Positions 1-64,000 of a stretch of 64,000 nucleotides of DNA are shown here, one piece after another. The notes below the pieces were generated by a model, which ran no database searches, was not told where the DNA came from, and saw only the letters and a program-made list of their open reading frames with translations. The stretch comes from Elusimicrobiota bacterium (GTDB taxonomy: Bacteria; Elusimicrobiota; Elusimicrobia; UBA1565), in contig JACPXC010000007.1 in the NCBI GenBank assembly GCA_016196755.1, forward strand, positions 1 through 64,000, read 5' to 3'. The number at the start of each line of letters is the position of its first letter. Positions within the stretch are counted from its first letter, which is position 1. The position numbers and the translations under genes are program-made.

Positions 1-1
1 C

Positions 2-319
2 TGGGTCTGCGCGGCCAACCCCATCGAGACAAACCGCTGGTACCACTACGCCGTCACCTACGACGCCGCCACCCTCGAGCTGCGCATCTTCATGAACGGC
101 GCCTTGGAGCGCGTCGTACCGATGCCCAACGGCTTAAGCCTCGGCCGCCAGCTGCAGGTCGGCGGCGACCTCCACAGCGACAACTGGATCAATAGATTTG
201 TCGACGCCGCCGCATTCAGAGTCCTTATCAAGGAGGGGACAACCGATAAGGAGGGCCCAGATTCCCTAGGCCCTTTTACGGGTAACTTACCCGTCCATAA
301 AACTGGACTTGGCTGTTAG
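2..319 (+). CDS. LamG/concanavalin A-like domain protein, C-terminal part (5' end outside window)
   Basis: Open in frame 2 from the window edge to the stop at 317-319. The visible part has the hallmark of a laminin-G-like jelly-roll domain: RWYHYAVTYD, then LELRIFMNG, then a GGDLHSDNW strand. LamG domains are extracellular sugar- or surface-binding modules, so this is probably the tail of a larger secreted protein. The usual closing GxIDEVRIY strand is only vaguely present (FVDAAAFRVL). After about base 190 the codons turn AT-richer and the last 30 residues (KEGTTDKEGPDS... to GLGC) do not resemble the family, so the native C-terminus may have been replaced by a recombination junction. The domain call is fairly safe; the native end is doubtful. 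Confidence 0.6.
   Translation, partial: WVCAANPIETNRWYHYAVTYDAATLELRIFMNGALERVVPMPNGLSLGRQLQVGGDLHSDNWINRFVDAAAFRVLIKEGTTDKEGPDSLGPFTGNLPVHKTGLGC
278..294. repeat. perfect inverted repeat ACGGGTAA-C-TTACCCGT
   Basis: Eight-base arms around one central base, lying inside the atypical tail of the LamG reading frame. No T-tract follows, so it is not an intrinsic terminator. It may be a protein-binding dyad or a trace of the recombination that produced the atypical segment. Confidence 0.4.
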
Positions 320-919
320 GCTTGTTTGAGGCGGGACGCAATTTGGATCGTGGTCGACTCGAAGCAAGAGAGGGCAAGGTGGGCTGGCGGAATCCCAGTT
401 CAGGGTCTATAGTCCGGCTTGGTGGTCGTTTATCACCCTCCGTTAGGTCGCACGTTGCGCCGAGGAACGTGGTAGAAGCGGACTGCGTCGTCTCGCAGGT
501 TCTCGCCAGACCGGAGCTTTCGGCTCCGCGCCTCGAGAGCCGCATCCCCGAGGGAAACGCGCCGGCCTCGCGGCCGAACTTTTCAACTCTTCAACAACTG
601 ACACGTTTCATGGAGGTGACCGGCCTCTGCCACCCGGCCCGCACTGAACGTTCGCCCAGGCGCTTTACGCCTTCGCAAGCCGCGCCGCCAAGCGCCGCGA
701 ACTGGCCAACCGGGGCGGCGTGAGGCCTGCTCATCGCCGCACGCATGCACTGCCGTTCAGGCCCGTCGTTGCTGGTCCGGCGATGGAGTTCCTTTGTGGC
801 CCCCGAAAATCTTACGGAATTCAGCTCGCCGTTTTCGGCGCGCGTCGCCTACATGGCATGCGGACGCGCCGTGCGCCTCACGCCTCTGCGGCTGGCACTG
901 ATTCAAATGGAAATCCGTA
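320..919. other. 600-base stretch without a confident gene, atypical composition
   Basis: The sequence between the LamG fragment and the small ORF at 920 is visibly less GC-rich than the rest of the window, and codon periodicity changes frame repeatedly. A plus-strand reading frame at 322-723 is open, but its product has no recognisable family and the typical third-position GC bias is absent. No tRNA, rRNA or clear promoter is visible. It looks like horizontally acquired or decayed DNA. Confidence 0.5.
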
Positions 920-1306
920 ATGAAACAACTCGCGACCCGGGTGCTTGCCGGCACTTTAGTGGCTCTCGCCGTGGCTGGCCTTTGGGCATATCGCTCATTC
1001 GGGGGTGTCCTTGCATCCTCTGATAGCCCTAACGTTGGAAGCGTCTACTATCGGCTCGTCGTTAGGCAGGTGCCGTTCACGGCCGATCCGACGGGTGCAG
1101 GTGGCACATACGAGGCGACCGTATTCTTCCGCGGAAAGGAACGCATGACGAGCAATTCGTTCCGATGGGACAGCGGTGGAGACAGCAACGTGCGGATAAT
1201 TTGGAACTCCGCCGCGGACTTCACGATCTATTTTGGGGACACCCCTGTACATGGATGGTTCTTCCCTTGGCAAAGCGCTCACTGGGAGTATGGGAAGGAG
1301 AAATGA
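920..1306 (+). CDS. small secreted protein of unknown function
   Basis: A 128-residue product starting MKQLATRVLAG with an N-terminal hydrophobic segment (about residues 8-24), so a signal peptide or membrane anchor. The rest is a small soluble domain rich in aromatic residues (YYRL, FFRGK, FRWDSGG, IIWNS, FTIYFGD), suggestive of beta-strands. I recognise no family. Codon use (AAT, ATA, TTT, GTT common) is unlike the GC-saturated genes downstream, which points to a foreign origin. Its TGA stop (1304-1306) overlaps the ATG of the esterase gene as ATGA, so the two could be translationally coupled, or the overlap could be an accident of the junction. Confidence 0.5.
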   Translation: MKQLATRVLAGTLVALAVAGLWAYRSFGGVLASSDSPNVGSVYYRLVVRQVPFTADPTGAGGTYEATVFFRGKERMTSNSFRWDSGGDSNVRIIWNSAADFTIYFGDTPVHGWFFPWQSAHWEYGKEK

Positions 1307-2235
1307 CAACACGACGCCCGCTCCTTGCCGTCGCGCTCCTCCTCGCCGCCCCGGCCCGCGCGGCCGAGACCGCGCACCCTGGGCACGACGGCCTCGAGGC
1401 GGTGGAGCTCGAGCACGGCGGCCGGCCGCGGCGCGCCTGGCTCAAGGCCCCGCCCAAGCTCGGCAAGAGGCGCCCCATCGTCCTCCTGCTCACCGGCCGC
1501 CAGGGGATCGAGAGCCTGCGCAAGCTGACCCGGCGCCGCTTCGAGGAGCTGGGCCTGCGCGACGGGGCGCTGGTCGTCTATCCGGAGCCGACCTACAACA
1601 TCTGGAACGACGGCCGCGGCGTGAAGACCTTCCAATCCCATATGGAGAAGGTCGACGACGTGGGCTACCTGCGGGCGCTCGTCAAGCGCTTGGCCGCGCG
1701 CCACGGCGGGGACCGGCGCCGCGTCTACGCGGTCGGCTGGTCCAACGGCGCCTTGATGAGCAAGCGCCTGGCCTGCGAGCCGGCCTTCGACGTCAAGGGC
1801 GTCGCCGCCGTCGGCGGGACCTTGGCCCTCAACCGGGCCTCGCGCTGCCGGCCCAAGGGCGCGCCCTCGCTCATGACCGTCACCGGCGACCTGGACCCCT
1901 ATTTCTCCTGGAAGGAGGGGCTGGTGAGGATCGGCCCCTTCGAGTTCGGCCGCATCATCTCCCCCGAGAAAGACCTGGCGCTGTGGCGGGAGCTCTTGGG
2001 CTGCGGCAGGCTCGTCAGGAGCACCCTCCCGGACGCCGACCCCGACGACGGCACCACGGTAAGGCTCAGCTCGGCCAGGTGCCGCGACGGGGCCGCACTG
2101 CGCTTCTACGCCGTCAAGGGCGGGGGCCACACCTGGCCGGGCGGCGAGCCCTGGGAGCTGCCGACGCTCACCGGGCCCGGCAACGGCGACTTCGACGCCG
2201 CGGACGCGGCCTGGAAGCTGTTCTTCCCGCGCTAG
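1303..2235 (+). CDS. secreted esterase, poly(3-hydroxybutyrate) depolymerase / feruloyl esterase (LpqC) family
   Basis: A 310-residue alpha/beta hydrolase. A signal peptide is clear (MTTRRPLLAV, hydrophobic core, cut near ARAAE). The nucleophile elbow GWSNG places Ser147, TGDLDP places the acid at about Asp198, and GGGHTWPG places His276; HTWPG is typical of the PHB-depolymerase/feruloyl-esterase group. It should hydrolyse an ester bond in a polymer or plant phenolic outside the cytoplasm. The substrate cannot be read from sequence. The start at 1303 is chosen because GGAAGGAG stands just upstream and a signal peptide follows. Codon use is native, unlike the gene before it. Confidence 0.8.
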   Translation: MTTRRPLLAVALLLAAPARAAETAHPGHDGLEAVELEHGGRPRRAWLKAPPKLGKRRPIVLLLTGRQGIESLRKLTRRRFEELGLRDGALVVYPEPTYNIWNDGRGVKTFQSHMEKVDDVGYLRALVKRLAARHGGDRRRVYAVGWSNGALMSKRLACEPAFDVKGVAAVGGTLALNRASRCRPKGAPSLMTVTGDLDPYFSWKEGLVRIGPFEFGRIISPEKDLALWRELLGCGRLVRSTLPDADPDDGTTVRLSSARCRDGAALRFYAVKGGGHTWPGGEPWELPTLTGPGNGDFDAADAAWKLFFPR

Positions 2236-2286
2236 GCCACGGCGATCCTGTGACGGCGTTGAGGTTGCCGGGAATCCCAAACAGCC

Positions 2287-2315
2287 TTGCGCGGCGGGGG
2301 CATGCCTGCTATAAT
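2287..2315 (+). promoter_or_regulatory. sigma70-type promoter of the HTH/nucleotidyltransferase pair
   Basis: TTGCGC at 2287-2292, a 17-base spacer and a perfect TATAAT at 2310-2315. A second perfect TATAAT lies at 2329-2334. Both hexamers sit against or inside the palindromes at 2314-2350, so a bound repressor would cover them. Confidence 0.6.
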
Positions 2316-2350
2316 ATCGATAATTCGATATAATATCGATTAACCGATAT
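2314..2350. promoter_or_regulatory. double palindromic operator directly before the HTH gene
   Basis: Two tandem perfect dyads. ATATCGA-TAAT-TCGATAT occupies 2314-2331 and ATATCG-ATTAAC-CGATAT occupies 2333-2350. They are AT-rich islands in GC-rich DNA, centred 19 bases apart (about two helical turns), and the second ends on the base before the start codon at 2351. This fits autorepression by the HTH protein encoded next. Confidence 0.75.
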
Positions 2351-3124
2351 ATGATCGCCTTAACCCAGAGCCTTCGAGGCGCAATAGCCCAGCGCGCCCG
2401 CCGCCTGCGTCAAGAGCGCCGCTGGACGCAGGCGGCGCTAGCGGACCGCCTCGGCCTGTCCCAGAACCGACTCTCGGAGATCGAGCGCGGGCAGGGCTCG
2501 TTCACGGCGGAGCAGTTCCTGACCCTGCTCCGGACGTTCAACGTGCAGATCGACACCTTCGCCCCTCCCGCCCAAGCGGCCAGCGAGCTCCAGAACGCGC
2601 TGGCGCGCGCCGGCGCCACGCACCTGGCCGAGGCGCGGGATGTCCTGCCCACCGAGCGCCTGCGGGAGGCCCTGACCGTGATCCGCGAGGTCCTGGCTAG
2701 CGCGCAGTCGCCCCGCCAAGTGACGGCGCTGGCCCCTGTCCTGGTGAACAATATTGACGGCCTGAACTTCGCCAAGCTATACGCCGATGTCCACTCCGTC
2801 GGCTTGACCGGCCGGCTGGGCTGGGCAGTCGAGAACACCGTGAGGGCGCTGGCCGGCGAGCTGGCCAAGGAGCTGCCGCCGCGCTGGCGAATCCGCTACA
2901 GCCGTACCAAGGTCGCCCTGGAGCAGTCCTTGTCCGCCGTCGGCCGGCCCGGCGGGGGCCCAGCGGCAGTCGATGACATCCTCGACCCCGGCATCGCCAG
3001 CCTGGAGACCCTGTTGCTGATCAAGGCAGAGCGCTCGGCGATCTCCCGCCGCTGGCGGATCGCGACGCGCATCCAGCCGGAGGAGTTCCAGCAGGCCTTG
3101 GAGGCGGCGCGTGGGTCTCTTTGA
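2351..3124 (+). CDS. XRE-family HTH regulator, probable antitoxin
   Basis: A 257-residue protein. Residues about 10-65 form a Cro/CI-type helix-turn-helix (RARRLRQERRWTQ, LADRLGLSQNRLSEIERG). The remaining 190 residues are helical and match no family I can name. The gene starts directly after a double palindrome and overlaps the following nucleotidyltransferase gene by 14 bases, the layout of an autoregulated antitoxin-toxin pair in which the longer first protein binds DNA and neutralises the second. No Shine-Dalgarno precedes ATG 2351 because the operator fills that space. The HTH is certain; the antitoxin role is inference from arrangement. Confidence 0.75.
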   Translation: MIALTQSLRGAIAQRARRLRQERRWTQAALADRLGLSQNRLSEIERGQGSFTAEQFLTLLRTFNVQIDTFAPPAQAASELQNALARAGATHLAEARDVLPTERLREALTVIREVLASAQSPRQVTALAPVLVNNIDGLNFAKLYADVHSVGLTGRLGWAVENTVRALAGELAKELPPRWRIRYSRTKVALEQSLSAVGRPGGGPAAVDDILDPGIASLETLLLIKAERSAISRRWRIATRIQPEEFQQALEAARGSL

Positions 3125-3701
3125 GCCGCTGCTTGAGGAGATTGACCGGCGTTGGCAGCCGCCGGCCGGCAGGAAGATCCGGCTGCCAATCATCGGATCG
3201 GCCGCCCTGATGCTGCAGACCGAGTACGCACGCGCCACGAAAGACGCAGACGTCCTCGAGACGCTTGCCATCACGGCCGAGGTCAAGGACCAGCTGCTGG
3301 GCATGGCCGGAAAGGGGAAAGCCTTGCACGAGCGCTTCGGCCTGTACCTGGACGTCGTGCCCGGCGGCCTGCCGTTCCTGCCGCAGAAGGCGCTCTTCCA
3401 TCCCGTCGCCGGGCTGGGGCGCCTGAAGAACTTCACGGCCGAGGCGCTGGACGTCACGGACGTCATCGTCAGCAAGCTCAGACGATTCAATTCGAGCGAC
3501 GACGCGGACGCGCGATCGATAGCGGAGCTCGGGCTGCTCGAACACAAGCGGCTCGTGGCCCGCTTCGAGAAGGCGCTCGACAGCTTCCTCCTAGACGCCC
3601 GCGCAGCGGACCTGCCCAAGATAATCCGGAACCTCAACAAGGTTGAGCGCGACTACCTCGGGGCCCCGCCGTCGGCATTCGACCTGCCCGACTGGGTCTG
3701 A
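3111..3701 (+). CDS. nucleotidyltransferase-fold protein, probable toxin (DUF6036/AbiEii-like)
   Basis: A 196-residue product starting at GTG 3111. The N-terminus carries the polymerase-beta nucleotidyltransferase signature: Gly29-Ser30 in IIGSAALML, then Asp45 and Asp47 in TKDADVL, the G-S and D-x-D metal-binding motif. This fold is shared by AbiEii, MenT and related toxins that modify tRNA or proteins, and by DUF6036 proteins commonly paired with HTH genes. The 14-base overlap with the HTH gene indicates one transcript and coupled translation. The gene ends 12 bases before the convergent cystathionine synthase gene. The fold is well supported; toxicity and target are inference. Confidence 0.65.
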   Translation: MGLFEPLLEEIDRRWQPPAGRKIRLPIIGSAALMLQTEYARATKDADVLETLAITAEVKDQLLGMAGKGKALHERFGLYLDVVPGGLPFLPQKALFHPVAGLGRLKNFTAEALDVTDVIVSKLRRFNSSDDADARSIAELGLLEHKRLVARFEKALDSFLLDARAADLPKIIRNLNKVERDYLGAPPSAFDLPDWV

Positions 3702-3713
3702 CTCGTCTTCAAC

Positions 3714-5087
<1,374 letters not shown>

Positions 5088-5088
5088 G

Positions 5089-5688
5089 TTATCGGCCTCC
5101 GCCGTAGTCGCGCCTGGCCTTCACGGCGCAGGACACGGTCTGTTCGTCGAGATAGTCGAGATGGCCGCCGAGCGGCACGCCCTGGGCGAGGCGCGTCAGG
5201 CGCACCGGGTAGGGCTTGAGCAGCTCGGCCAGCCATAGCGCGGTGGCCTCGCCCTCGGTGTCGGAGTCGGTGGCCAGGATGACTTCGGTCACGCCGCCGC
5301 CCTTGAGGCGGGCCTCGAGCTCGGGCGTGCGCAGGGCCTCGGGCCCCGCGCCGTGGAGCGGGGCCAGGCGCCCGTGCAGGACGTGGTAGAGGCCGCCGAA
5401 GCTGCGCGAGCGCTCGACCGCGGCGACGTCGGTGGGCTGCTCGACGACGCAGACCAGGCTCCGGTCGCGTCCGGGGTCCGAGCAGAGCCGGCAGGTGTCG
5501 CCCTCGGTGTAGTCGAGGCAGACCGAGCAGGCGCGCACCCGGGCCCGCGCCTCGCGCATCGCCGCGCCCAGGGTCTCGGTCTCGGAGGCCGGCGCGCGCA
5601 GGAGATGGAGGGCCAGGCGCTCGGCCTGCTTGGGGCCGATGCCGGGGAGGCGGCGCAGGCTGGACACGAGCCGTTCGAAGCTCTTCAA
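5089..5688 (-). CDS. recR: recombination protein RecR
   Basis: A 199-residue product, the normal RecR length, read from a TTG start that overlaps the dnaX stop as TTGA. Domains in order: helix-hairpin-helix region (RLPGIGPKQAERLA), a four-cysteine zinc finger (CSVC, then CRLC), and a Toprim domain (VILATDSDTEGEA). RecR works with RecF and RecO to load RecA on gapped DNA. A longer in-frame reading exists upstream but would run deep into dnaX, so TTG 5688 is preferred. Linkage of dnaX and recR is common across bacteria and supports the call. Confidence 0.92.
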   Translation of the reverse strand: MKSFERLVSSLRRLPGIGPKQAERLALHLLRAPASETETLGAAMREARARVRACSVCLDYTEGDTCRLCSDPGRDRSLVCVVEQPTDVAAVERSRSFGGLYHVLHGRLAPLHGAGPEALRTPELEARLKGGGVTEVILATDSDTEGEATALWLAELLKPYPVRLTRLAQGVPLGGHLDYLDEQTVSCAVKARRDYGGGR

Positions 5689-7283
5689 GGCTTCTTCTTG
5701 GGGGCCGGCCGCACCCGGCCGCCGAAGACGCCGAGCGTCTTCTGGACCGCCGGGTCCTCGGGCACGGGGCCCTCCGCGGGGTCGCGCCACGGCTCCTCCG
5801 CGGCTCCGCCCTCGGTCTCGAAGCTCAGCGCCACGGCCGCGCCGGCCGCGCCCAGGCGCTCCTCGAGCATGGCCTTCTCCTTGGCCGCGCGGTCGGCGTC
5901 GAAGGCCTTCTTGAACACGACCCGCCAGGCCCGGCCGTCGGCCACGAGCTTCGCGCCGCTGAGCGTGATCGCCAAGGCGGGGCGCTCGGTCTCGAGCGCG
6001 GCCAGCAGAGTCCCCCAGGCGCCGGCGGGCGCCGCGGCGGCAGCGGCGGCCGGAACAGGAGCGGGGGCGGGCTTAGGCGCCGGAGCGGGCGCGGGAGCCG
6101 CGTAGGTCGGCGCGGGCCGCGGCGCTGGGGCCTCGGCGAGCTTGGGCGCGGGGGCGCCGGCCAGCCGGCGCTCGAGCGCCTCGAGACGCTGGACCCAGGC
6201 GCGCAGGTCGTAGGCCGACTCGAGCATGCCATAGACGCCGAGCTCGAAGGCGGCCTGCGGCGAGTCCGAGGAGCGCAGGTCCTCCAGGACCTTGTTGAGG
6301 CGCTTGATGAGGAAGGCGTAGGTCTCAGGCGGCTCGCCGGCCAGCGCGGCCCAGCCGCCCTCGGGCTCCCCGCCTACGCCGAGCGAGCGGCGATAGAGCG
6401 CCTGCAGGCGCTCGCGGAGGTCGCGCAGGAGCTGGCCGGGGTCGAAGCCCTCGGCGTCCATGCGCGCCAGCGGGATCGATAGCGCCGCGGCGTCCTTGGC
6501 CAGGATGGCCTTGGCCGCCGCGAGCAGGAGGTCCTCCGGCAGAGCGCCCAGGAGCTCGGCCACCGTGGCGGCCGTGACCTTCCCGTCGGAGAACGCCAGG
6601 GCCTGGTCAAAGAGCGACAGGGCGTCGCGCAGGGCCCCTCCGGCCGCGCGCGAGATGAGGGCCAGGGCCTCGGGCTCGACCTTCACCTTCTCGGCCTTGG
6701 CGATGCGCTCGAGCGCCTGCACGGCGAGCTCGGACGGGACGGCGCGGAAGCGGAAGCGCTGGCAGCGCGAGACGATGGTCGGAGGGATCTTGGCCAGCTC
6801 GGTCGTGGCCAGGATGAAGACCACGTGGGCCGGCGGCTCCTCCAAGGTCTTTAAGAGCGCGTTGAAGGAGTGGTTCGAGAGCATGTGGACTTCGTCGATG
6901 ATGAAGATCTTGCGCCGGTCGCGCGTGGGGGCCAAGGAGACCGTCTCGATGATCATCTCGCGGATCTTGTCGACCTGGGTGTGGCTGGCCGCGTCGATCT
7001 CGAGGACGTCGATGCCCGAACCGGCCGCCACCTCGACGCAGGAAGGGCACTTGCCGCAGGGGTCGGGCGTGGGCCCCTTCTCGCAGTTGAGCGCCTTGGC
7101 GAGCAGGCGGGCCGAGGTGGTCTTGCCGACCCCGCGCGGACCGTAGAAGAGGTAGGCGTGCGCCACCTGGCCGGAGGCCACCGCGTTCTTGAGCGTCGTC
7201 GACACGGCGTCCTGGCCGACGACGGCCTCGAACTCCTGGGGGCGGTATTTCCGGGCGAGCGCGAGATGCGGGGCGGGCTTCAT
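5685..7283 (-). CDS. dnaX: DNA polymerase III subunit gamma/tau
   Basis: A 532-residue clamp-loader ATPase. It opens with LARKYRPQEFEAVVGQ, has Walker A GPRGVGKTT at about 48-56, a zinc site with Cys67/76/79/82, Walker B IIDEVH at about 128-133, and SRC-Q in the sensor region. After about residue 380 comes an Ala/Pro-rich linker (PAPAPAPKPAPA) followed by a C-terminal domain of the tau type. I see no slippery A-run that would indicate programmed frameshifting to a short gamma form. It heads the operon dnaX-recR-cystathionine synthase. Confidence 0.95.
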   Translation of the reverse strand: MKPAPHLALARKYRPQEFEAVVGQDAVSTTLKNAVASGQVAHAYLFYGPRGVGKTTSARLLAKALNCEKGPTPDPCGKCPSCVEVAAGSGIDVLEIDAASHTQVDKIREMIIETVSLAPTRDRRKIFIIDEVHMLSNHSFNALLKTLEEPPAHVVFILATTELAKIPPTIVSRCQRFRFRAVPSELAVQALERIAKAEKVKVEPEALALISRAAGGALRDALSLFDQALAFSDGKVTAATVAELLGALPEDLLLAAAKAILAKDAAALSIPLARMDAEGFDPGQLLRDLRERLQALYRRSLGVGGEPEGGWAALAGEPPETYAFLIKRLNKVLEDLRSSDSPQAAFELGVYGMLESAYDLRAWVQRLEALERRLAGAPAPKLAEAPAPRPAPTYAAPAPAPAPKPAPAPVPAAAAAAAPAGAWGTLLAALETERPALAITLSGAKLVADGRAWRVVFKKAFDADRAAKEKAMLEERLGAAGAAVALSFETEGGAAEEPWRDPAEGPVPEDPAVQKTLGVFGGRVRPAPKKKP

Positions 7284-7296
7284 GGGGTGTACGGCC

Positions 7297-7346
7297 AGTG
7301 TATCACCTTCCCCCCCGCCAGCGTCAACCGCCTATCCTGGTATACT
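7297..7346. promoter_or_regulatory. divergent promoters between dnaX and the TPR gene
   Basis: Minus strand: an extended -10, TGA-TACACT, covers 7305-7297, 13 bases before the dnaX ATG. Plus strand: an extended -10, TGG-TATACT (7338-7346), ends exactly six bases before ATG 7353, so transcription should begin at or next to the start codon, giving a leaderless mRNA. No good -35 is visible on either side; the TG extension compensates. Confidence 0.55.
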
Positions 7347-7352
7347 GGGAAT

Positions 7353-7796
7353 ATGAAACCGCTCCTGGTCCTGCTCCTCTCGATGCCCTGCGCGGCCGCC
7401 CCGGCCGACGACGCCAAACAGCTCGTGGCACAAGGGCGCTTCGCCGATGCCGCTAGAAAGTTTCAAGAAGCCCTCGCCCAAGACCCGAAGAACGCCTCCC
7501 TGCACCTGAGCCTCGGGCTGGCCTACCAGTCCGCGAAGAGCTACCCGGAGGCCGCGGCTTCCCTAGAGAGAGCCGCCGAGCTGGCTCCCGGCAAGGCCCA
7601 TGCCTTCTACTCCCTAGGCCTCCTTTATGAAGCGGCCGCCGGCGACCCCTCCCTCCTCGGCGAACAGAAAAGCGCCCAAGCGAAGTATTGGAGAAAGGCC
7701 CGCGAGGCCTGGCAGCGCGTGGTCGAGCTCGCCAAGGACCCCAAGCGCGTCGAAACCGCCAAGCAGCACCTGGCGCGCATCGCGGAAGCGCGATGA
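7353..7796 (+). CDS. secreted TPR-repeat protein
   Basis: A 147-residue product with a signal peptide (MKPLLVLLLSMPCAAAPA). Two to three tetratricopeptide repeats follow, with typical spacing (AKQLVAQGRFADAARKF, then LHLSLGLAYQSAKSYPEA, then AHAFYSLGLLYEAA). Cys13 is not in a convincing lipobox because Pro precedes it, so export and cleavage by signal peptidase I is more likely. The end overlaps the lipoprotein gene as ATGA. TPRs mediate protein contacts; a partner role for the CsgG-like lipoprotein next door is plausible but unproven. Confidence 0.75.
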   Translation: MKPLLVLLLSMPCAAAPADDAKQLVAQGRFADAARKFQEALAQDPKNASLHLSLGLAYQSAKSYPEAAASLERAAELAPGKAHAFYSLGLLYEAAAGDPSLLGEQKSAQAKYWRKAREAWQRVVELAKDPKRVETAKQHLARIAEAR

Positions 7797-8452
7797 AGGG
7801 GTGGCGGGTCGTCGCCGCCGCGCTGCTCTTCGGCGCCTGCCGCACGACCGACGCGGTCAACAAGAGCTACGACTTGAGCAAGGTCAAGCGCATCGGCGTG
7901 CTCGCCTTCGACTACGGGTCGTATCCGCGCTTCGGCGCCGAGGACATCTTCGCCAAGCACCTGCTCGAGAAGGGCTACAGGCTCATCGAGCGCTCGCGCC
8001 TGGAGGCGGTCATGGGCGAGCTCAAGCTCGGCGCCGCGGGCGTCCTCTCGCCCGACGGCGCCAAGGCGGTCGGCAAGGTCCTCGGCGTCGACGCCGTCGT
8101 CATGGGGCAGATCACCGCCTACGAGCCCGAACGCAAGACCTTGGTCATGGTCGACTCGCATACCGCGCACGACGAGCCGATCTTCAAACAGTTCATGGAG
8201 AGAGGACCAAAGGGGAAGATGCGTGAGGTCACGCGCCAAGTGGGCGTCAACACGACCCGAGAGACCAAGCAGATCCCCTTCATGATGCCCGTCGAGGCCG
8301 CGGTAGGCCTGGCCGTCAAGCTGGTCGACATCGAGAGCGGCGAAGTCGTCTGGGCCGGCTCCGACACCAACGAGGGCGTCAACGGCCCCTTGGCCACCGA
8401 GGGCATCGCGGCGCGGCTCGTGAAGGGCTTGGCCAAGAAGTGGAAGCCCTAG
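7793..8452 (+). CDS. CsgG/LpoB-like lipoprotein
   Basis: A 219-residue product starting MKGWRVVAAALLFGAC; the lipobox LFGAC predicts lipid attachment at Cys16. The body has the pattern of CsgG-fold periplasmic proteins: VKRIGVLAFDYG at the start, GYRLIERSRLEAVMGE, and VDAVVMGQITAYEPE, followed by a strand-rich part and VDIESGEVVWAG. Such proteins serve as outer-membrane secretion pores (CsgG) or accessory lipoproteins (LpoB, GNA1162). With no curli genes nearby, a general envelope role is as far as the sequence allows. It starts by ATGA overlap with the TPR gene, so the two form an operon. Confidence 0.7.
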   Translation: MKGWRVVAAALLFGACRTTDAVNKSYDLSKVKRIGVLAFDYGSYPRFGAEDIFAKHLLEKGYRLIERSRLEAVMGELKLGAAGVLSPDGAKAVGKVLGVDAVVMGQITAYEPERKTLVMVDSHTAHDEPIFKQFMERGPKGKMREVTRQVGVNTTRETKQIPFMMPVEAAVGLAVKLVDIESGEVVWAGSDTNEGVNGPLATEGIAARLVKGLAKKWKP

Positions 8453-8488
8453 CGCAAAGCAGCGTTCCCGTTTAGACTATCGGCGCCC

Positions 8489-9163
8489 ATGAACTTCTCC
8501 GAGCAGGAGCTGGCCCTCGGCCGCAAGATCATCGAGACCTGCCTCCATCTCGAGCGCCGCGGCCTCAACCAAGGCACCTCCGGCAACGTCAGCGTGCGGC
8601 TGGGGCGCAACCCGAAGGACGGGTTCCTCATCACGCCCACCGCGGTGCCCTACGACGTGATGCAGCCCGAGGACCTGGTCCACATGCGCTTCGACGGCAA
8701 GCACACCGGCCGCCACGCCCCCTCGAGCGAGTGGCGCATCCACCTCGACATCCTGCGCTCTCGCCCCGAGGTCGGGGCGGTCATCCATACCCACAGCGGC
8801 TTCTCGACGACCCTGGCCTGCCTCGAGCGCAGGATCCCGGCCTTCCACTACATGATCGCCCTCTTCGGCGGCGACGACATCCGCTGTTCGGATTACGCCA
8901 CCTTCGGGACCCAGGAGCTCTCCGACCGGGTGCTCAAGGCTTTGAAGGGCCGCAGCGCGGCGCTCATGGGCAACCACGGCCTCATCGTCCTGGCACCCAA
9001 CCTCAAACGCGCCCTGGCGCTGACTGTCGAGGCCGAGATGCTGGCGATGATGTACTGGCGCGCGATCCAAGTCTCCGAGCCCCGGATACTCTCCGACGCC
9101 GAGGTCGCCCGCGTGCGGGCCAAGTTCTCCACCTACGGGAAATCCGCCCCGCCCAAGGGCTAG
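8489..9163 (+). CDS. class II aldolase / adducin-family enzyme (fuculose-phosphate-aldolase type)
   Basis: A 224-residue zinc aldolase. Seen: the phosphate-binding motif GTSGNVSVR at 29-37, PSSEW with catalytic Glu81, zinc ligands in IHTHSGF (His100 and His102), and NHGL with His163. This set defines the L-fuculose-1-phosphate aldolase / methylthioribulose-phosphate dehydratase superfamily. The substrate is uncertain: a 5-deoxypentulose-phosphate aldolase disposing of the pentose from methylthioadenosine is possible because an MTA phosphorylase gene lies at 23.5 kb, but nothing links them directly. TAGACT at 8473-8478 is a candidate -10. Confidence 0.8.
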   Translation: MNFSEQELALGRKIIETCLHLERRGLNQGTSGNVSVRLGRNPKDGFLITPTAVPYDVMQPEDLVHMRFDGKHTGRHAPSSEWRIHLDILRSRPEVGAVIHTHSGFSTTLACLERRIPAFHYMIALFGGDDIRCSDYATFGTQELSDRVLKALKGRSAALMGNHGLIVLAPNLKRALALTVEAEMLAMMYWRAIQVSEPRILSDAEVARVRAKFSTYGKSAPPKG

Positions 9164-9164
9164 C

Positions 9165-9842
9165 ATGCTCGCCTGGGCCCTGCTCTTCGCCCTGGCCGCC
9201 CCCGCCGCGGCCTCCGACAGCGAGGCTGTGGTGCTCTGGCAGGAGCGCTACCTGTGGGACGGTCTGCTCCAGGCCCGCGACCGCGCGGCCCGGGTCTCGG
9301 CCGATCCGCGGCTCGTCGAGGTGGTCAAGGCCATCGCCTACCAGGCCGCCCAGCAGACCGCCAACCTCGAGCAGATCCGCAACTACGCCAAGGCCCAGAC
9401 CGACAACCTGCGCTACGCCTTCGCCCAGGAGGACCCCAACCCCAGCCTGGCCGTCATCCAGGGCAACTTCAAGACCCTGGCGGCGGGCTCCGAGCAGGTA
9501 CGCAACAACCTCTACTACCTGACCGCCCGCCTGCGCCTGTGCCAGACCCAGGCCCTGCCCGACGCGAAGCTCACCGAGAACGCCATGCTCGTCATCGCCC
9601 AGATCCAGCAGATCCAGCTCCGCCTCAACGACCTCTACCTCGACACCTCCTCGGCCCACGCCCAGGTCAAGCGGGAGACCTGGGCCGGCGACGACTTCTT
9701 CCGCTTCTCCTCGGAGTACCTCCTGCGCGCCGTCGTCGAGGTGCAGGACTCCGTGTTCACGGTCTACAACGCCGCCTTCGAGCTCTACCAGCTCTCCCAG
9801 CCCGACCCCAACGCCCCCCCGCAAGCCGCTCCCGCCAACTAG
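9165..9842 (+). CDS. secreted helical protein of unknown function
   Basis: A 225-residue product with a short signal peptide ([19 protein letters not shown]). The mature part is almost wholly alpha-helical and Gln-rich ([37 protein letters not shown]), suggesting a helical bundle or coiled coil; the tail [13 protein letters not shown] is disordered. No family recognised. It begins two bases after the aldolase stop, so it is probably cotranscribed with it. The product is confidently real (strong codon bias); the function is unknown. Confidence 0.65.
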
Positions 9843-9861
9843 CCGTCTTCGTCGGATTTCG

Positions 9862-9867
9862 TATAAT
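9862..9867 (+). promoter_or_regulatory. -10 box TATAAT of the fructose-bisphosphate aldolase gene
   Basis: A perfect TATAAT 41 bases before ATG 9908. No convincing -35 is seen. Unlike many genes here, the transcript would have a leader of about 34 bases with a ribosome site (GGAG at 9895-9898, nine bases before the start). Confidence 0.55.
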
Positions 9868-9907
9868 GCCTCTCGCCCTTTAGACAGCTATCACGGAGAC
9901 ATACCCC

Positions 9908-10963
<1,056 letters not shown>

Positions 10964-12694
10964 CTAGCGCTTCGAGTAGGCGTAGAAATACGGGAAGCCG
11001 TCGCGGGCCAGGTTGCTGACGTTCTGTCCCGAGTCCAGGCCGCGCACGTTCTCGCGCGCGGCCGTGAACCTCACCGGCTCGTAGGTCGTCACGTGCGGGA
11101 CGTCGGCCGCCGCCAGCCGCGTCACCTCGCGGTAGGCGGCCATCCTCTCGGGGCCCCAGCCCATCGTCGCCGCCACCGCGATCAGGCGGTCGATCTCCGT
11201 GTTGCGGTAGCGCTGGACGCTAGGGTAATAGCCCGAGCCGGCCAGCAAGCCGTAGGCGAAGGTGTGCGGGTCCGGGTAGTCGGCGTCGTAGCTGGCGATG
11301 AAGAGCGGCAGCTCATGGCGCTCGGCCGCGGCGTAGAGCGCCTGGCTGGAGAGCGTCTTCACCTTCACGACAAAGCGCGGGTTGACCTTGGCCAAGCCGA
11401 CGCGCAGGAGCTCGGCGAGGACGGTGCGGTTCGCGTTGCTGGGGCTGTAGGCCAGGGTCAGCGTGAAGCCCCTGTTCCAGAGCTCGCCCCCGTAGGCTTT
11501 CTTCAGCGCCGCCGCGGCGCGGCCCAGGTCAAAGGCGCGCGCCGGCGCGTCGTCGAGGACCAGGCCCGGCGGGATGGGGCCGGAGCTCCGGCGGCCGCGC
11601 CCGGCGAGGCCGCGGCGGAGGTAGTCTTCGAAATCGAGCGCGAAGGCGAAGCCCTCGCGGACCGGCTTCTGCGCGAAGAAATCCGGCGGCACGCCCCGCC
11701 CATCGAGCTTCCCGCTGCCGAGGAAGGGAGAGCCCGGCTCGGTCCGGAAGGTGAAGAACACGATCTCGCCCGAGCCGCCGCCCGGCGGCGCCTCGACGAT
11801 CTTGACTCCCTTCACGGCGCGGGCGTCGTCGTAGTCGCGCGCGTCGAAGAAGGAACTGTCGGCCGCGCCCGACTCGAGCATCTGCAGGCGCACGGCCTTG
11901 CTGGCCGCCACGCGCAGGAGAACCCGCCCGAGAACGGCGGGCCCGCGCCAGTAGCCGTCGTGGCGCTCGAGCGTCAGTTGGCGGCCGTCGGCCCCGGCCA
12001 GGCGATAGGGGCCGGTCCCGTTCATGCGCTTGGTCAGGTGCGAGGCCCCGGGCGGCCGGTTGTTGTAGCGCTTCCAAGCCCCCTCGGAGCCGTCCCATTC
12101 GCCATGCTCGACGGCCCAGTCTCGGCTGACGACGATCGGCAGGGAGGCCACGACCCTGAGGAAGGCGGCCGCCGGGCGCGGGAGGCGCACGACGACCTCC
12201 TCTCCTTCGACGCGCACGGCGGCCTCCGCCGCTTTGAAATCGAGGCTGACGGCGCCTTTCGCGTCGCGCGTCGAGCCCACGCCTAGGATGGGCTCGAGCA
12301 GCAGCGCCGAGGGGCCGCCGGCCTCGTCGGCCAGCATGAAGCGCAGGAAGGAATAGCGGACGTCCTCGGGCGTCAGCAGGCGGCCGTCGTGGAACTTCAC
12401 GCCCTTGCGGACCGGGAAGCGGTAGGTGCGCAGGTCGGCGGAGAGCAGGCCGTTCTCGAGGGTGGGGACCTCGGCCGCCAGGAAGGGGATCAAGGAGTCC
12501 GGCTTCTTCACGTCGCCGAAGGTGATGAGCGGCTCGTAGACGTTGCCGGTGGCGATGATGCTGACCGGGTCGAAGGCCGCGGCCGGGTCGAAGGTGAACC
12601 AGGCGCGGGTCGTCAGATGGACGTAGGCGCCGGGGTCGCCCGCGGGCTGAGCCAGGGCGGAGGCGGCCAGCAGCGCGGCGAGGAAGGCTCTCAT
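10964..12694 (-). CDS. periplasmic peptide/solute-binding protein, family 5
   Basis: A 576-residue exported protein starting MRAFLAALLAASALAQ with signal cleavage near AQPAG. The family-5 (DppA/OppA/NikA) pattern is visible: NVYEPLITF, then a KGVKFHDGR-LTPEDVRYSF block, and further on ETLTLAYS-like strands and ADYPDPHTFAYGLL. These proteins deliver oligopeptides, nickel or similar ligands to an ABC importer. No permease or ATPase genes flank it, so it either works with components elsewhere or has another role. A longer reading frame exists upstream; 12694 is chosen because the signal peptide starts there. Confidence 0.85.
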   Translation of the reverse strand: MRAFLAALLAASALAQPAGDPGAYVHLTTRAWFTFDPAAAFDPVSIIATGNVYEPLITFGDVKKPDSLIPFLAAEVPTLENGLLSADLRTYRFPVRKGVKFHDGRLLTPEDVRYSFLRFMLADEAGGPSALLLEPILGVGSTRDAKGAVSLDFKAAEAAVRVEGEEVVVRLPRPAAAFLRVVASLPIVVSRDWAVEHGEWDGSEGAWKRYNNRPPGASHLTKRMNGTGPYRLAGADGRQLTLERHDGYWRGPAVLGRVLLRVAASKAVRLQMLESGAADSSFFDARDYDDARAVKGVKIVEAPPGGGSGEIVFFTFRTEPGSPFLGSGKLDGRGVPPDFFAQKPVREGFAFALDFEDYLRRGLAGRGRRSSGPIPPGLVLDDAPARAFDLGRAAAALKKAYGGELWNRGFTLTLAYSPSNANRTVLAELLRVGLAKVNPRFVVKVKTLSSQALYAAAERHELPLFIASYDADYPDPHTFAYGLLAGSGYYPSVQRYRNTEIDRLIAVAATMGWGPERMAAYREVTRLAAADVPHVTTYEPVRFTAARENVRGLDSGQNVSNLARDGFPYFYAYSKR

Positions 12695-12772
12695 CCTGGG
12701 GAAGGGTAGGCCGTACTTCAACCTGGGTCAATAGCCCCTGGAATCCCGGCGACTCCGCGGTTAGCCTATCGG

Positions 12773-13708
12773 ATGCCCGCGCGGGTAGCCCTCCTGCTCC
12801 TCTTATCAGCCGTCCTGCGCGCCGCGGAATTCTCCCTGCCTGGCGTCGACTTCGGCGCACTGCGCCGGCAGGCCGCCGCGGCCCCGGCCGTCCCGGGCGC
12901 CCCCCAGGCCGCCAAGCAGCAAGCCTTGGTCGTCATCACCCCGACCAACCTCACCCTCTCGGCCGCCTCCGACTGGGCCGACGTCCCCGAGGGCATGCGC
13001 CAGGCGCTCGTCACGGTCCGAGCCGCCGAGGGCGCCGCCGTCGACCTGCGCGAGGTCACGCTCGAGGTGGCCGAGGTCCGCAACGGCGGAGACTACGCCC
13101 CCGGCGAGGGGACTCTGGCCCTCTCCCGAAACGACGGCACGGAGTGGGCCTACACCCCCTTCACCGAGCATAAGAACGAGAAGCGGCCCCGGACCATCAG
13201 CGTCGTCATCGTCCCCAAGCTGGCCGGCCGCCCCGCCGGCGAGCCCGTCACCCTCGAGGTCCGCCCCTTCTTCCTGCACGTCACCGGCTTCCACTCCCAC
13301 GGCCCGCGCGCGCGCGCGCATCCGCCGAACTCCGACGACTACACCCTGGCCTGGCGGTACGCGAAGTGGAAGTACGACGTCGACACCGGCGACTCCACGA
13401 CGATCCGCTACGACCCCGCGCTGACGACGATGGGCGCCACCAACCCCGGGGCGTTCAACGTCGGCCGCAACGTCCGCCTGGGCCCCACCGCCTTCCTCTC
13501 GGAGAACCACGCCGCCAGCGTCCTCGGGCACGAGAACGTCCACGCCGGACAGAGCCTCTACACCCTGCTCTCCAGCGCCCGCGCCGAGCCGCCGGCCTAC
13601 CAATGGGAGATCGACAACGCCGCGGCGCTCGGCACCGGCGACCGCTACGTGACCGAGTGCCGCGGCTACCAGGCCTACTACCGTGGCGAGGGTCCCCGGC
13701 CCGACTAG
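12773..13708 (+). CDS. secreted zinc-metallopeptidase candidate (HENVH)
   Basis: A 311-residue product with a signal peptide (MPARVALLLLLSAVLRAAEF). The N-terminal two thirds is strand-rich and unrecognised (residues about 50-170). Near the C-terminus LGHENVHAGQ supplies an HExxH zinc motif (His253, Glu254, His257); Glu279 in QWEIDNAA, 22 residues later, could be the third ligand of a gluzincin. No protease family matched by eye. Its stop overlaps the stop of the convergent pilin gene. TAGCCT at 12762-12767 lies five bases before the ATG, a weak near-leaderless -10. Confidence 0.6.
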   Translation: MPARVALLLLLSAVLRAAEFSLPGVDFGALRRQAAAAPAVPGAPQAAKQQALVVITPTNLTLSAASDWADVPEGMRQALVTVRAAEGAAVDLREVTLEVAEVRNGGDYAPGEGTLALSRNDGTEWAYTPFTEHKNEKRPRTISVVIVPKLAGRPAGEPVTLEVRPFFLHVTGFHSHGPRARAHPPNSDDYTLAWRYAKWKYDVDTGDSTTIRYDPALTTMGATNPGAFNVGRNVRLGPTAFLSENHAASVLGHENVHAGQSLYTLLSSARAEPPAYQWEIDNAAALGTGDRYVTECRGYQAYYRGEGPRPD

Positions 13709-14130
13709 TACTCCTGCCACATCGTCGACTTCGAGTCGGTATGGCTGCAGTCCACCATGATGTCCCCGTACCCCGTGTCGGCGGGATCGGAATCAAAGAT
13801 CCAGGCCCCCGCGTCGGTCAGCCCCGTGGACTCCGAGCCCAGGACGATGCTCGCGCCGGCCGCGTGGTAGGGCGGCGCATGCGCCTTCGGGATCTTGTTT
13901 AGATACTTGCCGTTGATGGTCAGCGAGGCGGGATCCGAGGGGAACATGCCCTCCATGTCGGCGTAGTAGATGGTCAGAGCGCTGCGGACGGCGCCGAGGT
14001 TGCCCTTGGTCGCCCCCTCGTTGGACTTGCGCACGAGCTCGGCGAACTTCGGGATGGCGATGGCCGCCAGTATGCCGATGATGGCGACCACGATCATGAG
14101 CTCGATGAGCGTGAAACCCTTGCGCGTCAT
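13705..14130 (-). CDS. type IV pilin / pseudopilin (GspG-like)
   Basis: A 141-residue prepilin. MTRKGFTLIEL is the class III signal: PilD would cut after Gly5 and methylate Phe6, with Glu10 of the mature helix conserved. The hydrophobic helix IVVAIIGILAAIAIPKF follows, then a short C-terminal domain (GNLGAVRSALTIYYADMEG, MFPSDPASLT) with two aspartate-rich loops near DSDPADTGYGD that resemble the calcium loop of pseudopilins. The very short helix-plus-small-domain form is common in Elusimicrobiota. No assembly genes are nearby. It is transcribed divergently from the GH3 gene. Confidence 0.85.
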   Translation of the reverse strand: MTRKGFTLIELMIVVAIIGILAAIAIPKFAELVRKSNEGATKGNLGAVRSALTIYYADMEGMFPSDPASLTINGKYLNKIPKAHAPPYHAAGASIVLGSESTGLTDAGAWIFDSDPADTGYGDIMVDCSHTDSKSTMWQEY

Positions 14131-14138
14131 GAAGCGAT

Positions 14139-14160
14139 ATCGTAGCTCATTTGTTACCAT
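14139..14160. promoter_or_regulatory. divergent -10 elements of the pilin and GH3 genes
   Basis: Plus strand: TGT-TACCAT (14152-14160) ends exactly six bases before GTG 14167, implying a leaderless transcript. Minus strand: TACGAT covers 14144-14139, eight bases before the pilin ATG. The two hexamers lie 10 bases apart, so polymerases would compete. Confidence 0.45.
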
Positions 14161-14166
14161 CCGAAA

Positions 14167-15645
14167 GTGACCGCCCCGTTCCTGTTCGGCTTCGAAGGCA
14201 AACGCGTCTCGCGCGCCACGGCGCGGCTGCTGCGCGACACCGAGGCCGCGGGCGTCCTGCTCCTCAACCGCAACATAGACACCCCGGCTCAGACCCGCTC
14301 CCTGGTCCATGCGCTGGAGGACGCCGTCGGGCGGCGCCTCATCGTGGCCATCGACCACGAGGGCGGCTGGGTCATGCGCTTCACGACCGGGGTCACCTTC
14401 CTTCCCGGCAACGCCGCCCTGGGCCGCGCCGGCGACCCCGCCCTGGCCGAGCGAGCCGGAGGGATAGCCGCCCGGGAACTCTCGGCACTCGGGATCAACT
14501 TCAACCTCGCTCCCGTCCTCGACGTCCTGGGAGCGGGCTACAACCCCGGTATCGGCATCCGCTCCTTTGGCCGGGACCCGTACCTTGTCGGAAAGCTCGG
14601 CGCGGCCTTCATCTGTGGCCAAGAAGGCCACGGCGTCGCCGCCTGCGTCAAGCACTTCCCGGGCAAGGGCGCGGCCATGGTGGACGCGCACGTCGACCTG
14701 CCGGTGGTCAAGATATCGGGAAGCGAGTTGCGGAACGTCCACCTCGCCCCGTTCAAAGCCGCCATTAAGAACGGCGTCGCGGCAGTCATGACCTCGCACG
14801 TCCTGATGCCCGCCCTCGACAGCAAGAACCCCGCCACCTTCTCGCGCAAAGTGGCCCACGGCTTACTCCGCAAACAGCTGGGGTTCAAGGGCCTCATCGT
14901 CTCCGACGACCTCTGCATGGGCGCCATCACCAAACGCCTGCCCGTGGGAAAGGCGGCCGCGGCGGCCTTGGCCGCCGGCCACGACCTGCTCATCGTCGCC
15001 CACGGAGAAAGCCTGATGCGCGAGGCCGCCGAGGCGGCCGGCCTGACCCTCGAAGGGCGGCCCGAGCGCGCGGCCATCGCGGCCCGCCTGGCCGCCTTCG
15101 CTCGGCGCTGGACGGGACGCAAGACAGGTCCCTCCCCCACCCCCGACGACGCGCTGGCCCGCCAGATCGCCCGGGCGGCGGTCGAGCACCTGCGCGTGGG
15201 CGGCGCCACCCTGCCGCTGCGCTGGCCGGCCTGGGAACGCCCGCGCATCCTGGCCGTCCTGCCCGACCTGACCGAGGTCCAAGACCGCTTCGCCTTCGAG
15301 GACGGTCCCCAGGGTCCGGCGAAGCGCCTCTCGGCCGCGCTCAAGCGCTGGCCGGCGAAGGTCTCCTTCACCAAGGCCGGCGTGCTCTCGGAAACCGTCC
15401 CTGTCGGACTCAAGGCCGCGGCCAAGCGCGCCGACCTCGTGCTGTTCTTCTGCTTCGAGGCCCGCCGCTTCCCCGGCCAGCGCGCCGCGCTCGAGACCCT
15501 GCGCGCCGCGGCCCGGACGAAACTGGTCGCCGTCCTTCTGCGCAGTCCCGCCGACCTAGACCTCCTGGGATCGGAGGATACGGCCCTGACCGCGCACGGC
15601 TACCGGCACAGCCAATTGGACGCTCTCCTGGGGGCGCTGCGATGA
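14167..15645 (+). CDS. glycoside hydrolase family 3, beta-N-acetylhexosaminidase (NagZ-like)
   Basis: A 492-residue protein from GTG 14167. GH3 marks: IDHEGGWVMR at about 62-71, KHFPGKG at 162-168 with Asp173/His175 (the His/Asp acid-base dyad peculiar to NagZ-type enzymes) and the nucleophile in IVSDDLCMGA (Asp247 or 248). NagZ removes N-acetylglucosamine from muropeptides in peptidoglycan recycling. It is longer than E. coli NagZ (341) because of a C-terminal domain of about 150 residues, as seen in Gram-positive and other long homologues. No signal peptide. The HEAT-like gene follows by ATGA overlap. Confidence 0.85.
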   Translation: MTAPFLFGFEGKRVSRATARLLRDTEAAGVLLLNRNIDTPAQTRSLVHALEDAVGRRLIVAIDHEGGWVMRFTTGVTFLPGNAALGRAGDPALAERAGGIAARELSALGINFNLAPVLDVLGAGYNPGIGIRSFGRDPYLVGKLGAAFICGQEGHGVAACVKHFPGKGAAMVDAHVDLPVVKISGSELRNVHLAPFKAAIKNGVAAVMTSHVLMPALDSKNPATFSRKVAHGLLRKQLGFKGLIVSDDLCMGAITKRLPVGKAAAAALAAGHDLLIVAHGESLMREAAEAAGLTLEGRPERAAIAARLAAFARRWTGRKTGPSPTPDDALARQIARAAVEHLRVGGATLPLRWPAWERPRILAVLPDLTEVQDRFAFEDGPQGPAKRLSAALKRWPAKVSFTKAGVLSETVPVGLKAAAKRADLVLFFCFEARRFPGQRAALETLRAAARTKLVAVLLRSPADLDLLGSEDTALTAHGYRHSQLDALLGALR

Positions 15646-16823
15646 GGAGTCTAGGTTTTGTGGTCTTATTGGCCACACCCATATTCGCCCAACACCGCTA
15701 CGAGGTGATCAACGCGGGGGAGTCCGTCGAGGTTCGCTCCGTCCCTGAGGCCCCGCCGCCCAGCCCGAAGGAGCTGGAAGCGCAGTCCTTCTTCAGCGAC
15801 GTCCCCCCCCTGGTCATCGCCTCGACCTGGTCCGTGGCCGACTTGGCCCAAGCCTGGACTTTCGCGGCCCGGGAAGCGGACCGGGTCCGCCTGCTCGAAC
15901 GCCTCGGGCAGACCAAAGCCAGGAGCGACTCCGACCTGCGCTGGCTCATGAACCTCTACGGCAGGGGCGACCCGGCCGCGCGTGCCAAGGTCGAAGCCTC
16001 GGTGGCCCTGCTCGGGCCGGCCGAAGCCGTGGCGGCCCCGTTCTTCGAGCTGCTCCTGGAGGACGAGGACCCCAAGCTCCAGGCCCTGGGGCTGGCGGGG
16101 GCCGCGCGCCTGCGCTCCCCCCGCTCCCTGAAGCTCATCCGCGCGCTGGCCGAGAAGCCCTTCTCGGTCCCGGAACCGACCCTGGCGATGTCGCCTATCG
16201 ACGCCAACCGCTGGGGCCTGCAGTTCGCCGCCCTGGGCGTGCTGGCCGCCTGGCAAGGCCCCAAGGTCCTTCCCCTAATCCTCAAGCGCGCGCAGGAGAG
16301 CCCGATCGTCGCCGAGCTGGCCGCGGCGCATTTCTGGACCGAGGGCTTCGACCGCTATGTGGCCTGGTCGGAGTCCAAGAAGCCCGCCGACCAGGCCCGG
16401 GCCGCCCGAGCCTGGGCCGCCCCCGCCCCGCTCGAGGCCCTGCGCGCCACCAAGGGCAAGCTCTGGGCCCTGCTGTTCTCGAAGCGCCGGCCCGAGACTC
16501 GGCACCGCGCCGCGATCAAGCTGGGCCTGGTCTGCGATGACGTCGACCTCGACCGTCTGCTGGCCGAGCGGGCCAAAGCCGCCCCGAGCGAGCGTCCGCT
16601 CCTCGACACGGCCTTGTTCGCCTCCCGCAGCGCGAAAGCCGTCCCCATCCTCCTAAGCTACGCCAAGGAGGCCCCCGACCCGCTAGCCCGCGCCGGGGCC
16701 CTGTTCCAGCTCCGGAGCGCGCTGCCGCGCGAGGAGTATCGGGCCCTGCTCAAATGGGTGACGGAGCACGACGCCGACCGCGAGAACCGGGCCAACGCCG
16801 CGGCCGAGTTGGTGGTCCCCTAA
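15642..16823 (+). CDS. secreted HEAT-repeat-like protein
   Basis: A 393-residue product with a signal peptide (MRSLGFVVLLATPIFAQ). After a Pro-rich stretch (about residues 35-50) the protein is a run of paired helices resembling HEAT/armadillo repeats: ALGLAGAARLRSPRSLKLIRAL, FAALGVLAAWQGPKVLPLIL, RAGALFQLRSALPREEYRALL. Such solenoids bind other proteins. No catalytic residues are apparent. It is coupled by ATGA overlap to the GH3 gene, so an envelope role beside peptidoglycan recycling is a guess only. Confidence 0.65.
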   Translation: MRSLGFVVLLATPIFAQHRYEVINAGESVEVRSVPEAPPPSPKELEAQSFFSDVPPLVIASTWSVADLAQAWTFAAREADRVRLLERLGQTKARSDSDLRWLMNLYGRGDPAARAKVEASVALLGPAEAVAAPFFELLLEDEDPKLQALGLAGAARLRSPRSLKLIRALAEKPFSVPEPTLAMSPIDANRWGLQFAALGVLAAWQGPKVLPLILKRAQESPIVAELAAAHFWTEGFDRYVAWSESKKPADQARAARAWAAPAPLEALRATKGKLWALLFSKRRPETRHRAAIKLGLVCDDVDLDRLLAERAKAAPSERPLLDTALFASRSAKAVPILLSYAKEAPDPLARAGALFQLRSALPREEYRALLKWVTEHDADRENRANAAAELVVP

Positions 16824-16828
16824 CTTTG

Positions 16829-16834
16829 TAGACT
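16829..16834 (+). promoter_or_regulatory. -10 box TAGACT seven bases before the HD-GYP gene start
   Basis: TAGACT followed by seven bases and ATG 16842, the same leaderless geometry seen at several other starts in this window. No ribosome site precedes the ATG. Confidence 0.4.
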
Positions 16835-16841
16835 TCCGGCC

Positions 16842-18011
16842 ATGCCCGCCGTCTGGGTCTTGGCCATCCTCTGCGCCGGCCTCGGCGCCGCCCTTTGGGC
16901 GGCCCTCTCCGCCCTGCAGGCCGCGCGCCGTGCCGCCCCTGACCCCGCCCTGGCCGGCGCCGGCGGTCGAGCCGCCCTGGGCCGCCTCGACGAGATGATC
17001 ACGATGCTGCTGGCGCTCCACGAGTATGGGGCCGCCAAAGCCGGCACGGTCTCCCATCAGGAGCTCTGCACCCTGGCCCTGGACCAGGCCTGCCGCCTCA
17101 TGGGCTCCGAGCGCGGCACGGCCATGCTCCACGACCCCGAGACCGACCTGCTCACCGTGGTGGCCGCGAAGACCGCGCCCTCCGATCCGCCGCCGGCCCT
17201 GTCGCTCAAGCCCGGGGAAGGCGTGGCCGGCCGGGCCTTCTCCCAAGGCAAGCCGCTGTGGGTCCCCTCCGAGCTGATGCTCTCGGTCCCCATGCTGCTG
17301 GGTGCTAAGGCGGTCGGGGTGCTAAACGTAGGCGCCGCCGGCGACGCCGCTCCCGACGAGGCCAAGCTGCGCTTTCTGTCCCTGTTGGCCGGCGAGACGG
17401 CGCTCGTCCTCCACGGCCAGCGGCTCTACGACGACCTGCAGATCTTCTTCCTCGAGATGGTCCAGATGCTGGCCCGCGCCGTCGACGCCAAGGACCTCTA
17501 CAAGCAGGACCACGCCGAGCACGGCCGGCGGCTGGCCGCGGCCGCGGCGCGCGAGCTCGGCCTGCCCGACCAGATGGCCCGCTACGTCGAGTACGCGATG
17601 ATGCTCCACGGCATCGGCAAGATGGGGATCGACCAGGCCCTGCTCGCCAAGCCCGGCAAGCTCACCCCCGAGGAGTTCGAGCAGGTCAAGAAGCACACCG
17701 CCATCGGCCACCGCATCCTCGCCCGCGTGCGCTTCCTGGGGCCGGTGGCGAAGATGGTCCTCTACCACCAAGAGTGGTTCAACGGCAAGGGCTACCCCGA
17801 GGGCCTGCGCGGCGAGGAGATCCCGCTCGGCTCGCGCATCGTGGCAGTCGTCAACGCCTGGGAGGCCATGCTCTCCGACCGGCCCTACCGCCGCGCGCTG
17901 ACCCGCGAGGCCGCCACCGCCGAGCTCAACAAGGGCTCCGGCCAGCAGTTCGACCCCAAGGTCGTGGAAGCCTTCCTGAAGGCCGAGGGCAAGAACGGTT
18001 CGGCGGCGTGA
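16842..18011 (+). CDS. membrane-anchored GAF plus degenerate HD-GYP protein
   Basis: A 389-residue protein: one N-terminal membrane helix (about 2-25), a GAF domain (about 60-190) and an HD-GYP domain (about 200-380). HD-GYP enzymes hydrolyse cyclic di-GMP. Here the fold and the GYP loop (NGKGYPEGLRGEEIPLG) are intact, but metal ligands are replaced: HD becomes His256-Gly257 in MLHGIGKMG, the second His of the HHE motif becomes Gln310 (YHQEW), and the Asp of the ADAY motif becomes Asn338 (VVNAWEAM). It is therefore probably catalytically dead and may act as a cyclic-di-GMP sensor or adaptor. GTGA overlap with rsmI. Confidence 0.85.
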   Translation: MPAVWVLAILCAGLGAALWAALSALQAARRAAPDPALAGAGGRAALGRLDEMITMLLALHEYGAAKAGTVSHQELCTLALDQACRLMGSERGTAMLHDPETDLLTVVAAKTAPSDPPPALSLKPGEGVAGRAFSQGKPLWVPSELMLSVPMLLGAKAVGVLNVGAAGDAAPDEAKLRFLSLLAGETALVLHGQRLYDDLQIFFLEMVQMLARAVDAKDLYKQDHAEHGRRLAAAAARELGLPDQMARYVEYAMMLHGIGKMGIDQALLAKPGKLTPEEFEQVKKHTAIGHRILARVRFLGPVAKMVLYHQEWFNGKGYPEGLRGEEIPLGSRIVAVVNAWEAMLSDRPYRRALTREAATAELNKGSGQQFDPKVVEAFLKAEGKNGSAA

Positions 18012-18685
18012 GCCTGTTCCTGGTCGCCACGCCGCTGGGAAACCTGGAGGACCTCTCGGCGCGCGCCAAGCGGGTCTTGGGAGAGGTCAAGGCGGTCTAC
18101 TGCGAGGACACCCGGCGCACGCGGGGCCTGCTGACCCATCTAGGACTCTCCACCTCCCTGCTCCGCTACGACGACCACGACGACCGGGAGCTCGACCGCA
18201 TGCGCGAGCGGCTCAGGCGCGGCGACGACCTGGCCTTGGTGTCCGACGCGGGGACGCCGGTGCTGAGCGACCCGGGGCTCCGGATCGTGGCGGCGGCGAG
18301 AGCGGATAAGGTCCCCGTGATATCGGTGCCAGGGCCCTGCGCGGCCGCGGCAGCCGTCGCGGCGTCGGGGCTGCCGGGCGACTCGTTCGTTTTCATGGGC
18401 TTCCTGCCGCGGTCATCGGGCAAGCGCCGCAAGGCGTTGGGGGCGGCGGCCGTCCTCGAAAAGACCCTCGTGGTCTATGAGTCTCCGTTCCGGGTCGTTG
18501 AAATGCTCGAGGACGCGGTGGCGGCGTTGGGGCCTGATTGCCAAGCCGCCGTCTGCCGCGAGTTGACCAAGCTGCACGAAGAATGGCTGACCGGGACCGC
18601 CGACGAGGTGCGCGGCGTCTTGGCGGGGCGGGCCGAGATCCTGGGAGAGTTCGTCGTCGTCCTCCACCCGAGCACTAAGCCTTGA
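18008..18685 (+). CDS. rsmI: 16S rRNA 2'-O-ribose methyltransferase RsmI
   Basis: A 225-residue tetrapyrrole-methylase-fold enzyme from GTG 18008. Signature blocks are LFLVATPLGNLEDLSARA, YCEDTRRTRGLL, LALVSDAGTPVLSDPG, ISVPGPCAAAAA and GFLPRSSGKRRKAL. It methylates C1402 of 16S rRNA in the P-site region using S-adenosylmethionine. E. coli RsmI is about 286 residues; this form lacks the C-terminal extension, as in several phyla. GTGA overlap with the HD-GYP gene makes them one operon. Confidence 0.93.
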   Translation: MSLFLVATPLGNLEDLSARAKRVLGEVKAVYCEDTRRTRGLLTHLGLSTSLLRYDDHDDRELDRMRERLRRGDDLALVSDAGTPVLSDPGLRIVAAARADKVPVISVPGPCAAAAAVAASGLPGDSFVFMGFLPRSSGKRRKALGAAAVLEKTLVVYESPFRVVEMLEDAVAALGPDCQAAVCRELTKLHEEWLTGTADEVRGVLAGRAEILGEFVVVLHPSTKP

Positions 18686-18710
18686 TATTCTCCCACCCGT
18701 GACTTACACT
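18682..18710 (+). promoter_or_regulatory. strong sigma70-type promoter of vapBC
   Basis: TTGATA at 18682-18687, a 17-base spacer and TACACT at 18705-18710; each hexamer matches consensus at five of six positions. Transcription should start near 18717. Confidence 0.75.
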
Positions 18711-18713
18711 ATT

Positions 18714-18730
18714 CCTATCGACCAGATAGG
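18714..18730. promoter_or_regulatory. palindromic operator CCTATC-gacca-GATAGG
   Basis: A perfect 6-base dyad with a 5-base centre over the predicted transcription start, between the -10 box and the antitoxin start codon at 18740. This is the expected place for autorepression by VapB or the VapBC complex. The right arm GATAGGAG also supplies the ribosome site. Confidence 0.65.
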
Positions 18731-18739
18731 AGTAAGACA

Positions 18740-18949
18740 ATGACCCAGGTCACCATCTCCAGCAAATTCCAGGTCGTCATCCCGAAAGACATCCGCGGCC
18801 AGGCGCATCTCAAGAAGGGCGAGAAGCTGGTCGCGCTCTTCAAGGACGGCGTCATCACGCTCATCCCGGAGCGGCCTCTTAAATCTCTCCGAGGGACGTT
18901 TCGCGGGATGAACGCCGAAGGCGTCCGGGAAGAACGGGACCGCGCTTGA
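18740..18949 (+). CDS. vapB: VapB-type antitoxin (AbrB/SpoVT fold)
   Basis: A 69-residue protein. Residues 1-45 fit the swapped-hairpin AbrB fold (MTQVTISSKFQVVIPKDIR, then LKKGEKLVALFKDGVITLIP); the flexible tail wraps the toxin. It binds the palindrome at 18714 and neutralises the PIN toxin encoded next. The TGA overlaps the toxin's TTG start (TTGA), giving tight translational coupling. Confidence 0.88.
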   Translation: MTQVTISSKFQVVIPKDIRGQAHLKKGEKLVALFKDGVITLIPERPLKSLRGTFRGMNAEGVREERDRA

Positions 18950-19311
18950 TCCTGCTGGATTCTTCCGCCTGGATCGAATATTTCACAGGCGGCCCGAAGT
19001 CCGCGCGCCTGGAAAAGCTCTTGGACCGTCCACGTCAGGTTCTCACGCCGACGGTCGTCTTGTACGAAGTCTACAAGAAGCTCAAACGCGAACGTGGCGA
19101 GGAAGCCGCTCTGGCCGCGGTGGCCCAGCTGACCCAAACCATGGTCGTTCCCCTCGACGAAGCTACAGCCCTCTTGGCCGCGGATTTGAGCTTGAGCTAC
19201 GCCATTCCGATGGCGGACGCGATGGTGGCAGCCGCGGCCAAGGGGCATGGAGCTAAAGTGCTGACCCTGGATGCGGATTTTGAAAAGATTCCCTGGGCCG
19301 AGATTCTCTAA
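18946..19311 (+). CDS. vapC: VapC-type PIN-domain ribonuclease toxin
   Basis: A 121-residue PIN protein from TTG 18946. Acidic active-site residues are in place: Asp5 (ILLDSSAWIEY), Glu41 (VLYEVYK), Asp91 (MADAMVAA) and Asp109/111 (TLDADFEKI), so the nuclease looks intact. VapC toxins cleave tRNA or rRNA loops in a magnesium-dependent way. It forms a complete pair with the antitoxin directly upstream and is followed within 13 bases by the stop of the opposing gene. Confidence 0.88.
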   Translation: MILLDSSAWIEYFTGGPKSARLEKLLDRPRQVLTPTVVLYEVYKKLKRERGEEAALAAVAQLTQTMVVPLDEATALLAADLSLSYAIPMADAMVAAAAKGHGAKVLTLDADFEKIPWAEIL

Positions 19312-19323
19312 GGCTGTCGCAAA

Positions 19324-20016
19324 TCAACGGCCCGGCAGGCAGGCGGCGTCCTCGGGCTCTACCGAGGACAGCAGGGTTTTAAGGCGTTCCTTGTCCTCCG
19401 CGGACAAGCCCGGGTAGGAGAGCAGTTCCTTCCTCGCGGCCTCGGGCTGACGAGCCAGCAGGACGCCGATCTTGGCGGCCACCGAGAACGCCTTCGTGAA
19501 CTTGCGGACCAGCGTCCCCTTGATGAAGGGCTTGAGGACCCTGACCATCGCCGAGACGAAGCCGCTGCGCATCCTGACGTAGACGTCGAAGGAGCTGACG
19601 ACGTGCTGCCGGCAGCCGGGTTTCTGGACTGGGTCAATGGTCATGATGACGACCGCCGACGCGCGGATGTCCGGGAAGATACGGCTGACGTGCGTCCCCT
19701 CCGTGTAGTACGAACGCCGTCCGGGCTGGCGGTCGACCAGCTCGATGAACCCGCTGGTGCCCTCGCCGTCGTCGGCGCGGGAGCGCGTCGGCGTCTCCAT
19801 CTCGATGACGTAGGGGGCTATCTTGCGCCGGCGCACGAACCAGGCGGCCAGGTCGGGATGGTCGAGCAGGAAGTCGGTGACCTCGAGCGACAAGGGACTC
19901 TCGATGGGGCCTACCAACTCGTGCACCGTGGCGCCCTTCATCGTCCGGTTCGCCTCGGGGGGCAGAGTGGAGAAGGCTCGCAGCGGCAGGACGGCTAGGA
20001 GGAGCAGGGCCCTCAT
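19324..20016 (-). CDS. secreted protein of unknown function
   Basis: A 230-residue product with a signal peptide (MRALLLLAVLPLRAFS). The core reads as a small mixed fold (EVTDFLLDHPDLAAWFVRRRKIAPYVIEM, then strands with FIELVDRQ, YYTEGTHVSRIFPDIRASAVVIMTI) and a helical tail ending EPEDAACLPGR. Two cysteines (in PGCRQH and the last ten residues) might pair. No family recognised. The start at 20016 is chosen because TATAAT stands nine bases upstream and a signal peptide begins there. Confidence 0.6.
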   Translation of the reverse strand: MRALLLLAVLPLRAFSTLPPEANRTMKGATVHELVGPIESPLSLEVTDFLLDHPDLAAWFVRRRKIAPYVIEMETPTRSRADDGEGTSGFIELVDRQPGRRSYYTEGTHVSRIFPDIRASAVVIMTIDPVQKPGCRQHVVSSFDVYVRMRSGFVSAMVRVLKPFIKGTLVRKFTKAFSVAAKIGVLLARQPEAARKELLSYPGLSAEDKERLKTLLSSVEPEDAACLPGR

Positions 20017-20025
20017 GGGACGACC

Positions 20026-20031
20026 ATTATA
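20026..20031 (-). promoter_or_regulatory. -10 box TATAAT of the minus-strand secreted gene
   Basis: A perfect TATAAT on the minus strand, nine bases before ATG 20016. The leader would be only two to three bases, so translation is probably near-leaderless. Confidence 0.5.
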
Positions 20032-20071
20032 GAGGTTTGACCCGGGACTCCGAATATCGGAAAGTCGTGCC

Positions 20072-20764
20072 ATGAAACTGTTTCTGACCCTGCTCTCTTT
20101 CCTCTATGCCGCGGCCTGGGCCGAAGCCCCCTCCGCGAAAGTCGTTTCCGTCCAGCTCCCCGGCAAGGCTGGGGCGGTGGAGCTTAGGCGCGGCCGCTGC
20201 GACGACGGGGACTGCTCCTTGGTCCTCATCCTGACCGAGGGCGGCAAGGAGCGCGACCGGATGGACCTGTCCTCCGATAGGAGTCTGGAGGTCTTCGACG
20301 GAGGCGTCTCCGTACTCGCGCGGGAGCAGTGGGAGGCTCCGGAGCCCCCGGGACAGAAGACGGTATCCGTGCAACCCCTCAAGGAGGACCCGGAGGAAGG
20401 CGGCGCGGTGATAGTCTCGGTCCAGCCCGTGGCTTGGGCGCCGGACGCCGCGGGCCTCCTGCTCGAGGTGACGAGCATGGTTTCGGCCGAGGGACTCCCG
20501 ACGAGCCAGTTCGCGGGAGTGGCCGTCAGAGACAAGAAGCTTCTACCCCTTTGGCGCGGCAACTCATACGAGATGAGCGACGAGGAGTTCGAGACCTCGG
20601 TCTCCTTCAAGAGACGCAAGACCAAGGGCGGAGGCGAGGAGCTGGTCTTCGAGCTCGAGCGAGAAGACAAGACCGAGCTCCACGGGGTCCTGGCCTGGGA
20701 CGCCAAGGCGGGAAAGCTGGCCTACAAAGCCAAGCCCCGCCCACCCAAGCCGACCTACGAGTAA
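20072..20764 (+). CDS. secreted protein of unknown function
   Basis: A 230-residue product with a signal peptide (MKLFLTLLSFLYAAAWAEA). The mature part is strand-rich with a CDDGDC motif at about 45-50, a possible disulfide, and several charged repeats (EDPEEGG, SFKRRKTKGGGEELVFELERED). No family recognised. It is transcribed divergently from the secreted gene ending at 19324, and its stop is four bases before tsaC, so it may head the tsaC-hldE transcript. Confidence 0.6.
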   Translation: MKLFLTLLSFLYAAAWAEAPSAKVVSVQLPGKAGAVELRRGRCDDGDCSLVLILTEGGKERDRMDLSSDRSLEVFDGGVSVLAREQWEAPEPPGQKTVSVQPLKEDPEEGGAVIVSVQPVAWAPDAAGLLLEVTSMVSAEGLPTSQFAGVAVRDKKLLPLWRGNSYEMSDEEFETSVSFKRRKTKGGGEELVFELEREDKTELHGVLAWDAKAGKLAYKAKPRPPKPTYE

Positions 20765-20768
20765 CGCC

Positions 20769-21401
20769 GTGCCCCCCGCAAGCGTCGTCTCTTGGAAGCC
20801 TGGCGACCCGGCTCCGGCCTCTTTCCCCGCCATTGCCGCCGCCGTCAAGCGGGGAAAACTGGTCGTTTTCCCCACCGACACCGTCTACGGCATCGGCACC
20901 AGCGCCCTCATTCCCGGCGCTTGCGAGCGAATCTTCGCCGCCAAGGGGCGGGACCCTGCCAAGCCCCTGCCGATTTTGGTACATTCGACGGAGGAAGCCC
21001 GCCGCTGGGTCGTCTTCACCCCGGCCGCGGAGCGCCTGGCCGCAGCGTTCTGGCCGGGCCCCCTGACCATGGTGCTCGAGCCCACGAAAGCGGGCGAAAA
21101 ACTGACCACGATAGGAGCTACGACCCTGGCGATCCGAGTCCCGAACCACGACGTCCTGCTCGCCCTGCTCCAGGCCTCCGGAGTCCCCTGGGCCGCCACG
21201 AGCGCCAACCTCTCCGGCCGGCCCGCCGCCAAGGACGGCGCCGCGGCCGCCGCCGCCCTGGGCGAGAAGGCCGAGTGGGTCGTCGACGCCGGCCCGGCCG
21301 ACGGGACCGAGTCCACCGTCGTCGACGCGCGCGCGCTGCCCTTGAGCATCCTCCGCGAAGGCGCCCTCTCGAAGGCCAGGCTCGAGGCGGCCCTGGCATG
21401 A
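20769..21401 (+). CDS. tsaC: L-threonylcarbamoyladenylate synthase (Sua5/YrdC family)
   Basis: A 210-residue protein from GTG 20769. Diagnostic YrdC blocks: LVVFPTDTVYGIG, IFAAKGRDPAKPLPILV (the KxR and SxN substrate region), FWPGPLTMVL, AIRVPNHD and ATSANLSG. It joins threonine, bicarbonate and ATP to give threonylcarbamoyl-AMP for the t6A modification of tRNAs reading ANN codons. Without the long Sua5 domain it is of the TsaC type. Order tsaC - low-molecular-weight phosphatase - glyA matches the ywlC-ywlE-glyA neighbourhood of Bacillus. Confidence 0.9.
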   Translation: MPPASVVSWKPGDPAPASFPAIAAAVKRGKLVVFPTDTVYGIGTSALIPGACERIFAAKGRDPAKPLPILVHSTEEARRWVVFTPAAERLAAAFWPGPLTMVLEPTKAGEKLTTIGATTLAIRVPNHDVLLALLQASGVPWAATSANLSGRPAAKDGAAAAAALGEKAEWVVDAGPADGTESTVVDARALPLSILREGALSKARLEAALA

Positions 21402-21859
21402 AGGTCCTCTTCGTCTGCACCGGGAACACCTGCCGCAGCCTGATGGCCGAGCGCCTGCTCCTCAAGATGGCCGCCGACCGCAAGCTGGCCGGCTGGGACG
21501 CGCGCTCCGCGGGCGTCGCCGCCGAGCGCTACTTCGCCGTCCCCGACGGGGTCAAGAAGGCCCTGGCCGACCGCGGGACCTCCACTGAGGGCCACGTGCC
21601 CCAACTGACCGGCCGCGAGCTCCTGGCCTGGGCGGACCTCGTCGTCGCCATGACCAGCGGCCACCGCGAGGCCCTGCTCGACCAGTACCCGGAGTTCACC
21701 TCCAAGACCAAGCTTTTCTCCGAGCTCGCCGGCCGCGGCGAGGCGGACGTGGCCGACCCCATCGGGCAGCCCGACGCCGTCTACCGGCGCTGCCGCGACG
21801 AGATCGAGACCGGACTAGACGCCTTCCTGAGGAAACATGCATCTCAAGCACGTCCGTGA
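21398..21859 (+). CDS. low-molecular-weight phosphatase, probable protein-arginine phosphatase (YwlE-like)
   Basis: A 153-residue protein overlapping tsaC as ATGA. The P-loop is CTGNTCRS starting at Cys7, with Arg13 and the general acid in VADPIGQP. In this superfamily tyrosine phosphatases usually have Ile or Val where this protein has Thr11; Thr11 is the residue that makes Bacillus YwlE specific for phosphoarginine. Together with the tsaC/glyA context this favours arginine phosphatase over tyrosine phosphatase. No McsB-type arginine kinase is in the window. It overlaps glyA by 23 bases. Confidence 0.85.
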
Positions 21860-23108
21860 GCAGGACCCCGAGGTCTACAAGGCCGTCGTCGCCGAGACCC
21901 GCCGCCAGTCCGACAACCTCGAGTTGATCGCCTCCGAGAACTACGTCTCGGAAGCCGTCCTCGAGGCCCAGGGCTCGGTCCTCACCAACAAGTACGCCGA
22001 GGGCTATCCCGGCAAACGCTACTACGGCGGCTGCGAGCACGTCGATGTCGTGGAGGCCTTGGCCATCGAACGCGCCAAGAAGCTCTTCGGCGCCGAGCAC
22101 GCCAACGTCCAGGCCCATTCCGGCACCCAGGCCAACATCGGGATGTACCTCTCGGTGCTCGAGCCCGGCGACACGGTCATGGGGCTCAACCTAGCCCACG
22201 GCGGCCACCTCTCGCACGGCCACCCGAAGAACTTCTCGGGCAAGTACTTCAACATCGTCCCGGTCAACGTGACGCGCGACACCGAGACCATCGACTACGA
22301 CGAGGCCGAGAAGCTGGTCGCCGAGCACAAGCCCAAGATGCTCTTCATCGGCGCCTCGAACTACTCGCGGGTCATCGACTGGGCGCGCTTCTCGCGCATG
22401 GCGGCCTCGGTCGACGCCTACTTCTCGGCCGACGTGGCCCACTATGCGGGGCTCATCGCCGCCGGTGTGTACCCGTCGCCGGTACCGCTGGCCGACTTCA
22501 CGACCACGACGACCCACAAGACCCTGCGCGGCCCGCGCGGCGGCATGGTCCTCTGCAAGGGGGAGCACGCCAAGGCGCTCGACTCGATCACGTTCCCGGG
22601 CACCCAGGGCGGGCCGCTGATGCACGTCATCGCCGCCAAGGCGGTCTGCTTCGGCGAGGCGCTCGAGCCCGGGTTCAAGGTCTACCAGGAGCGCGTGCTG
22701 GCCAACGCCCGGCGCCTGGCCAAGGCCCTGCAGGACCGGGGCTTCCGCATCGTGGCGGGCGGCACCGACTGCCACCTGTTCTCGGTCGACCTGCGCCCCA
22801 AGAAGGTCACCGGCCGCGACGCCGAGGTCGCGCTCGACGCGGCCGGCATCACGGTCAACAAGAACGCCATCCCCTACGACCCCGAGAAGCCGACGGTCTG
22901 CAGCGGCGTGCGCATCGGTACGCCCGCCGTGACCACGCGCGGCATGGGCGAGCGCGAGATGGACGAGGTCGCCGAGCTCATCGACGACGCGCTGGCGCGG
23001 CGCGCGGACCCGGCGGCCCTCAAGGCCATCGCCGAGCGGGTCCACAAGATGACCGCGCGCTTCCCGATCTACCCGGAGCGCCTCGCGGAGCTGCTCGCCG
23101 CGGCATGA
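21837..23108 (+). CDS. glyA: serine hydroxymethyltransferase
   Basis: A 423-residue PLP enzyme of normal length. Family marks: [53 protein letters not shown], the PLP lysine in [14 protein letters not shown], and [14 protein letters not shown]. It interconverts serine and glycine while charging tetrahydrofolate with a one-carbon unit. A GAGGA ribosome site stands before ATG 21837 inside the preceding phosphatase gene; the stop overlaps the response-regulator start as ATGA. Confidence 0.96.
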
Positions 23109-23488
23109 TCGCCGAGATCCTGGTCGCCGACGACGACGCGGACCTGCGCCTGGTGGTCCGGGAGTTCCTGGTCTCCCGGCATTTCATCGTGCGCGAGGCC
23201 ACCGACGGCGCCCAGGCCTTCGCGATGGCCGCCGAGGACAAGCCGCACCTCATCCTCATGGACATCGTCATGGCCGGCGTCTACGGCTCCTCGGCCGCCC
23301 AGCGCCTCAAGGATCTCGACGAGACCAAGCACATCCCGATCATCCTGATGAGCGGGACGGCCGGCGAGGCGGCGCTGCGCGACATCCTCCAGCGCCCCAA
23401 CGTCCGTTTCATGAAGAAGCCTTTCGAGCTCGACGTATTGGAAAAGAACATCCGCGAGCTGCTCCCCAAAGGAGGCTACACGCAATGA
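23105..23488 (+). CDS. stand-alone response-regulator receiver domain
   Basis: A 127-residue CheY-like protein with no output domain. The acidic pocket is in [11 protein letters not shown] (Asp10, Asp11), the phospho-acceptor is Asp53 in ILMDIVMAG, Ser83 replaces the usual Thr in ILMSGTAG, and Lys104/105 precede Pro in FMKKPFE. It must signal by protein contact. No histidine kinase is near. Overlaps of four bases on both sides (glyA, mtnP) place it inside a metabolic operon, an unusual location. Confidence 0.85.
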
Positions 23489-24366
23489 GCGCGCGCCCCA
23501 AGACCCCCGCCTGCCGCCTGGCCGTCATCGGCGGCTCCGGGCTCTACAAGATGTCGGGCGTCTCGCAGGTCCGCGAGGTCAAGGTCAAGACCCCCTTCGG
23601 CGCCCCCTCCGACGCCGTCATCACCGGTACCGTCGGCGGGGTCCGCGTCGCCTTCCTGCCCCGCCACGGCCGCGGCCACAAGCTCCTTCCCGGCGAGGTG
23701 CCGGCCCGGGCCAACATCTGGGCGCTCAAGTCGCTGGGCGTGGAGCGGATCGTCTCGGTCAGCGCGGTAGGGTCCCTGCGCGAGGAGCTCGCTCCCCGCC
23801 ACTTCGTATTCCCAGACCAACTGGCCGACGAGACCAAGGGCCGCCCGTCCACCTTCTTCGGCAAGGGCGTGGTCGCCCACGTGGCGCTGGCGCACCCCTT
23901 CTGCGCGGACATGTCGAGCCTGCTCCACGGCGCCTCGCGCGGCCTGGGCGTCACCGCGCACAAGGGCGGGACCTACATCTGCATGGAAGGGCCGCTGTTC
24001 TCGACCAAGGCCGAGAGCCTCATGCACCGGCTGCTCGGCTACTCGGTGATCGGCATGACGGCCAGTCCGGAGGCCAAGCTCGCCCGCGAGGCCGAGATCT
24101 GCTACGCGCCGATGGCCCTGGTCACCGACTATGACTGCTGGAAGGAGGAGGACCATGTCTCGACGGCCAAGGTCATCGAGCACCTGCTGGCCAACGTCGA
24201 GAACGCCCAGCGCGTCCTGACCGACGCCCTGCCCAAGCTGGCCGCCCTGCCGCGCGGCTGCGCCTGCTCCTCGGCGCTCAAGGGCGCGGTCTTCACCGAC
24301 CCCAAGGCCATGGACCCGAAGACCAAGAAGACCCTGTGGCCGCTGATCGGGAAGTACCTCTCATGA
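23485..24366 (+). CDS. mtnP: S-methyl-5'-thioadenosine phosphorylase family
   Basis: A 293-residue purine-phosphorylase-fold enzyme. Blocks typical of MTAP: LAVIGGSGLYKM, VAFLPRHGRGHKLLPGEVPARANIWALKSLGVE, VSAVGSLRE, GGTYICMEGPLFSTKAES and the substrate pocket IGMTASPEAKLAREAEICYA with YDCW. It splits methylthioadenosine with phosphate into adenine and 5-methylthioribose 1-phosphate, recycling the product of polyamine synthesis; close relatives also act on inosine or adenosine. It lies just upstream of a cytidine deaminase gene (ATGA overlap), consistent with nucleoside salvage. Confidence 0.9.
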   Translation: MSARPKTPACRLAVIGGSGLYKMSGVSQVREVKVKTPFGAPSDAVITGTVGGVRVAFLPRHGRGHKLLPGEVPARANIWALKSLGVERIVSVSAVGSLREELAPRHFVFPDQLADETKGRPSTFFGKGVVAHVALAHPFCADMSSLLHGASRGLGVTAHKGGTYICMEGPLFSTKAESLMHRLLGYSVIGMTASPEAKLAREAEICYAPMALVTDYDCWKEEDHVSTAKVIEHLLANVENAQRVLTDALPKLAALPRGCACSSALKGAVFTDPKAMDPKTKKTLWPLIGKYLS

Positions 24367-24854
24367 ACAAGAAGACCGTCCGCGCCCTCATCGAGGCCGC
24401 CAAGCGGGCGCGCCTGAAGGCCTACTGCCCCTACTCGCGCTATCCGATCGGGGCGGCGGTGCTGACCGACTCAGGCCGCATCTTCCCGGGCGCCAACGTC
24501 GAGAACGCCTCCTACGGGCTGACCATCTGCGGCGAGCGCACCGCGGTCGCCAACGCGGTGACCCATGGCGAGAAGTCGCTCACCGCGGTCTGCGTGGTGG
24601 GCAAGAGCCCGCGCCCCTGCGGCGCCTGCCGGCAGTTCATGATCGAGTTCAGCACCAAGGACACCTGGCTCTACATCGTCGACCTGGGCGGCGACGGCCG
24701 GCGCGAGAGCGTCAACAGGACGCGCGTGTTCGCGATGCTGCCCGGCGCCTTCGACCCGCTCGAAGCGGGCCTGCTGCCCCGCAATCCGACCAACCTTCTC
24801 AAACGCCGGTCCCGCAAGGGCGCCAAGCGCCGCGCCCGCCCGGCACGGAGATAG
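24363..24854 (+). CDS. cdd: cytidine deaminase
   Basis: A 163-residue tetrameric-type deaminase. KAYCPYSRYPIGAAV and NVENASYGLTICGERTAV contain the zinc/catalytic CxE motif (Cys-Gly-Glu here, where most have Cys-Ala-Glu), and PCGACRQF supplies two further zinc cysteines. It deaminates cytidine and deoxycytidine to uridines. The C-terminus is about 30 residues longer than usual and ends in a very basic tail (KRRSRKGAKRRARPARR), which might contact nucleic acid. ATGA overlap with mtnP. Confidence 0.9.
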   Translation: MNKKTVRALIEAAKRARLKAYCPYSRYPIGAAVLTDSGRIFPGANVENASYGLTICGERTAVANAVTHGEKSLTAVCVVGKSPRPCGACRQFMIEFSTKDTWLYIVDLGGDGRRESVNRTRVFAMLPGAFDPLEAGLLPRNPTNLLKRRSRKGAKRRARPARR

Positions 24855-24856
24855 CC

Positions 24857-25240
24857 ATGGACAAGAGCACCCTCAACGCCGTCCTCGACTGGATGCGCAC
24901 GACCGACCTGGCCGAGGTGGCCTTCCACCGCGCTGGGGAAGGCTTCGAACTGGCCTCCGACCAGGCCTCCGCGGCTCCCGTCGGCGGCTTCCCGGACGCG
25001 CGCGTGGTCCCGGTCCCCTCCCCCGAGGTAGGCGTGTTCCGCGCCGCGGCGCTAGGCAAGTCGCCCAAGGCCCAGCCCGGCGACGAGGTCGCCGAGGGCG
25101 CCGTGCTGGGCGTCATCGACACCGGCGCCGCCAAGGTGGACGTGAAGGCCCCGGCCGCGGGCAAGCTGATCCCGGCCGCCGCCGAGGACGGCAAGGCGGT
25201 CGAATACGGCCAGCCGCTCTTCTTCATCCAGCCGCGCTGA
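24857..25240 (+). CDS. AccB/BCCP-like protein lacking the biotinylation motif
   Basis: A 127-residue homologue of the biotin carboxyl carrier of acetyl-CoA carboxylase. The N-terminus (LDWMRTTDLAEVAFHRAGEGFEL) and the barrel (PSPEVGVFRA, PGDEVAEGAVLGVID, KAPAAGKL, EDGKAVEYGQPLFFI) align well with AccB. The hairpin that should read EAMKM instead reads DTGAAKVDV at 88-96: by spacing the biotinyl-lysine site is Ala91, and the only nearby lysine (Lys93) is two positions off without flanking methionines. Biotinylation is therefore doubtful. It is cotranscribed with accC two genes on; no accA or accD is in the window. Confidence 0.8.
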   Translation: MDKSTLNAVLDWMRTTDLAEVAFHRAGEGFELASDQASAAPVGGFPDARVVPVPSPEVGVFRAAALGKSPKAQPGDEVAEGAVLGVIDTGAAKVDVKAPAAGKLIPAAAEDGKAVEYGQPLFFIQPR

Positions 25241-27291
25241 TGAGCGAGAGCCTCCACCCGATCCGCTGCTCGAAGTGCAAGAAACCCGGGACCGCCGACC
25301 GGGCCGATTGCGCTTCCTGCGGCGCTCGCGTGGTGCGCATGTGCGGCGCCTGCGGCTTCACCAACGCCGCGGCCAAGAAGTACTGCGACGCCTGCGGCGA
25401 GAATTTCAGCAAGGCCCCGCCGCCGGCGCCGAAACCCGAGGCCAAGGCGCCCCCACCGGCGCCCAAACCAGCGCCGAAGCCCGAGCCCAAGCCGGCGCCC
25501 AAGCCCGAACCTAAACCGGAACCCAAGCCCGAGCCCAAGCCGGCGCCCAAGCCCGAGCCGCCTCCGGTGAAGCTGCCCAACATCGCCCCTTTGCCGGCCT
25601 CCGAGATGCCGACACCGATGCCGCGTAAGATAGAGCCGCCTCCGGCGGAATCCCTCGAGCTCAAGAAGCCCGATCCCGCGCCGTCCAAGGATTCCCGCGA
25701 CGAGGCGATGGAGCGCTTCATCCCCAAGACCGTCATCTCGCGCCTGCCGGCCGCCGCCGACGCCGCCCGCGTGGTCCGCGACGATGAGCCGGTGCCGGAC
25801 ATGACTCCGGTGGAGAAGCCGAAGGCCCGCGCCTCGGAGCCGCCGCCGGCCAAGGAACCGCCGCCGAAGCCTCCCGCTCCGCCCCCCGCCGCCGGCGAGC
25901 CGCCGCCCAAAAAAGAGCGAGTCAAGATGCGCCTCGAGGGCGACCCGGGGACGCCGCTGCCCGTGAAGCTCCCCAAGCCGCCTCCGCCGCCCGAGCGCAA
26001 GGAGGAGCCCAAGCCCGAGCGGCGCCCCGAGGAGCTCGACCCGCGCCTGGCCAAGGGCTACGAGAAGAAGGAGCGGGAAAAGGCGCCCATCGCCTCCGCC
26101 CCGCCCAAGCGCGTCGAAGGGCCCTCCCAGACCTTCATCCAACGCCGGCCGCGCGCGGTGGCCTCGACGGTGACCGCCATCATTCTCCTCCTCACCGGCT
26201 TCGCGGTCTGGTCGATCAAGGTCCGCGAGAAGAAATCCCCCTCCGAGGCCCTGATCAAGGCCGCCGGCGACTACCTCTACGCGCTCAAGCAGAAGGACTG
26301 GGCTTCGGCCCACGGGATGCTGAGCGCGGCCTCGCGCAAGGCCGTCTCGGTCGAGGGCTTTAAGTCGCTCCAAGACGAGACGGTCTGGACCTTCGACGAC
26401 ATGCGCGTCGACATCGTGGCCCCAGACTGGGCACTGGTGCGCTACAAGCTGCTCGTGTCGGCCCAGCCGGTCGAGGAGGACTGGCTCGTCCTCCAGCTCG
26501 AGCAAGACCAGTGGCGGCGCGCCTACTGGTGGCCGCTCATGCACGAGCTCGAGAACGTGCTGTCGCGCTCCGACCACGCCGCGGCCGCCCGCCTGGCCCG
26601 CGAGGCCCAGGCCATCGACCCCATCGACCCGATGCCGGTGGCCTACTACTGCGAGGCGGCCTACCTGGCCGGCGACGCGAACGCCGCCAAGGAGGCCTGC
26701 GGCAAGGCGCTCCAGATGGCGCAGTCTTTGCCGTCGCGCCTGGGCCCGGAAGGCCTCTTCCGCATCAACCACATCCTGGCCGACATCGACCGCCGGGTCT
26801 TGAAGAAGCCCGCCGAGGCGGCGCGCGCCTACGGGATCCTGCTCGCCTACCCCAAGCTCGACGAAGCCCAGCGCTGCGACCTGACCTTGGCCAGGGCCGA
26901 GACCCAGCTCGAGCTCGCCCAGACCGGGCCGGCCCTCGAGGACTTCCGCGCCGCCCAGGCCTCCTGCCGCAACGAGGCGGACCAGGCCGTCGCCGCGCGC
27001 GCCACGGCCGTGCTCTCGGGGCAGGCCGGAGCCGAGGCTGTGGCCACCGTGCAAGGCCACCACATGCCGGGCGAGGACGCGACTTTGGCCGAATGGCGCA
27101 GCAAGACCCGGCAGGACATGGCCCGGCGGCTCAAGACCCGAACGCAGGACCTGCCGGCCGAGCAGTGGACGCCGTCGCACAAGGAAGGCTCGACCTACAC
27201 GGTGTCGCTCAAGAGCGGCGCCGGCGAGGTCCTGTCGGCCGATGTGGACCTCTTCACCCACAAGGTCAAGGTGGACATGCATGTTCAATAA
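25240..27291 (+). CDS. zinc-ribbon, Pro-rich, single-pass membrane protein with TPR-like C-terminus
   Basis: A 683-residue protein starting at TGATG overlap with the accB-like gene. Order: a double zinc ribbon at 10-58 (CSKCKK, CASCG, CGACG, CDACG: eight cysteines in four CxxC pairs); a disordered Pro/Lys/Glu region to about 300, including a PKPEPKPAP tandem run; one transmembrane helix (ASTVTAIILLLTGFAVWSI, about 306-324); then a periplasmic part with an SH3- or NTF2-like start (YLYALKQKDWASAHGML) and helical TPR-like repeats. It resembles cytoplasmic zinc-ribbon/outside-domain envelope proteins. Its insertion between accB-like and accC is odd; function unknown. Confidence 0.75.
   Translation: MSESLHPIRCSKCKKPGTADRADCASCGARVVRMCGACGFTNAAAKKYCDACGENFSKAPPPAPKPEAKAPPPAPKPAPKPEPKPAPKPEPKPEPKPEPKPAPKPEPPPVKLPNIAPLPASEMPTPMPRKIEPPPAESLELKKPDPAPSKDSRDEAMERFIPKTVISRLPAAADAARVVRDDEPVPDMTPVEKPKARASEPPPAKEPPPKPPAPPPAAGEPPPKKERVKMRLEGDPGTPLPVKLPKPPPPPERKEEPKPERRPEELDPRLAKGYEKKEREKAPIASAPPKRVEGPSQTFIQRRPRAVASTVTAIILLLTGFAVWSIKVREKKSPSEALIKAAGDYLYALKQKDWASAHGMLSAASRKAVSVEGFKSLQDETVWTFDDMRVDIVAPDWALVRYKLLVSAQPVEEDWLVLQLEQDQWRRAYWWPLMHELENVLSRSDHAAAARLAREAQAIDPIDPMPVAYYCEAAYLAGDANAAKEACGKALQMAQSLPSRLGPEGLFRINHILADIDRRVLKKPAEAARAYGILLAYPKLDEAQRCDLTLARAETQLELAQTGPALEDFRAAQASCRNEADQAVAARATAVLSGQAGAEAVATVQGHHMPGEDATLAEWRSKTRQDMARRLKTRTQDLPAEQWTPSHKEGSTYTVSLKSGAGEVLSADVDLFTHKVKVDMHVQ
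25432..25563 (+). repeat. tandem Pro-Lys/Glu-coding repeat
   Basis: Degenerate 6- and 12-base units coding PKPAPKPEPKPE within the zinc-ribbon protein. The encoded stretch should be a stiff extended, TonB-like spacer, possibly spanning periplasm or reaching away from the membrane. Slippage could vary its length between strains. Confidence 0.7.
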
Positions 27292-28657
27292 GATCCTCAT
27301 CGCCAACCGCTCCGAGATCGCCGTGCGCGTCATCCGCGCCTGCCGCGAGCTCGGCATCAAGAGCGTCGCCGTCTACTCGGAGGCCGACCGCTCCTCGCGC
27401 CACGTGTCCTTGGCCGACGAGGCGGTCTGCATCGGGCCGGCCCCTTCGACCGAGAGCTACCTGCGCGTCGACCGCATCCTGGCGGCCGCCAAGTCCACCG
27501 GCGCCGACGCCATCCATCCCGGCTACGGCTTCCTCTCCGAGCGCGCGCACTTCGCCGACGCCTGCGCCGCGGCGGGCGTGACCTTCATCGGGCCCTCGGG
27601 CAAGGCCATCCGCGCCCTGGGCGACAAGCTCTCGGGCAAAGCCGTGGCCGAGAAGGCCGAGGTGCCCTGCGTTCCGGGCATGAAGCTCTCGGGCCCGATC
27701 GACGCGGCGTTCTTGAAGAAAGTGGAGGCCATCGGCTTCCCGGTCATGGTCAAAGCCTCGGCCGGCGGCGGCGGCAAGGGCCTGCGCGTGGTCCACGAGG
27801 CCGACAAGCTCAAGGGCGAGGTGGAGCGCGCGTCCACCGAGGCCAAGGCGGCCTTCGGCGACGGCACGGTCTTCATCGAGAAGTTCATCGAGAAGCCGCG
27901 CCACGTGGAGATCCAGCTGGCCGCCGACCGGTTCGGCAACGCCGTGGCCTGCGTGGAGCGCGACTGCACGGTCCAGCGCCGCCACCAGAAGCTCATCGAG
28001 GAGTCGCCGTCGCCGGCCGTGACGCCCGCCATCCGCAAGAAGATGCAGGACGCCGCGGTCAGATTGGCCAAGACCTGCGACTACCAGAACGTGGGGACCG
28101 TCGAGTTCCTGCTCGACAAGCACGGGAATTTCTACTTCATCGAGGTGAACACCCGGCTCCAGGTCGAGCACCCGGTCACCGAGACGGTGACGGGCTTGGA
28201 CCTGGTGAAGACCCAGATATTGCTGGCCGCCGGCGAGAAGATGCCGTTCTCCCAGGCCCGGGCCTCGGAGATCCGCTGCCACGCCATAGAGCACCGCATC
28301 AACGCCGAGGACCCGACCAGAGGGTTCGCGCCGTGTCCGGGACTCGTCGAGTCGATCAACTGGCCGGGCGGGGCGGGGGTGAGGATCGACACCCACCTCT
28401 ACGCCGGGTATACGGTGCCGTCCTATTACGACAGCCTGCTGGCCAAGCTCATCGTCTGGTCGGATGACCGCTCGTCGGCCATCCGCCGCTCGCTGAGGGC
28501 GCTGGGGGAGCTCGACATCCAGGGCATCGAGACCACGGCCAAGTTCCACGCGCGGGTGCTGTCCGACCCGCGGTTCGGCACGGGCGACTTCGACACCTCG
28601 TTTGCCGACCAGCTGCTCAAGGCGGACGCCGAGGCCAAAGCGAAGGTGACGGCGTGA
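27281..28657 (+). CDS. accC: biotin carboxylase subunit of acetyl-CoA carboxylase
   Basis: A 458-residue ATP-grasp enzyme overlapping the previous gene by 11 bases. FNKILIANRSEIAVRVIRAC (usually NRGEIA) opens the biotin-carboxylase N-domain; HPGYGFLSE, KASAGGGGKG (ATP loop), ERDCTVQRRHQKLIEE, FIEVNTRLQVEHPVTE (metal and catalytic residues) and HRINAEDP are intact. It carboxylates biotin on BCCP with bicarbonate and ATP. The catalytic set is complete even though the nearby AccB-like protein lacks its biotin motif, so another BCCP must exist if this is the fatty-acid enzyme. Confidence 0.93.
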   Translation: MFNKILIANRSEIAVRVIRACRELGIKSVAVYSEADRSSRHVSLADEAVCIGPAPSTESYLRVDRILAAAKSTGADAIHPGYGFLSERAHFADACAAAGVTFIGPSGKAIRALGDKLSGKAVAEKAEVPCVPGMKLSGPIDAAFLKKVEAIGFPVMVKASAGGGGKGLRVVHEADKLKGEVERASTEAKAAFGDGTVFIEKFIEKPRHVEIQLAADRFGNAVACVERDCTVQRRHQKLIEESPSPAVTPAIRKKMQDAAVRLAKTCDYQNVGTVEFLLDKHGNFYFIEVNTRLQVEHPVTETVTGLDLVKTQILLAAGEKMPFSQARASEIRCHAIEHRINAEDPTRGFAPCPGLVESINWPGGAGVRIDTHLYAGYTVPSYYDSLLAKLIVWSDDRSSAIRRSLRALGELDIQGIETTAKFHARVLSDPRFGTGDFDTSFADQLLKADAEAKAKVTA

Positions 28658-29238
28658 ACGCCGAGATCGTCTCCAAACTCGAAGAGTCGGCCAAGGTCCT
28701 GAAGGCCACCACGGCCCAGGCCGACCTCATCGCCAAGATGGCCGCGGAGTTGCTGGCGTGCTTTAAGCGCGGCAACAAGCTCATGAGCTTCGGCAACGGC
28801 GGCTCGGCCTGCGACGCGCAGAACTTCGCCGACGAGCTGACCGGCCGCTACGAGCGCAACCGCCCGGGCCTGCCGGCGGTGGCCCTGACGACCAACACCG
28901 GCGATTTGACCTCGATCGCCAACGACTTCGGCTTCGAGTTCGTCTTCGAGCGCCCCCTGCGCGCCCTGGCCAAGAAGGGCGATATCGCCGTGGCCATCTC
29001 GACGAGCGGCAACTCCGCGAACGTCCTCAAGGCCGCCCAGGCCGCAAAGGAACTCGGGGTTACCGTCCTCGGCTTCTCGGGCGAGACCGGCGGCAAGCTC
29101 AAGCCGCTCTGCGACCTCTGCCTCTGCGTGCCCTCCAAGAGCGTGGCGCGCATCCAGGAAGCCCACATCGCCGTCATCCAGATCCTCTGCGGGTTGATCG
29201 AAGACGGCATGTTCCCAGATGCCCCCAAAGCCCACTGA
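28654..29238 (+). CDS. gmhA: sedoheptulose-7-phosphate isomerase
   Basis: A 194-residue SIS-domain protein from GTG 28654. FGNGGSACDAQNFADELTGRYE, STSGNSANVLKAA and the C-terminal IQEAHIAVIQILCGLIE helix are typical GmhA; Glu and His in the ADELTGRY and EAH motifs are the catalytic pair. It converts sedoheptulose 7-phosphate to D-glycero-manno-heptose 7-phosphate, the first step to LPS heptose. Next to hldE this gives the strongest evidence for a Gram-negative LPS envelope. Confidence 0.93.
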   Translation: MNAEIVSKLEESAKVLKATTAQADLIAKMAAELLACFKRGNKLMSFGNGGSACDAQNFADELTGRYERNRPGLPAVALTTNTGDLTSIANDFGFEFVFERPLRALAKKGDIAVAISTSGNSANVLKAAQAAKELGVTVLGFSGETGGKLKPLCDLCLCVPSKSVARIQEAHIAVIQILCGLIEDGMFPDAPKAH

Positions 29239-29689
29239 CACCGCCGCCAAAGTCCTGCCCCTCGTCGCGGCTCGTCAGTGGCGCCGGCGAAATCGCCGAG
29301 TAGTATTCACCAACGGCGTCTTCGACATCCTCCACGCCGGGCATGTGTCCCTGCTGGAGCGCTGCCGGGCGTTGGGCGACGCGCTCATCGTAGGCGTCAA
29401 CTCCGACGCCTCGGTGCGCCGCCTCGGCAAAGGGCCTGAGCGCCCCATCAACCCGCTCAAGGACCGGATGCGTGTCATCGCGGGCCTTGCCTGCGTCGAC
29501 GCTGTCACGTCCTTCGGCGAGGACACCCCCGAGAAACTGCTTTCCCTCCTTAGGCCCGACATCCTAGTGAAGGGCGCCGACTACCGCAAGGACCAGGTGG
29601 CCGGCCGCCAGCATGCCGGCAAGGTCGTGCTGTTGTCCCTAGTGAAGGGACGCTCGACGACCGCCGTCGTCCGCAAACTGCGTCCCTAA
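29219..29689 (+). CDS. D-glycero-beta-D-manno-heptose 1-phosphate adenylyltransferase (HldE C-terminal type)
   Basis: A 156-residue cytidylyltransferase-fold protein. VVFTNGVFDILHAGHVSLLE holds the HxGH nucleotide motif, GVNSDASVRRLGKG and KGRSTTAVVRKL the second motif. It matches only the nucleotidyltransferase half of bifunctional HldE; the sugar-kinase half is not in the window and must be a separate gene. It activates heptose 1-phosphate with ATP to ADP-heptose for LPS core. The 20-base overlap with gmhA couples the two steps. Confidence 0.88.
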   Translation: MPPKPTDTAAKVLPLVAARQWRRRNRRVVFTNGVFDILHAGHVSLLERCRALGDALIVGVNSDASVRRLGKGPERPINPLKDRMRVIAGLACVDAVTSFGEDTPEKLLSLLRPDILVKGADYRKDQVAGRQHAGKVVLLSLVKGRSTTAVVRKLRP

Positions 29690-29723
29690 CCCTCCTGGCC
29701 GTCCCCAGTTCCGCAGGCTATAC

Positions 29724-29767
29724 TTCGGTGTCAGTCATTGCGTTGCGTTTCGGTGCCAGTCATTGCG
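29724..29767 (+). repeat. 19-base direct repeat, two copies 25 bases apart
   Basis: TTCGGTG-T-CAGTCATTGCG at 29724-29742 and TTCGGTG-C-CAGTCATTGCG at 29749-29767 differ at one base. The part CAGTCATTGCGAT recurs exactly at 48964-48976, just before the transketolase gene. This may be a regulator-binding site or a remnant of a dispersed element. Confidence 0.5.
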
Positions 29768-29886
29768 ATCATGGTGCGCGCGCCGGAAAGGGCGAGACGA
29801 TCTTCGAAACGCTGCTCGACATCATCTCCTATCACACCAAGGGCGGCGCCGAGAGCCAGGACGGCGTCGAGCTCGAGCTGTCGTGA
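29728..29886 (+). pseudogene. small ORF or 3' remnant of a gene
   Basis: From about 29785 to the TGA at 29884-29886 the codons have the strong GC third-position bias of real genes here, encoding GKGETIFETLLDIISYH followed by a Lys/Gly/Glu-rich tail ending VELELS. Upstream, in the direct repeats, the bias vanishes. GTG 29728 would give 52 residues but has no good start context. I read it as the surviving C-terminus of a lost gene; a genuine small protein is possible. Confidence 0.35.
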
Positions 29887-29943
29887 TCGTCACGTGGCTT
29901 AGCCGCCGGTCTTAAGGATGCTCGGTGATAGCGACGACGGTGA

Positions 29944-29959
29944 GGTGGGTTTTCCCACC
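29944..29959. repeat. hairpin GGTGGG-TTTT-CCCACC
   Basis: A perfect 6-base stem with a TTTT loop, upstream of the promoter-like TATACT. There is no following T-tract, so termination is unlikely. It may be a binding site or the foot of a lost structure. Confidence 0.4.
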
Positions 29960-29997
29960 CATGGCGGCACACCGGACACCGGGATATACTGCCGACG

Positions 29998-30075
29998 GTG
30001 GCCCTCTATTCCCTTTCCCTGATTGAAGCCGAGCGCAAGGCCGGCCGCTGGCGGCCTTCATCTAGAAGAGGATGA
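29998..30075 (+). CDS. possible leaderless small ORF upstream of the FecR gene
   Basis: TATACT at 29985-29990 stands seven bases before GTG 29998, the same geometry as other predicted leaderless starts here. The ORF encodes 25 residues (VALYSLSLIEAERKAG...) and its TGA overlaps the ATG of the FecR gene as ATGA. If translated it could act as a leader peptide coupling to the downstream gene. Codon statistics are too short to judge. Confidence 0.3.
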   Translation: MALYSLSLIEAERKAGRWRPSSRRG

Positions 30076-30701
30076 ACAGCCTCCTGCTCGCTGTCGTCCT
30101 CGCGGCGGCGCCTTCGATGGCCGCCCCCACGACTCAGAAGCCCGTGGCCGGCGTGCTCTTATCCCTTCTAGGCGCACCGACCGTCACCTCGGCGGACGGC
30201 AAGGCGAAGAAGCTCAAGCGCCAGCAGTTCATCTGCGAATCCGACGTCATCAAGACCGGGGCCGGGGAGCGGGCGACGATCGCCTTGGTCGGCGGCGCCG
30301 AGCTGCGCATCAACGAGAACTCGGAGTTCATCGTGGATTCCGGAGGCGGGAAAGGACCGGCCGGCGTCTCTGCCAACTCCGGTCAGGCCTGGATCCACAT
30401 CCTGCACGGCAAGTCGGGCATCGACGTAGCCGGTCCATCGGCCGTGGCGGCGATCCGCGGCGCGGAGGCCGACGTTGAGATCGGCAAAGGCATGATCGTG
30501 AAGGTCTATGAGGGCCGTGTCGACCTCCGGGGCCCGGCCGGCGCGCAGTCGCTGGAGGCCGGGATGATCGGCCAGGTCGGGGCCGCGCCGAGACGCATGG
30601 CGCCGAGCGACTACGGTACATGGCAGGACCCACCGAGGAAGGACCCTCCCAAGCAAGGCGTGCACATAAAAAATAAGCCCGCCCCGTCCAAGCAACCTTG
30701 A
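30072..30701 (+). CDS. secreted FecR-domain protein
   Basis: A 209-residue product with a signal peptide (MNSLLLAVVLAAAPSMA). The FecR jelly-roll signature follows: VIKTGAGERATIALVGGAELRINENSEF, then IDVAGPSAVAAIRGAEADVEI and VKVYEGRVDLRG. The C-terminal 40 residues are Pro/Lys-rich. Classic FecR is an anti-sigma sensor with a cytoplasmic end; this protein has no membrane helix beyond the signal and no sigma factor nearby, so it is a free periplasmic or surface FecR-type domain. GAAGAGG provides a ribosome site. A second FecR protein is encoded just downstream. Confidence 0.75.
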   Translation: MNSLLLAVVLAAAPSMAAPTTQKPVAGVLLSLLGAPTVTSADGKAKKLKRQQFICESDVIKTGAGERATIALVGGAELRINENSEFIVDSGGGKGPAGVSANSGQAWIHILHGKSGIDVAGPSAVAAIRGAEADVEIGKGMIVKVYEGRVDLRGPAGAQSLEAGMIGQVGAAPRRMAPSDYGTWQDPPRKDPPKQGVHIKNKPAPSKQP

Positions 30702-30707
30702 TACCAT
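30699..30707 (+). promoter_or_regulatory. extended -10 TGA-TACCAT six bases before the thiN-like gene
   Basis: TACCAT at 30702-30707, then six bases and ATG 30714. The same hexamer and spacing precede GTG 14167. It predicts a leaderless transcript for the thiamine pyrophosphokinase gene even though only 12 bases separate it from the FecR gene. Confidence 0.4.
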
Positions 30708-30713
30708 GACCCG

Positions 30714-31325
30714 ATGAGCGCCGCCCTCCTGCTCCTCAACGGCCCCCTGACCGACCCCGCGCTGGTCAAGCGCCGCGCCGCCGCCGCCGGGCTCGTCGTC
30801 TGCGCCGACGGCGGCGCCCGCCACGCCGTGAAGCTCGGCATTCAGCCCCGCGTCGTGGTCGGCGACTTCGACTCCCTTCCCAAACCCTTGCCGCGCTGGA
30901 AGGGCACCACCTACCTCTTCGACGACGACCCCGAGCTCTCCGACTTCGAGAAATCCCTGCGCTTTCTCAAAGGCGCCGGCGCTTCCCAGGTCTGGATCGC
31001 CGGCCTCTGGGGCGGGCGGCCCGACCATCAACTCGTCAACCTCGCCGTCTTCGAGTCCTGGTCCAAGAAGCTCCACCTCGGCGTCGTCGACCCGGGCTGG
31101 GCCAACGTGGCCGGGCCGGGCAAGCACCGCATTCCCTGCCCGGCAGGGGCGAACATAAGCATCGTCCCGGCCGGTACGACGGCCGTGGTGTCGACCAAGA
31201 ACCTCAAGTACCCTCTAAAAAAAGCCCGCCTAACGCGCTCCAGCCGCGGCCTCTCCAACGTCGCTCTGCGTTCGCCCATCGAGGTGACGGTCCACTCCGG
31301 GCGGGTCTGGGTCGTCCTTCCCTAA
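30714..31325 (+). CDS. thiamine pyrophosphokinase
   Basis: A 203-residue protein with the TPK pattern: VVCADGGARHAVKLGIQPRVVVGDFDSLP (metal-binding DFDS), DPELSDFEKSLRFL (usually KDxTDxE, here slightly altered), WGGRPDHQLVNL and TRSSRGLSNVAL (usually TRGLSNE). It transfers pyrophosphate from ATP to thiamine to give the cofactor used, for example, by the transketolase-like enzyme at 49 kb. No TPP riboswitch precedes it. Ends three bases before a small GAGAC-AAAA-GTCTC hairpin at 31326-31339. Confidence 0.88.
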   Translation: MSAALLLLNGPLTDPALVKRRAAAAGLVVCADGGARHAVKLGIQPRVVVGDFDSLPKPLPRWKGTTYLFDDDPELSDFEKSLRFLKGAGASQVWIAGLWGGRPDHQLVNLAVFESWSKKLHLGVVDPGWANVAGPGKHRIPCPAGANISIVPAGTTAVVSTKNLKYPLKKARLTRSSRGLSNVALRSPIEVTVHSGRVWVVLP

Positions 31326-31352
31326 GAGACAAAAGTCTCATCCCGGACGGTC

Positions 31353-31381
31353 TTGAAAGGAAGGGCCCCAAGGGCTACACT
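31353..31381 (+). promoter_or_regulatory. strong leaderless promoter of the second FecR gene
   Basis: TTGAAA at 31353-31358, 17-base spacer, TACACT at 31376-31381 (five of six matches each). ATG 31389 follows after seven bases, so transcription should begin at the start codon. It is the clearest full -35/-10 example of the leaderless geometry in this window. Confidence 0.7.
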
Positions 31382-31388
31382 TGAGGCA

Positions 31389-32141
31389 ATGAAAACACTT
31401 GCCCGTCCCCTCTTCGCGCTTGCCTTGGTCTCGACGCTGGCTCTGCCGTCTCGCGCCCTCTTCGGCTGGGGTGAGAAGCCCGCCGAGAGCGGCCCCCTCG
31501 GCGCCGTCCTCACAGAGGTCGCGGGCACGGTCACGCTTAAGCGCGCCTCCGGCGGCGACTACGCCCCCGCGGCCAGCCAGACGCCGATCGAGACCAACGA
31601 CACCATCAAGGTGGGTAAGGACGGCCGGGCCGTCCTCATGTTCCTCGACGGCTCCAAGATGGAGCTCCGGTCCGAATCCGTCTTCGCCGTGCTGGCCCAC
31701 ACCCCCAAGAAGGTCGAGGTCAAGATCGACGTCGGCACCCTCAAATTCTGGATCAAGAAAGTCGCCCAGCGGCGCAGCTATAAGATGCGCACCCCCACCG
31801 CCGTGGCCTCCGTGCGCGGCACCGAAGGCCAGCTCGACGTCTCCCCCGACGGCGACACCACTCTCAAGCTCACCGAAGGCCGGGTGGACTTTGCCGACAA
31901 CCGCGGCAACAACGTCACCGTCAACGCCAACGAGCAGATCACCTCGACCGACGATAAGGGTCTCGAGGGCGCCGCGAAGACGAGCCTCGAGGGCTCGACG
32001 GGCGGCACGGAGACCGAGACGGACGAGGCGAAGAAGGAAGAGACCGAAGAAGGCGGCGAGGGCGATACCTTGACCAACTTCAAAAGCGACAGCAGCAACA
32101 ACCCGGCTCAGACGCAGGCCGTGAGCAACTCCACGCCGTAA
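31389..32141 (+). CDS. secreted FecR-domain protein
   Basis: A 250-residue product with a signal peptide (MKTLARPLFALALVSTLALPSRA). Residues about 40-175 are a FecR domain: LTEVAGTVTLKRASGGDY, NDTIKVGKDGRAVLMFLDGSKMELRSES, KMRTPTAVASVRGTEGQLDV and LTEGRVDFADNRGNNVTV. The C-terminal 60 residues are acidic and disordered (TETDEAKKEETEEGGEGD). No transmembrane helix beyond the signal. It has its own strong promoter at 31353 and a strong terminator at 32164, so it is mainly a single-gene unit. Confidence 0.85.
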   Translation: MKTLARPLFALALVSTLALPSRALFGWGEKPAESGPLGAVLTEVAGTVTLKRASGGDYAPAASQTPIETNDTIKVGKDGRAVLMFLDGSKMELRSESVFAVLAHTPKKVEVKIDVGTLKFWIKKVAQRRSYKMRTPTAVASVRGTEGQLDVSPDGDTTLKLTEGRVDFADNRGNNVTVNANEQITSTDDKGLEGAAKTSLEGSTGGTETETDEAKKEETEEGGEGDTLTNFKSDSSNNPAQTQAVSNSTP

Positions 32142-32160
32142 GCCGAGAGACTCTTTAGAG

Positions 32161-33525
32161 ATGTCGACGCCCGAAAGGCTGGCCCTTTCGGGCGTCGATT
32201 TTTTCCTTCTGGCCGCCTACCTGGCCGCCACCGTCTGGCTGGGCCTGCGCGCCGCGCGCTCCAGGGGCATGGCGGACTACGTCCTCGCCGGCCGGGGGCT
32301 CTCCCTCCCCGCCTTCGTCGCCACCCTCGTGCCGAGTTTCTTCGGCGGCACCCTGGGCGTGGGCGAGTACGCCTGGCGCAACGGCCTCTCGAACTGGCTG
32401 GTCCAGGGCGTCCCCTACTACGTCTTCGCGCTGGTCTACGCGTTCTGGCTGGCCCCGCGCGTGCGCGCCCGCGCGGGGCTCACCATCCCCGACCACCTCG
32501 AGGCCGCCTACGGCCGTCCCACGGCCGCGCTGGGGGCCTTGCTCGTGTTCCTGCTGGCCAGCCCGGCCGACGAGTTCCTGATGCTGGGCACCCTGGCGCG
32601 CTGGTCGACCGGCTGGAGCCTGGCCGTCTGCGTCGTCCTGACCGCCGCCGCCTCGACCGTGTTCCTCAGCCGGCGCGGCCTGCGCGCCGGCGTGGGCGCC
32701 AACCGCCTCGAGTTCCCGGTCATGTACCTGGGCTTCTTCGTCGTCCTGCCGTTCGCGTTCCGGGCCGTGGGCGGCTTCGGGGGCATGGCGGCGGCCCTCC
32801 CCACCGGCCATCTCGACTGGACCGGCGGCCAGAGCCCGGCGACGATCGGCGGCTGGTGGCTCATCGCCCTGTGGACCTTCGTCGACCCCGCCTTCCACCA
32901 GCGCGTGCTGGCCGCCAAGGACGAGCGCACCGCGCGGACCGGCATCGCGCTCTCGGCGGCCTGCTGGTTCGTCTTCGACGCGATGACGACCACGGCCGGG
33001 CTCCTGGCCCGCGCGCGCCTGCCGGACCTGGCCGAGCCGCTGGCGGCCTACCCCGCCCTGGCCGAGGCCGTCCTGCCCCCGCTGTTCAAAGGCCTCTTCA
33101 TCGCGGGCGTGGCGTCGTCGACCTTGGCCGCCGCCGCCTCGACCACCCTGCTCTCGGCCATCAGCCTGGGCCGCGACGCCGCCGGGCGCTTCGGCCCCCC
33201 GGCCGACGAGGAGACCGTCCAGCGCCGCACCGGCGCGGCGCTCGTCGTCACCGCCGCGCTAGGCGCGGCCATGGCGCTGGCCCTGCCGTCGGTGGTGGCG
33301 CTGTGGTACACCGTGGGCTCCTGCCTCATCCCTGGGCTCCTGGTGCCCATGGCGGCGGCGTATTGGGAGCCGCTCAAGGTCGGCCCGCGCGCCGGCCTGG
33401 CCTGCTCCGCGGCCGGCGTGGGCGCGGCGACCCTGTCGTGGGCGGGCGGCGCCGAAGCGCCCTTCGTCTACGGGTTGGCGGCGTCGCTGACGGCTTGGGC
33501 GGCCGGACGGGCGCTCAAGCGCTGA
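32161..33525 (+). CDS. sodium/solute symporter (SSS family)
   Basis: A 454-residue membrane protein with about 12-13 hydrophobic helices. The SSS pattern begins VDFFLLAAYLAATVWLGLRAARSRG and continues YVLAGRGLSLPAFVATLVPSFFGGTLGVGEYAWRNG and VDPAFHQRVLAAKDERTARTG. Family members import sugars, amino acids, vitamins or carboxylates with sodium; the substrate cannot be told. The first 15 codons lie on a perfect terminator hairpin with T-tract (32164-32204): DFF is encoded by the T-run. Either the gene is regulated by this structure or the true start lies further in. Confidence 0.85.
   Translation: MSTPERLALSGVDFFLLAAYLAATVWLGLRAARSRGMADYVLAGRGLSLPAFVATLVPSFFGGTLGVGEYAWRNGLSNWLVQGVPYYVFALVYAFWLAPRVRARAGLTIPDHLEAAYGRPTAALGALLVFLLASPADEFLMLGTLARWSTGWSLAVCVVLTAAASTVFLSRRGLRAGVGANRLEFPVMYLGFFVVLPFAFRAVGGFGGMAAALPTGHLDWTGGQSPATIGGWWLIALWTFVDPAFHQRVLAAKDERTARTGIALSAACWFVFDAMTTTAGLLARARLPDLAEPLAAYPALAEAVLPPLFKGLFIAGVASSTLAAAASTTLLSAISLGRDAAGRFGPPADEETVQRRTGAALVVTAALGAAMALALPSVVALWYTVGSCLIPGLLVPMAAAYWEPLKVGPRAGLACSAAGVGAATLSWAGGAEAPFVYGLAASLTAWAAGRALKR
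32164..32204 (+). terminator. intrinsic terminator inside the start of the symporter gene
   Basis: Arms TCGACGCCCGAAAGG (32164-32178) and CCTTTCGGGCGTCGA (32184-32198) are perfect complements of 15 bases around a 5-base loop, followed directly by TTTTTT (32199-32204). It stands 22 bases after the FecR stop, the usual place for a terminator, yet overlaps codons 2-15 of the symporter reading frame. Confidence 0.9.
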
Positions 33526-33528
33526 CGG

Positions 33529-34095
33529 CTATTCGGCGGCCTTGACGGTCTCGACAGCCGGCTGTTCCGCTGTTTTCGCGGGCTCGACCAGGGCCTTGGG
33601 CGGCTCGGCAGCGGCATTCGCGGCCTCCGGCTCGGGCGCCTTCTTGGCCTCGGCCGGGGCCTCGGCGGCGGCGGGAACCTTCCCTTCCATCTCGTCGAGC
33701 TTGGCGCGGGCGTCGGCCACATCCTCTTTGAAGGTGCTCTCGGGATGCGCCTTGCCGAAGGCGTCGAGCGCCGCGCGGGCGTCCGCGATCTTTCCATCGA
33801 GGATCAGCCCGACGTCCGCGGCCAACTCCTCGCGCTCCAGCTCGCGCTCTTTGTCGCGCTTCTCGGTCCAGCCGCCCTTCCAATACGGCTCGAACGGGTC
33901 CACGACGACCTGGCCCGAGCCGCGGACCGCGGCCACGGCGGTGCTGGTCCGCAGTTTCCTGTTGCGGCCCTCGATGACCGAGCGCTCCAAGACGTTCTTC
34001 CAATTCTTAAACCAGCTCATGAGACCGGGGGCCTCGGCCGCACAGGCTGGCAGCGCCGCCGCCATGGCCAGAGATATCGACAACAGGGTCTTCAT
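33529..34095 (-). CDS. secreted protein with a vestigial FecR motif and helical tail
   Basis: A 188-residue product with a signal peptide (MKTLLSISLAMAAALPACAAEA). Residues about 35-70 contain RKLRTSTAVAAVRGSGQVVVD, the core FecR signature also found in the FecR gene at 31389 (TPTAVASVRGTEGQ), but the preceding strands of the domain are missing. A charged coiled-coil helix (TEKRDKERELEREELAAD) and an Ala/Pro/Glu-rich tail follow. ATG 34095 is preferred to ATG 34101 because TATACT ends six bases before it. Convergent with the symporter gene, which stops three bases away. Confidence 0.65.
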   Translation of the reverse strand: MKTLLSISLAMAAALPACAAEAPGLMSWFKNWKNVLERSVIEGRNRKLRTSTAVAAVRGSGQVVVDPFEPYWKGGWTEKRDKERELEREELAADVGLILDGKIADARAALDAFGKAHPESTFKEDVADARAKLDEMEGKVPAAAEAPAEAKKAPEPEAANAAAEPPKALVEPAKTAEQPAVETVKAAE

Positions 34096-34101
34096 GCGCA
34101 T

Positions 34102-34107
34102 AGTATA
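34102..34107 (-). promoter_or_regulatory. -10 box TATACT six bases before the FecR-like gene
   Basis: Minus-strand TATACT followed by ATGCGC and then the preferred ATG at 34095. Same six-base spacing as at 7353, where the hexamer is identical. Predicts leaderless mRNA. Confidence 0.45.
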
Positions 34108-34141
34108 GTCTCCGCGGAAGCGACGCTCCACGCGACTTCCG

Positions 34142-37100
34142 TCACGGCTCTACCGCCCCTTTCTTGGCGAAGAGATCGCTCTTGGTCTCCTTGAAGGTAT
34201 TGTCGAGCGCCACGGCTTTTTCGGCCAGGGCCAAGGCCTGCATCTCGTCGCCCAGCTTGAGCGTAACGCGCGCCAGGTTCATGACGATCCCGGCGTCCTC
34301 GGGGTCCGCGACGGCCGCCCGCTTGATGTAATCGAGCGCCTCGCCGTAGCGCCCGGCTTGGAGGGCCAAGCCCCCCAGGTTATTGAGGGCCCCGGCATGG
34401 CCGCGGTCGAACTCGAGCACGCGCTTGAAGGCCTTCTCGGCGTCGCCCTTGCGCCCGTGCTGCGCCTCCACCATACCCACGAGGTTGAGGCGGGCGGACG
34501 TCTCGCCGTCGGCGTCGAGCTGGGCCTTGAGGATTGCGGACTGGCTCTTGTAGCGCGCGGCCACGAGCTCTTGGGCCGCGGAGTCGAAGCGGCGCTTCAG
34601 ATCGCCCGCGTCCGGGTCCGGCACGACGGCGCGGTCCTCGTTTGGAAGCGTCGGCGGCTCGTAGACCTTGGCGGCCTCGCTCTGGTCTATGATGGAAGCC
34701 TTGCCGGCCGCGGACATCTCCTTATACGCGAAGGCGGCCTTTCGCACCGCATCCTCGAAGGGCTGGCCGACCATCGTCATCTCGATGGGCAGCCACATGG
34801 TCCCCTGGTAAGCCACCAGCCACTCCTCGGGCAAGCCGGCTTCGAAGGCGTCCCGGGCGCCGGTGTCGAACATCATCGCCATGTGGCCCGGATAGTCGAG
34901 CAGGACGCTCTTGACCGGGGCGTTCTCCAAGAGGGAGACCATCAGCACCGAGAGGTCGTCGCATTCCCCGGACTTGTATTCGAACGTGTCGCGCGGGAAC
35001 TGGGAGTAGTCGACCGGGAAGGCCGGGTCCTCGGAAAGCTTCTCGTACGGGTTGTTGGCGCTGGCGAGGAAACGCATCCCCACGGCACCCAGCGCCGACC
35101 AAAGGCGCATCGCCTTGATGACGTTGACCGGCAGGAGCGCCGTCCCTTTGGGCGCGGGGAGCGGGTCGCGGAGCACGTCCGCGGCGAACTTCTTCACCGG
35201 CCGGTCGTTGACGGTCACGAAGTTGGCGATGCGCCGCGGGTCCTCCCACGTGATCGCGCGGTAGGAGTAGAGGCGCAGCGGCAAGGCCAGTGAGACGTCT
35301 CGCTTCTGGCCCTTCTCGAAGTAGGTCAGCGTGACCTCGGCCTGGATCGGCGTGTCCTCGCTGATATTGAGGATCTTGTTGTTTAGCGTCGCCACCAGCG
35401 GGAACTCGGCCTTCTCCTTGGCCGCGAGCCGCTCGACGGTCTTCTCGGTGGCGAAGTCCATGAAGTCCTTGAGGCGGAAAGAGATCTTGACCTTCTCGAA
35501 CGCCACGTTGAGGTTGTTCTGGATGACCACCTTGCCGACCGGGTTCGACTGATACCACTTGTACTTCGAGGCGAAGATGTTGCCGAGCGTCACCGTCGAG
35601 ATCTCGACCGGCGCCACGTTAAACGAGCCGGGCACGAAGACCTCGACCGAACGCGAGGCCGGGCCTACGTCGCCGTTGGCGGCCTCGACGGCGGCCTTGT
35701 ACCAGTAGGACTTATAGGCTTCGACGGCCGCGTCCTTGAAGGTCGGCTTCGGGGAGACGCCCAGCGCCGCCCACGGGCCGCCGGGCTGGGTGGCGCGCAG
35801 GACGCGGTACTTGGAGGCCCAGGGGTCGGCCGAGGGCTCCCAATCGAGCACGATCTCGCCGTCGAAGGTCTTAGTCGAGATGGCCGGCGGCGGGGCCAGG
35901 CGGGGCTTCAAGGCGAACGCCGCGACGCGTTGGCGCCCGGGGTCGGAGATCATGAGCTCCGAGCCCGACACGGCCAGGTCCGTGGGCTCGCCGAGGCTGC
36001 GCTCGCCCTGGCCGCCCGAGAAGAAGTTGGTGACCCAGCGGCCTTCGCGATCGAACACCGCGACGCGCTTGCGGCCGCGGTCGAGGACGTAGAGCCAGCT
36101 GCGGCCGTCGTAAGCCAGGGAGACCGGCTCGTCGAACTGGGCGACCCCGTCGCCCTCCTCGCCCCAGGACTTGAGGTAGCCGCCCGAGGGCTCGCACTTG
36201 AGGACCTTCTTGAGGCCGGCGTCGAGCACGTAGATGAAGCCGGCCTCGTCCCAGGCCACGGCCACCGGCTTCTGCAGCTCGTAGGGGCCGACCATGGGCC
36301 CGAAGGAGGTCAGAAACGAGCCGTCGGGACCGAAAACGCTGACCCGACGGTTGCCGGTCTCGGCCACGTACACCGAACCCTTCTCATTGACCGCCATGCC
36401 GGCCGCGCCCTTCACGCGTCCTTCTTTCTTTTTGGAGGCGAAGAAGCCCTCGGCGGCCCCGAAGTTGGACTTGTGCATGCCGTCGAGGCCGAAGGAGAGG
36501 ATCTTGTCGCCCGAGTCGTCGGACACGAACAGGCCCCACTTCGGGCTGACGACGATGCCGGCCGCCGAGCGGATCGAAGACTCGCCCTTGGACTCGGTCC
36601 CGCCGATGCGGCGCGTCTCTTGGCCGCCTTTGAACACGGCGACCTGACGCGACTTGGGGATCCAGGCGAAGAGCTCGCCGCCCGCGGAGGCCAGCGCGCC
36701 GGCGATGACCGGGATGACCCGCGTCGGCCCGGCCACCAGAAGCTTGGTCTCGACGTTCATGCGCACGCGCTCGGTCTTGAGCTTGTTCTGCAGCGCCACG
36801 CGCTGCAGGCGCTTGTTGCCGACGTCGGCGATGAGCAGCACGCCCCGATCGTCGACCCCGATCCCGCCCGCCTTGCGGAACTGGCCCTTCGCCTTGCCCT
36901 CGGTGCCGAAGCCGCCCAGGACGATGCCGTCCGGACCGACCTCCTTGACCTTGCCGCGGCCCGGATCGATCATATAGAGGAAGCCGTACTCATCGAGCGC
37001 GAAATCGGAGCCGTGGAGCTGGAAGTTCTTGACGTGCTTGGTGCGCGCGTCGAACTTCTGGACGCGCTCGTTGCCCTCGTCGAGCACGTAGACGTTGTCC

Positions 37101-37636
37101 ATCGCGTCGACCGCGATGCGGCCCGGCTTCTTGAACTGGCCGTTCTCCTTGCCGGAGGCGCCGAAGCCGAACAGGAACACGCCCTCCGAGGTGAAGGCCT
37201 GGACGCGGTCGTTTCCGGTGTCGGAGACCCAGACCCGGCCGTCGAGGCCTACCGCCACCGAGCGGGGCTTGGAGAGGCGCCCTGGGTCGGAGCCCTTCTC
37301 GCCGATGACGCGCAGGAGCTTTCCGTCCTGCGCGAAGACCGCCACGCGCGAGTTGCCGGTGTCGGCCACGTAGACCTCGCCGGCGGGCCCGAGCGCCAAG
37401 CCCTGGGGGTTGGAGAGCTCGCCCTGCCCGATCGTCGTCAGAGGACGGCCGTCGGCGGCGAGGACCTGGAGCGCTCCCTTGCGGTCGTCGAGCCAATAGA
37501 GACGGTCGTCGGCGCCGGTCAGAGCGGCCCCGCCTTGGATGAACTCGAGGGTCAGGGGCTCGCGAAACTCGATGAAGTCGTAGGCGGCGGCGGGACGGGA
37601 GGCGAGGAGGACGGCGAGGGCTAAGAGGCTTCTCAT
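34142..37636 (-). CDS. large secreted NHL-propeller / FN3 / transglutaminase-like / TPR protein
   Basis: A 1164-residue exported protein (signal MRSLLALAVLLASRPAAA). About residues 25-620 are NHL repeats (QGLALGPAGEVYVADTGNSRVAVF and many similar), enough for two six-bladed propellers. A fibronectin-III-like domain follows at about 625-710, then a strand-rich domain, then a transglutaminase-like segment with SGECDDLSVLMVSLLE (Cys892) and YPGHMAMMFD (His918). The last 130 residues are TPRs. Such a protein could act as an extracellular scaffold with cysteine peptidase or cross-linking activity. It ends the seven-gene uvrD operon by ATGA overlap with gatB. Confidence 0.8.
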   Translation of the reverse strand: MRSLLALAVLLASRPAAAYDFIEFREPLTLEFIQGGAALTGADDRLYWLDDRKGALQVLAADGRPLTTIGQGELSNPQGLALGPAGEVYVADTGNSRVAVFAQDGKLLRVIGEKGSDPGRLSKPRSVAVGLDGRVWVSDTGNDRVQAFTSEGVFLFGFGASGKENGQFKKPGRIAVDAMDNVYVLDEGNERVQKFDARTKHVKNFQLHGSDFALDEYGFLYMIDPGRGKVKEVGPDGIVLGGFGTEGKAKGQFRKAGGIGVDDRGVLLIADVGNKRLQRVALQNKLKTERVRMNVETKLLVAGPTRVIPVIAGALASAGGELFAWIPKSRQVAVFKGGQETRRIGGTESKGESSIRSAAGIVVSPKWGLFVSDDSGDKILSFGLDGMHKSNFGAAEGFFASKKKEGRVKGAAGMAVNEKGSVYVAETGNRRVSVFGPDGSFLTSFGPMVGPYELQKPVAVAWDEAGFIYVLDAGLKKVLKCEPSGGYLKSWGEEGDGVAQFDEPVSLAYDGRSWLYVLDRGRKRVAVFDREGRWVTNFFSGGQGERSLGEPTDLAVSGSELMISDPGRQRVAAFALKPRLAPPPAISTKTFDGEIVLDWEPSADPWASKYRVLRATQPGGPWAALGVSPKPTFKDAAVEAYKSYWYKAAVEAANGDVGPASRSVEVFVPGSFNVAPVEISTVTLGNIFASKYKWYQSNPVGKVVIQNNLNVAFEKVKISFRLKDFMDFATEKTVERLAAKEKAEFPLVATLNNKILNISEDTPIQAEVTLTYFEKGQKRDVSLALPLRLYSYRAITWEDPRRIANFVTVNDRPVKKFAADVLRDPLPAPKGTALLPVNVIKAMRLWSALGAVGMRFLASANNPYEKLSEDPAFPVDYSQFPRDTFEYKSGECDDLSVLMVSLLENAPVKSVLLDYPGHMAMMFDTGARDAFEAGLPEEWLVAYQGTMWLPIEMTMVGQPFEDAVRKAAFAYKEMSAAGKASIIDQSEAAKVYEPPTLPNEDRAVVPDPDAGDLKRRFDSAAQELVAARYKSQSAILKAQLDADGETSARLNLVGMVEAQHGRKGDAEKAFKRVLEFDRGHAGALNNLGGLALQAGRYGEALDYIKRAAVADPEDAGIVMNLARVTLKLGDEMQALALAEKAVALDNTFKETKSDLFAKKGAVEP

Positions 37637-39066
37637 GAGGCTAGCTTCTCCTTAATCAGTCTGTTGACCAGGGCCGGGTTGGCCTTGCCGCGGGAGAGCT
37701 TCATGACGGCGCCGACCAGGGAGCCGATGGCGGCCTCCTTGCCGGCGCGCACGTCGGCGGCCGCCTTGGGGTTGCCATCCAGGGCCGCGTCGACCCAGGC
37801 GCGCAGTTCGCCCTCGTCGGAAACCTGGGTGAGGCCGAGCTCGGCGACGAGCTCGGCGGGCTTCTTGCCGGTCTCCCAGGCCCGCGCGAAGACCTCCTTG
37901 CCGGCCTTGCCCGAGATCTTGCCGGAGACCACCATCGTCACGACCTCGGCCAGCATCTCGGGGGTGACGGGGACCGCGGCGAGGTCGGCCTTCTCGGCCT
38001 TGACCCGGGCCATGAAGTCGGACTGGACCCAGTTCGCCGCGGCCTTGGCCGCGGGGCGGCCGGCGACAGACACCACGCGCTCGAAATAGTCGGCCAGCGG
38101 CCGCTCGGCGGTCATCACACCAGAATCATAGTCGGATAGTCCGAACTCCGCCATGAAGCGCGCCTTGCGCGCGGCCGGCAGCTCGGGGAGGCCGGCGCGC
38201 AGGCGGGCTACCCATGCCTCCTCGGCGACCAACGGCACGAGGTCGGGCTCGGGGAAATAGCGGTAGTCGTGCGCTTCTTCCTTCGAGCGCATCGGCTCGG
38301 TCCGGTTGGCGGCTACGTCCCAGAGCCGGGTCTCCTGGACGACCGTCCCCCCTCCCTCGAGGACGCCGGCCTGGCGGGCGGCCTCGTGGACGATGGCGTC
38401 GCGGACGGCGCGAAAGGAGTTGAGGTTCTTGATCTCGACGCGCGTCCCGAAGGCGGCGTCCGGGCGGCGGATCGAGACGTTGGCGTCGCAGCGCAGTTCG
38501 CCCTTCTCCATGTCGCAGTGGGAGATCCCGCCGAACTGGAGCACGGCCTTGAGGTTGGTCAGGTAGTCGAAGGCCTCCTCGGCCGTCCGCATGTCGGCCT
38601 CGGAGACGATCTCGATGAGCGGGACCCCCGCGCGGTTGAAGTCGACGAGCGAGTAGGGCAGCTCCTCGGAGCCGATGGCGTGCAGGAGCTTCCCCGCGTC
38701 CTCCTCCATGTGGATGCGATGGATGCGCACGGTCTTGTCCGCGATGGCGAGCTTCCCGTCGCGCGAGAACGGCAGCTCGTACTGCGAGACCTGATAGCCC
38801 TTGGGCAGGTCGGGGTAGAAGTAGTTCTTGCGCGCGAACACCGAGCGCTCGGCCAGGCGGCACTCGAGAGCCATCGCGGCCTGGAAGGCCAGCTCGACGG
38901 CGGCCCGGTTGAGGACCGGCAGCACGCCCGGCTGGCCGGTGCAGACCGGGCAGATGAAGCGGTTGGCGGGCTGGCCGAAGGAGCCCGTGGGACAGCCGCA
39001 GAACAGCTTGGTGCGCGTGCCGAGCTGGCAGTGCACCTCGAGGCCGATGACGGTCTCCCAGCTCAC
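37633..39066 (-). CDS. gatB: aspartyl/glutamyl-tRNA amidotransferase subunit B
   Basis: A 477-residue protein from GTG 39066, which overlaps the Nudix stop as GTGA. Marks: TVIGLEVHCQLGTRTKLFCGC, CPVCTGQPGVLPVLN (zinc cysteines), KNYFYPDLPKGYQVSQYE, HMEEDAGKLLH, VDFNRAGVPLIEIVSE and the C-terminal YqeY-like tail. GatB binds the misacylated tRNA and activates its carboxylate with ATP so that ammonia from GatA converts Glu- or Asp-tRNA to Gln- or Asn-tRNA. Confidence 0.95.
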   Translation of the reverse strand: MSWETVIGLEVHCQLGTRTKLFCGCPTGSFGQPANRFICPVCTGQPGVLPVLNRAAVELAFQAAMALECRLAERSVFARKNYFYPDLPKGYQVSQYELPFSRDGKLAIADKTVRIHRIHMEEDAGKLLHAIGSEELPYSLVDFNRAGVPLIEIVSEADMRTAEEAFDYLTNLKAVLQFGGISHCDMEKGELRCDANVSIRRPDAAFGTRVEIKNLNSFRAVRDAIVHEAARQAGVLEGGGTVVQETRLWDVAANRTEPMRSKEEAHDYRYFPEPDLVPLVAEEAWVARLRAGLPELPAARKARFMAEFGLSDYDSGVMTAERPLADYFERVVSVAGRPAAKAAANWVQSDFMARVKAEKADLAAVPVTPEMLAEVVTMVVSGKISGKAGKEVFARAWETGKKPAELVAELGLTQVSDEGELRAWVDAALDGNPKAAADVRAGKEAAIGSLVGAVMKLSRGKANPALVNRLIKEKLAS

Positions 39067-39476
39067 GACAGGGCCCCCAGCGCGCGCATCTTCTCGATGA
39101 GGCGCAAGTCGGCCGGGTACTCGAGGAGCTTCTTGGCCCCGCCGTAGCCCAGCCAGCGCAGGCCGAAGATCTCGTCTTCGTCGGGACGGCCGACCTTGCG
39201 GACGGGCTCCATCCAATACCAGCGCACGCGCTTCTTGACCGGCCGTCCCTTGCGCGTGAAGGAGTAGCGCGCCAGGGCCAGGGGAGCCTTCACCCGGCAC
39301 TCGAGGCCGGTCTCCTCGCGGACCTCGCGCAGGGCCGCGGCGCGCGGCGTCTCGCCCGGGTCGAGGTGCCCCTTGGGGAAGGTCCAGACCAGCTCGCCGG
39401 AGAGTTTCTTCATCCGGATGACGAGGACCTTGCCGCCCTTGGTGGTCACCCCGCCGGCGGAGTATTCGTGCTTCAT
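39063..39476 (-). CDS. Nudix hydrolase
   Basis: A 137-residue protein with a perfect Nudix box, GHLDPGETPRAAALREVREETGL (about residues 36-58), following FPKG. The N-terminus SAGGVTTKGGKVLVI fits the diadenosine-tetraphosphate / nucleotide-clearing Nudix group. It removes a nucleoside-diphosphate-linked moiety; the exact substrate is not readable. Four-base overlaps with gatA and gatB place it between amidotransferase genes, so processing of an aminoacyl or nucleotide by-product is conceivable but unproven. Confidence 0.9.
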   Translation of the reverse strand: MKHEYSAGGVTTKGGKVLVIRMKKLSGELVWTFPKGHLDPGETPRAAALREVREETGLECRVKAPLALARYSFTRKGRPVKKRVRWYWMEPVRKVGRPDEDEIFGLRWLGYGGAKKLLEYPADLRLIEKMRALGALS

Positions 39477-40936
39477 AGCGCGGGCGCGCCCTTGAAGAGC
39501 CCCGCTTCCTCGACCGCGCGCGCGGCGCGCACGAGCAGGTGGTCCTCGCCGGACCGGGCCATGAACTGGACGCCCAGCGGCAGGCCCGAGGCGGAGAGCC
39601 CGGCCGGCACCGAGACGCCGCCCACCCCGGCCAGATTGCAGGGCAGGGTGAAGACGTCGGAGAGGTACATCTGGAGAGGATCGTCGGTCTTCTCGCCGAA
39701 GCGGAAGGCGGGGCCGGGGGTGGTCGGCGTGACGAGCAGGTCGACCTCGCCGAACGCGGCGTCGAAGTCAGCCTTGATGAGGGTGCGGACCTTCTGGGCC
39801 TTCAAGTAGTAGGCGTCGTAGTAGCCGGAGGACAGCGCGTAGGCGCCGAGCATGATGCGGCGCTTCACCTCGGGACCGAAGCCCGCCCCGCGGCTCTCCT
39901 CGTAGAGCTCGAGCAGGCTGCCGCCGGGCCCGGTCTTGCGCGGCCCGAAGCGCACCCCGTCGAAGCGCGAGAGGTTCGAGGAGGCCTCCGACGGCGCGAT
40001 GATGTAGTAGACGCTCAGCGCGTAGCGCGTGTGGGGCATCCCCACATCGCGGACCACGGCGCCCCGGGCCTTGAGGGCGTCGAGCGAGGCGTCGAGGGCG
40101 CGGCGCATGTCGGGCTCGAGGCCGGATTCCAGGTATTCGCGCGGCAGGCCCAGGCGCAGGCCCTTCAAGTCCCCCGCGCTCTCGGCCAGGTAGTCGCGCG
40201 CCGGGCCGGGCAGCGAGGTCGAGTCCTTGGGGTCGTGGCCGCCGATGACCGAGAGCGCCAGCGCCGCGTCGTCGGCCGACCGGGCCAGCGGTCCGATCTG
40301 GTCGAGCGAGGAGGCGAAGGCCACGAGGCCATAGCGCGAGACCGCGCCGTAAGTAGGCTTGAGGCCGACGATACCGCAGAGCGCGCCGGGCTGGCGGATC
40401 GAGCCGCCGGTGTCCGAGCCCAGGGCCAAGGGGGCCATGCCGGCCGCCACGGCCGCCGCCGAGCCGCCCGAGGAGCCGCCGGGGACGCGCTCCAGGTCCC
40501 AGGGGTTGCGGGTCGGGAAGTAGGCCGAGTTCTCGGTAGAGGAGCCCATCGCGAACTCGTCCATGTTGGTCTTGCCGAGGATGACGGCGTCGGCGGCCTT
40601 GAGCCGCTCGGTCACCGTGGCGTCGTAAGGCGCGGCGTAGCCCTCGAGGATGCGCGAAGCGCAGCTCGTCTGGGCGCCGGTCAGGCAGATGTTGTCCTTG
40701 AGCGCCACCGGGACGCCGGCCAGGCTCCCTAGCGGCTTGCCCGCGGCGCGCTTGGCGTCGACGGCTTCCGCCGCGGCCATCGCCTCCGCGCCCAGCACCT
40801 TGAGGAAGGCCTGCACCTTGGGGTCGACCGCGGCGACGCGGGCGAGGTGGGCGTCGGCTACGGCCCGGGCGGTGAACTCGCCCTTACGGACGCCGTCGGC
40901 CAGCGCGCGGGCGGAGAGCTCGGTCAGCGCGCTCAT
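39473..40936 (-). CDS. gatA: aspartyl/glutamyl-tRNA amidotransferase subunit A
   Basis: A 487-residue amidase-signature enzyme of normal length. The Ser-cisSer-Lys triad is Lys80 (VALKDN), Ser155 (GGSSGGS) and Ser179 (SDTGGSIRQPG). It releases ammonia from glutamine and channels it to GatB. gatC, gatA and gatB are all in this operon, though separated by a TPR gene and a Nudix gene. Confidence 0.96.
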   Translation of the reverse strand: MSALTELSARALADGVRKGEFTARAVADAHLARVAAVDPKVQAFLKVLGAEAMAAAEAVDAKRAAGKPLGSLAGVPVALKDNICLTGAQTSCASRILEGYAAPYDATVTERLKAADAVILGKTNMDEFAMGSSTENSAYFPTRNPWDLERVPGGSSGGSAAAVAAGMAPLALGSDTGGSIRQPGALCGIVGLKPTYGAVSRYGLVAFASSLDQIGPLARSADDAALALSVIGGHDPKDSTSLPGPARDYLAESAGDLKGLRLGLPREYLESGLEPDMRRALDASLDALKARGAVVRDVGMPHTRYALSVYYIIAPSEASSNLSRFDGVRFGPRKTGPGGSLLELYEESRGAGFGPEVKRRIMLGAYALSSGYYDAYYLKAQKVRTLIKADFDAAFGEVDLLVTPTTPGPAFRFGEKTDDPLQMYLSDVFTLPCNLAGVGGVSVPAGLSASGLPLGVQFMARSGEDHLLVRAARAVEEAGLFKGAPAL

Positions 40937-42294
40937 TTGAGGAACATGAACTCACCCGGACCTGACGGGCTGTCGCCCTCGCCGGGCAGGATGTCGGGGC
41001 GCGGCTTGGCCGTCCGCCGGGACGCCTGGGCGGGCGACCGAGCGCTACCGCGAGGAAGTGCCGCCTCCGAGTCCGTGGGGGCGGCCTCGTCCGGCGGCGC
41101 GTCGGGCTCGTCCGACTTCTCACCGGCGTTGGAGACCGTGCCGACGACCGGCATGGCGTCGCGCGAGGAGGGCTTACCGCCCCGCGTCCGCAGCATGGAC
41201 GTGCCCGCCGGGTCCGGCTCGTCCTCGGGCAGAGGCGGAGGCGCGGGGAGGTCGGGCTGGGCGGCGATGCCGGCGTCGTCGGCCAGCTCCCCGGCGGTCC
41301 TCCCCGAGAGGCCCTTGCCGGGGGTCCCGGTGATCTCGACGTCGGAGTCCACGGCCTGGCCGGGCTCGCTCGAGGCGATGCGGGCGATCTGGGAGTCGAT
41401 CTGGGCCGCCTTCTCAGGGGCCAGCACTTTGGCGCGCTTAAGATCCGAGAGGGCCGAGCCCTTGTCGCCGAGCTCGGCCCGGGCCACGCCGCGGTTGGCC
41501 AGGGCCAGCGCGTTCTTGGGGTTGAGCTGGATGACACGCTCGAGGTCCTTGAGCGCGCCCTTGACGTCGCCGGCGCCGTAGAGGGCGTTGGAGCGGAAAT
41601 AGAGCGCCTGCTCGAAGTCGGGGTGAAACTCGAGGAAGTTGGTCAGGTCGGGGATGGCCTTGCGCCACTCCTTGAGGTCCCGGTAGGCTCGGCCGCGGTA
41701 ATAGAACGCCCAGCGGAACTCGGGGGCCAGCTTGATGGCCTTCGAGTAGTCGTCGACGGCCTTGCGGTGGTTCTTCATCTTCTCGAGCACCGTGCCGCGG
41801 ACGATATAGATCGCCGCGGCGTCGGGCTTCAGGCGCGCGGCGATGTTGAGGTTGGTCAGAGCGTCCTTGAGGCGCTCCTGCGAGGATCGCACGCTGCCCA
41901 TGCCGAAGTAGGCCAGGGACAGGCGATTCTCGCGCCGGGCCGCGGCCATGAAGTCCTGGGCGGCCGGCTCGAGTTCGCGGCGCACGAAGCGCGCGAAGCC
42001 GCGCGCCGCGAAGGACTCGGCGTCCTTTGGGGTCAGGGAGACCGCAAGCGCCGCGTCGCGCCGGGCGCCCGCCACGTCGCCGGTCGTCCAGAGGCAGATC
42101 GAGCGCAGGCCGGAGGCGGTCTTCCAACCGGGCGACTTTTCGAGCGCCTCGGTCAGCGCCTCGACGGCGTCGTCGAAGCGCGCCGACATGTAGGCGTCGA
42201 GGCCGCGGCGCAGGTCGTTGTGCGCGGCGGAGACGCCCTTCTGGGCGCGCGCCGGGGCCGCCGCGGCGAGCAAGAGCGCCAGCGCCAACCTCAC
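40933..42294 (-). CDS. secreted TPR protein carrying the in-frame dispersed repeat
   Basis: A 453-residue product from GTG 42294 with a signal peptide (MRLALALLLAAAAPARAQ). About residues 25-290 are seven or eight TPRs (AHNDLRRGLDAYMSARFDDAV and so on). The C-terminal 150 residues are acidic, Pro-rich and disordered, and contain DSEAALPRGSARSPAQA, encoded by a copy of the 40-base repeat also present in the endonuclease genes at 61-63 kb. Four-base overlaps with gatC and gatA put an exported protein inside a tRNA-amidation operon. Function unknown. Confidence 0.8.
   Translation of the reverse strand: MRLALALLLAAAAPARAQKGVSAAHNDLRRGLDAYMSARFDDAVEALTEALEKSPGWKTASGLRSICLWTTGDVAGARRDAALAVSLTPKDAESFAARGFARFVRRELEPAAQDFMAAARRENRLSLAYFGMGSVRSSQERLKDALTNLNIAARLKPDAAAIYIVRGTVLEKMKNHRKAVDDYSKAIKLAPEFRWAFYYRGRAYRDLKEWRKAIPDLTNFLEFHPDFEQALYFRSNALYGAGDVKGALKDLERVIQLNPKNALALANRGVARAELGDKGSALSDLKRAKVLAPEKAAQIDSQIARIASSEPGQAVDSDVEITGTPGKGLSGRTAGELADDAGIAAQPDLPAPPPLPEDEPDPAGTSMLRTRGGKPSSRDAMPVVGTVSNAGEKSDEPDAPPDEAAPTDSEAALPRGSARSPAQASRRTAKPRPDILPGEGDSPSGPGEFMFLK
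41029..41068 (-). repeat. copy of the 40-base in-frame dispersed repeat
   Basis: Minus strand: starts GGAGGCGGCACTTCCTCGCG and ends TAGCGCTCGGTCGCCCGCC, with one base between. 38 of 40 bases match the copies at 61742 and 61793. Read in the frame EAALPRGSARS within the TPR protein. Confidence 0.85.
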
Positions 42295-42578
42295 TCGATC
42301 ACCTTCGGCACCTTCACGTAGGGGCCTTCGCGCTCCGGGGCGTTGGCGAGAATGCGCTCGCGGTCCGTCTCCGGGGCCGGGACGTCGGGGCGCAGGACGT
42401 TGGTCAGGCCCAGGGCGTGCGCGGTGGGCTGGACTTTCTCGGTGTCGAGCGCGGCGAGGTCGGCCATGTGCTCGAGGACCCGGTCCATCTGGCCCGCGAA
42501 GCGGGTCAGCTCGGCGTCCGAGAGCTTGAGGCGCGCCAAGCGCGCGACCTTGCGCACCGCCTCGGCGCCGAGGCTCAT
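42291..42578 (-). CDS. gatC: aspartyl/glutamyl-tRNA amidotransferase subunit C
   Basis: A 95-residue protein, the normal GatC length. VRKVARLARLKLSDAELTRFAGQMDRVLEHM and VQPTAHALGLTNVLRPDVP are the conserved blocks that thread between GatA and GatB. Start overlaps the uvrD stop and its stop overlaps the TPR start, each by four bases. Confidence 0.93.
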   Translation of the reverse strand: MSLGAEAVRKVARLARLKLSDAELTRFAGQMDRVLEHMADLAALDTEKVQPTAHALGLTNVLRPDVPAPETDRERILANAPEREGPYVKVPKVIE

Positions 42579-44761
42579 GCGGGCAACAGCGGCGCGTAGC
42601 GCACGAGCAGCTTGCGCGCCGGCCCCTTGTCGAACTGGACGGTCACCCGCATGCTCTCGCCGGCGCCCGACGTCTCGACGACGCGGCCGGCGCCGAACTC
42701 GGGATGGCGCACGCGCATCCCGTTCTTGACCCGGGTCAGCGGCACGGGTGCGTTCGGCGCGAAAGGCTGGGAGGCCGGCCGCTCGGGAGCGACCTGGCGG
42801 CCCTCGTCGGCGGCGAACGGGTCGAAGGGGCGCGGCCCGGAGACCAGCTTGGCCTCCAGGATGAAGCGCGAGGGCAGGTTCGGCGTGTTCCGCCCGAAGA
42901 GCCGGCGGTTGGCCGCGTGGCCGAGGTAGAGGCGCTCCTTGGCGCGCGTCATCGCCACGTAGCAGAGCCGGCGCTCTTCTTCGAGGTTCTCGGGCGAGAA
43001 GTTGCCCGCGTTGATCGGGAACAGGCCCTCCTCGAGGCCGGTGACGAAGACGGCGGGGAACTCGAGGCCCTTGGCCAGGTGGACCGTCATGAGGGTCACC
43101 GAGGGGGCCGAGGCGTCGTAGCCGTCCGCGCCGCCTTGGAGGGCCACCTCCTCGAGGAAGGTCTCCAGGCGCGCGGGGACCTCGGGGGTGCCGCGCGTGC
43201 CGAATTCGGCCAGCGCGTTCATGAGCTCCTGAAGGTTGCCGAGCCGGCTGGCCGCCTCGGGGTCCGTGTCGACCTGGCCCTCGAGCCAGGACCAGTAGCC
43301 GGTGCGCTGGAGGACGGCGTTCATCCCTTCGTGCGGCGGCAGGGTACCGAGGTCGCGCTCGAGGAGGGTCAAGACGTGGTCGAGCTCGGCCAGCCCGCGG
43401 CGCGCCGCCGGCCCCAGGCCTGCGATCTGCCCCTGCTTGGCCACCGCCTGGCGCAGGGTCAGTTCGTGCTCCAAAGCGTAGTTCTTGAGGACTTCCTCGG
43501 CGGTCTTGCCCACGCCGCGGGCGGGGACGTTGAGGATGCGCTCCAGCGAGACCGAGTCGGCCGGGTTGAGCGCGGCGCGCGCGTAGCTCAGCGCGTCCTT
43601 GACCTCTTTTCTCTCGTAGAAGCGCACCGACCCGACCACCCGGTGCGGGATCGAGGCCAGGGTGAAGGCCTCTTCGAACTGGCGGCTCTGGGCGTTGGTG
43701 CGGTAGAAGACCGCCATGTCCTTGAAGGAGACGCCCTGTTCGGCCAGCTCGACGACCCGGCGCACCACCCACCGGGCCTCGGCCCGCTCGTCGGGAGCCT
43801 CCTCGACGACCACGGCGACGCCCTCGGCGTTCTCGGTCCACAGCGCCTTGTCGTGGCGGCGGCGGTTGTTGGCGATGACGGCTCCGGCGGCGGCCAGGAT
43901 CTGCGGGGTCGAGCGGTAGTTCTGCTCGAGCTTGACCACCTTGGCATCCTTGAAGTCGGCCTCGAACTCGAGGATGTTGCGGATGTTCGCGCCGCGGAAG
44001 GCGTAGATCGACTGGTCGGCGTCGCCGACCACGCAGAGGTTGCGGTGCTTGGCCGAGAGGGTCTTGGTCAGGACGTACTGGGCGTGGTTGGTGTCCTGGT
44101 ACTCGTCGACCAAGACATGGTCGAAGGCCTTCTGATAATGGTTGCGCAGGCCCTCGTCGTGCTTCATGGCCTCGCAGACCTTGAGCAGGAGGTCGCCGAA
44201 GTCCAGGCCGCCGGCCGCGGAGATCTTCTTCTGGTAGCGCTCGTAGACCTTGGCCACGTTCGAGCGGAAGGCGTCGCCCTGCGCCATGGCGTGGATGCCG
44301 TAGGACTGCCAGTCGAGCAAGTCGTCCTTGGCCCGCGAGATGACCGAGACGTAGAGCCCGGCCTTGGGACGCTCGTCGGCCATCCCGCACTCGGCCAGCG
44401 CCTCGGAGACCACGCGCTTGGAGTCCGAGGCGTCGAAGACGGTGAAGCGCGGCGGCAGGCCGAGGGCGACGGCGTGGCGGCGCAGGAGCTTGGCCGCGAA
44501 GGCGTGGTAGGTGTGGACCCAGACGCGCGCCCCGGCGCCCGGGACCAGGGCGTCGACCCGGTGGCGCATCTCCGTGGCGGCCTTGTTGGTGAACGTGACG
44601 GCCAGGATGCGCCCCGCCTCGACGCCTTCCCCGATGAGGGACGCCACGCGATGGACGATGACGCGGGTCTTGCCCGTGCCGGCGCCGGCGAGGATGAGCA
44701 GGGGGCCGCCCCGATAGACGGCGGCTTCATTCTGCTCCGGATTGAGCTTGGCTGGGGGCAC
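42575..44761 (-). CDS. UvrD/PcrA-family ATP-dependent 3'-5' DNA helicase
   Basis: A 728-residue SF1A helicase from GTG 44761. LNPEQNEAA (Q motif), Walker A AGAGTGKTRVI at about 25-35, FTNKAATEMR (Ia), DEYQDTN (motif II), VGDADQSIYAFRGA (III), LEQNYRST (IV), VTLMTVHLAKGLEFPAVFV (V) and ATRAKERLYLGHA (VI) are all intact. The C-terminal 60 residues (GMRVRHPEFGAGRVV) are the PcrA-type Tudor-like tail that contacts RNA polymerase. It acts in nucleotide-excision and mismatch repair. First gene of the seven-gene operon; TAGAAT lies eight bases before the GTG. Confidence 0.94.
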   Translation of the reverse strand: MPPAKLNPEQNEAAVYRGGPLLILAGAGTGKTRVIVHRVASLIGEGVEAGRILAVTFTNKAATEMRHRVDALVPGAGARVWVHTYHAFAAKLLRRHAVALGLPPRFTVFDASDSKRVVSEALAECGMADERPKAGLYVSVISRAKDDLLDWQSYGIHAMAQGDAFRSNVAKVYERYQKKISAAGGLDFGDLLLKVCEAMKHDEGLRNHYQKAFDHVLVDEYQDTNHAQYVLTKTLSAKHRNLCVVGDADQSIYAFRGANIRNILEFEADFKDAKVVKLEQNYRSTPQILAAAGAVIANNRRRHDKALWTENAEGVAVVVEEAPDERAEARWVVRRVVELAEQGVSFKDMAVFYRTNAQSRQFEEAFTLASIPHRVVGSVRFYERKEVKDALSYARAALNPADSVSLERILNVPARGVGKTAEEVLKNYALEHELTLRQAVAKQGQIAGLGPAARRGLAELDHVLTLLERDLGTLPPHEGMNAVLQRTGYWSWLEGQVDTDPEAASRLGNLQELMNALAEFGTRGTPEVPARLETFLEEVALQGGADGYDASAPSVTLMTVHLAKGLEFPAVFVTGLEEGLFPINAGNFSPENLEEERRLCYVAMTRAKERLYLGHAANRRLFGRNTPNLPSRFILEAKLVSGPRPFDPFAADEGRQVAPERPASQPFAPNAPVPLTRVKNGMRVRHPEFGAGRVVETSGAGESMRVTVQFDKGPARKLLVRYAPLLPA

Positions 44762-44782
44762 CGACGACTATTCTATCAAACC

Positions 44783-46615
44783 CTACCGGCGGCGGGACTG
44801 ACGGAGGTCGTTCCAGCGCGAGCGGGCGCCCTGCAGGATGGCGCCCCAGTCGTCCGGGCTGGTCTCCCGGCGGTTGAAGAGGTCGGGATCCTCGCCGGGG
44901 TGGCTGTTGACGAAGATGAAAGAGACGGGGAAGCCGTACTCGGCGCTGAGCCGGGCCTCGGAAGCCTTGAGATGCTCCATGAGTTCCTTTTGGCGGAGGT
45001 CTTGCCAGACCAGGAGCCCCATCTTGGCGGCCCGGCGGTCGCTCCCGCCCACGTCCACCGAGAAGGCCACCTTCAGCGGAGCTCCGCCCAAGCTCTTCTC
45101 GATGAGATCCCGGTTGTCGCGGTAGACCCGGAGCTTATAAAGGAAGGTCTCCTCCATCACCTTGTCGAGCGGCATCCAGACCCGCACCGACTTGTCTTCC
45201 CAGAGGACGACGTCGCGCTGGCTGAGCGGCTTCTTGGCGTCGGCCTGGGGCTCGGTGACGGCGTCGAACTCGGTCTTGTACTCCTGGACCACGCGCCCGT
45301 CGGGCAGGGTCTTGTCGCCGAAGAAGTCGCGGCCGGCCTGGGTGATCTTGAGGCCCATCTTGATGCGCTTCTTGTGGGAGTTGAGCTCGTGGCCGACGCC
45401 GACCTGGCGGCTGTAGGTAACGCCGTCGATGACGGCCGCCACGCCCTCGGGCTGGCTCCAGTACTTCTCGACGAGCCGGTTGTACTCGGCGCGGAGCTGG
45501 GCCGACGGCAGCCGGGGCTCGGTGATGGTGTTGAAGACGAAGCGGTCCCCATAGGCCTTGCGGAACTCGGCCTCGCGGCCGCGGATGTAGTCGGCTATCT
45601 CCGCGTAGCCGCGCGTGTCGAAGTTGAGCTCGACGTGGGCGAACTTGGTCTTGAGCTCGCGCTCGGCGCCGCCGCGGGGGCCGAAGTCCTCCTTGGCCTT
45701 GTCGAGGTACTTGCCGACCCGGCGGATGCCCTCGGAGATCTCGGAGGCGGGGTTGCCGGGCGCGGGGTGGAAATAGACGCGGTGCGTGTGCACGGCGATG
45801 CGGCTGCCGTCGGAGTCGGTCAGGATGCCGTCGACCCAGTTGCGCGTTCCCTCGATGTGGACGCTCGACTCGTCGAGCTGGCGCGTCTGCGCCGCTTTCT
45901 CGACGCTGGCCAGCTTGACGCGGCCCTCGTCGTAGGCGTCGTCCATGACGTTCATGACGTCGTCGAGGTCTATGCCGCGGGAGAGCTCGCCGTGCATGGC
46001 GTTGATCCAAAGCGCGTACTCGGCCGAGCGCCCGCCGACCCAGACCCCGTCGGCGTTCTTGAGGAAGCCTCGCGGGGTCCCTTTGGAGCGGCCGCCTCGG
46101 TCGGAGCCGCGGCCGCGCCGCGGGTCGGAGACGCCGTTTACGGCGGCCGACGGGCCGGAGAACATGGCCTGGAGCGCGCCGAAGACGGCCTGCGGCGCCG
46201 CGCCGGGGGCGGCGGCCTTCGCGATGCCTGCGGCGCGCTCGCTCAGCGCGCCGACGAGGGTCTTAGGGTCGGCGGGAGCGGCGACAGCCTCGGCAACGGA
46301 GGCGCCGACCGCGGAGCGGCCAGCCGCCACGGAAGGCATGGCGGTGGGGGCGACCGCCGCGGCGGCGGCCACAGGCGCCACGGCCATGGGCGCCGAAGGA
46401 GTCGGCAGGGCCAAGGACGGCGTCAGGGTGGGACTAAGGCTCGGCGCGGCCAGGCCCGAAGGCAGGATGCCGCCCAGGCGCGGGGAGCTCAGTCCCGCGC
46501 CGGCCACGCCCATCGGCGCTACGCCGACGGCTGGTGTCACGGGAGCCACGGGGGTCACGCGGAAAGTGGCCGCGGCAGGGGAGACGCACAACAGCAGGGC
46601 TAGGAGGGTTCTCAC
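44783..46615 (-). CDS. secreted protein of unknown function with Pro/Ala-rich N-terminus
   Basis: A 610-residue product from GTG 46615 with a signal peptide (MRTLLALLLCVSPAAATF). Residues 20-150 are low complexity (RVTPVAPVTPAVGV, LSPTLTPSLALPTP) ending in AVNGVSD, the same build as the endonuclease precursors at 61-63 kb. The folded part (about 180-600) is a mixed alpha/beta domain with no family I recognise: SAEYALWINAMHGELSRGIDLDDV, HTHRVYFHPAPGNP, FVNSHPGEDPDLFNRRETSPDDWGAIL. Alternating charged strands and the HTH and HPG motifs could hold metal, but no catalytic set is evident. Confidence 0.7.
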   Translation of the reverse strand: MRTLLALLLCVSPAAATFRVTPVAPVTPAVGVAPMGVAGAGLSSPRLGGILPSGLAAPSLSPTLTPSLALPTPSAPMAVAPVAAAAAVAPTAMPSVAAGRSAVGASVAEAVAAPADPKTLVGALSERAAGIAKAAAPGAAPQAVFGALQAMFSGPSAAVNGVSDPRRGRGSDRGGRSKGTPRGFLKNADGVWVGGRSAEYALWINAMHGELSRGIDLDDVMNVMDDAYDEGRVKLASVEKAAQTRQLDESSVHIEGTRNWVDGILTDSDGSRIAVHTHRVYFHPAPGNPASEISEGIRRVGKYLDKAKEDFGPRGGAERELKTKFAHVELNFDTRGYAEIADYIRGREAEFRKAYGDRFVFNTITEPRLPSAQLRAEYNRLVEKYWSQPEGVAAVIDGVTYSRQVGVGHELNSHKKRIKMGLKITQAGRDFFGDKTLPDGRVVQEYKTEFDAVTEPQADAKKPLSQRDVVLWEDKSVRVWMPLDKVMEETFLYKLRVYRDNRDLIEKSLGGAPLKVAFSVDVGGSDRRAAKMGLLVWQDLRQKELMEHLKASEARLSAEYGFPVSFIFVNSHPGEDPDLFNRRETSPDDWGAILQGARSRWNDLRQSRRR

Positions 46616-46727
46616 GTTAATAAGGTATAGGAATCGCGCGCGTGGAAGTTGGGCCGTCCGGGCCGACGAGTCCCCGGCATGCGGCCTAGGCCTGCCTGGG
46701 TCCCTGGCGCGGTGTCGCGATGCCGGC

Positions 46728-46733
46728 TATCCT
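46728..46733 (+). promoter_or_regulatory. -10 box TATCCT six bases before the kinase gene
   Basis: TATCCT, six bases, then ATG 46740. Same leaderless spacing as the other examples. No -35 or ribosome site visible. Confidence 0.4.
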
Positions 46734-46739
46734 GTGGCG

Positions 46740-48950
46740 ATGGCCCCTCCCCGGGCTAGCCTGGCATTGGCCTTCCTCCTGCTCCTCGGCGCCCCCTCCG
46801 CGCGCTCCGAAGACCTGCGCTCCTGGAACCCGGATTACCAGCCCGGATCGCCCGAGGACCAGCCCGCAAGCCCCGTCCAAGTCCCCGCCCCGGCGGCGGC
46901 GCCGGCTCCGGCGGAACCCGAGGGAGAAGGGGATTTCCGCCGTCATCCACGCTCGCGCCGCCGCCGCGACCCGCCGAGGACCGACGACACCCCGCGCGAC
47001 CCGGTCCGCTACGGCGACCCGCGCTACGCCGACGCCTACGTCGCCTTCTTCAACAGGCTCATGCGCCAGGCCTCCCGCGACCCCCGCCTGCGCGCACTGC
47101 TGGAAGGCTACGCCGCCCGCTACCGCAACGACCCCGACGCCTACGACCGCATCGGCAGCGACGCCTATGACGCGGGCGCCTACGGCCCCGCGTTGGCGGC
47201 CTATACCCAGGCGCTCGACGCCGGTGCCCGCACGCCCGACGTCTATTACGGACGTGCCTTGGCGGCCGACGCTCTGGGCGACCACGAGTTCGCCGTTCTC
47301 GACGCGAAGCAGGCCTACGCGCTCGACCCGGAGGACAAGCGGGCCTTCGCGTTCATCAAGCTCACCGACGGCCGCAGGTCGACCGCCCGGGTCGACGCGG
47401 CCAGCGGGGAGGCGCGCTCGACCTTAGGAGCAACGACCCCGGCCGCAGCCGCCGCGGCGTCTCCTGCCCCTCCGCCCGGCGCCGCGCCGACCTCCCCCGC
47501 GCTGGCCGCCGACGCGCGCCGACGCCTGAGCCTGGGAGACCCCGCCGGCGCCCTCAAGGCCGCCCTGGCGGCGGCCGCGGCCGACCCTAAGGACGCCGAG
47601 GCGCAGAACCTGCTCGCCACCGCATACGAGAAGAACGGGCGTCACGAGGAGGCCGAGGCCGCAGCCGACAGCGCGCTGGCCTTGGCCCCCGACAGCGTGC
47701 CGACCCTCAACACCCGTTCCTGGGCGCGCTCCGGCAGCCGCAAGTTCTCGGACGCGCTGGGCGACGCGCGGCGCATCCTCGAGCTCTCGCCCGGCAACGC
47801 CTTCGGGCTGGTCGCCGAGGCGCGCGCCCTGGGGGGCCTCGGCCGCCGCGACGAGATGATCGACGCCCTGTCCCAGGCCGCCGCGCGCGACGGCCGCTTC
47901 GGCGAGCTGCGCGGCCGCGCGGTGCGCCTGCCGCGCGAGGCCGACACCGAGCTGCTCTTCACCGGGGGCCCCGAGGCCGCGGCGCCGGCGGCGCCGCGGC
48001 GCTCGAACCGCCGCTTTCTGGTCATGCTGGCCTCCACCGTCTCCGGCGGCCTCCTGCTGGCGTTGGGCCTGCTCCATGTCTTCTCGCCGTCCTGGCGCGA
48101 GCGCGTCACCGGGCGGGTGCGCGGCGGAGCGCCGGCAGCTCGGGGCAAGCACGAGGAGCTGCCCAGGCTCGGCGCTCTAGAGGTCAAGCGGCTCATCGCT
48201 TCGGGCGGGATGGGCGTGGTCTACGAGGGCTGGGACGCCGGCCTGCGGCGCAAGGTCGCCCTCAAGCGCCTGCGCGGCGAGATCCGCGACGACGCCAAGG
48301 AGCGCGCGCGCTTTTTAGGCGAGGCGCGCGCCGTGGCCGCGCTCGAGCACCCCAACATCGTGCGCATCTATTCCGTGCTCGAGGAGGGCGGCGAGCTCTG
48401 CCTGGTCTTCGAGTACGCCGAAGGCCTGACGCTCCGCGACGCGGTGGCCAAGGAAGGCGCGCTGGCCCCCGAGCGCGCGCTGGCGCTGGCCGGCGAGCTC
48501 TGCGCCGGCCTCGGGCATGCCCACGCCGAGGGGCTCATCCACCGTGACCTCAAACCCGAGAACGTCATGGTCGGTCCCAAGGGGGCCAAGCTCATGGACT
48601 TCGGGCTGGCCCGCCCGCCGCGCGACGCGGCCTCGTCGACCACGGTCTGGGGCAGCCCTCCGTTCATGGCGCCCGAGGCCGAGGATGGGGAGGCCAACAC
48701 GGCGGGGGATCTATATTCGCTGGGCGCCACTCTCTACTACGCTCTCGTCGGAAAGCCTCCCTTCCATGGGACGCCCGGCGCCTTGGCGCGGGCGAAAGGG
48801 AAGGGCGACTTCGTCCAGCCTTCCAAGGCACGCAAAGGACTACCAGCCAAGCTCGACGGCTTCATGGCGCGCGCTTTGAATCCCGACCCCGCCGAGCGTT
48901 TCTCAGACGCCCGCGAGTTCCACGCCGCCCTCGCAAAAGCCCTCGCCTGA
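46740..48950 (+). CDS. receptor-type Ser/Thr protein kinase with N-terminal extracytoplasmic TPRs
   Basis: A 736-residue protein. Signal peptide (MAPPRASLALAFLLLLGAPSARS), Pro-rich linker, TPRs at about 100-200 and 255-385, one transmembrane helix (FLVMLASTVSGGLLLALGLLHVF, about 421-443), then a cytoplasmic Hanks-type kinase at about 480-736. Catalytic residues are complete: glycine loop GGMGVVYEG, Lys509 (VALKRLR), His601-Arg602-Asp603 (HRDLKPEN), Asp620 (DFGLA) and the MAPEA loop. The topology is the reverse of most bacterial kinases, whose kinase domain is N-terminal, and suggests a receptor that senses through the TPRs. No PASTA repeats. Confidence 0.88.
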   Translation: MAPPRASLALAFLLLLGAPSARSEDLRSWNPDYQPGSPEDQPASPVQVPAPAAAPAPAEPEGEGDFRRHPRSRRRRDPPRTDDTPRDPVRYGDPRYADAYVAFFNRLMRQASRDPRLRALLEGYAARYRNDPDAYDRIGSDAYDAGAYGPALAAYTQALDAGARTPDVYYGRALAADALGDHEFAVLDAKQAYALDPEDKRAFAFIKLTDGRRSTARVDAASGEARSTLGATTPAAAAAASPAPPPGAAPTSPALAADARRRLSLGDPAGALKAALAAAAADPKDAEAQNLLATAYEKNGRHEEAEAAADSALALAPDSVPTLNTRSWARSGSRKFSDALGDARRILELSPGNAFGLVAEARALGGLGRRDEMIDALSQAAARDGRFGELRGRAVRLPREADTELLFTGGPEAAAPAAPRRSNRRFLVMLASTVSGGLLLALGLLHVFSPSWRERVTGRVRGGAPAARGKHEELPRLGALEVKRLIASGGMGVVYEGWDAGLRRKVALKRLRGEIRDDAKERARFLGEARAVAALEHPNIVRIYSVLEEGGELCLVFEYAEGLTLRDAVAKEGALAPERALALAGELCAGLGHAHAEGLIHRDLKPENVMVGPKGAKLMDFGLARPPRDAASSTTVWGSPPFMAPEAEDGEANTAGDLYSLGATLYYALVGKPPFHGTPGALARAKGKGDFVQPSKARKGLPAKLDGFMARALNPDPAERFSDAREFHAALAKALA

Positions 48951-48968
48951 CTGTCCACATGGACAGTC
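48949..48968. repeat. perfect dyad GACTGTCC-acat-GGACAGTC
   Basis: An 8-base stem with a 4-base loop (the loop bases also pair at its edges), beginning at the kinase stop codon. No T-tract follows, so termination would be weak. It ends eight bases before the -10 candidate TACAAT (48976-48981) of the transketolase gene and its right arm runs into CAGTCATTGCGAT, the motif shared with 29757-29769. An operator is at least as likely as a terminator. Confidence 0.5.
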
Positions 48969-48995
48969 ATTGCGATACAATCCGGTCACCCCCCC

Positions 48996-51335
48996 ATGAC
49001 CGAGACCACCAAACCCGCCGACGCCGCCCCCTTCCGCTTCCACCTCCGCCCGCGCCGCGGCGCCTTTCACCGCGCCTCCGTCGAGCCGGCCGTCGACGCC
49101 GCGATGTTCGAGGCCCTCGACTCGGTCTACCGCTCGCTCTGCGCGACGACCTACAACTTCACCACCTCGGGCCATCCCGGCGGCAGCATCTCCTGCGGCA
49201 AGACCTTGGCCACCCTGCTCTTCGACACGATGGCCTACGACCTCTCCGACCCCTCGGCGCGCCACGCCGACGCCATCGTCTTCGCGGCCGGCCACAAGGC
49301 CACCGGACTCTACGCCATGTGGGCGCTGCGCGACGAGCTGGCGCGCATCGGCGATCCGTCGCTCCTTCCTTCCGACGTGGCCAAGCGCCTGCGCCTCGAG
49401 GACCTGCTGGGCTTCCGCCGCAACCCCACCCAGCCGACGCCGCTGTTTAAGGCTTTCAGATCCAAGCCGCTCGACGGCCACCCCGCGCCCTCGACTCCGT
49501 TTGTGCCGTTTGCCACCGGCGCCTCGGGCGTGGGCCTGGGCGGCGGCGTGGGCTACGCCATAGCGCTGGCGGACCACTTCGGCACGTCGACGCCCTTCCT
49601 GCATCTCATCGAGGGCGAGGGCGGCCTGACGCCGGGCCGCGTCTCCGAGGCGCTCTCCTGCGCCTCCACCGCCGGGCTCGACCGCCTGATCCTGCACGTC
49701 GACTGGAACCAGGCCTCGATCGACTCCGACCGCGTCTGCCCCGAGGACGGAAAGCCCGGCGACTACGTCCAGTGGAATCCGCTCGAGCTTTTGCGCCTGC
49801 ACGACTTCAACGTGGTGTTCGTCGCCAACGGCCACGACGCCGGCCACGTGCAGGAGGGCATCCGCAAGGCGATGAGCATGTCCACCGGCGTGCCCACCGC
49901 CGTCGTCTACAAGACGGTCAAGGGCTGGCGCTACGGCGTGGAGGGCAAGAAGTCCCACGGCGGCGGCCACGGGATGTGCTCTCAGCCCTACTTCGACGCC
50001 GTGAAGCCCTTCGAAGACCATTTCGTCCAACTGCCGCGCGTATGCCCGGACGTCAAGGACCCCGTGGCGGTCGAGGCGGCGTACTGGGGAGTCCTGACGG
50101 CGATGCGCACGGCGCTCGAGCAGAAGCCCGAGCTGGCGCGCTGGGCCGCGGCGCGCCTGCGCGCCTCACAGGAGCGCCTGCGCGGGCTGGCCCGGCTCCC
50201 GCGCGCCGGCGCCTCGGACCTGGGCGCGCTCTACTCGGCCAAGCTCGACCCCGAGAAGGCGCCCGCCAAGCTTGCCGTCGAGCCCGGCAAGCCGATGTCG
50301 ACGCGCGCCGCGCTGGGCGACGTGCTCGCTCATCTAAACGGGCTGACCAAGGGCGCCTTCATGGGCGCGGCCGCCGACTTGGCCGAGTCCACCAGTCTGG
50401 CCACCCTCGCCAAGGGGTTCCCCTCCGGACACTTCCATGCCGCGCTCAACCCCCAGTCGCGCCTGCTCCACGTGGGAGGCATCTGCGAGGACGGCATGGG
50501 CTGCGTGATGGCGGGCTACTCCTCGTTGGGGACCTCCATCGGCGTGGCAAGCTCGTACTCGGCCTTCATCGCCGCGCTCGAGCACGTACCGGCGCGCCTG
50601 CACTGCATCGGCCAGCACGCCCGCGCCCACGTCGACGGCCTGCCCTACCGCACCTTCGTCATGCTCAACGCCCACGCCGGCCCGATGACCGGCGAGGACG
50701 GCCCGACCCATGCCGACCCGCAGTCGCTCCAACTGCTCCAGGAGAACTTCGCGGCAGGGACCGCCATCACCCTGACGCCCTGGGACCCCCTGGAGCTCTG
50801 GCCGCTGTTTGTGGCGGGCATCAACGCCCGGCCGGCCCTGCTCGCGCCCTTCGTCACCCGGCCGGCCCTGCCCGTCGTCGACCGCAAGGCCCTGCGCCTG
50901 CCGCCGCCCTCCGCCGCGGCCAAGGGCGTCTACGCCCTGCGCCGCTCGCGGTCGAAGGCCGTCGTCGTCATCCAGGGCTGCGCCTCGGGCAGCGTCTTCG
51001 CCAAGGACGTCGTCGCCATGCTCGACAAGGAGAAGGTCGAGGCCAACGTCTTCTACGTGGCCAGCGTCGAGCTCTTCGACCTCCTGCCCAAGGCCGAGCG
51101 CGACGCTATCCTCCCTGAGGCACGGACCCATCACGCGATGGCCATCTCGGACTTCACGGTACCGACCTTCCGGCGCTGGGTGCGCTCGGACGCCGGCATC
51201 GAAGCCTCGCTGCACACCCTCAAGCGCCACGGCTACCTAGGCTCGGGCACCTGGGACGCCTGCGTCCGCGAGGCCGGCCTCGACGCCGGGCCCCAGTTCG
51301 AGGCCATCCGGTCCTGGGCCAAGCTGGCGGGTTGA
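48996..51335 (+). CDS. divergent transketolase-like TPP enzyme
   Basis: A 779-residue protein, about 100 longer than typical transketolase. The TPP and PYR domains are recognisable: TSGHPGGSISCGKTLATLLFD, AAGHKATGLYAMW, then EGEGGLTP where GDG is usual (Glu208 in place of the metal-binding Asp), DWNQASIDSD, GICEDGMGCVMAGY (usual GIREHGM; the activating Glu remains) and TGEDGPTHADP. It probably exchanges two-carbon ketol units between sugar phosphates, but the changed motif residues make the substrate uncertain; a specialised paralogue is possible. It overlaps the methyltransferase start at TTGATG. Confidence 0.8.
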   Translation: MTETTKPADAAPFRFHLRPRRGAFHRASVEPAVDAAMFEALDSVYRSLCATTYNFTTSGHPGGSISCGKTLATLLFDTMAYDLSDPSARHADAIVFAAGHKATGLYAMWALRDELARIGDPSLLPSDVAKRLRLEDLLGFRRNPTQPTPLFKAFRSKPLDGHPAPSTPFVPFATGASGVGLGGGVGYAIALADHFGTSTPFLHLIEGEGGLTPGRVSEALSCASTAGLDRLILHVDWNQASIDSDRVCPEDGKPGDYVQWNPLELLRLHDFNVVFVANGHDAGHVQEGIRKAMSMSTGVPTAVVYKTVKGWRYGVEGKKSHGGGHGMCSQPYFDAVKPFEDHFVQLPRVCPDVKDPVAVEAAYWGVLTAMRTALEQKPELARWAAARLRASQERLRGLARLPRAGASDLGALYSAKLDPEKAPAKLAVEPGKPMSTRAALGDVLAHLNGLTKGAFMGAAADLAESTSLATLAKGFPSGHFHAALNPQSRLLHVGGICEDGMGCVMAGYSSLGTSIGVASSYSAFIAALEHVPARLHCIGQHARAHVDGLPYRTFVMLNAHAGPMTGEDGPTHADPQSLQLLQENFAAGTAITLTPWDPLELWPLFVAGINARPALLAPFVTRPALPVVDRKALRLPPPSAAAKGVYALRRSRSKAVVVIQGCASGSVFAKDVVAMLDKEKVEANVFYVASVELFDLLPKAERDAILPEARTHHAMAISDFTVPTFRRWVRSDAGIEASLHTLKRHGYLGSGTWDACVREAGLDAGPQFEAIRSWAKLAG

Positions 51336-52003
51336 TGGCCAAACCGACCGACCCGAAGATCTGGACCGAAGTCGATCATTATCTCGAGGGCCTGTTCACG
51401 CCGGCCGATCCCGCGCTCGATGGGGCGCTGAAAGCGGCGTCCGCGGCCGGCCTGCCCGCGATCCAGGTGTCGGCTACCCAGGGGAAACTGCTCTATCTGC
51501 TGGCCAAGCTCTCCGGCGCGCGGAACATCCTCGAGATCGGCACTCTGGCGGGCTACAGCGCCATCTGGCTGGGTCGCGCGCTTTCCGCCGACGGCCGGCT
51601 GACCACGCTCGAGGTCGATCCCCGGCACGCCGCCGTGGCCAAGGCCAACCTGGAGCGCGCCGGCCTGGCGTCACGGACCGAGGTGCTCGTCGGGCCCGCG
51701 CTGGAGACCCTCTCCCGCCTCGCCGCCCCTTTCGACCTGGTCTTCATCGACGCCGACAAGGAGCGCTATCCCGCCTATCTCGACTGGGCGCTCAAGCTCA
51801 CGCGCAAGGGAAGCCTCATCATCGCCGACAACGTCGTGCGCGGCGGAGCGGTAGCCGACCCGAAAAACGCCGACCCGCGGGTCCTAGGGGCGCGGCGCTA
51901 CAACGCACTCGTCGCCGCGGAACCGCGCCTGAGCGCCACGGTGGTGCAGACTGTGGGCGCGAAAGGCTACGACGGACTGTCCTTCGCCGTCGTGACCCAT
52001 TGA
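51335..52003 (+). CDS. SAM-dependent O-methyltransferase (caffeoyl-CoA/catechol OMT family)
   Basis: A 222-residue protein. NILEIGTLAGYSAIWLGRAL is the SAM-binding loop, LTTLEVDPRHAAVAKANLERAG the acidic loop, DLVFIDADKERYPAYLDWAL and IIADNVVRGGAV the metal-binding aspartates and Asn. Bacterial members methylate catechol-like hydroxyls or hydroxylated tRNA bases (the TrmR branch); sequence alone cannot choose. ATG 51335 is used; TTG 51332 is an alternative start one codon earlier. Cotranscribed with the transketolase-like gene. Confidence 0.85.
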   Translation: MAKPTDPKIWTEVDHYLEGLFTPADPALDGALKAASAAGLPAIQVSATQGKLLYLLAKLSGARNILEIGTLAGYSAIWLGRALSADGRLTTLEVDPRHAAVAKANLERAGLASRTEVLVGPALETLSRLAAPFDLVFIDADKERYPAYLDWALKLTRKGSLIIADNVVRGGAVADPKNADPRVLGARRYNALVAAEPRLSATVVQTVGAKGYDGLSFAVVTH

Positions 52004-53691
52004 CCGCGGGCGGTCCCGCGGCGGCCATCGCGCGCGTCATCCGGAACCCGGCTGGAGCGCCCCTCCTCGCCCTGGCCGCGGTGGCCGGGGCCGCCGCGGT
52101 CTGGAACCCCGCCCCGCCGCTCAACGACGACTGGATGTTCCGGCTCGCCGCGGACCGGCTCGCTTCAGAGGGCACCCTCCGCTTGGCGGGCTACGGCCCG
52201 GCGACGCAGGTCCTCCATATCGCCGGGGCGGCGCTCTGGAAATCGCTCACCGGCGGCTGGCCGTGGGGCCTCTATTCGTCGCTATGGGCGGCCGTCGCCG
52301 TATGGAACCTGTGCGCGTTCGTCGAGGAATCCGGCGGAGACCGCCGGACGGCCGCGTTGGCGGGGGTGTGCCTGGCGCTCTGCCCCGTGGCCGTGGCCTC
52401 CGTCCCCAGCCTCATGATGGAGATGCCTTACGCGGCGCTGGCGCTCCTGGCGCTCCGCGCCCTGGCGCGGGGGGCCGCCTCGGCGGACGTCGCGGCCCTC
52501 AGCGCAGCCGGGGCCTGGGCGGCGGCCGCGTTCCTCGTCCGACAATCCGCCGTCGGCCTGCCGTTAGGCGCGGCCTGGTGCCTATGGCGGGCCGGACGCC
52601 TGGACGCCCGCCGGCTCGCGGCGCTATGGGGACCGCTTTCCCTGGCCGCCGCCGGCTTCGCTCTTTGGAGCGCCGCGTCCGCCGACCCGTCTCCCGGCGG
52701 CCTCCACGTGAGCGCCAGGGTCGTCCCGTTCCTCATGGATCTCCCGGCCTCCCTTCCGGCGGTCTTCTCCCGGCTGCTGGCCTGCGTCCCGACCCTCGGC
52801 CTGTTCGCGCTGCCGCTGGCCGCCGCCCTGCCCTCTCGAGAACTGCTCCGCGCGCCCGCCGCCCGCGCTGCGGGCATGCTCGCCCTGCTCCTCTGCGTGC
52901 TCGCCGCGGCATGGCGCGGCCCGCTGCCGATGCTGGGCAACATCCTCTCGAGGACGGGGCTCGGGGCTCTCTCCCTCCCCGGCTTCGAGGCCAAGGCGGC
53001 CGGCCCCTTCGCCTGGCCCCTCCTTTGGTGGGCCCTGACGGCGGCGGCGGCCGCCGCCGCCGCCCTGCTCGCCGCCTCGGCGGCGCGCGGCGGCCCCTCC
53101 CCCGCCCGGGATACCGCCCTTGGCGCGGCGCTGGGACAGCTCCTCGTCCCTTTGCTCAACGACGTTTTCCTGGACCGATATCTGTTCCCCGCGCTTCCCG
53201 GCGTGGCCGCCGCGGCGGCCTTGGGAGCCTCGGGACTTCGGCTCAACGGCCTCCGCGGCTGGGCCGTCGCGGCGCTGGCCGGCGGCCTCTGGACCGCCGG
53301 CCTAGTCGACCACCTGGCCTGGAACAGGGCGCGCTGGCGGCTCGCCGGGGAAGGCGCGGCCCGTTCCGACGTCGGGGCCTGCGCGGTCAACGGCGGCTAC
53401 GAATGGAACGCCTATTGGTGCTATGAACCGGCGATGGAGGAACTGCGGGCCACCAAGCCGGCCGCCGAGATAGCCCCGGAGAGCTGGCTCTCCGTCACGC
53501 CCCGCCGCGCCTTTCTCAGCTTCGCTCCCGGACTTGAATCGGCCCAGGTCTCGCGAGCGGGCGAGGCGGCCTATCCGACCCCGCTCTCCGCCGCGGGAGG
53601 CCGCCTTTACCTCTACGAGCTCAACGCGCCGACGCCTTGGCCAGCCCGTCCGCCGCGCCCGCGTGGCGATGGTCGAACTGAAGGGCGGTGA
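52000..53691 (+). CDS. polytopic membrane protein, GT-C glycosyltransferase-like
   Basis: A 563-residue protein with about 11-12 hydrophobic helices, from TTG 52000 overlapping the methyltransferase stop. After the first helix comes PPLNDDWMFRLAADRLASEGTL; an acidic pair in this first extracytoplasmic loop is the catalytic signature of GT-C enzymes that use lipid-linked sugars. A soluble C-terminal domain (about 440-563) follows. Family membership beyond GT-C-like is unclear. Its 3' end overlaps the convergent TPR gene by 71 bases. Confidence 0.65.
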   Translation: MTAGGPAAAIARVIRNPAGAPLLALAAVAGAAAVWNPAPPLNDDWMFRLAADRLASEGTLRLAGYGPATQVLHIAGAALWKSLTGGWPWGLYSSLWAAVAVWNLCAFVEESGGDRRTAALAGVCLALCPVAVASVPSLMMEMPYAALALLALRALARGAASADVAALSAAGAWAAAAFLVRQSAVGLPLGAAWCLWRAGRLDARRLAALWGPLSLAAAGFALWSAASADPSPGGLHVSARVVPFLMDLPASLPAVFSRLLACVPTLGLFALPLAAALPSRELLRAPAARAAGMLALLLCVLAAAWRGPLPMLGNILSRTGLGALSLPGFEAKAAGPFAWPLLWWALTAAAAAAAALLAASAARGGPSPARDTALGAALGQLLVPLLNDVFLDRYLFPALPGVAAAAALGASGLRLNGLRGWAVAALAGGLWTAGLVDHLAWNRARWRLAGEGAARSDVGACAVNGGYEWNAYWCYEPAMEELRATKPAAEIAPESWLSVTPRRAFLSFAPGLESAQVSRAGEAAYPTPLSAAGGRLYLYELNAPTPWPARPPRPRGDGRTEGR

Positions 53692-54034
53692 AGAACTCCT
53701 GGGCCGCGTCTTCCCGCCTTCCCGCGCGCAGCAGCGCGCGGCCGAGATTGACCCGCGCGCCCGTGTAGTCGGGCGCCAGCGCCAGCGCCGTCCTGAGGCG
53801 GGCTTCGGCCTCGCGCTCGCGCCCGAGGCGGAGCAGCATGGCGCCGGTCATCGCGTGGGCTTCGGCGTCCCTCGGCCTCAAGGCCGAGGCCGCCAAGAAG
53901 AGCGCCAGTGCCTCCTCGCCGCCTCCGCGCGCGGCCGCCTCGCGGCCGCGGGCCAGAGCCCTTCGACCGCGCGACGCCGGGGCCGCCGCCGCGGCCACGG
54001 CCAGGAGCACGGCGGCGCAGAGCGCGCGCTTCAC
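53621..54034 (-). CDS. small TPR protein
   Basis: A 137-residue product from GTG 54034 (GTGA overlap with the preceding membrane protein). A hydrophobic N-terminus (VKRALCAAVLLAVAAAAAPAS) is a signal peptide. About two and a half TPRs follow (EEALALFLAASALRPRDAEAHAMTGAMLLRLGREREAEARL). Tail-to-tail overlap of 71 bases with the plus-strand GT-C-like gene. Likely a partner of the membrane protein encoded just upstream. Confidence 0.65.
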   Translation of the reverse strand: MKRALCAAVLLAVAAAAAPASRGRRALARGREAAARGGGEEALALFLAASALRPRDAEAHAMTGAMLLRLGREREAEARLRTALALAPDYTGARVNLGRALLRAGRREDAAQEFFTALQFDHRHAGAADGLAKASAR

Positions 54035-55707
54035 GGCAGCCGCCAAACGGCTACGGTTCCCTCGTCGCGCCACGGCTCCCCCAGCGTGTCCATGAGCAGA
54101 CGCTCGGTGTCTCTCGTCATCGCGGGAGGAAAGACGGGATCGTCCCGGTGCAGCGCCGCGAAACGCACGCCGGCGGAAGCCAGCGCGGCCGGGCCTCCGC
54201 TCTTAAGGTTCGCCAAACGGCCGGCCAGGGCGGGATCGGCATAGAGAGGCCCGATCAACACGGGATGGGTCAGCTCGTAAAGAAGGTTCGTCGATAATGC
54301 CGCCCGCAGCGCGGCGACGTCGTGACGCGGCGGCCTTCCTAGCGCCAGAGGACGATGATGCGCCGTCTGACGCAGCATCGGCGCCTGCGCGTTGACGCTG
54401 AGGTCCCCCTCAGGGCCGATCCCGACGGGAAGCTCCAGCAGGGAACCCGGAGCCGGGTCCTCCGCCATCGCTCTATAGGCAGGCCCGCCGTCGACGGGCA
54501 ATGGACGCTCCCGCCAGCCCGGCAGCATCTCCGCGGCGTGCAGCGCTGCGACGGCAAGGGCCAATGCCCAGCCGCGCCGACCCGCGGGCGCGACCGCGGC
54601 GAAACCGAGCGCCGCCAGCGCCGCGATGCCGGCGGCAGCAGTCGACATCAAGCGCGCCGGCACCCGCATCGAGGAGACCAACGGCAGCGCCTCGACCAAT
54701 GCGTAGGGAAGAGGGACGCCCGAGGAGGCGCTCCCGACCGTCAGCCGCGGCCCTAAGGCGAGGACCGCACCGGCCGCCGCCACCGCCGCCAGTGCCCCCG
54801 CCCCGGCTCGTCTCCCACCTACCACGGCCAGCGCGATGGCTCCGAGACCAAGCCACCCCATGCGGTTCTCCGGCATCGCAGCCGGCATCGGCGAAGACCA
54901 GGGATGCCACGCAGGGAGGTTGATAAAGGAAAGAGCCGCAAGCGAGTATCGGTCACTGCCGCCGCTCAAGCCGGGAAGCCGCTGAGCCAGCGGGGAATAG
55001 ATGGCGGCCGCGGCCAGCGCCGCGGCCGCGAAGGCCAGGACCGTCCAGGTCCACGCGTCCCGGCCGCTGGGACGCCGCACGCAGCCCGCGGCGATGACGG
55101 CGACGGCCGCGGCGAACGCTAGATAGGGAGTCGTGGCCACCGCACACAAGAGGCCGAGGCCCAAGAGGACCGCACCCCGCCGCGCACGCCCGGCCGTGAG
55201 TTCGATGACGCCCCAGACGGCGACGGGAATGGCCGCGGCGAAGCTCTCCCCCAGGTGTCCCAGGCGCTGTTGGGTCAAAGCGTACTCCGAAAGCATGAAT
55301 ACCCACCCGGAAACGAAGGCCGCCGGCGCGGAGGAAGTCAGCCGCCATGCCAAGAGCCACATCGCTCCGCCGGACGTCACGAACGCGGCCGCGTGCAGGA
55401 GCACATGGGCCGTCACGGCCGGCATCAGCCGCGCCAGACTGGTCCCGACGGCCACCGCTAACGGAGCGTGGGGAACGAGCACGGTCCCGGCCGGGAAGAA
55501 GAGCGCCGTCGCCGCGTCGGGTCCGGCGGCTCCAAAGAGCCGCCAGCCCTCGGCGCGCCACCAGAACTCCCAGACGAAGACGGCTCCGGCCCGGCCGCCG
55601 GCGACCGCCGAGGTCCCGTGGGAGAGAAGCGCTTCGGCGTGGAGCCAGAAGGCGCAGGCGGCGTACGCCGCGAGGGCCGCCGCGAAGGGCGCGGCCGCCC
55701 GCCGCAT
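54031..55707 (-). CDS. polytopic membrane protein, GT-C-like
   Basis: A 558-residue protein with about 11 membrane helices followed by a C-terminal extracytoplasmic domain of about 130 residues (PGSLLELPVGIGPEGDLSVNAQ, SAGVRFAALHRDD). It resembles uncharacterised GT-C-fold proteins of the DUF6541/PMT type in helix layout, but the first loop acidic motif is not obvious (WEFWWRAEGWRLFG), so a non-catalytic or unrelated transporter-like role is possible. Starts by TGATG overlap with the rRNA methyltransferase gene. Confidence 0.6.
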   Translation of the reverse strand: MRRAAAPFAAALAAYAACAFWLHAEALLSHGTSAVAGGRAGAVFVWEFWWRAEGWRLFGAAGPDAATALFFPAGTVLVPHAPLAVAVGTSLARLMPAVTAHVLLHAAAFVTSGGAMWLLAWRLTSSAPAAFVSGWVFMLSEYALTQQRLGHLGESFAAAIPVAVWGVIELTAGRARRGAVLLGLGLLCAVATTPYLAFAAAVAVIAAGCVRRPSGRDAWTWTVLAFAAAALAAAAIYSPLAQRLPGLSGGSDRYSLAALSFINLPAWHPWSSPMPAAMPENRMGWLGLGAIALAVVGGRRAGAGALAAVAAAGAVLALGPRLTVGSASSGVPLPYALVEALPLVSSMRVPARLMSTAAAGIAALAALGFAAVAPAGRRGWALALAVAALHAAEMLPGWRERPLPVDGGPAYRAMAEDPAPGSLLELPVGIGPEGDLSVNAQAPMLRQTAHHRPLALGRPPRHDVAALRAALSTNLLYELTHPVLIGPLYADPALAGRLANLKSGGPAALASAGVRFAALHRDDPVFPPAMTRDTERLLMDTLGEPWRDEGTVAVWRLP

Positions 55708-56927
55708 CAGTAGATTCGCCTCAAAAGCGCCGCCGACTCCATGTGGTCGGTGTGGGGGAACAGGTCCACCCCCTCCACCGCGTGGATGTCGTAGAGGTCG
55801 GCCAGGCGCCGTAGGTCCTCGACCATGGCCTTGGGATTGCAGGAGACGTAGATGATCCAGGCCGGGGCCATCTCCTTGAGCGCCTTGGCCGCCGTCGGAT
55901 GCAGGCCCGAGCGCGGCGGGTCGGTGATCACGGCGTCGACGTCGATCTTCTGGGCGGCCAGGCCGGGGAGGATGTCCTCGACCTTCGCGGTCATGAAATC
56001 GCAGTTGGTCACCTTGTTGAGCGCCGCGTTGTGACGGGCGTCGTCGATCGCCGACTCGACGAGCTCGACACCCATGACCCGCTCGCAGAGGTCGGCTACC
56101 GAGAGCGTGATGCCCCCGCCCCCGCAGTAGAGGTCGAGCAGGGTCTTGGCCTTGAGGGGCTCGATCCACTGGCGCAGGATCCCGTAGAGCAGCTCCGCGC
56201 CGCGGGTGTTGGTCTGGCAGAAGGAGTAGGGCGAGATGCGCAGGGTCTTGCCGAGGATCTGCTCGGTGATGTAGCCGGGGCCGTGCAGGACCTTGACGCC
56301 CTCGGAGACCGCCACGTCGGAGACCTCGCGATGGACGCCGTGGAGGATGGTCGTGGCCGGGACGGCCTTCTGGACCGCCGCGACAAACGACTTCTCGGGG
56401 AGCTTGCCCTCCGCGGTGAGCAGGTTGATCATCCACTGCCCGGTGTTCTTGCCCTGCCGGACGACCATGTGGCGCAGAAAGCCTTTCTGCTTGTGGAGGT
56501 TATAGGGCTCGAGCCCCTCCTTGCGCGCCCAGTCGTGGACCGATGCCAAGAGCGCCGGGACCTCGGGGGCCATGAGGTGGCACTCCTCCAGGTTCATGAC
56601 CTTGTCCCAGCGGTTGCGCACCTTGAGGCCGAGGAGCAAAGGGTCCTCGCCGGCGGCCGGCACCGGGAAGACGTCCTGGAAGGAGAACTCCATCTTGTTG
56701 CGGTAGTACCACGGCTCCGGGGAGGGATGGAACGCGCGCGGGCCGGCGTGGGAGACCCGGGAGAGCAGCTCCTTTAAGCGGTCGCGCTTGAGGACCAGCT
56801 GGTCCTCGTAGGACTGGTCCTGGAGGCGGCAGCCGCCGCAGACGCCGAAATGCCGGCAGCGCGGGGTCACGGCCGTCTTGGCCCCGTCGGCCTCAGCTGG
56901 AGAATTTGAAGAAGCAGATGTCGCCAT
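55707..56927 (-). CDS. 23S rRNA (uracil-C5)-methyltransferase, RlmD/RumA family
   Basis: A 406-residue protein. An iron-sulfur cluster motif opens it (CRHFGVCGGCRLQ; the fourth Cys is in EECHL), followed by a SAM-methyltransferase domain: LLDLYCGGGGITLSVAD, VITDPPRSGLHP and the nucleophile in IYVSCNPKAM. No TRAM domain is seen at the short N-terminus. It methylates a uracil of 23S rRNA or tRNA at C5; RlmD and RlmCD cannot be told apart here. It overlaps the end of ychF by 35 bases. Confidence 0.88.
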   Translation of the reverse strand: MATSASSNSPAEADGAKTAVTPRCRHFGVCGGCRLQDQSYEDQLVLKRDRLKELLSRVSHAGPRAFHPSPEPWYYRNKMEFSFQDVFPVPAAGEDPLLLGLKVRNRWDKVMNLEECHLMAPEVPALLASVHDWARKEGLEPYNLHKQKGFLRHMVVRQGKNTGQWMINLLTAEGKLPEKSFVAAVQKAVPATTILHGVHREVSDVAVSEGVKVLHGPGYITEQILGKTLRISPYSFCQTNTRGAELLYGILRQWIEPLKAKTLLDLYCGGGGITLSVADLCERVMGVELVESAIDDARHNAALNKVTNCDFMTAKVEDILPGLAAQKIDVDAVITDPPRSGLHPTAAKALKEMAPAWIIYVSCNPKAMVEDLRRLADLYDIHAVEGVDLFPHTDHMESAALLRRIY

Positions 56928-57963
56928 CTTTCATCACGTACTCTTTGCCTTCCGACCGGATGAGGCCCTTCTCGCGCAGGGCCGCCTCCGACCCCAGCCG
57001 GTCGAGGTCGGCGTAACCGTAGACCTCGGCCCGGATGAAGCCCTTCTCGAAATCGGTGTGGATGACGCCGGCGGCCTGCGGGGCCTTCCAACCCTTTTTC
57101 ACGGTCCAGGCCTTCACCTCGTCGGGGCCGCCGGTAAAGAAGCTCTGCAGGCCCAAGAGCTCGTAGGCCGCGACGATGACGCGCTCGAGGCCGGTCTTGG
57201 TGACGCCGAGGTCGGCCAGGAACACCCCGCGGTCGGCCTCGGGCAGCTGGAGGATCTCGGCCTCGATCTTGCCGCAGAGCGCGATCGACTGGCCGCCGCG
57301 CGCCTTGACCGCCTCCTCGAAGGACTTGAGCACGGCCGGGTCGGGCTTCTCGTCGGTGTTGCCGCAATAGAGGACGGGCTTGGTGGTCAAGAGGCCGAAG
57401 TCGCGCACGTCCTTCTCGGGTAGGCCGAGCGTGCGCGCGGGCTTGCCCTCGCCGAGGCACTTCTGGAGCGGCTCGAGGACCTCGAGCTGCTTCTTGGAGT
57501 CCTTGTCGCCGGTGCGCGCCTTGCCGCTGACCTTCTCCCACTGCTTCTCGATGCTGGAGAGGTCGGCCAGCGCCAGCTCGGTCTCGATGACGTCCATGTC
57601 GCGCGCGGGGTCCACCCCCCCCATCGTGTGGACGACGTCGGGGTCGGCGAAGAGCCGGACCTGGTGCATGATGGCGTCCACCTCGCGGATGTGCGAGAGG
57701 AACTTGTTTCCCAGACCCTCGCCCGAAGAGGCGCCCTTGACCAGGCCGGCGATGTCGACGAAGCGCACCGCGGCGGGGACGGTCTTCTTGGGCTGGAAGA
57801 TGGACGTCAGGCGCGGGAGGCGGTCGTCGGGGACCAGGACGATGCCGACGTTCGGCTCGATGGTGGTGAAGGGGTAGTTGGAGCTTGCGGCGTGGCCCGA
57901 GGTCAACGCGTTGAACAGCGTTGATTTACCGACATTGGGAAGGCCGACTATCCCTATCTCCAT
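56893..57963 (-). CDS. ychF: ribosome-binding ATPase YchF
   Basis: A 356-residue Obg-family P-loop protein. IGIVGLPNVGKSTLFNALTSG (G1), FTTIEPNVGIV (G2), FVDIAGLVKGASSGEGLGNKFL (G3), NTDEK in place of NKxD (G4, which gives ATP preference) and the TGS domain at the C-terminus (AWTVKKGWKAPQAAGVIHTDFEKGFIRAEV). It binds the 70S ribosome and influences stress responses and translation fidelity. A minus-strand extended -10, TGA-TAGACT, covers 57988-57980 and a GGAGG ribosome site precedes the ATG. Confidence 0.96.
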   Translation of the reverse strand: MEIGIVGLPNVGKSTLFNALTSGHAASSNYPFTTIEPNVGIVLVPDDRLPRLTSIFQPKKTVPAAVRFVDIAGLVKGASSGEGLGNKFLSHIREVDAIMHQVRLFADPDVVHTMGGVDPARDMDVIETELALADLSSIEKQWEKVSGKARTGDKDSKKQLEVLEPLQKCLGEGKPARTLGLPEKDVRDFGLLTTKPVLYCGNTDEKPDPAVLKSFEEAVKARGGQSIALCGKIEAEILQLPEADRGVFLADLGVTKTGLERVIVAAYELLGLQSFFTGGPDEVKAWTVKKGWKAPQAAGVIHTDFEKGFIRAEVYGYADLDRLGSEAALREKGLIRSEGKEYVMKDGDICFFKFSS

Positions 57964-57979
57964 GTCTTCGGCGGCCTCC

Positions 57980-58000
57980 AGTCTATCAAATAGATATCAT
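57980..58000. promoter_or_regulatory. back-to-back promoters of ychF and the rhodanese gene
   Basis: Minus strand: TAGACT at 57985-57980 with a TGA extension, followed by a GGAGG leader to ychF. Plus strand: TATCAT at 57995-58000 ending six bases before ATG 58007, a leaderless arrangement. The hexamers are nine bases apart, so the two genes should be mutually exclusive or share a regulator. Confidence 0.5.
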
Positions 58001-58006
58001 CGCGGG

Positions 58007-58375
58007 ATGAAACACTCGGAAGGCTTCCTCAGGGTCGTCGAAGACGCCAAGACGCGCGTCAAGGAGCTCTCGATCGCCGAGTTCAAGAAGCGCTGGGACG
58101 GCGGCTGGCGCCCGACGCTCGTCGACGTCCGCGAGGAGTCGGAGTGGGCGAAGGGGCATATCCCGGGCGCCGTCCACCTCGGAAAGGGGGTCATCGAGCG
58201 CGACATCGAGGAGAAGTGCCCCGACCACGCGCGCGAGCTGGTCCTCTATTGCGGCGGGGGCTTTCGCTCCGCCCTGGCCGGCGACAGCCTCCAGAAGATG
58301 GGCTACACCGCCGTCTTGTCGCTCGACGGCGACTGGCGCGGCTGGACCGAGGCCGGACACAGCGTCGAGAAGTAG
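58007..58375 (+). CDS. rhodanese-like sulfurtransferase
   Basis: A 122-residue single rhodanese domain. LVDVREESEWAKGHIPGAVHLGKGVIE is the CH2A-type block, and LVLYCGGGFRSALAGDSLQKMGY supplies the catalytic Cys in the loop CGGGFRS, a six-residue loop that favours sulfur transfer over phosphatase activity. It carries persulfide sulfur for thiolation or detoxification. It starts from a predicted leaderless promoter and is followed two bases later by a membrane protein gene. Confidence 0.88.
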   Translation: MKHSEGFLRVVEDAKTRVKELSIAEFKKRWDGGWRPTLVDVREESEWAKGHIPGAVHLGKGVIERDIEEKCPDHARELVLYCGGGFRSALAGDSLQKMGYTAVLSLDGDWRGWTEAGHSVEK

Positions 58376-58377
58376 CC

Positions 58378-59112
58378 ATGTACCGCCAGCTCGACCCCGA
58401 GAAGATCATCGAGACCGCCGAGCGCCTGCGCGCCCGGATCAGGGAGCGCTTCCCCGACTCCTCGCTCTCGCGCCTGGCCGCCGAACTCGTCGAGGTGGCC
58501 CGGAACGCCCGCGAGCGCTCCGCGGAGATCGGCCGCCCGCACTGGCCGCTGCGGGCCGGCGTCGGCCTCTTCGCCGCCGCCGTCCTCTCCGCGCTGGCCT
58601 ACGGGCTCTCGCAGGTCGAGCTCGAGTGGCGCCTGCCGGACGTCATCACGCTGGTGCAGGCCGTCGAGGCGGGGACCAACGAGCTCGTCCTCGCCGGCGC
58701 CGCGGTCTACTTCCTCCTCAGCGTGGAGAAGCGGCTCAAGCGCGGCCGCGCGCTAGCCGCCCTGCACGAGCTGCGCTCGCTGGCCCACGTCGTGGACATG
58801 CACCAGCTGACCAAGGACCCCGAACGGCTGCTGCGTCCCGGGCCGGATACGGCCTCCTCCCCGAAGGTGTCGATGACGGCGTTCGAGCTGGCGCGCTACC
58901 TCGACTACTGCTCGGAGGTCCTCGCCGTGATCGGCAAGGTGGCGGCGGTCTACGCCCAGAACTTCGACGAGGAAGCCGCGCTGAGCGCGGTCGACGAGGT
59001 GGAGGACCTGACCACCGGCCTCTCGCGCAAGATCTGGCAGAAGCTGATGATCCTCGACGCCGACCTCAGGCGGGCCGACGCTACTTCGGCGCCTGCCCTT
59101 CCAGCTGCCTGA
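58378..59112 (+). CDS. membrane protein of unknown function
   Basis: A 244-residue protein. A helical cytoplasmic N-terminus (EKIIETAERLRARIRERFPDSSLSRLAAELVEVARNARERS) precedes two membrane helices (about 64-82 and 100-118), then a helical C-terminal half (KRLKRGRALAALHELRSLAHVVDMHQLTKDPERL; FELARYLDYCSEVLAVIGKVAAVYAQNF). No family assigned. Cotranscribed with the rhodanese gene. Its last 32 bases overlap the opposing gene. Confidence 0.7.
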   Translation: MYRQLDPEKIIETAERLRARIRERFPDSSLSRLAAELVEVARNARERSAEIGRPHWPLRAGVGLFAAAVLSALAYGLSQVELEWRLPDVITLVQAVEAGTNELVLAGAAVYFLLSVEKRLKRGRALAALHELRSLAHVVDMHQLTKDPERLLRPGPDTASSPKVSMTAFELARYLDYCSEVLAVIGKVAAVYAQNFDEEAALSAVDEVEDLTTGLSRKIWQKLMILDADLRRADATSAPALPAA

Positions 59113-61024
59113 GCCGGCCGTAGCTGGCGCAGACGTCGGCCAGGGCGAAGGTCGCCGAGCGAGAGGTCGAGGTCAGCATCATCATGGTGTCGGCTGAGGT
59201 CCCCCTCAGCGAGTTGCCGGCGACCACGGCGTCCTCGGCGTTGCGCCGGGCGTCGGCCATGTTCCGGTCGAGCGTGTCGCGCGCCTCGGTCTCGGGATAG
59301 CCCAGGCGCCGCTGGGAGACCGTGACGCCGAGCTGGGTGATGCGGCTGTAGCCGTCCTGGATCGACTGTTGGAGTGTGCCCCGCGCCACGGTGGGCGGGC
59401 CGACGTTGTCGACGAGCTCGTCGGGCAGGAGCTGGGACACTCGGCCGAGGTCGTTTTTGATCCGCGCGGCGGCGGCCGAGAGGCGCGCCGCCTCGGTCGG
59501 CGTCCCCACCAGCGCCGCCACGCCGGACTCGAACTCGGGGTCGACCATCGATATCCCGACCCCCGCCTGGGTGCGCACGTTGGAGGCCCGTCGGGCCGAG
59601 CTCTCCATGAGGTCCTGCCCCTGGACGGCGTTGGCGAGGGAGGTCCCGCAGCTGCCGGGCACGGCCATGACCTGGAGCTTCCCGGCCTGCATGTCGGTCT
59701 GCGCCGACGCCAGACGGGACTTGAGCGAGTCGGGCCCCACCGCGATCAGCGCCCGGGAGCGGCCCAGCGCCGCCTTCGCGTCGGGGACGCCGGCAAAATG
59801 GGCTTGCTCGGTCTTGAGCTTCGCGTCCAAGGAGTTGATGATCGCCGAGGCCTGCGCGAGACGCCCCAGGATCTTGACCGAGTGGGACTTCTGGCGCGCG
59901 GCCAGCGGGAGCACGACGCTCGAGCGGTACGTGTTGGCCTCGTCGAGGTGCTTTTTGGCCTGGTCCTTGAGCTCGGTCTTCTTGGCCGCCGGGGCCGAGG
60001 ACACCATCTCCGACGGGCCGGAGCCTCCGCTCGTGCCGCCGTCCGCCGAGGCCGGCTGCGCGCCGCGTCCGGAACCCAAGCTGCTGCTGCCGGAGCCGCC
60101 TCCCCGCGGACCGCCGCCGATCGAGGCTCCGTGGCCGGAGGCCTCGCCATAGGCGCCCGCCAAGGGGCCCGAACCGCCGGGGCCGCCGGAGACGGTGTCG
60201 GAGAAGCCCGGTCCGGCGCCGCCGCCGATCCCGCCGGCGAACCCGCCGCCGGGGTTGCCGCCGGCGAGGCCGCCCGCCGCGCCGCGGCGCTGGGACGCCC
60301 CGGCCGCCGCGGGCCCGGCACCGCCCGCGGTCTGGCCGCGCAGAAAAGGCCGCCCTCCGACCACCGACGAGCGCCCCGGACCGCCCACCGAAGCGCTGGC
60401 CAGGGCCCCGCCCTCCGCTATAGAAGGAAGCGCGACCGCCCCGGCCTCACCGAAGGGCGGCATCGGGCCGCCGGGAGCCGCGCTGGCCGACGCCGCGCTG
60501 CGGCTCGAGTTGCCGCGGTCCGGACCCGGAGCGAACCCGGCCTGACCGGCCGCCGCCCATTGCGTAGAATCGGGCGCCATCCCGGGCACGTGCCCGCTCT
60601 CCGTGCCTTCTATCGGGATAGGCGTCCTGCCGGCAGCGGCCGCGGCTTGTTTCGCATCGGCCTTCTTCTGGGAGGCGGCGATCTCCGCCATCGTGCCGCG
60701 CAGGAAGCCGTCCCCTTCGGGACTCGCCGAGCCGCCGGCGTCCTTGAGGCCTTCGGAGCCGGCCGCGGCCTTCGAACCGCCCTTGAGCTTGGCCACGCCG
60801 AGGCTGGAGCCCACCGACCGGACGGGGGCCTTGGCGGCCGCCCTCCCCGCCGGGGCGGCGGCGAAGGAAGCGCCCGCGTCCTCTTCCTTCTGGCTCGGCG
60901 CCCCCCCCACCATCCAGACCGTCACCACCACGGCGCCGAGCACGCCCAGCGCGCCGAACATGGCCATGGGATCGTTGAGCAGACGGTCCAACGACAGGCC
61001 CTTGGACTTCTGGATGATCGGCAT
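59081..61024 (-). CDS. membrane-anchored protein with Gly-rich linker and helical C-terminal domain
   Basis: A 647-residue protein. One membrane helix near the N-terminus (MFGALGVLGAVVVTVWMVGG, about 22-41) leaves the rest outside the cytoplasm. A Gly/Ser/Ala-rich region (about 45-345; GGGFAGGIGGGAGPG, GGGPRGGGSGSS) is followed by a helical, coiled-coil-prone domain of about 290 residues (KDQAKKHLDEANTYRSSVVLPLAARQKSHSVKILGRLAQASAI) with two cysteines. No family recognised. ATG 61024 is chosen; a TGT-TATTCT extended -10 lies about 24 bases upstream with GGAGGGG between. Confidence 0.65.
   Translation of the reverse strand: MPIIQKSKGLSLDRLLNDPMAMFGALGVLGAVVVTVWMVGGAPSQKEEDAGASFAAAPAGRAAAKAPVRSVGSSLGVAKLKGGSKAAAGSEGLKDAGGSASPEGDGFLRGTMAEIAASQKKADAKQAAAAAGRTPIPIEGTESGHVPGMAPDSTQWAAAGQAGFAPGPDRGNSSRSAASASAAPGGPMPPFGEAGAVALPSIAEGGALASASVGGPGRSSVVGGRPFLRGQTAGGAGPAAAGASQRRGAAGGLAGGNPGGGFAGGIGGGAGPGFSDTVSGGPGGSGPLAGAYGEASGHGASIGGGPRGGGSGSSSLGSGRGAQPASADGGTSGGSGPSEMVSSAPAAKKTELKDQAKKHLDEANTYRSSVVLPLAARQKSHSVKILGRLAQASAIINSLDAKLKTEQAHFAGVPDAKAALGRSRALIAVGPDSLKSRLASAQTDMQAGKLQVMAVPGSCGTSLANAVQGQDLMESSARRASNVRTQAGVGISMVDPEFESGVAALVGTPTEAARLSAAAARIKNDLGRVSQLLPDELVDNVGPPTVARGTLQQSIQDGYSRITQLGVTVSQRRLGYPETEARDTLDRNMADARRNAEDAVVAGNSLRGTSADTMMMLTSTSRSATFALADVCASYGRLRQLEGQAPK
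60040..60330 (-). repeat. Gly-rich low-complexity coding stretch
   Basis: Runs of GGC/GGA codons coding alternating GGG and GGS blocks in the membrane-anchored protein. It should behave as a flexible tether between the membrane helix and the C-terminal helical domain. Confidence 0.55.
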
Positions 61025-61166
61025 GGCGGGTCGCCCCCTACCCCTCCAGAATAACAGGCCGGACCCCTGCGCGCCATAGCCTCTTACCTTCCTCTTACCC
61101 ATCCCTAGGTCCTTTGTCCCATTCCCCGAGTCCCTGGTGGCCCAGGCGGCCTGACCGGGATTGGGC

Positions 61167-61172
61167 CATCAT
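61167..61172 (+). promoter_or_regulatory. -10-like CATCAT six bases before the endonuclease gene
   Basis: CATCAT-CGTGGG-GTG here closely copies TATCAT-CGCGGG-ATG at 57995-58009. The match in hexamer, spacer and spacing supports GTG 61179 as a leaderless start. Confidence 0.35.
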
Positions 61173-61178
61173 CGTGGG

Positions 61179-62774
61179 GTGACCGACAGGCTTCGCCGAG
61201 CCATGATCCTCGCCCTGGCCGCGCTCTCGGCTGTCTCCCCCGTTTCGGCCCAGGTCCGCATGGCCCCCGTGCCGGTGCGCACGCCGGGCGTGATCGGCGG
61301 GGCGGCGGCAGGCGCCGCGGCGGCCGCCGGCAGCGTCCACGCCGTGATGAACCCCTTCGTCTCTCCGTCCCTGACCCTGCCCGCCTCGATCCTGCCCGCC
61401 CCGGGGACCGTCGACGTCCTGGAAACCCTGCACCGCGCGGCCCTCACCGAAGCGGACCTCCAGTCGAGATTGCCGGGGGCCCGGGCCGCCGCCGCGACCC
61501 CAGAGGCCCGCGCGGCCTCGGCCCTCTCGCCCGGAGCGCTCACTCCAGAGGCGGCCCTGCCCTCGGGCGACGAGTCCCAGGGCGCCGCCCGCGCCCCGTC
61601 GCTCCTCGAGCGCGTCACAGCCGCATTCCGCGCGCCGTCCGAGGAGGCCAACGGGGTCAAGAAGACTGCCCGCGGACAGACCTTCGCCGAGATGCTCGCC
61701 TCGCTCGACTGGCGCCCCGGACCGGCCGCTCCCACGGCCTCGGAGGCGGCACTTCCTCGCGATAGCGCTCGGTCGGCCGCCGCCACGGCCTCGGAGGCGG
61801 CACTTCCTCGCGATAGCGCTCGGTCGGCCGCCCCCGCGGCCGCCCGTCCCGACAGTCCGCAGGCCGTCGCCCACTTCGACAAGCTCTTCGACGGCCGGAC
61901 GCCGCGCGCCCCGGCCGCGGCCGCCGCGCTGACCCCCACCGTCTACCCGACGGCCTTCCCCGGCCAGTCCGGCACGGCCCTGCGCGAGGCCGTCAAGGCC
62001 GAGGCGCGCCGGAACCACCGCTCCCGCGGCTACGACGAGACGAGGTCGTTCCTCTTCACGGACGCCGACAGCGTCATGGTCGACGGCGAGCGCGGAGTCG
62101 TCGACGCCTACTCCGGGATCTTCGTGCCCGGCACCAGCGGCGACGGCGGCCGCTACGACGAGCGCGGAGACCAGGACGGGGACGGCTACCACGAGACCAA
62201 AGGCATGAACGTGGAGCACATCTGGCCGCAGTCCTACTTCGACAGAAAGCTGCCGATGCGCTCGGACCTCCATCATCTGATGACCACCTTCCAGCACCCC
62301 AACGGCATGCGCGGACGCCTGCCGTTCGGCGAGGTCCCCGACCGCGCCGTGGAGTACCAGAACTGCTGCGGCGCGCGCATGGGCGCCGGCGTCTTCGAGC
62401 CCCCGGACTCGGCCAAGGGCCGGGTGGCCCGGGCGATGCTCTACTTCATGGTGCGCTACGCGGGCACCAACATCATCCCCGGTTCGGTCGCCCACCACTT
62501 CTGGAACTCCCGCATCGAGACCTTCCTCGACTGGAACCGCCGCTTCCCGGCCGACCAGTTCGAGCGCGAGCGCAACGGCACCGTGGCGGAGTTCCAAGGC
62601 AACCGCAACCTCTTCGTCGACGACCCGACGCTGGCCGACCGCATCGGCGCGGAGGCCTTCGTGCTCAGCCGCGGCCAAGGCGTCACGTCGGCGCACGGCT
62701 ACGGCGAGACGGCCCGGGGCTCGGACACGGCGGGACGCTCGCGCGGCTCCAGCCGCAAGCCCCGGCGCCGATAG
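61179..62774 (+). CDS. secreted endonuclease I family nuclease with repeat-bearing N-terminus
   Basis: A 531-residue protein. Signal peptide (VTDRLRRAMILALAALSAVSPVSAQ), then about 240 residues of Ala/Pro-rich sequence with SPSLTLPASILP, EEANGVKK and two tandem copies of TASEAALPRDSARSAA. The C-terminal 260 residues are an EndA/NucM/Vvn-type His-Me finger nuclease: NVEHIWPQSYF (catalytic His347), SDLHHLM (His365) and HPNGMRGRLPFGEV. It should degrade DNA, perhaps RNA, outside the cell or in the periplasm, for nutrients or against extracellular DNA. GTG 61179 gives the best basic n-region and fits the -10 spacing. Confidence 0.85.
   Translation: MTDRLRRAMILALAALSAVSPVSAQVRMAPVPVRTPGVIGGAAAGAAAAAGSVHAVMNPFVSPSLTLPASILPAPGTVDVLETLHRAALTEADLQSRLPGARAAAATPEARAASALSPGALTPEAALPSGDESQGAARAPSLLERVTAAFRAPSEEANGVKKTARGQTFAEMLASLDWRPGPAAPTASEAALPRDSARSAAATASEAALPRDSARSAAPAAARPDSPQAVAHFDKLFDGRTPRAPAAAAALTPTVYPTAFPGQSGTALREAVKAEARRNHRSRGYDETRSFLFTDADSVMVDGERGVVDAYSGIFVPGTSGDGGRYDERGDQDGDGYHETKGMNVEHIWPQSYFDRKLPMRSDLHHLMTTFQHPNGMRGRLPFGEVPDRAVEYQNCCGARMGAGVFEPPDSAKGRVARAMLYFMVRYAGTNIIPGSVAHHFWNSRIETFLDWNRRFPADQFERERNGTVAEFQGNRNLFVDDPTLADRIGAEAFVLSRGQGVTSAHGYGETARGSDTAGRSRGSSRKPRRR
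61732..61832 (+). repeat. two tandem copies of the 40-base repeat in a 51-base unit
   Basis: Fifty identical bases at 61732-61781 and 61783-61832, period 51 (17 codons). Each holds the 40-base core (61742-61781 and 61793-61832) beginning GGAGGCGGCACTTCC and ending CGCTCGGTCGGCCGCC. The core's GGCGGC and GCCGCC ends are complementary and could form a stem. Confidence 0.9.
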
Positions 62775-62859
62775 CCCATAACGGCGTAGGCCCATTGGCG
62801 GCCGCCCCGAGCCCCGACCGGCCCGGGTACAACGGCGCCCAAAGCGGCATCCTCGAACT

Positions 62860-64000
62860 ATGATCCGCCGGAGCCTCCAGTGGCTCAGCGTCCTGCTGTG
62901 CGCCGCCCCCGCGTTCGCTCAGATCCGTTCGGCTCACCTGCCCGCGCGCGTCCCCGCGACTCCCCTGGGCATGGCGGGGGCCGCCGCCGGTTTCCCGGGC
63001 ACGCTCCCGACGCTCGCCGCCTCCCCCTCCTTGACCCTGCCGCTCCCGGTCCTGGCCGCTCCGAGGGCCGCGGCCGCCCCCAAGGCACTGGAGGCGGCAC
63101 TTCCTCGCGATAACGCTCGGTCGGCCGCCGCCGCGCTCGCGGCACCGGCGGGCCCGGCCAACGGCGTCAAGAAACCCTGGCGCGCCCAGACCTTCGCGCA
63201 GATGCTGGCCGACCTCAAGCGGCGCGCCGCTCCCCCGGCCGCCGACCGCCCGCCGTCGGAGGCCTCCGGGCGCGCCAAAGAGCTCTTCGACGGGGCGGCT
63301 CCGGCGCCCGTCCCCGCCGCCCCCGCGGCGGGCCCCGCCTCCTACACGGGCATCTTCCCCGGCCGGACCGGGACGGACCTGCGCGACGCCCTGCGCGAGG
63401 AGCTGCGCGCCAGCCATCGCGGCCATGATTACGAGACCGCGCGGACCGCGCTGTTTAGCCGCGTCGACAACGTCACGGTCGACGGCAGGCGCGGGGTGCG
63501 GGACGTCTATTCCGGCGTCTTCGTCCCAGGCAGGAGCGGGGACGGCTGGCGCTACCGCGGCTCGCTCCGCTACGCGGGGCCCCGCGACGAGACGCTCCAC
63601 CTCAGCGTGGAGCATGTCTGGCCGCAGTCGTTCTTCGGGCATCGGCTCCCGCTGCTCTCGGACCTCCACAACATGCTGCCCGCGTTCCACCGCCCCAACG
63701 AGCTGCGAGACCGCCTCCCGTTCGGCACGGTGCCCGACGCTTCCGTGAGCTACTACAACGCCTTCGGGGCGCGCATGGGCGCCGGCGTCTTCGAGCCTCC
63801 GGACTCGGCCAAAGGGAAGGTAGCCCGGGCTTTGCTCTACTTCCTGGTGCGCTATGGGGACGAGGGCATCCTGCCCGCGGGTCTCGCCCGCTATTTCTGG
63901 AACTCCCGCATCCAGACCTACTTGATCTGGAACCGGCGCTTCCCCCCCGACGCGTCCGAGCGCGAACGCAACGACGCCGTGGCGGCGCTGCAAGGCACCC
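62860..64000 (+). CDS. secreted endonuclease I family nuclease, paralogue (3' end outside window)
   Basis: At least 380 residues. Signal peptide (MIRRSLQWLSVLLCAAPAFAQ), a shorter Pro/Ala-rich region with SPSLTLPLPVL, one LEAALPRDNARSAA element and PANGVKK, then the nuclease domain with SVEHVWPQSFF (His252), SDLHNMLPAFHRPNELRDRLPFG and MGAGVFEPPDSAKGKVARALLYFLVRY. It is a clear tandem paralogue of the gene before it, 85 bases away, with the same order of N-terminal elements but only one repeat copy. The C-terminus lies beyond the window. Confidence 0.85.
   Translation, partial: MIRRSLQWLSVLLCAAPAFAQIRSAHLPARVPATPLGMAGAAAGFPGTLPTLAASPSLTLPLPVLAAPRAAAAPKALEAALPRDNARSAAAALAAPAGPANGVKKPWRAQTFAQMLADLKRRAAPPAADRPPSEASGRAKELFDGAAPAPVPAAPAAGPASYTGIFPGRTGTDLRDALREELRASHRGHDYETARTALFSRVDNVTVDGRRGVRDVYSGVFVPGRSGDGWRYRGSLRYAGPRDETLHLSVEHVWPQSFFGHRLPLLSDLHNMLPAFHRPNELRDRLPFGTVPDASVSYYNAFGARMGAGVFEPPDSAKGKVARALLYFLVRYGDEGILPAGLARYFWNSRIQTYLIWNRRFPPDASERERNDAVAALQGT
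63090..63129 (+). repeat. copy of the 40-base in-frame dispersed repeat
   Basis: Identical to the copies at 61742 and 61793 except for one base (GATAG to GATAA), which changes Ser to Asn in EAALPRDNARS. Same reading frame as all other copies. Confidence 0.9.

Follow-up and report, generated by a model that had tools for sequence, protein, structure and literature searches.

The window analysed here is a stretch of 64,000 nt (positions 1 to 64,000 of contig JACPXC010000007.1, forward strand) from an Elusimicrobiota bacterium, whose genome serves as the reference (G000) in a comparison with two congeners (G001 and G002). Three co-directional genes lie at the locus, coding for a thiamine pyrophosphokinase (thiN), a FecR-domain protein and a sodium/solute symporter, and this gene order is common to all three genomes. 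The features are as follows:

30714..31325, plus strand, thiN, thiamine pyrophosphokinase gene (TIGR01378, 5.5e-36), also 5' of FecR in G001 and G002
31353..31381, plus strand, FecR promoter, TTGAAA-17 nt-TACACT (scan score 9/12)
31389..32141, plus strand, FecR-domain protein gene (PF04773, 1.1e-12), with orthologues 5' of the symporter in G001 and G002
32142..32163, plus strand, 22-nt spacer from the FecR stop to the stem, containing the symporter ATG
32161..33525, plus strand, SSF sodium/solute symporter gene, ATG start, 454 aa (PF00474, 5.5e-16)
32164..32178, plus strand, 5' arm of the putative terminator stem, symporter codons 2-6
32179..32183, plus strand, 5-nt loop, CTGGC
32184..32198, plus strand, 3' arm of the putative terminator stem, symporter codons 8-13
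32199..32204, plus strand, T6 (U-tract), codons 13-15 (GAT TTT TTC)

The symporter scores 58.9 bits against the Pfam SSF family (gathering score 22.8); it matches TIGR00813 under the curated cut-off (1.1e-22), and a PDB search returned SGLT1 only, with a low score. The FecR promoter is sigma-70-like, and both its TACACT and the 17-nt spacing to the TTG hexamer recur in G001 and G002. The stem begins 22 nt 3' of the FecR stop, within symporter codons 2-15, an ampC-type placement. Given its own promoter and a putative terminator 22 nt past its stop, FecR would seem to form a self-contained unit of one gene, and the hairpin, placed as a FecR terminator, would most likely end the FecR transcript.

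The anatomy of the hairpin agrees with the original prediction, which had described a 15-base stem, a 5-base loop and T6 encoding residues 2-15 of the symporter. The arms are 100% complementary over 15 bp, T6 follows the stem immediately, the reading frame runs from the ATG at 32161 through both, and G32163 could contribute an additional G-U pair. A stable GC-rich stem, a short loop and a U-run at its foot are the hallmarks of an intrinsic terminator, and all three are present. By itself the hairpin folds at about -28 to -30 kcal/mol; the 91-nt region that holds it reaches -38.5 kcal/mol (z -3.9), a stability equalled by none of 200 shuffles. Moreover, none of 193 genes has a more stable start region (-4 to +45) than the symporter, at -32.0 versus a mean of -13.0 kcal/mol, so that translation of the symporter should drop too.

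Elements of this kind are rare in the genome. On the contig (396 kb, 70.6% GC) we found 155 hairpins with a T-rich 3' flank, among which the one at the symporter start has the top score for stem and T-run and only about five others resemble strong terminators. A second scan of the contig omits it, the stem having been lengthened there across a mismatch and into the T-run. T6 occurs just 23 times and T5 101 times, counting both strands of the 396 kb. Terminators of hairpin and T-run shape are also rare in a wider sample of G000 (740 kb, taken as stretches), where this hairpin is the sole perfect stem of at least 15 bp with a T-run.

In order to separate the demands of the protein from those of the nucleic acid, codons 1-17 were replaced synonymously according to the codon usage of gene starts (n=4000). 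With usage taken from one contig, also in the case of G001, the observed stability was reached in 19 of 4000 recodings of G000 and the T-run in 112, the corresponding counts for G001 being 17 and 50; both features together appeared in 0/4000 for either genome. The bases therefore appear to be constrained beyond the protein, and amino acids and codon usage are insufficient to explain the hairpin and T-run. This supports a terminator-like element, under nucleotide-level constraint, that overlaps the first codons of the symporter. Stem and T-run also contain rare codons (fraction of synonyms: GAA.11, AGG.03, CTT.03, GAT.08, TTT.06), but in rare-codon content codons 2-16 come no higher than 47th among 220 gene starts; being weak alone, this argument was dropped as proof of constraint in favour of the recoding test.

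Within the three genomes of the genus the hairpin is found in two. In G001 the ATG is the same, nine outer pairs keep their bases unaltered, the inner stem is a shifted one of 4 bp, and the hairpin, weaker overall, folds at -27.2 kcal/mol; the T5 of G001 is built from different codons (CTT TTT) and is separated from the stem by 3 nt. The paired variation that the original prediction proposed as a check among orthologues did not appear: between the two sequences, the nine outer pairs are unchanged, the other pairs are mostly broken or wobble, and no change is compensatory. G002 has neither the hairpin nor the T-run at the FecR-symporter junction and has lost the ATG as well, so the genus can do without the element. 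In this genome (L002:1450-1590) the FecR stop lies inside the symporter frame, which from the upstream stop onward offers no ATG, GTG or TTG before codon 29; this may reflect an unusual start, an assembly error or decay. The lack of the hairpin in G002 and of compensatory changes in G001 would suit a functionless palindrome that arose by chance in coding DNA. However, such a palindrome would have to account for two features that no synonymous recoding of either genome combined, and order-2 Markov simulations of the contig gave only 0 or 1 perfect stems of at least 15 bp per contig, with no T-run even required. We regard chance as extremely unlikely.

The overlap with the symporter depends on where the gene starts. 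Homologues at the order level are without the symporter's first ~10 codons, and many of them, homologues in a sister family among them, begin at the residue aligned with its glycine 11; among the genomes seen, the segment that bears the hairpin is therefore confined to this genus. A start 3' of the hairpin, for instance at CTG codon 17, which is present in all three genomes, would be in keeping with these shorter homologues and with the missing early start codons of G002, and would place the hairpin in a leader with no overlap. Nonetheless, G001 retains the same ATG, and in G000 the next in-frame ATG, GTG or TTG after 32161 is codon 37. Codons 7-13 differ across the three genomes mostly synonymously (CTG/CTC, CTT/CTC, GAT/GAC), which suggests that the start segment is translated, and initiation at codon 17 would truncate the first helix. 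The later start, offered in the original prediction as the alternative, is thus weak, and we consider it unlikely.

Another question is whether the symporter has a promoter of its own. On contig C37 of G000, the first base of TANNNT falls most often at -12 relative to the start codon (15 of 193 gene starts), and 28/193 starts carry one at -13 to -11, which points to leaderless genes. In G001, TGTCATAAT precedes the symporter, with a hexamer (CATAAT) spanning positions -12 to -7 relative to the ATG, that is, at the peak spacing. Together with the exceptional stability of the start region, this hexamer would fit a symporter mRNA that begins at its own ATG and carries the hairpin as a translational silencer or 5' stabiliser, the T-run being incidental. 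However, G000 has GACTCT in the position of the box and no clear promoter between FecR and the symporter, and a T-run of five or six, rare as T5 is, has been retained in both genomes via different codons. We therefore give this explanation only a slight probability. With no clear promoter in front of the symporter in G000, the simplest reading is a terminator with leak-through.

How translation might act on such a terminator is a further point. The original prediction held that a ribosome initiating at 32161 would melt the hairpin and could so prevent termination. In this reading the ribosome sits on the 5' arm before the polymerase arrives at the U-run, keeps the hairpin from forming and permits transcription of the symporter. 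An initiating ribosome covers about 15 nt beyond the start, and the 5' arm (32164-32178) falls within this reach. Growth-rate-dependent antitermination at the ampC attenuator, as cited in PMC6045580, is a precedent in kind. By our estimate, the ribosome would need to be on the ATG within ~14 nt of polymerase travel, from exposure of the start to the U-run, and several observations speak against this. Upstream of the ATG, Shine-Dalgarno matches do not exceed 3 nt, the start region is the exceptionally stable one described above, and the hairpin prevails in every fold that begins at 32142 or further upstream. No upstream antiterminator pairing rivals the stem, the best competitor for either arm reaching about -17 vs -29 kcal/mol. 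G002, moreover, does without the hairpin. Initiation in E. coli requires 1-2 s; terminators function there even within 100 bp of the beginning of a coding region, and translation lowered the efficiency of one placed 30 bp past the AUG by only about 10% (PMC4824070). We consider a switch coupled to the start codon very unlikely. Ribosomes that terminate are a different matter: in E. coli, those that stop no more than about 27 nt 5' of a terminator reduce termination, and its efficiency is near zero at short stop-to-terminator spacers and about 0.9 at 30 bp (PMC4824070). The ribosomes that finish FecR are therefore a likelier influence on the hairpin than initiating ones.

Overall, we consider it probable that the hairpin is a genuine intrinsic terminator of the single-gene FecR unit, that it overlaps the symporter start, and that leak-through gives a low level of the symporter. 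The FecR unit would extend from the promoter at 31353-31381 past the stop at 32141 to an RNA end near 32200-32204. As the symporter frame in this genus appears to begin ~10 codons 5' of that of order-level homologues, the terminator would have come to lie in codons 2-15. Most polymerases from the FecR promoter would stop at the hairpin, and the fraction that reads through would produce a FecR-symporter mRNA and hence little symporter. The folded hairpin would mask the symporter start on both RNAs, lowering translation further, and on the terminated RNA, where no stop codon would follow, the masked start would also prevent initiation. Any translational tuning of termination would probably come from the ribosome finishing FecR, 22 nt 5' of the stem. 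A counterweight to the favoured terminator is that intrinsic terminators are rare on the contig and that Rho is present in the genus (as is tmRNA); the response of this polymerase to such elements is a prediction.

Compared with known pairs of terminator and attenuator, the unusual part is the overlap with a coding start. The ampC hairpin is located in an untranslated leader, unlike the present case, in which hairpin and U-run fall inside the first 15 codons. Additionally, the E. coli ampC promoter lies within the last frd gene, whereas none is evident before the G000 symporter. In Escherichia coli, one element is both the frd terminator and the attenuator of ampC (Jaurin 1981; Grundstrom and Jaurin 1982; both as cited in PMC6045580), and the nlpD1 terminator is likewise the penA attenuator (PMC6045580). 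In those pairs the intrinsic terminator of an upstream gene sets the level of the next co-directional gene by read-through, a likeness which here is predicted from the sequence. Clostridial ABC-importer operons also have their gene ratios set by leaky internal terminators (PMC9045158); there, similarly, a stem-loop and U-run lie between co-directional genes and the downstream gene is part of a transporter. The clostridial terminators are intergenic and were assayed with Northern blots and qPCR (PMC9045158); ours, a predicted one, overlaps the downstream coding sequence. The terminator engineered into the start of an E. coli coding region, within its first 100 bp, likewise lies just past an AUG in an operon and works despite initiation; it is synthetic, at 30 bp past the AUG (PMC4824070), and here the element is natural, with the stem directly after the ATG.

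In a more elaborate version of the terminator reading, a single natural dual-coding hairpin would end the upstream RNA, supply the codons for the transporter's N-terminus and shut off its start codon. How much read-through occurs would depend on the ribosome finishing FecR. We put this forward tentatively, as unlikely in its entirety. If true, the FecR-to-symporter ratio would be fixed by the overlap rather than by an intergenic region. Terminators predicted in coding regions are often dismissed as false; the hairpin at the symporter start passes the recoding test in two species and, standing at the boundary of a unit, makes a clean case for a terminator and a coding start that share bases. 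Gene callers and terminator finders that skip coding sequence will overlook such boundaries.

A riboswitch platform was ruled out for the locus, as no Rfam family matched at gathering score between 24000 and 40000 and the genus is without a TPP riboswitch. In a genome of another genus (G039), a TPP riboswitch lies directly 5' of the symporter orthologue (L013:1402-1490). Together with thiN two genes 5' of the symporter in this genus, this hints at a thiamine-related substrate.

Origin of the hairpin from a dispersed repeat was also excluded, the genome holding a single copy at up to 3 mismatches. Other palindromes do recur. Eight near-perfect long ones of the form GGTGTCAG...CTGACACC are spread across contigs of G000:

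C6:101046-101107
C18:10951-11016
C20:17830-17894
C23:8862-8928
C28:271418-271482
C41:96057-96121
C54:32386-32438
C58:57888-57952

In six of these eight the outer arms are identical, and the inner tip, though it varies among the copies, remains self-complementary. A similar-looking palindrome (GGTGTCAGGCCTTG...CAAGGCCTGACACC) directly abuts the ATG of the symporter orthologue in G035 (L012:1427-1500). Finally, a second family, GATCGAAGAATCGCG / GATCGAAGGATTGCG, has 15-bp stems, and two of its copies are ~230 bp apart on C37:

C37:140852-140887
C37:141081-141117
L076:3128-3165
L074:375-411
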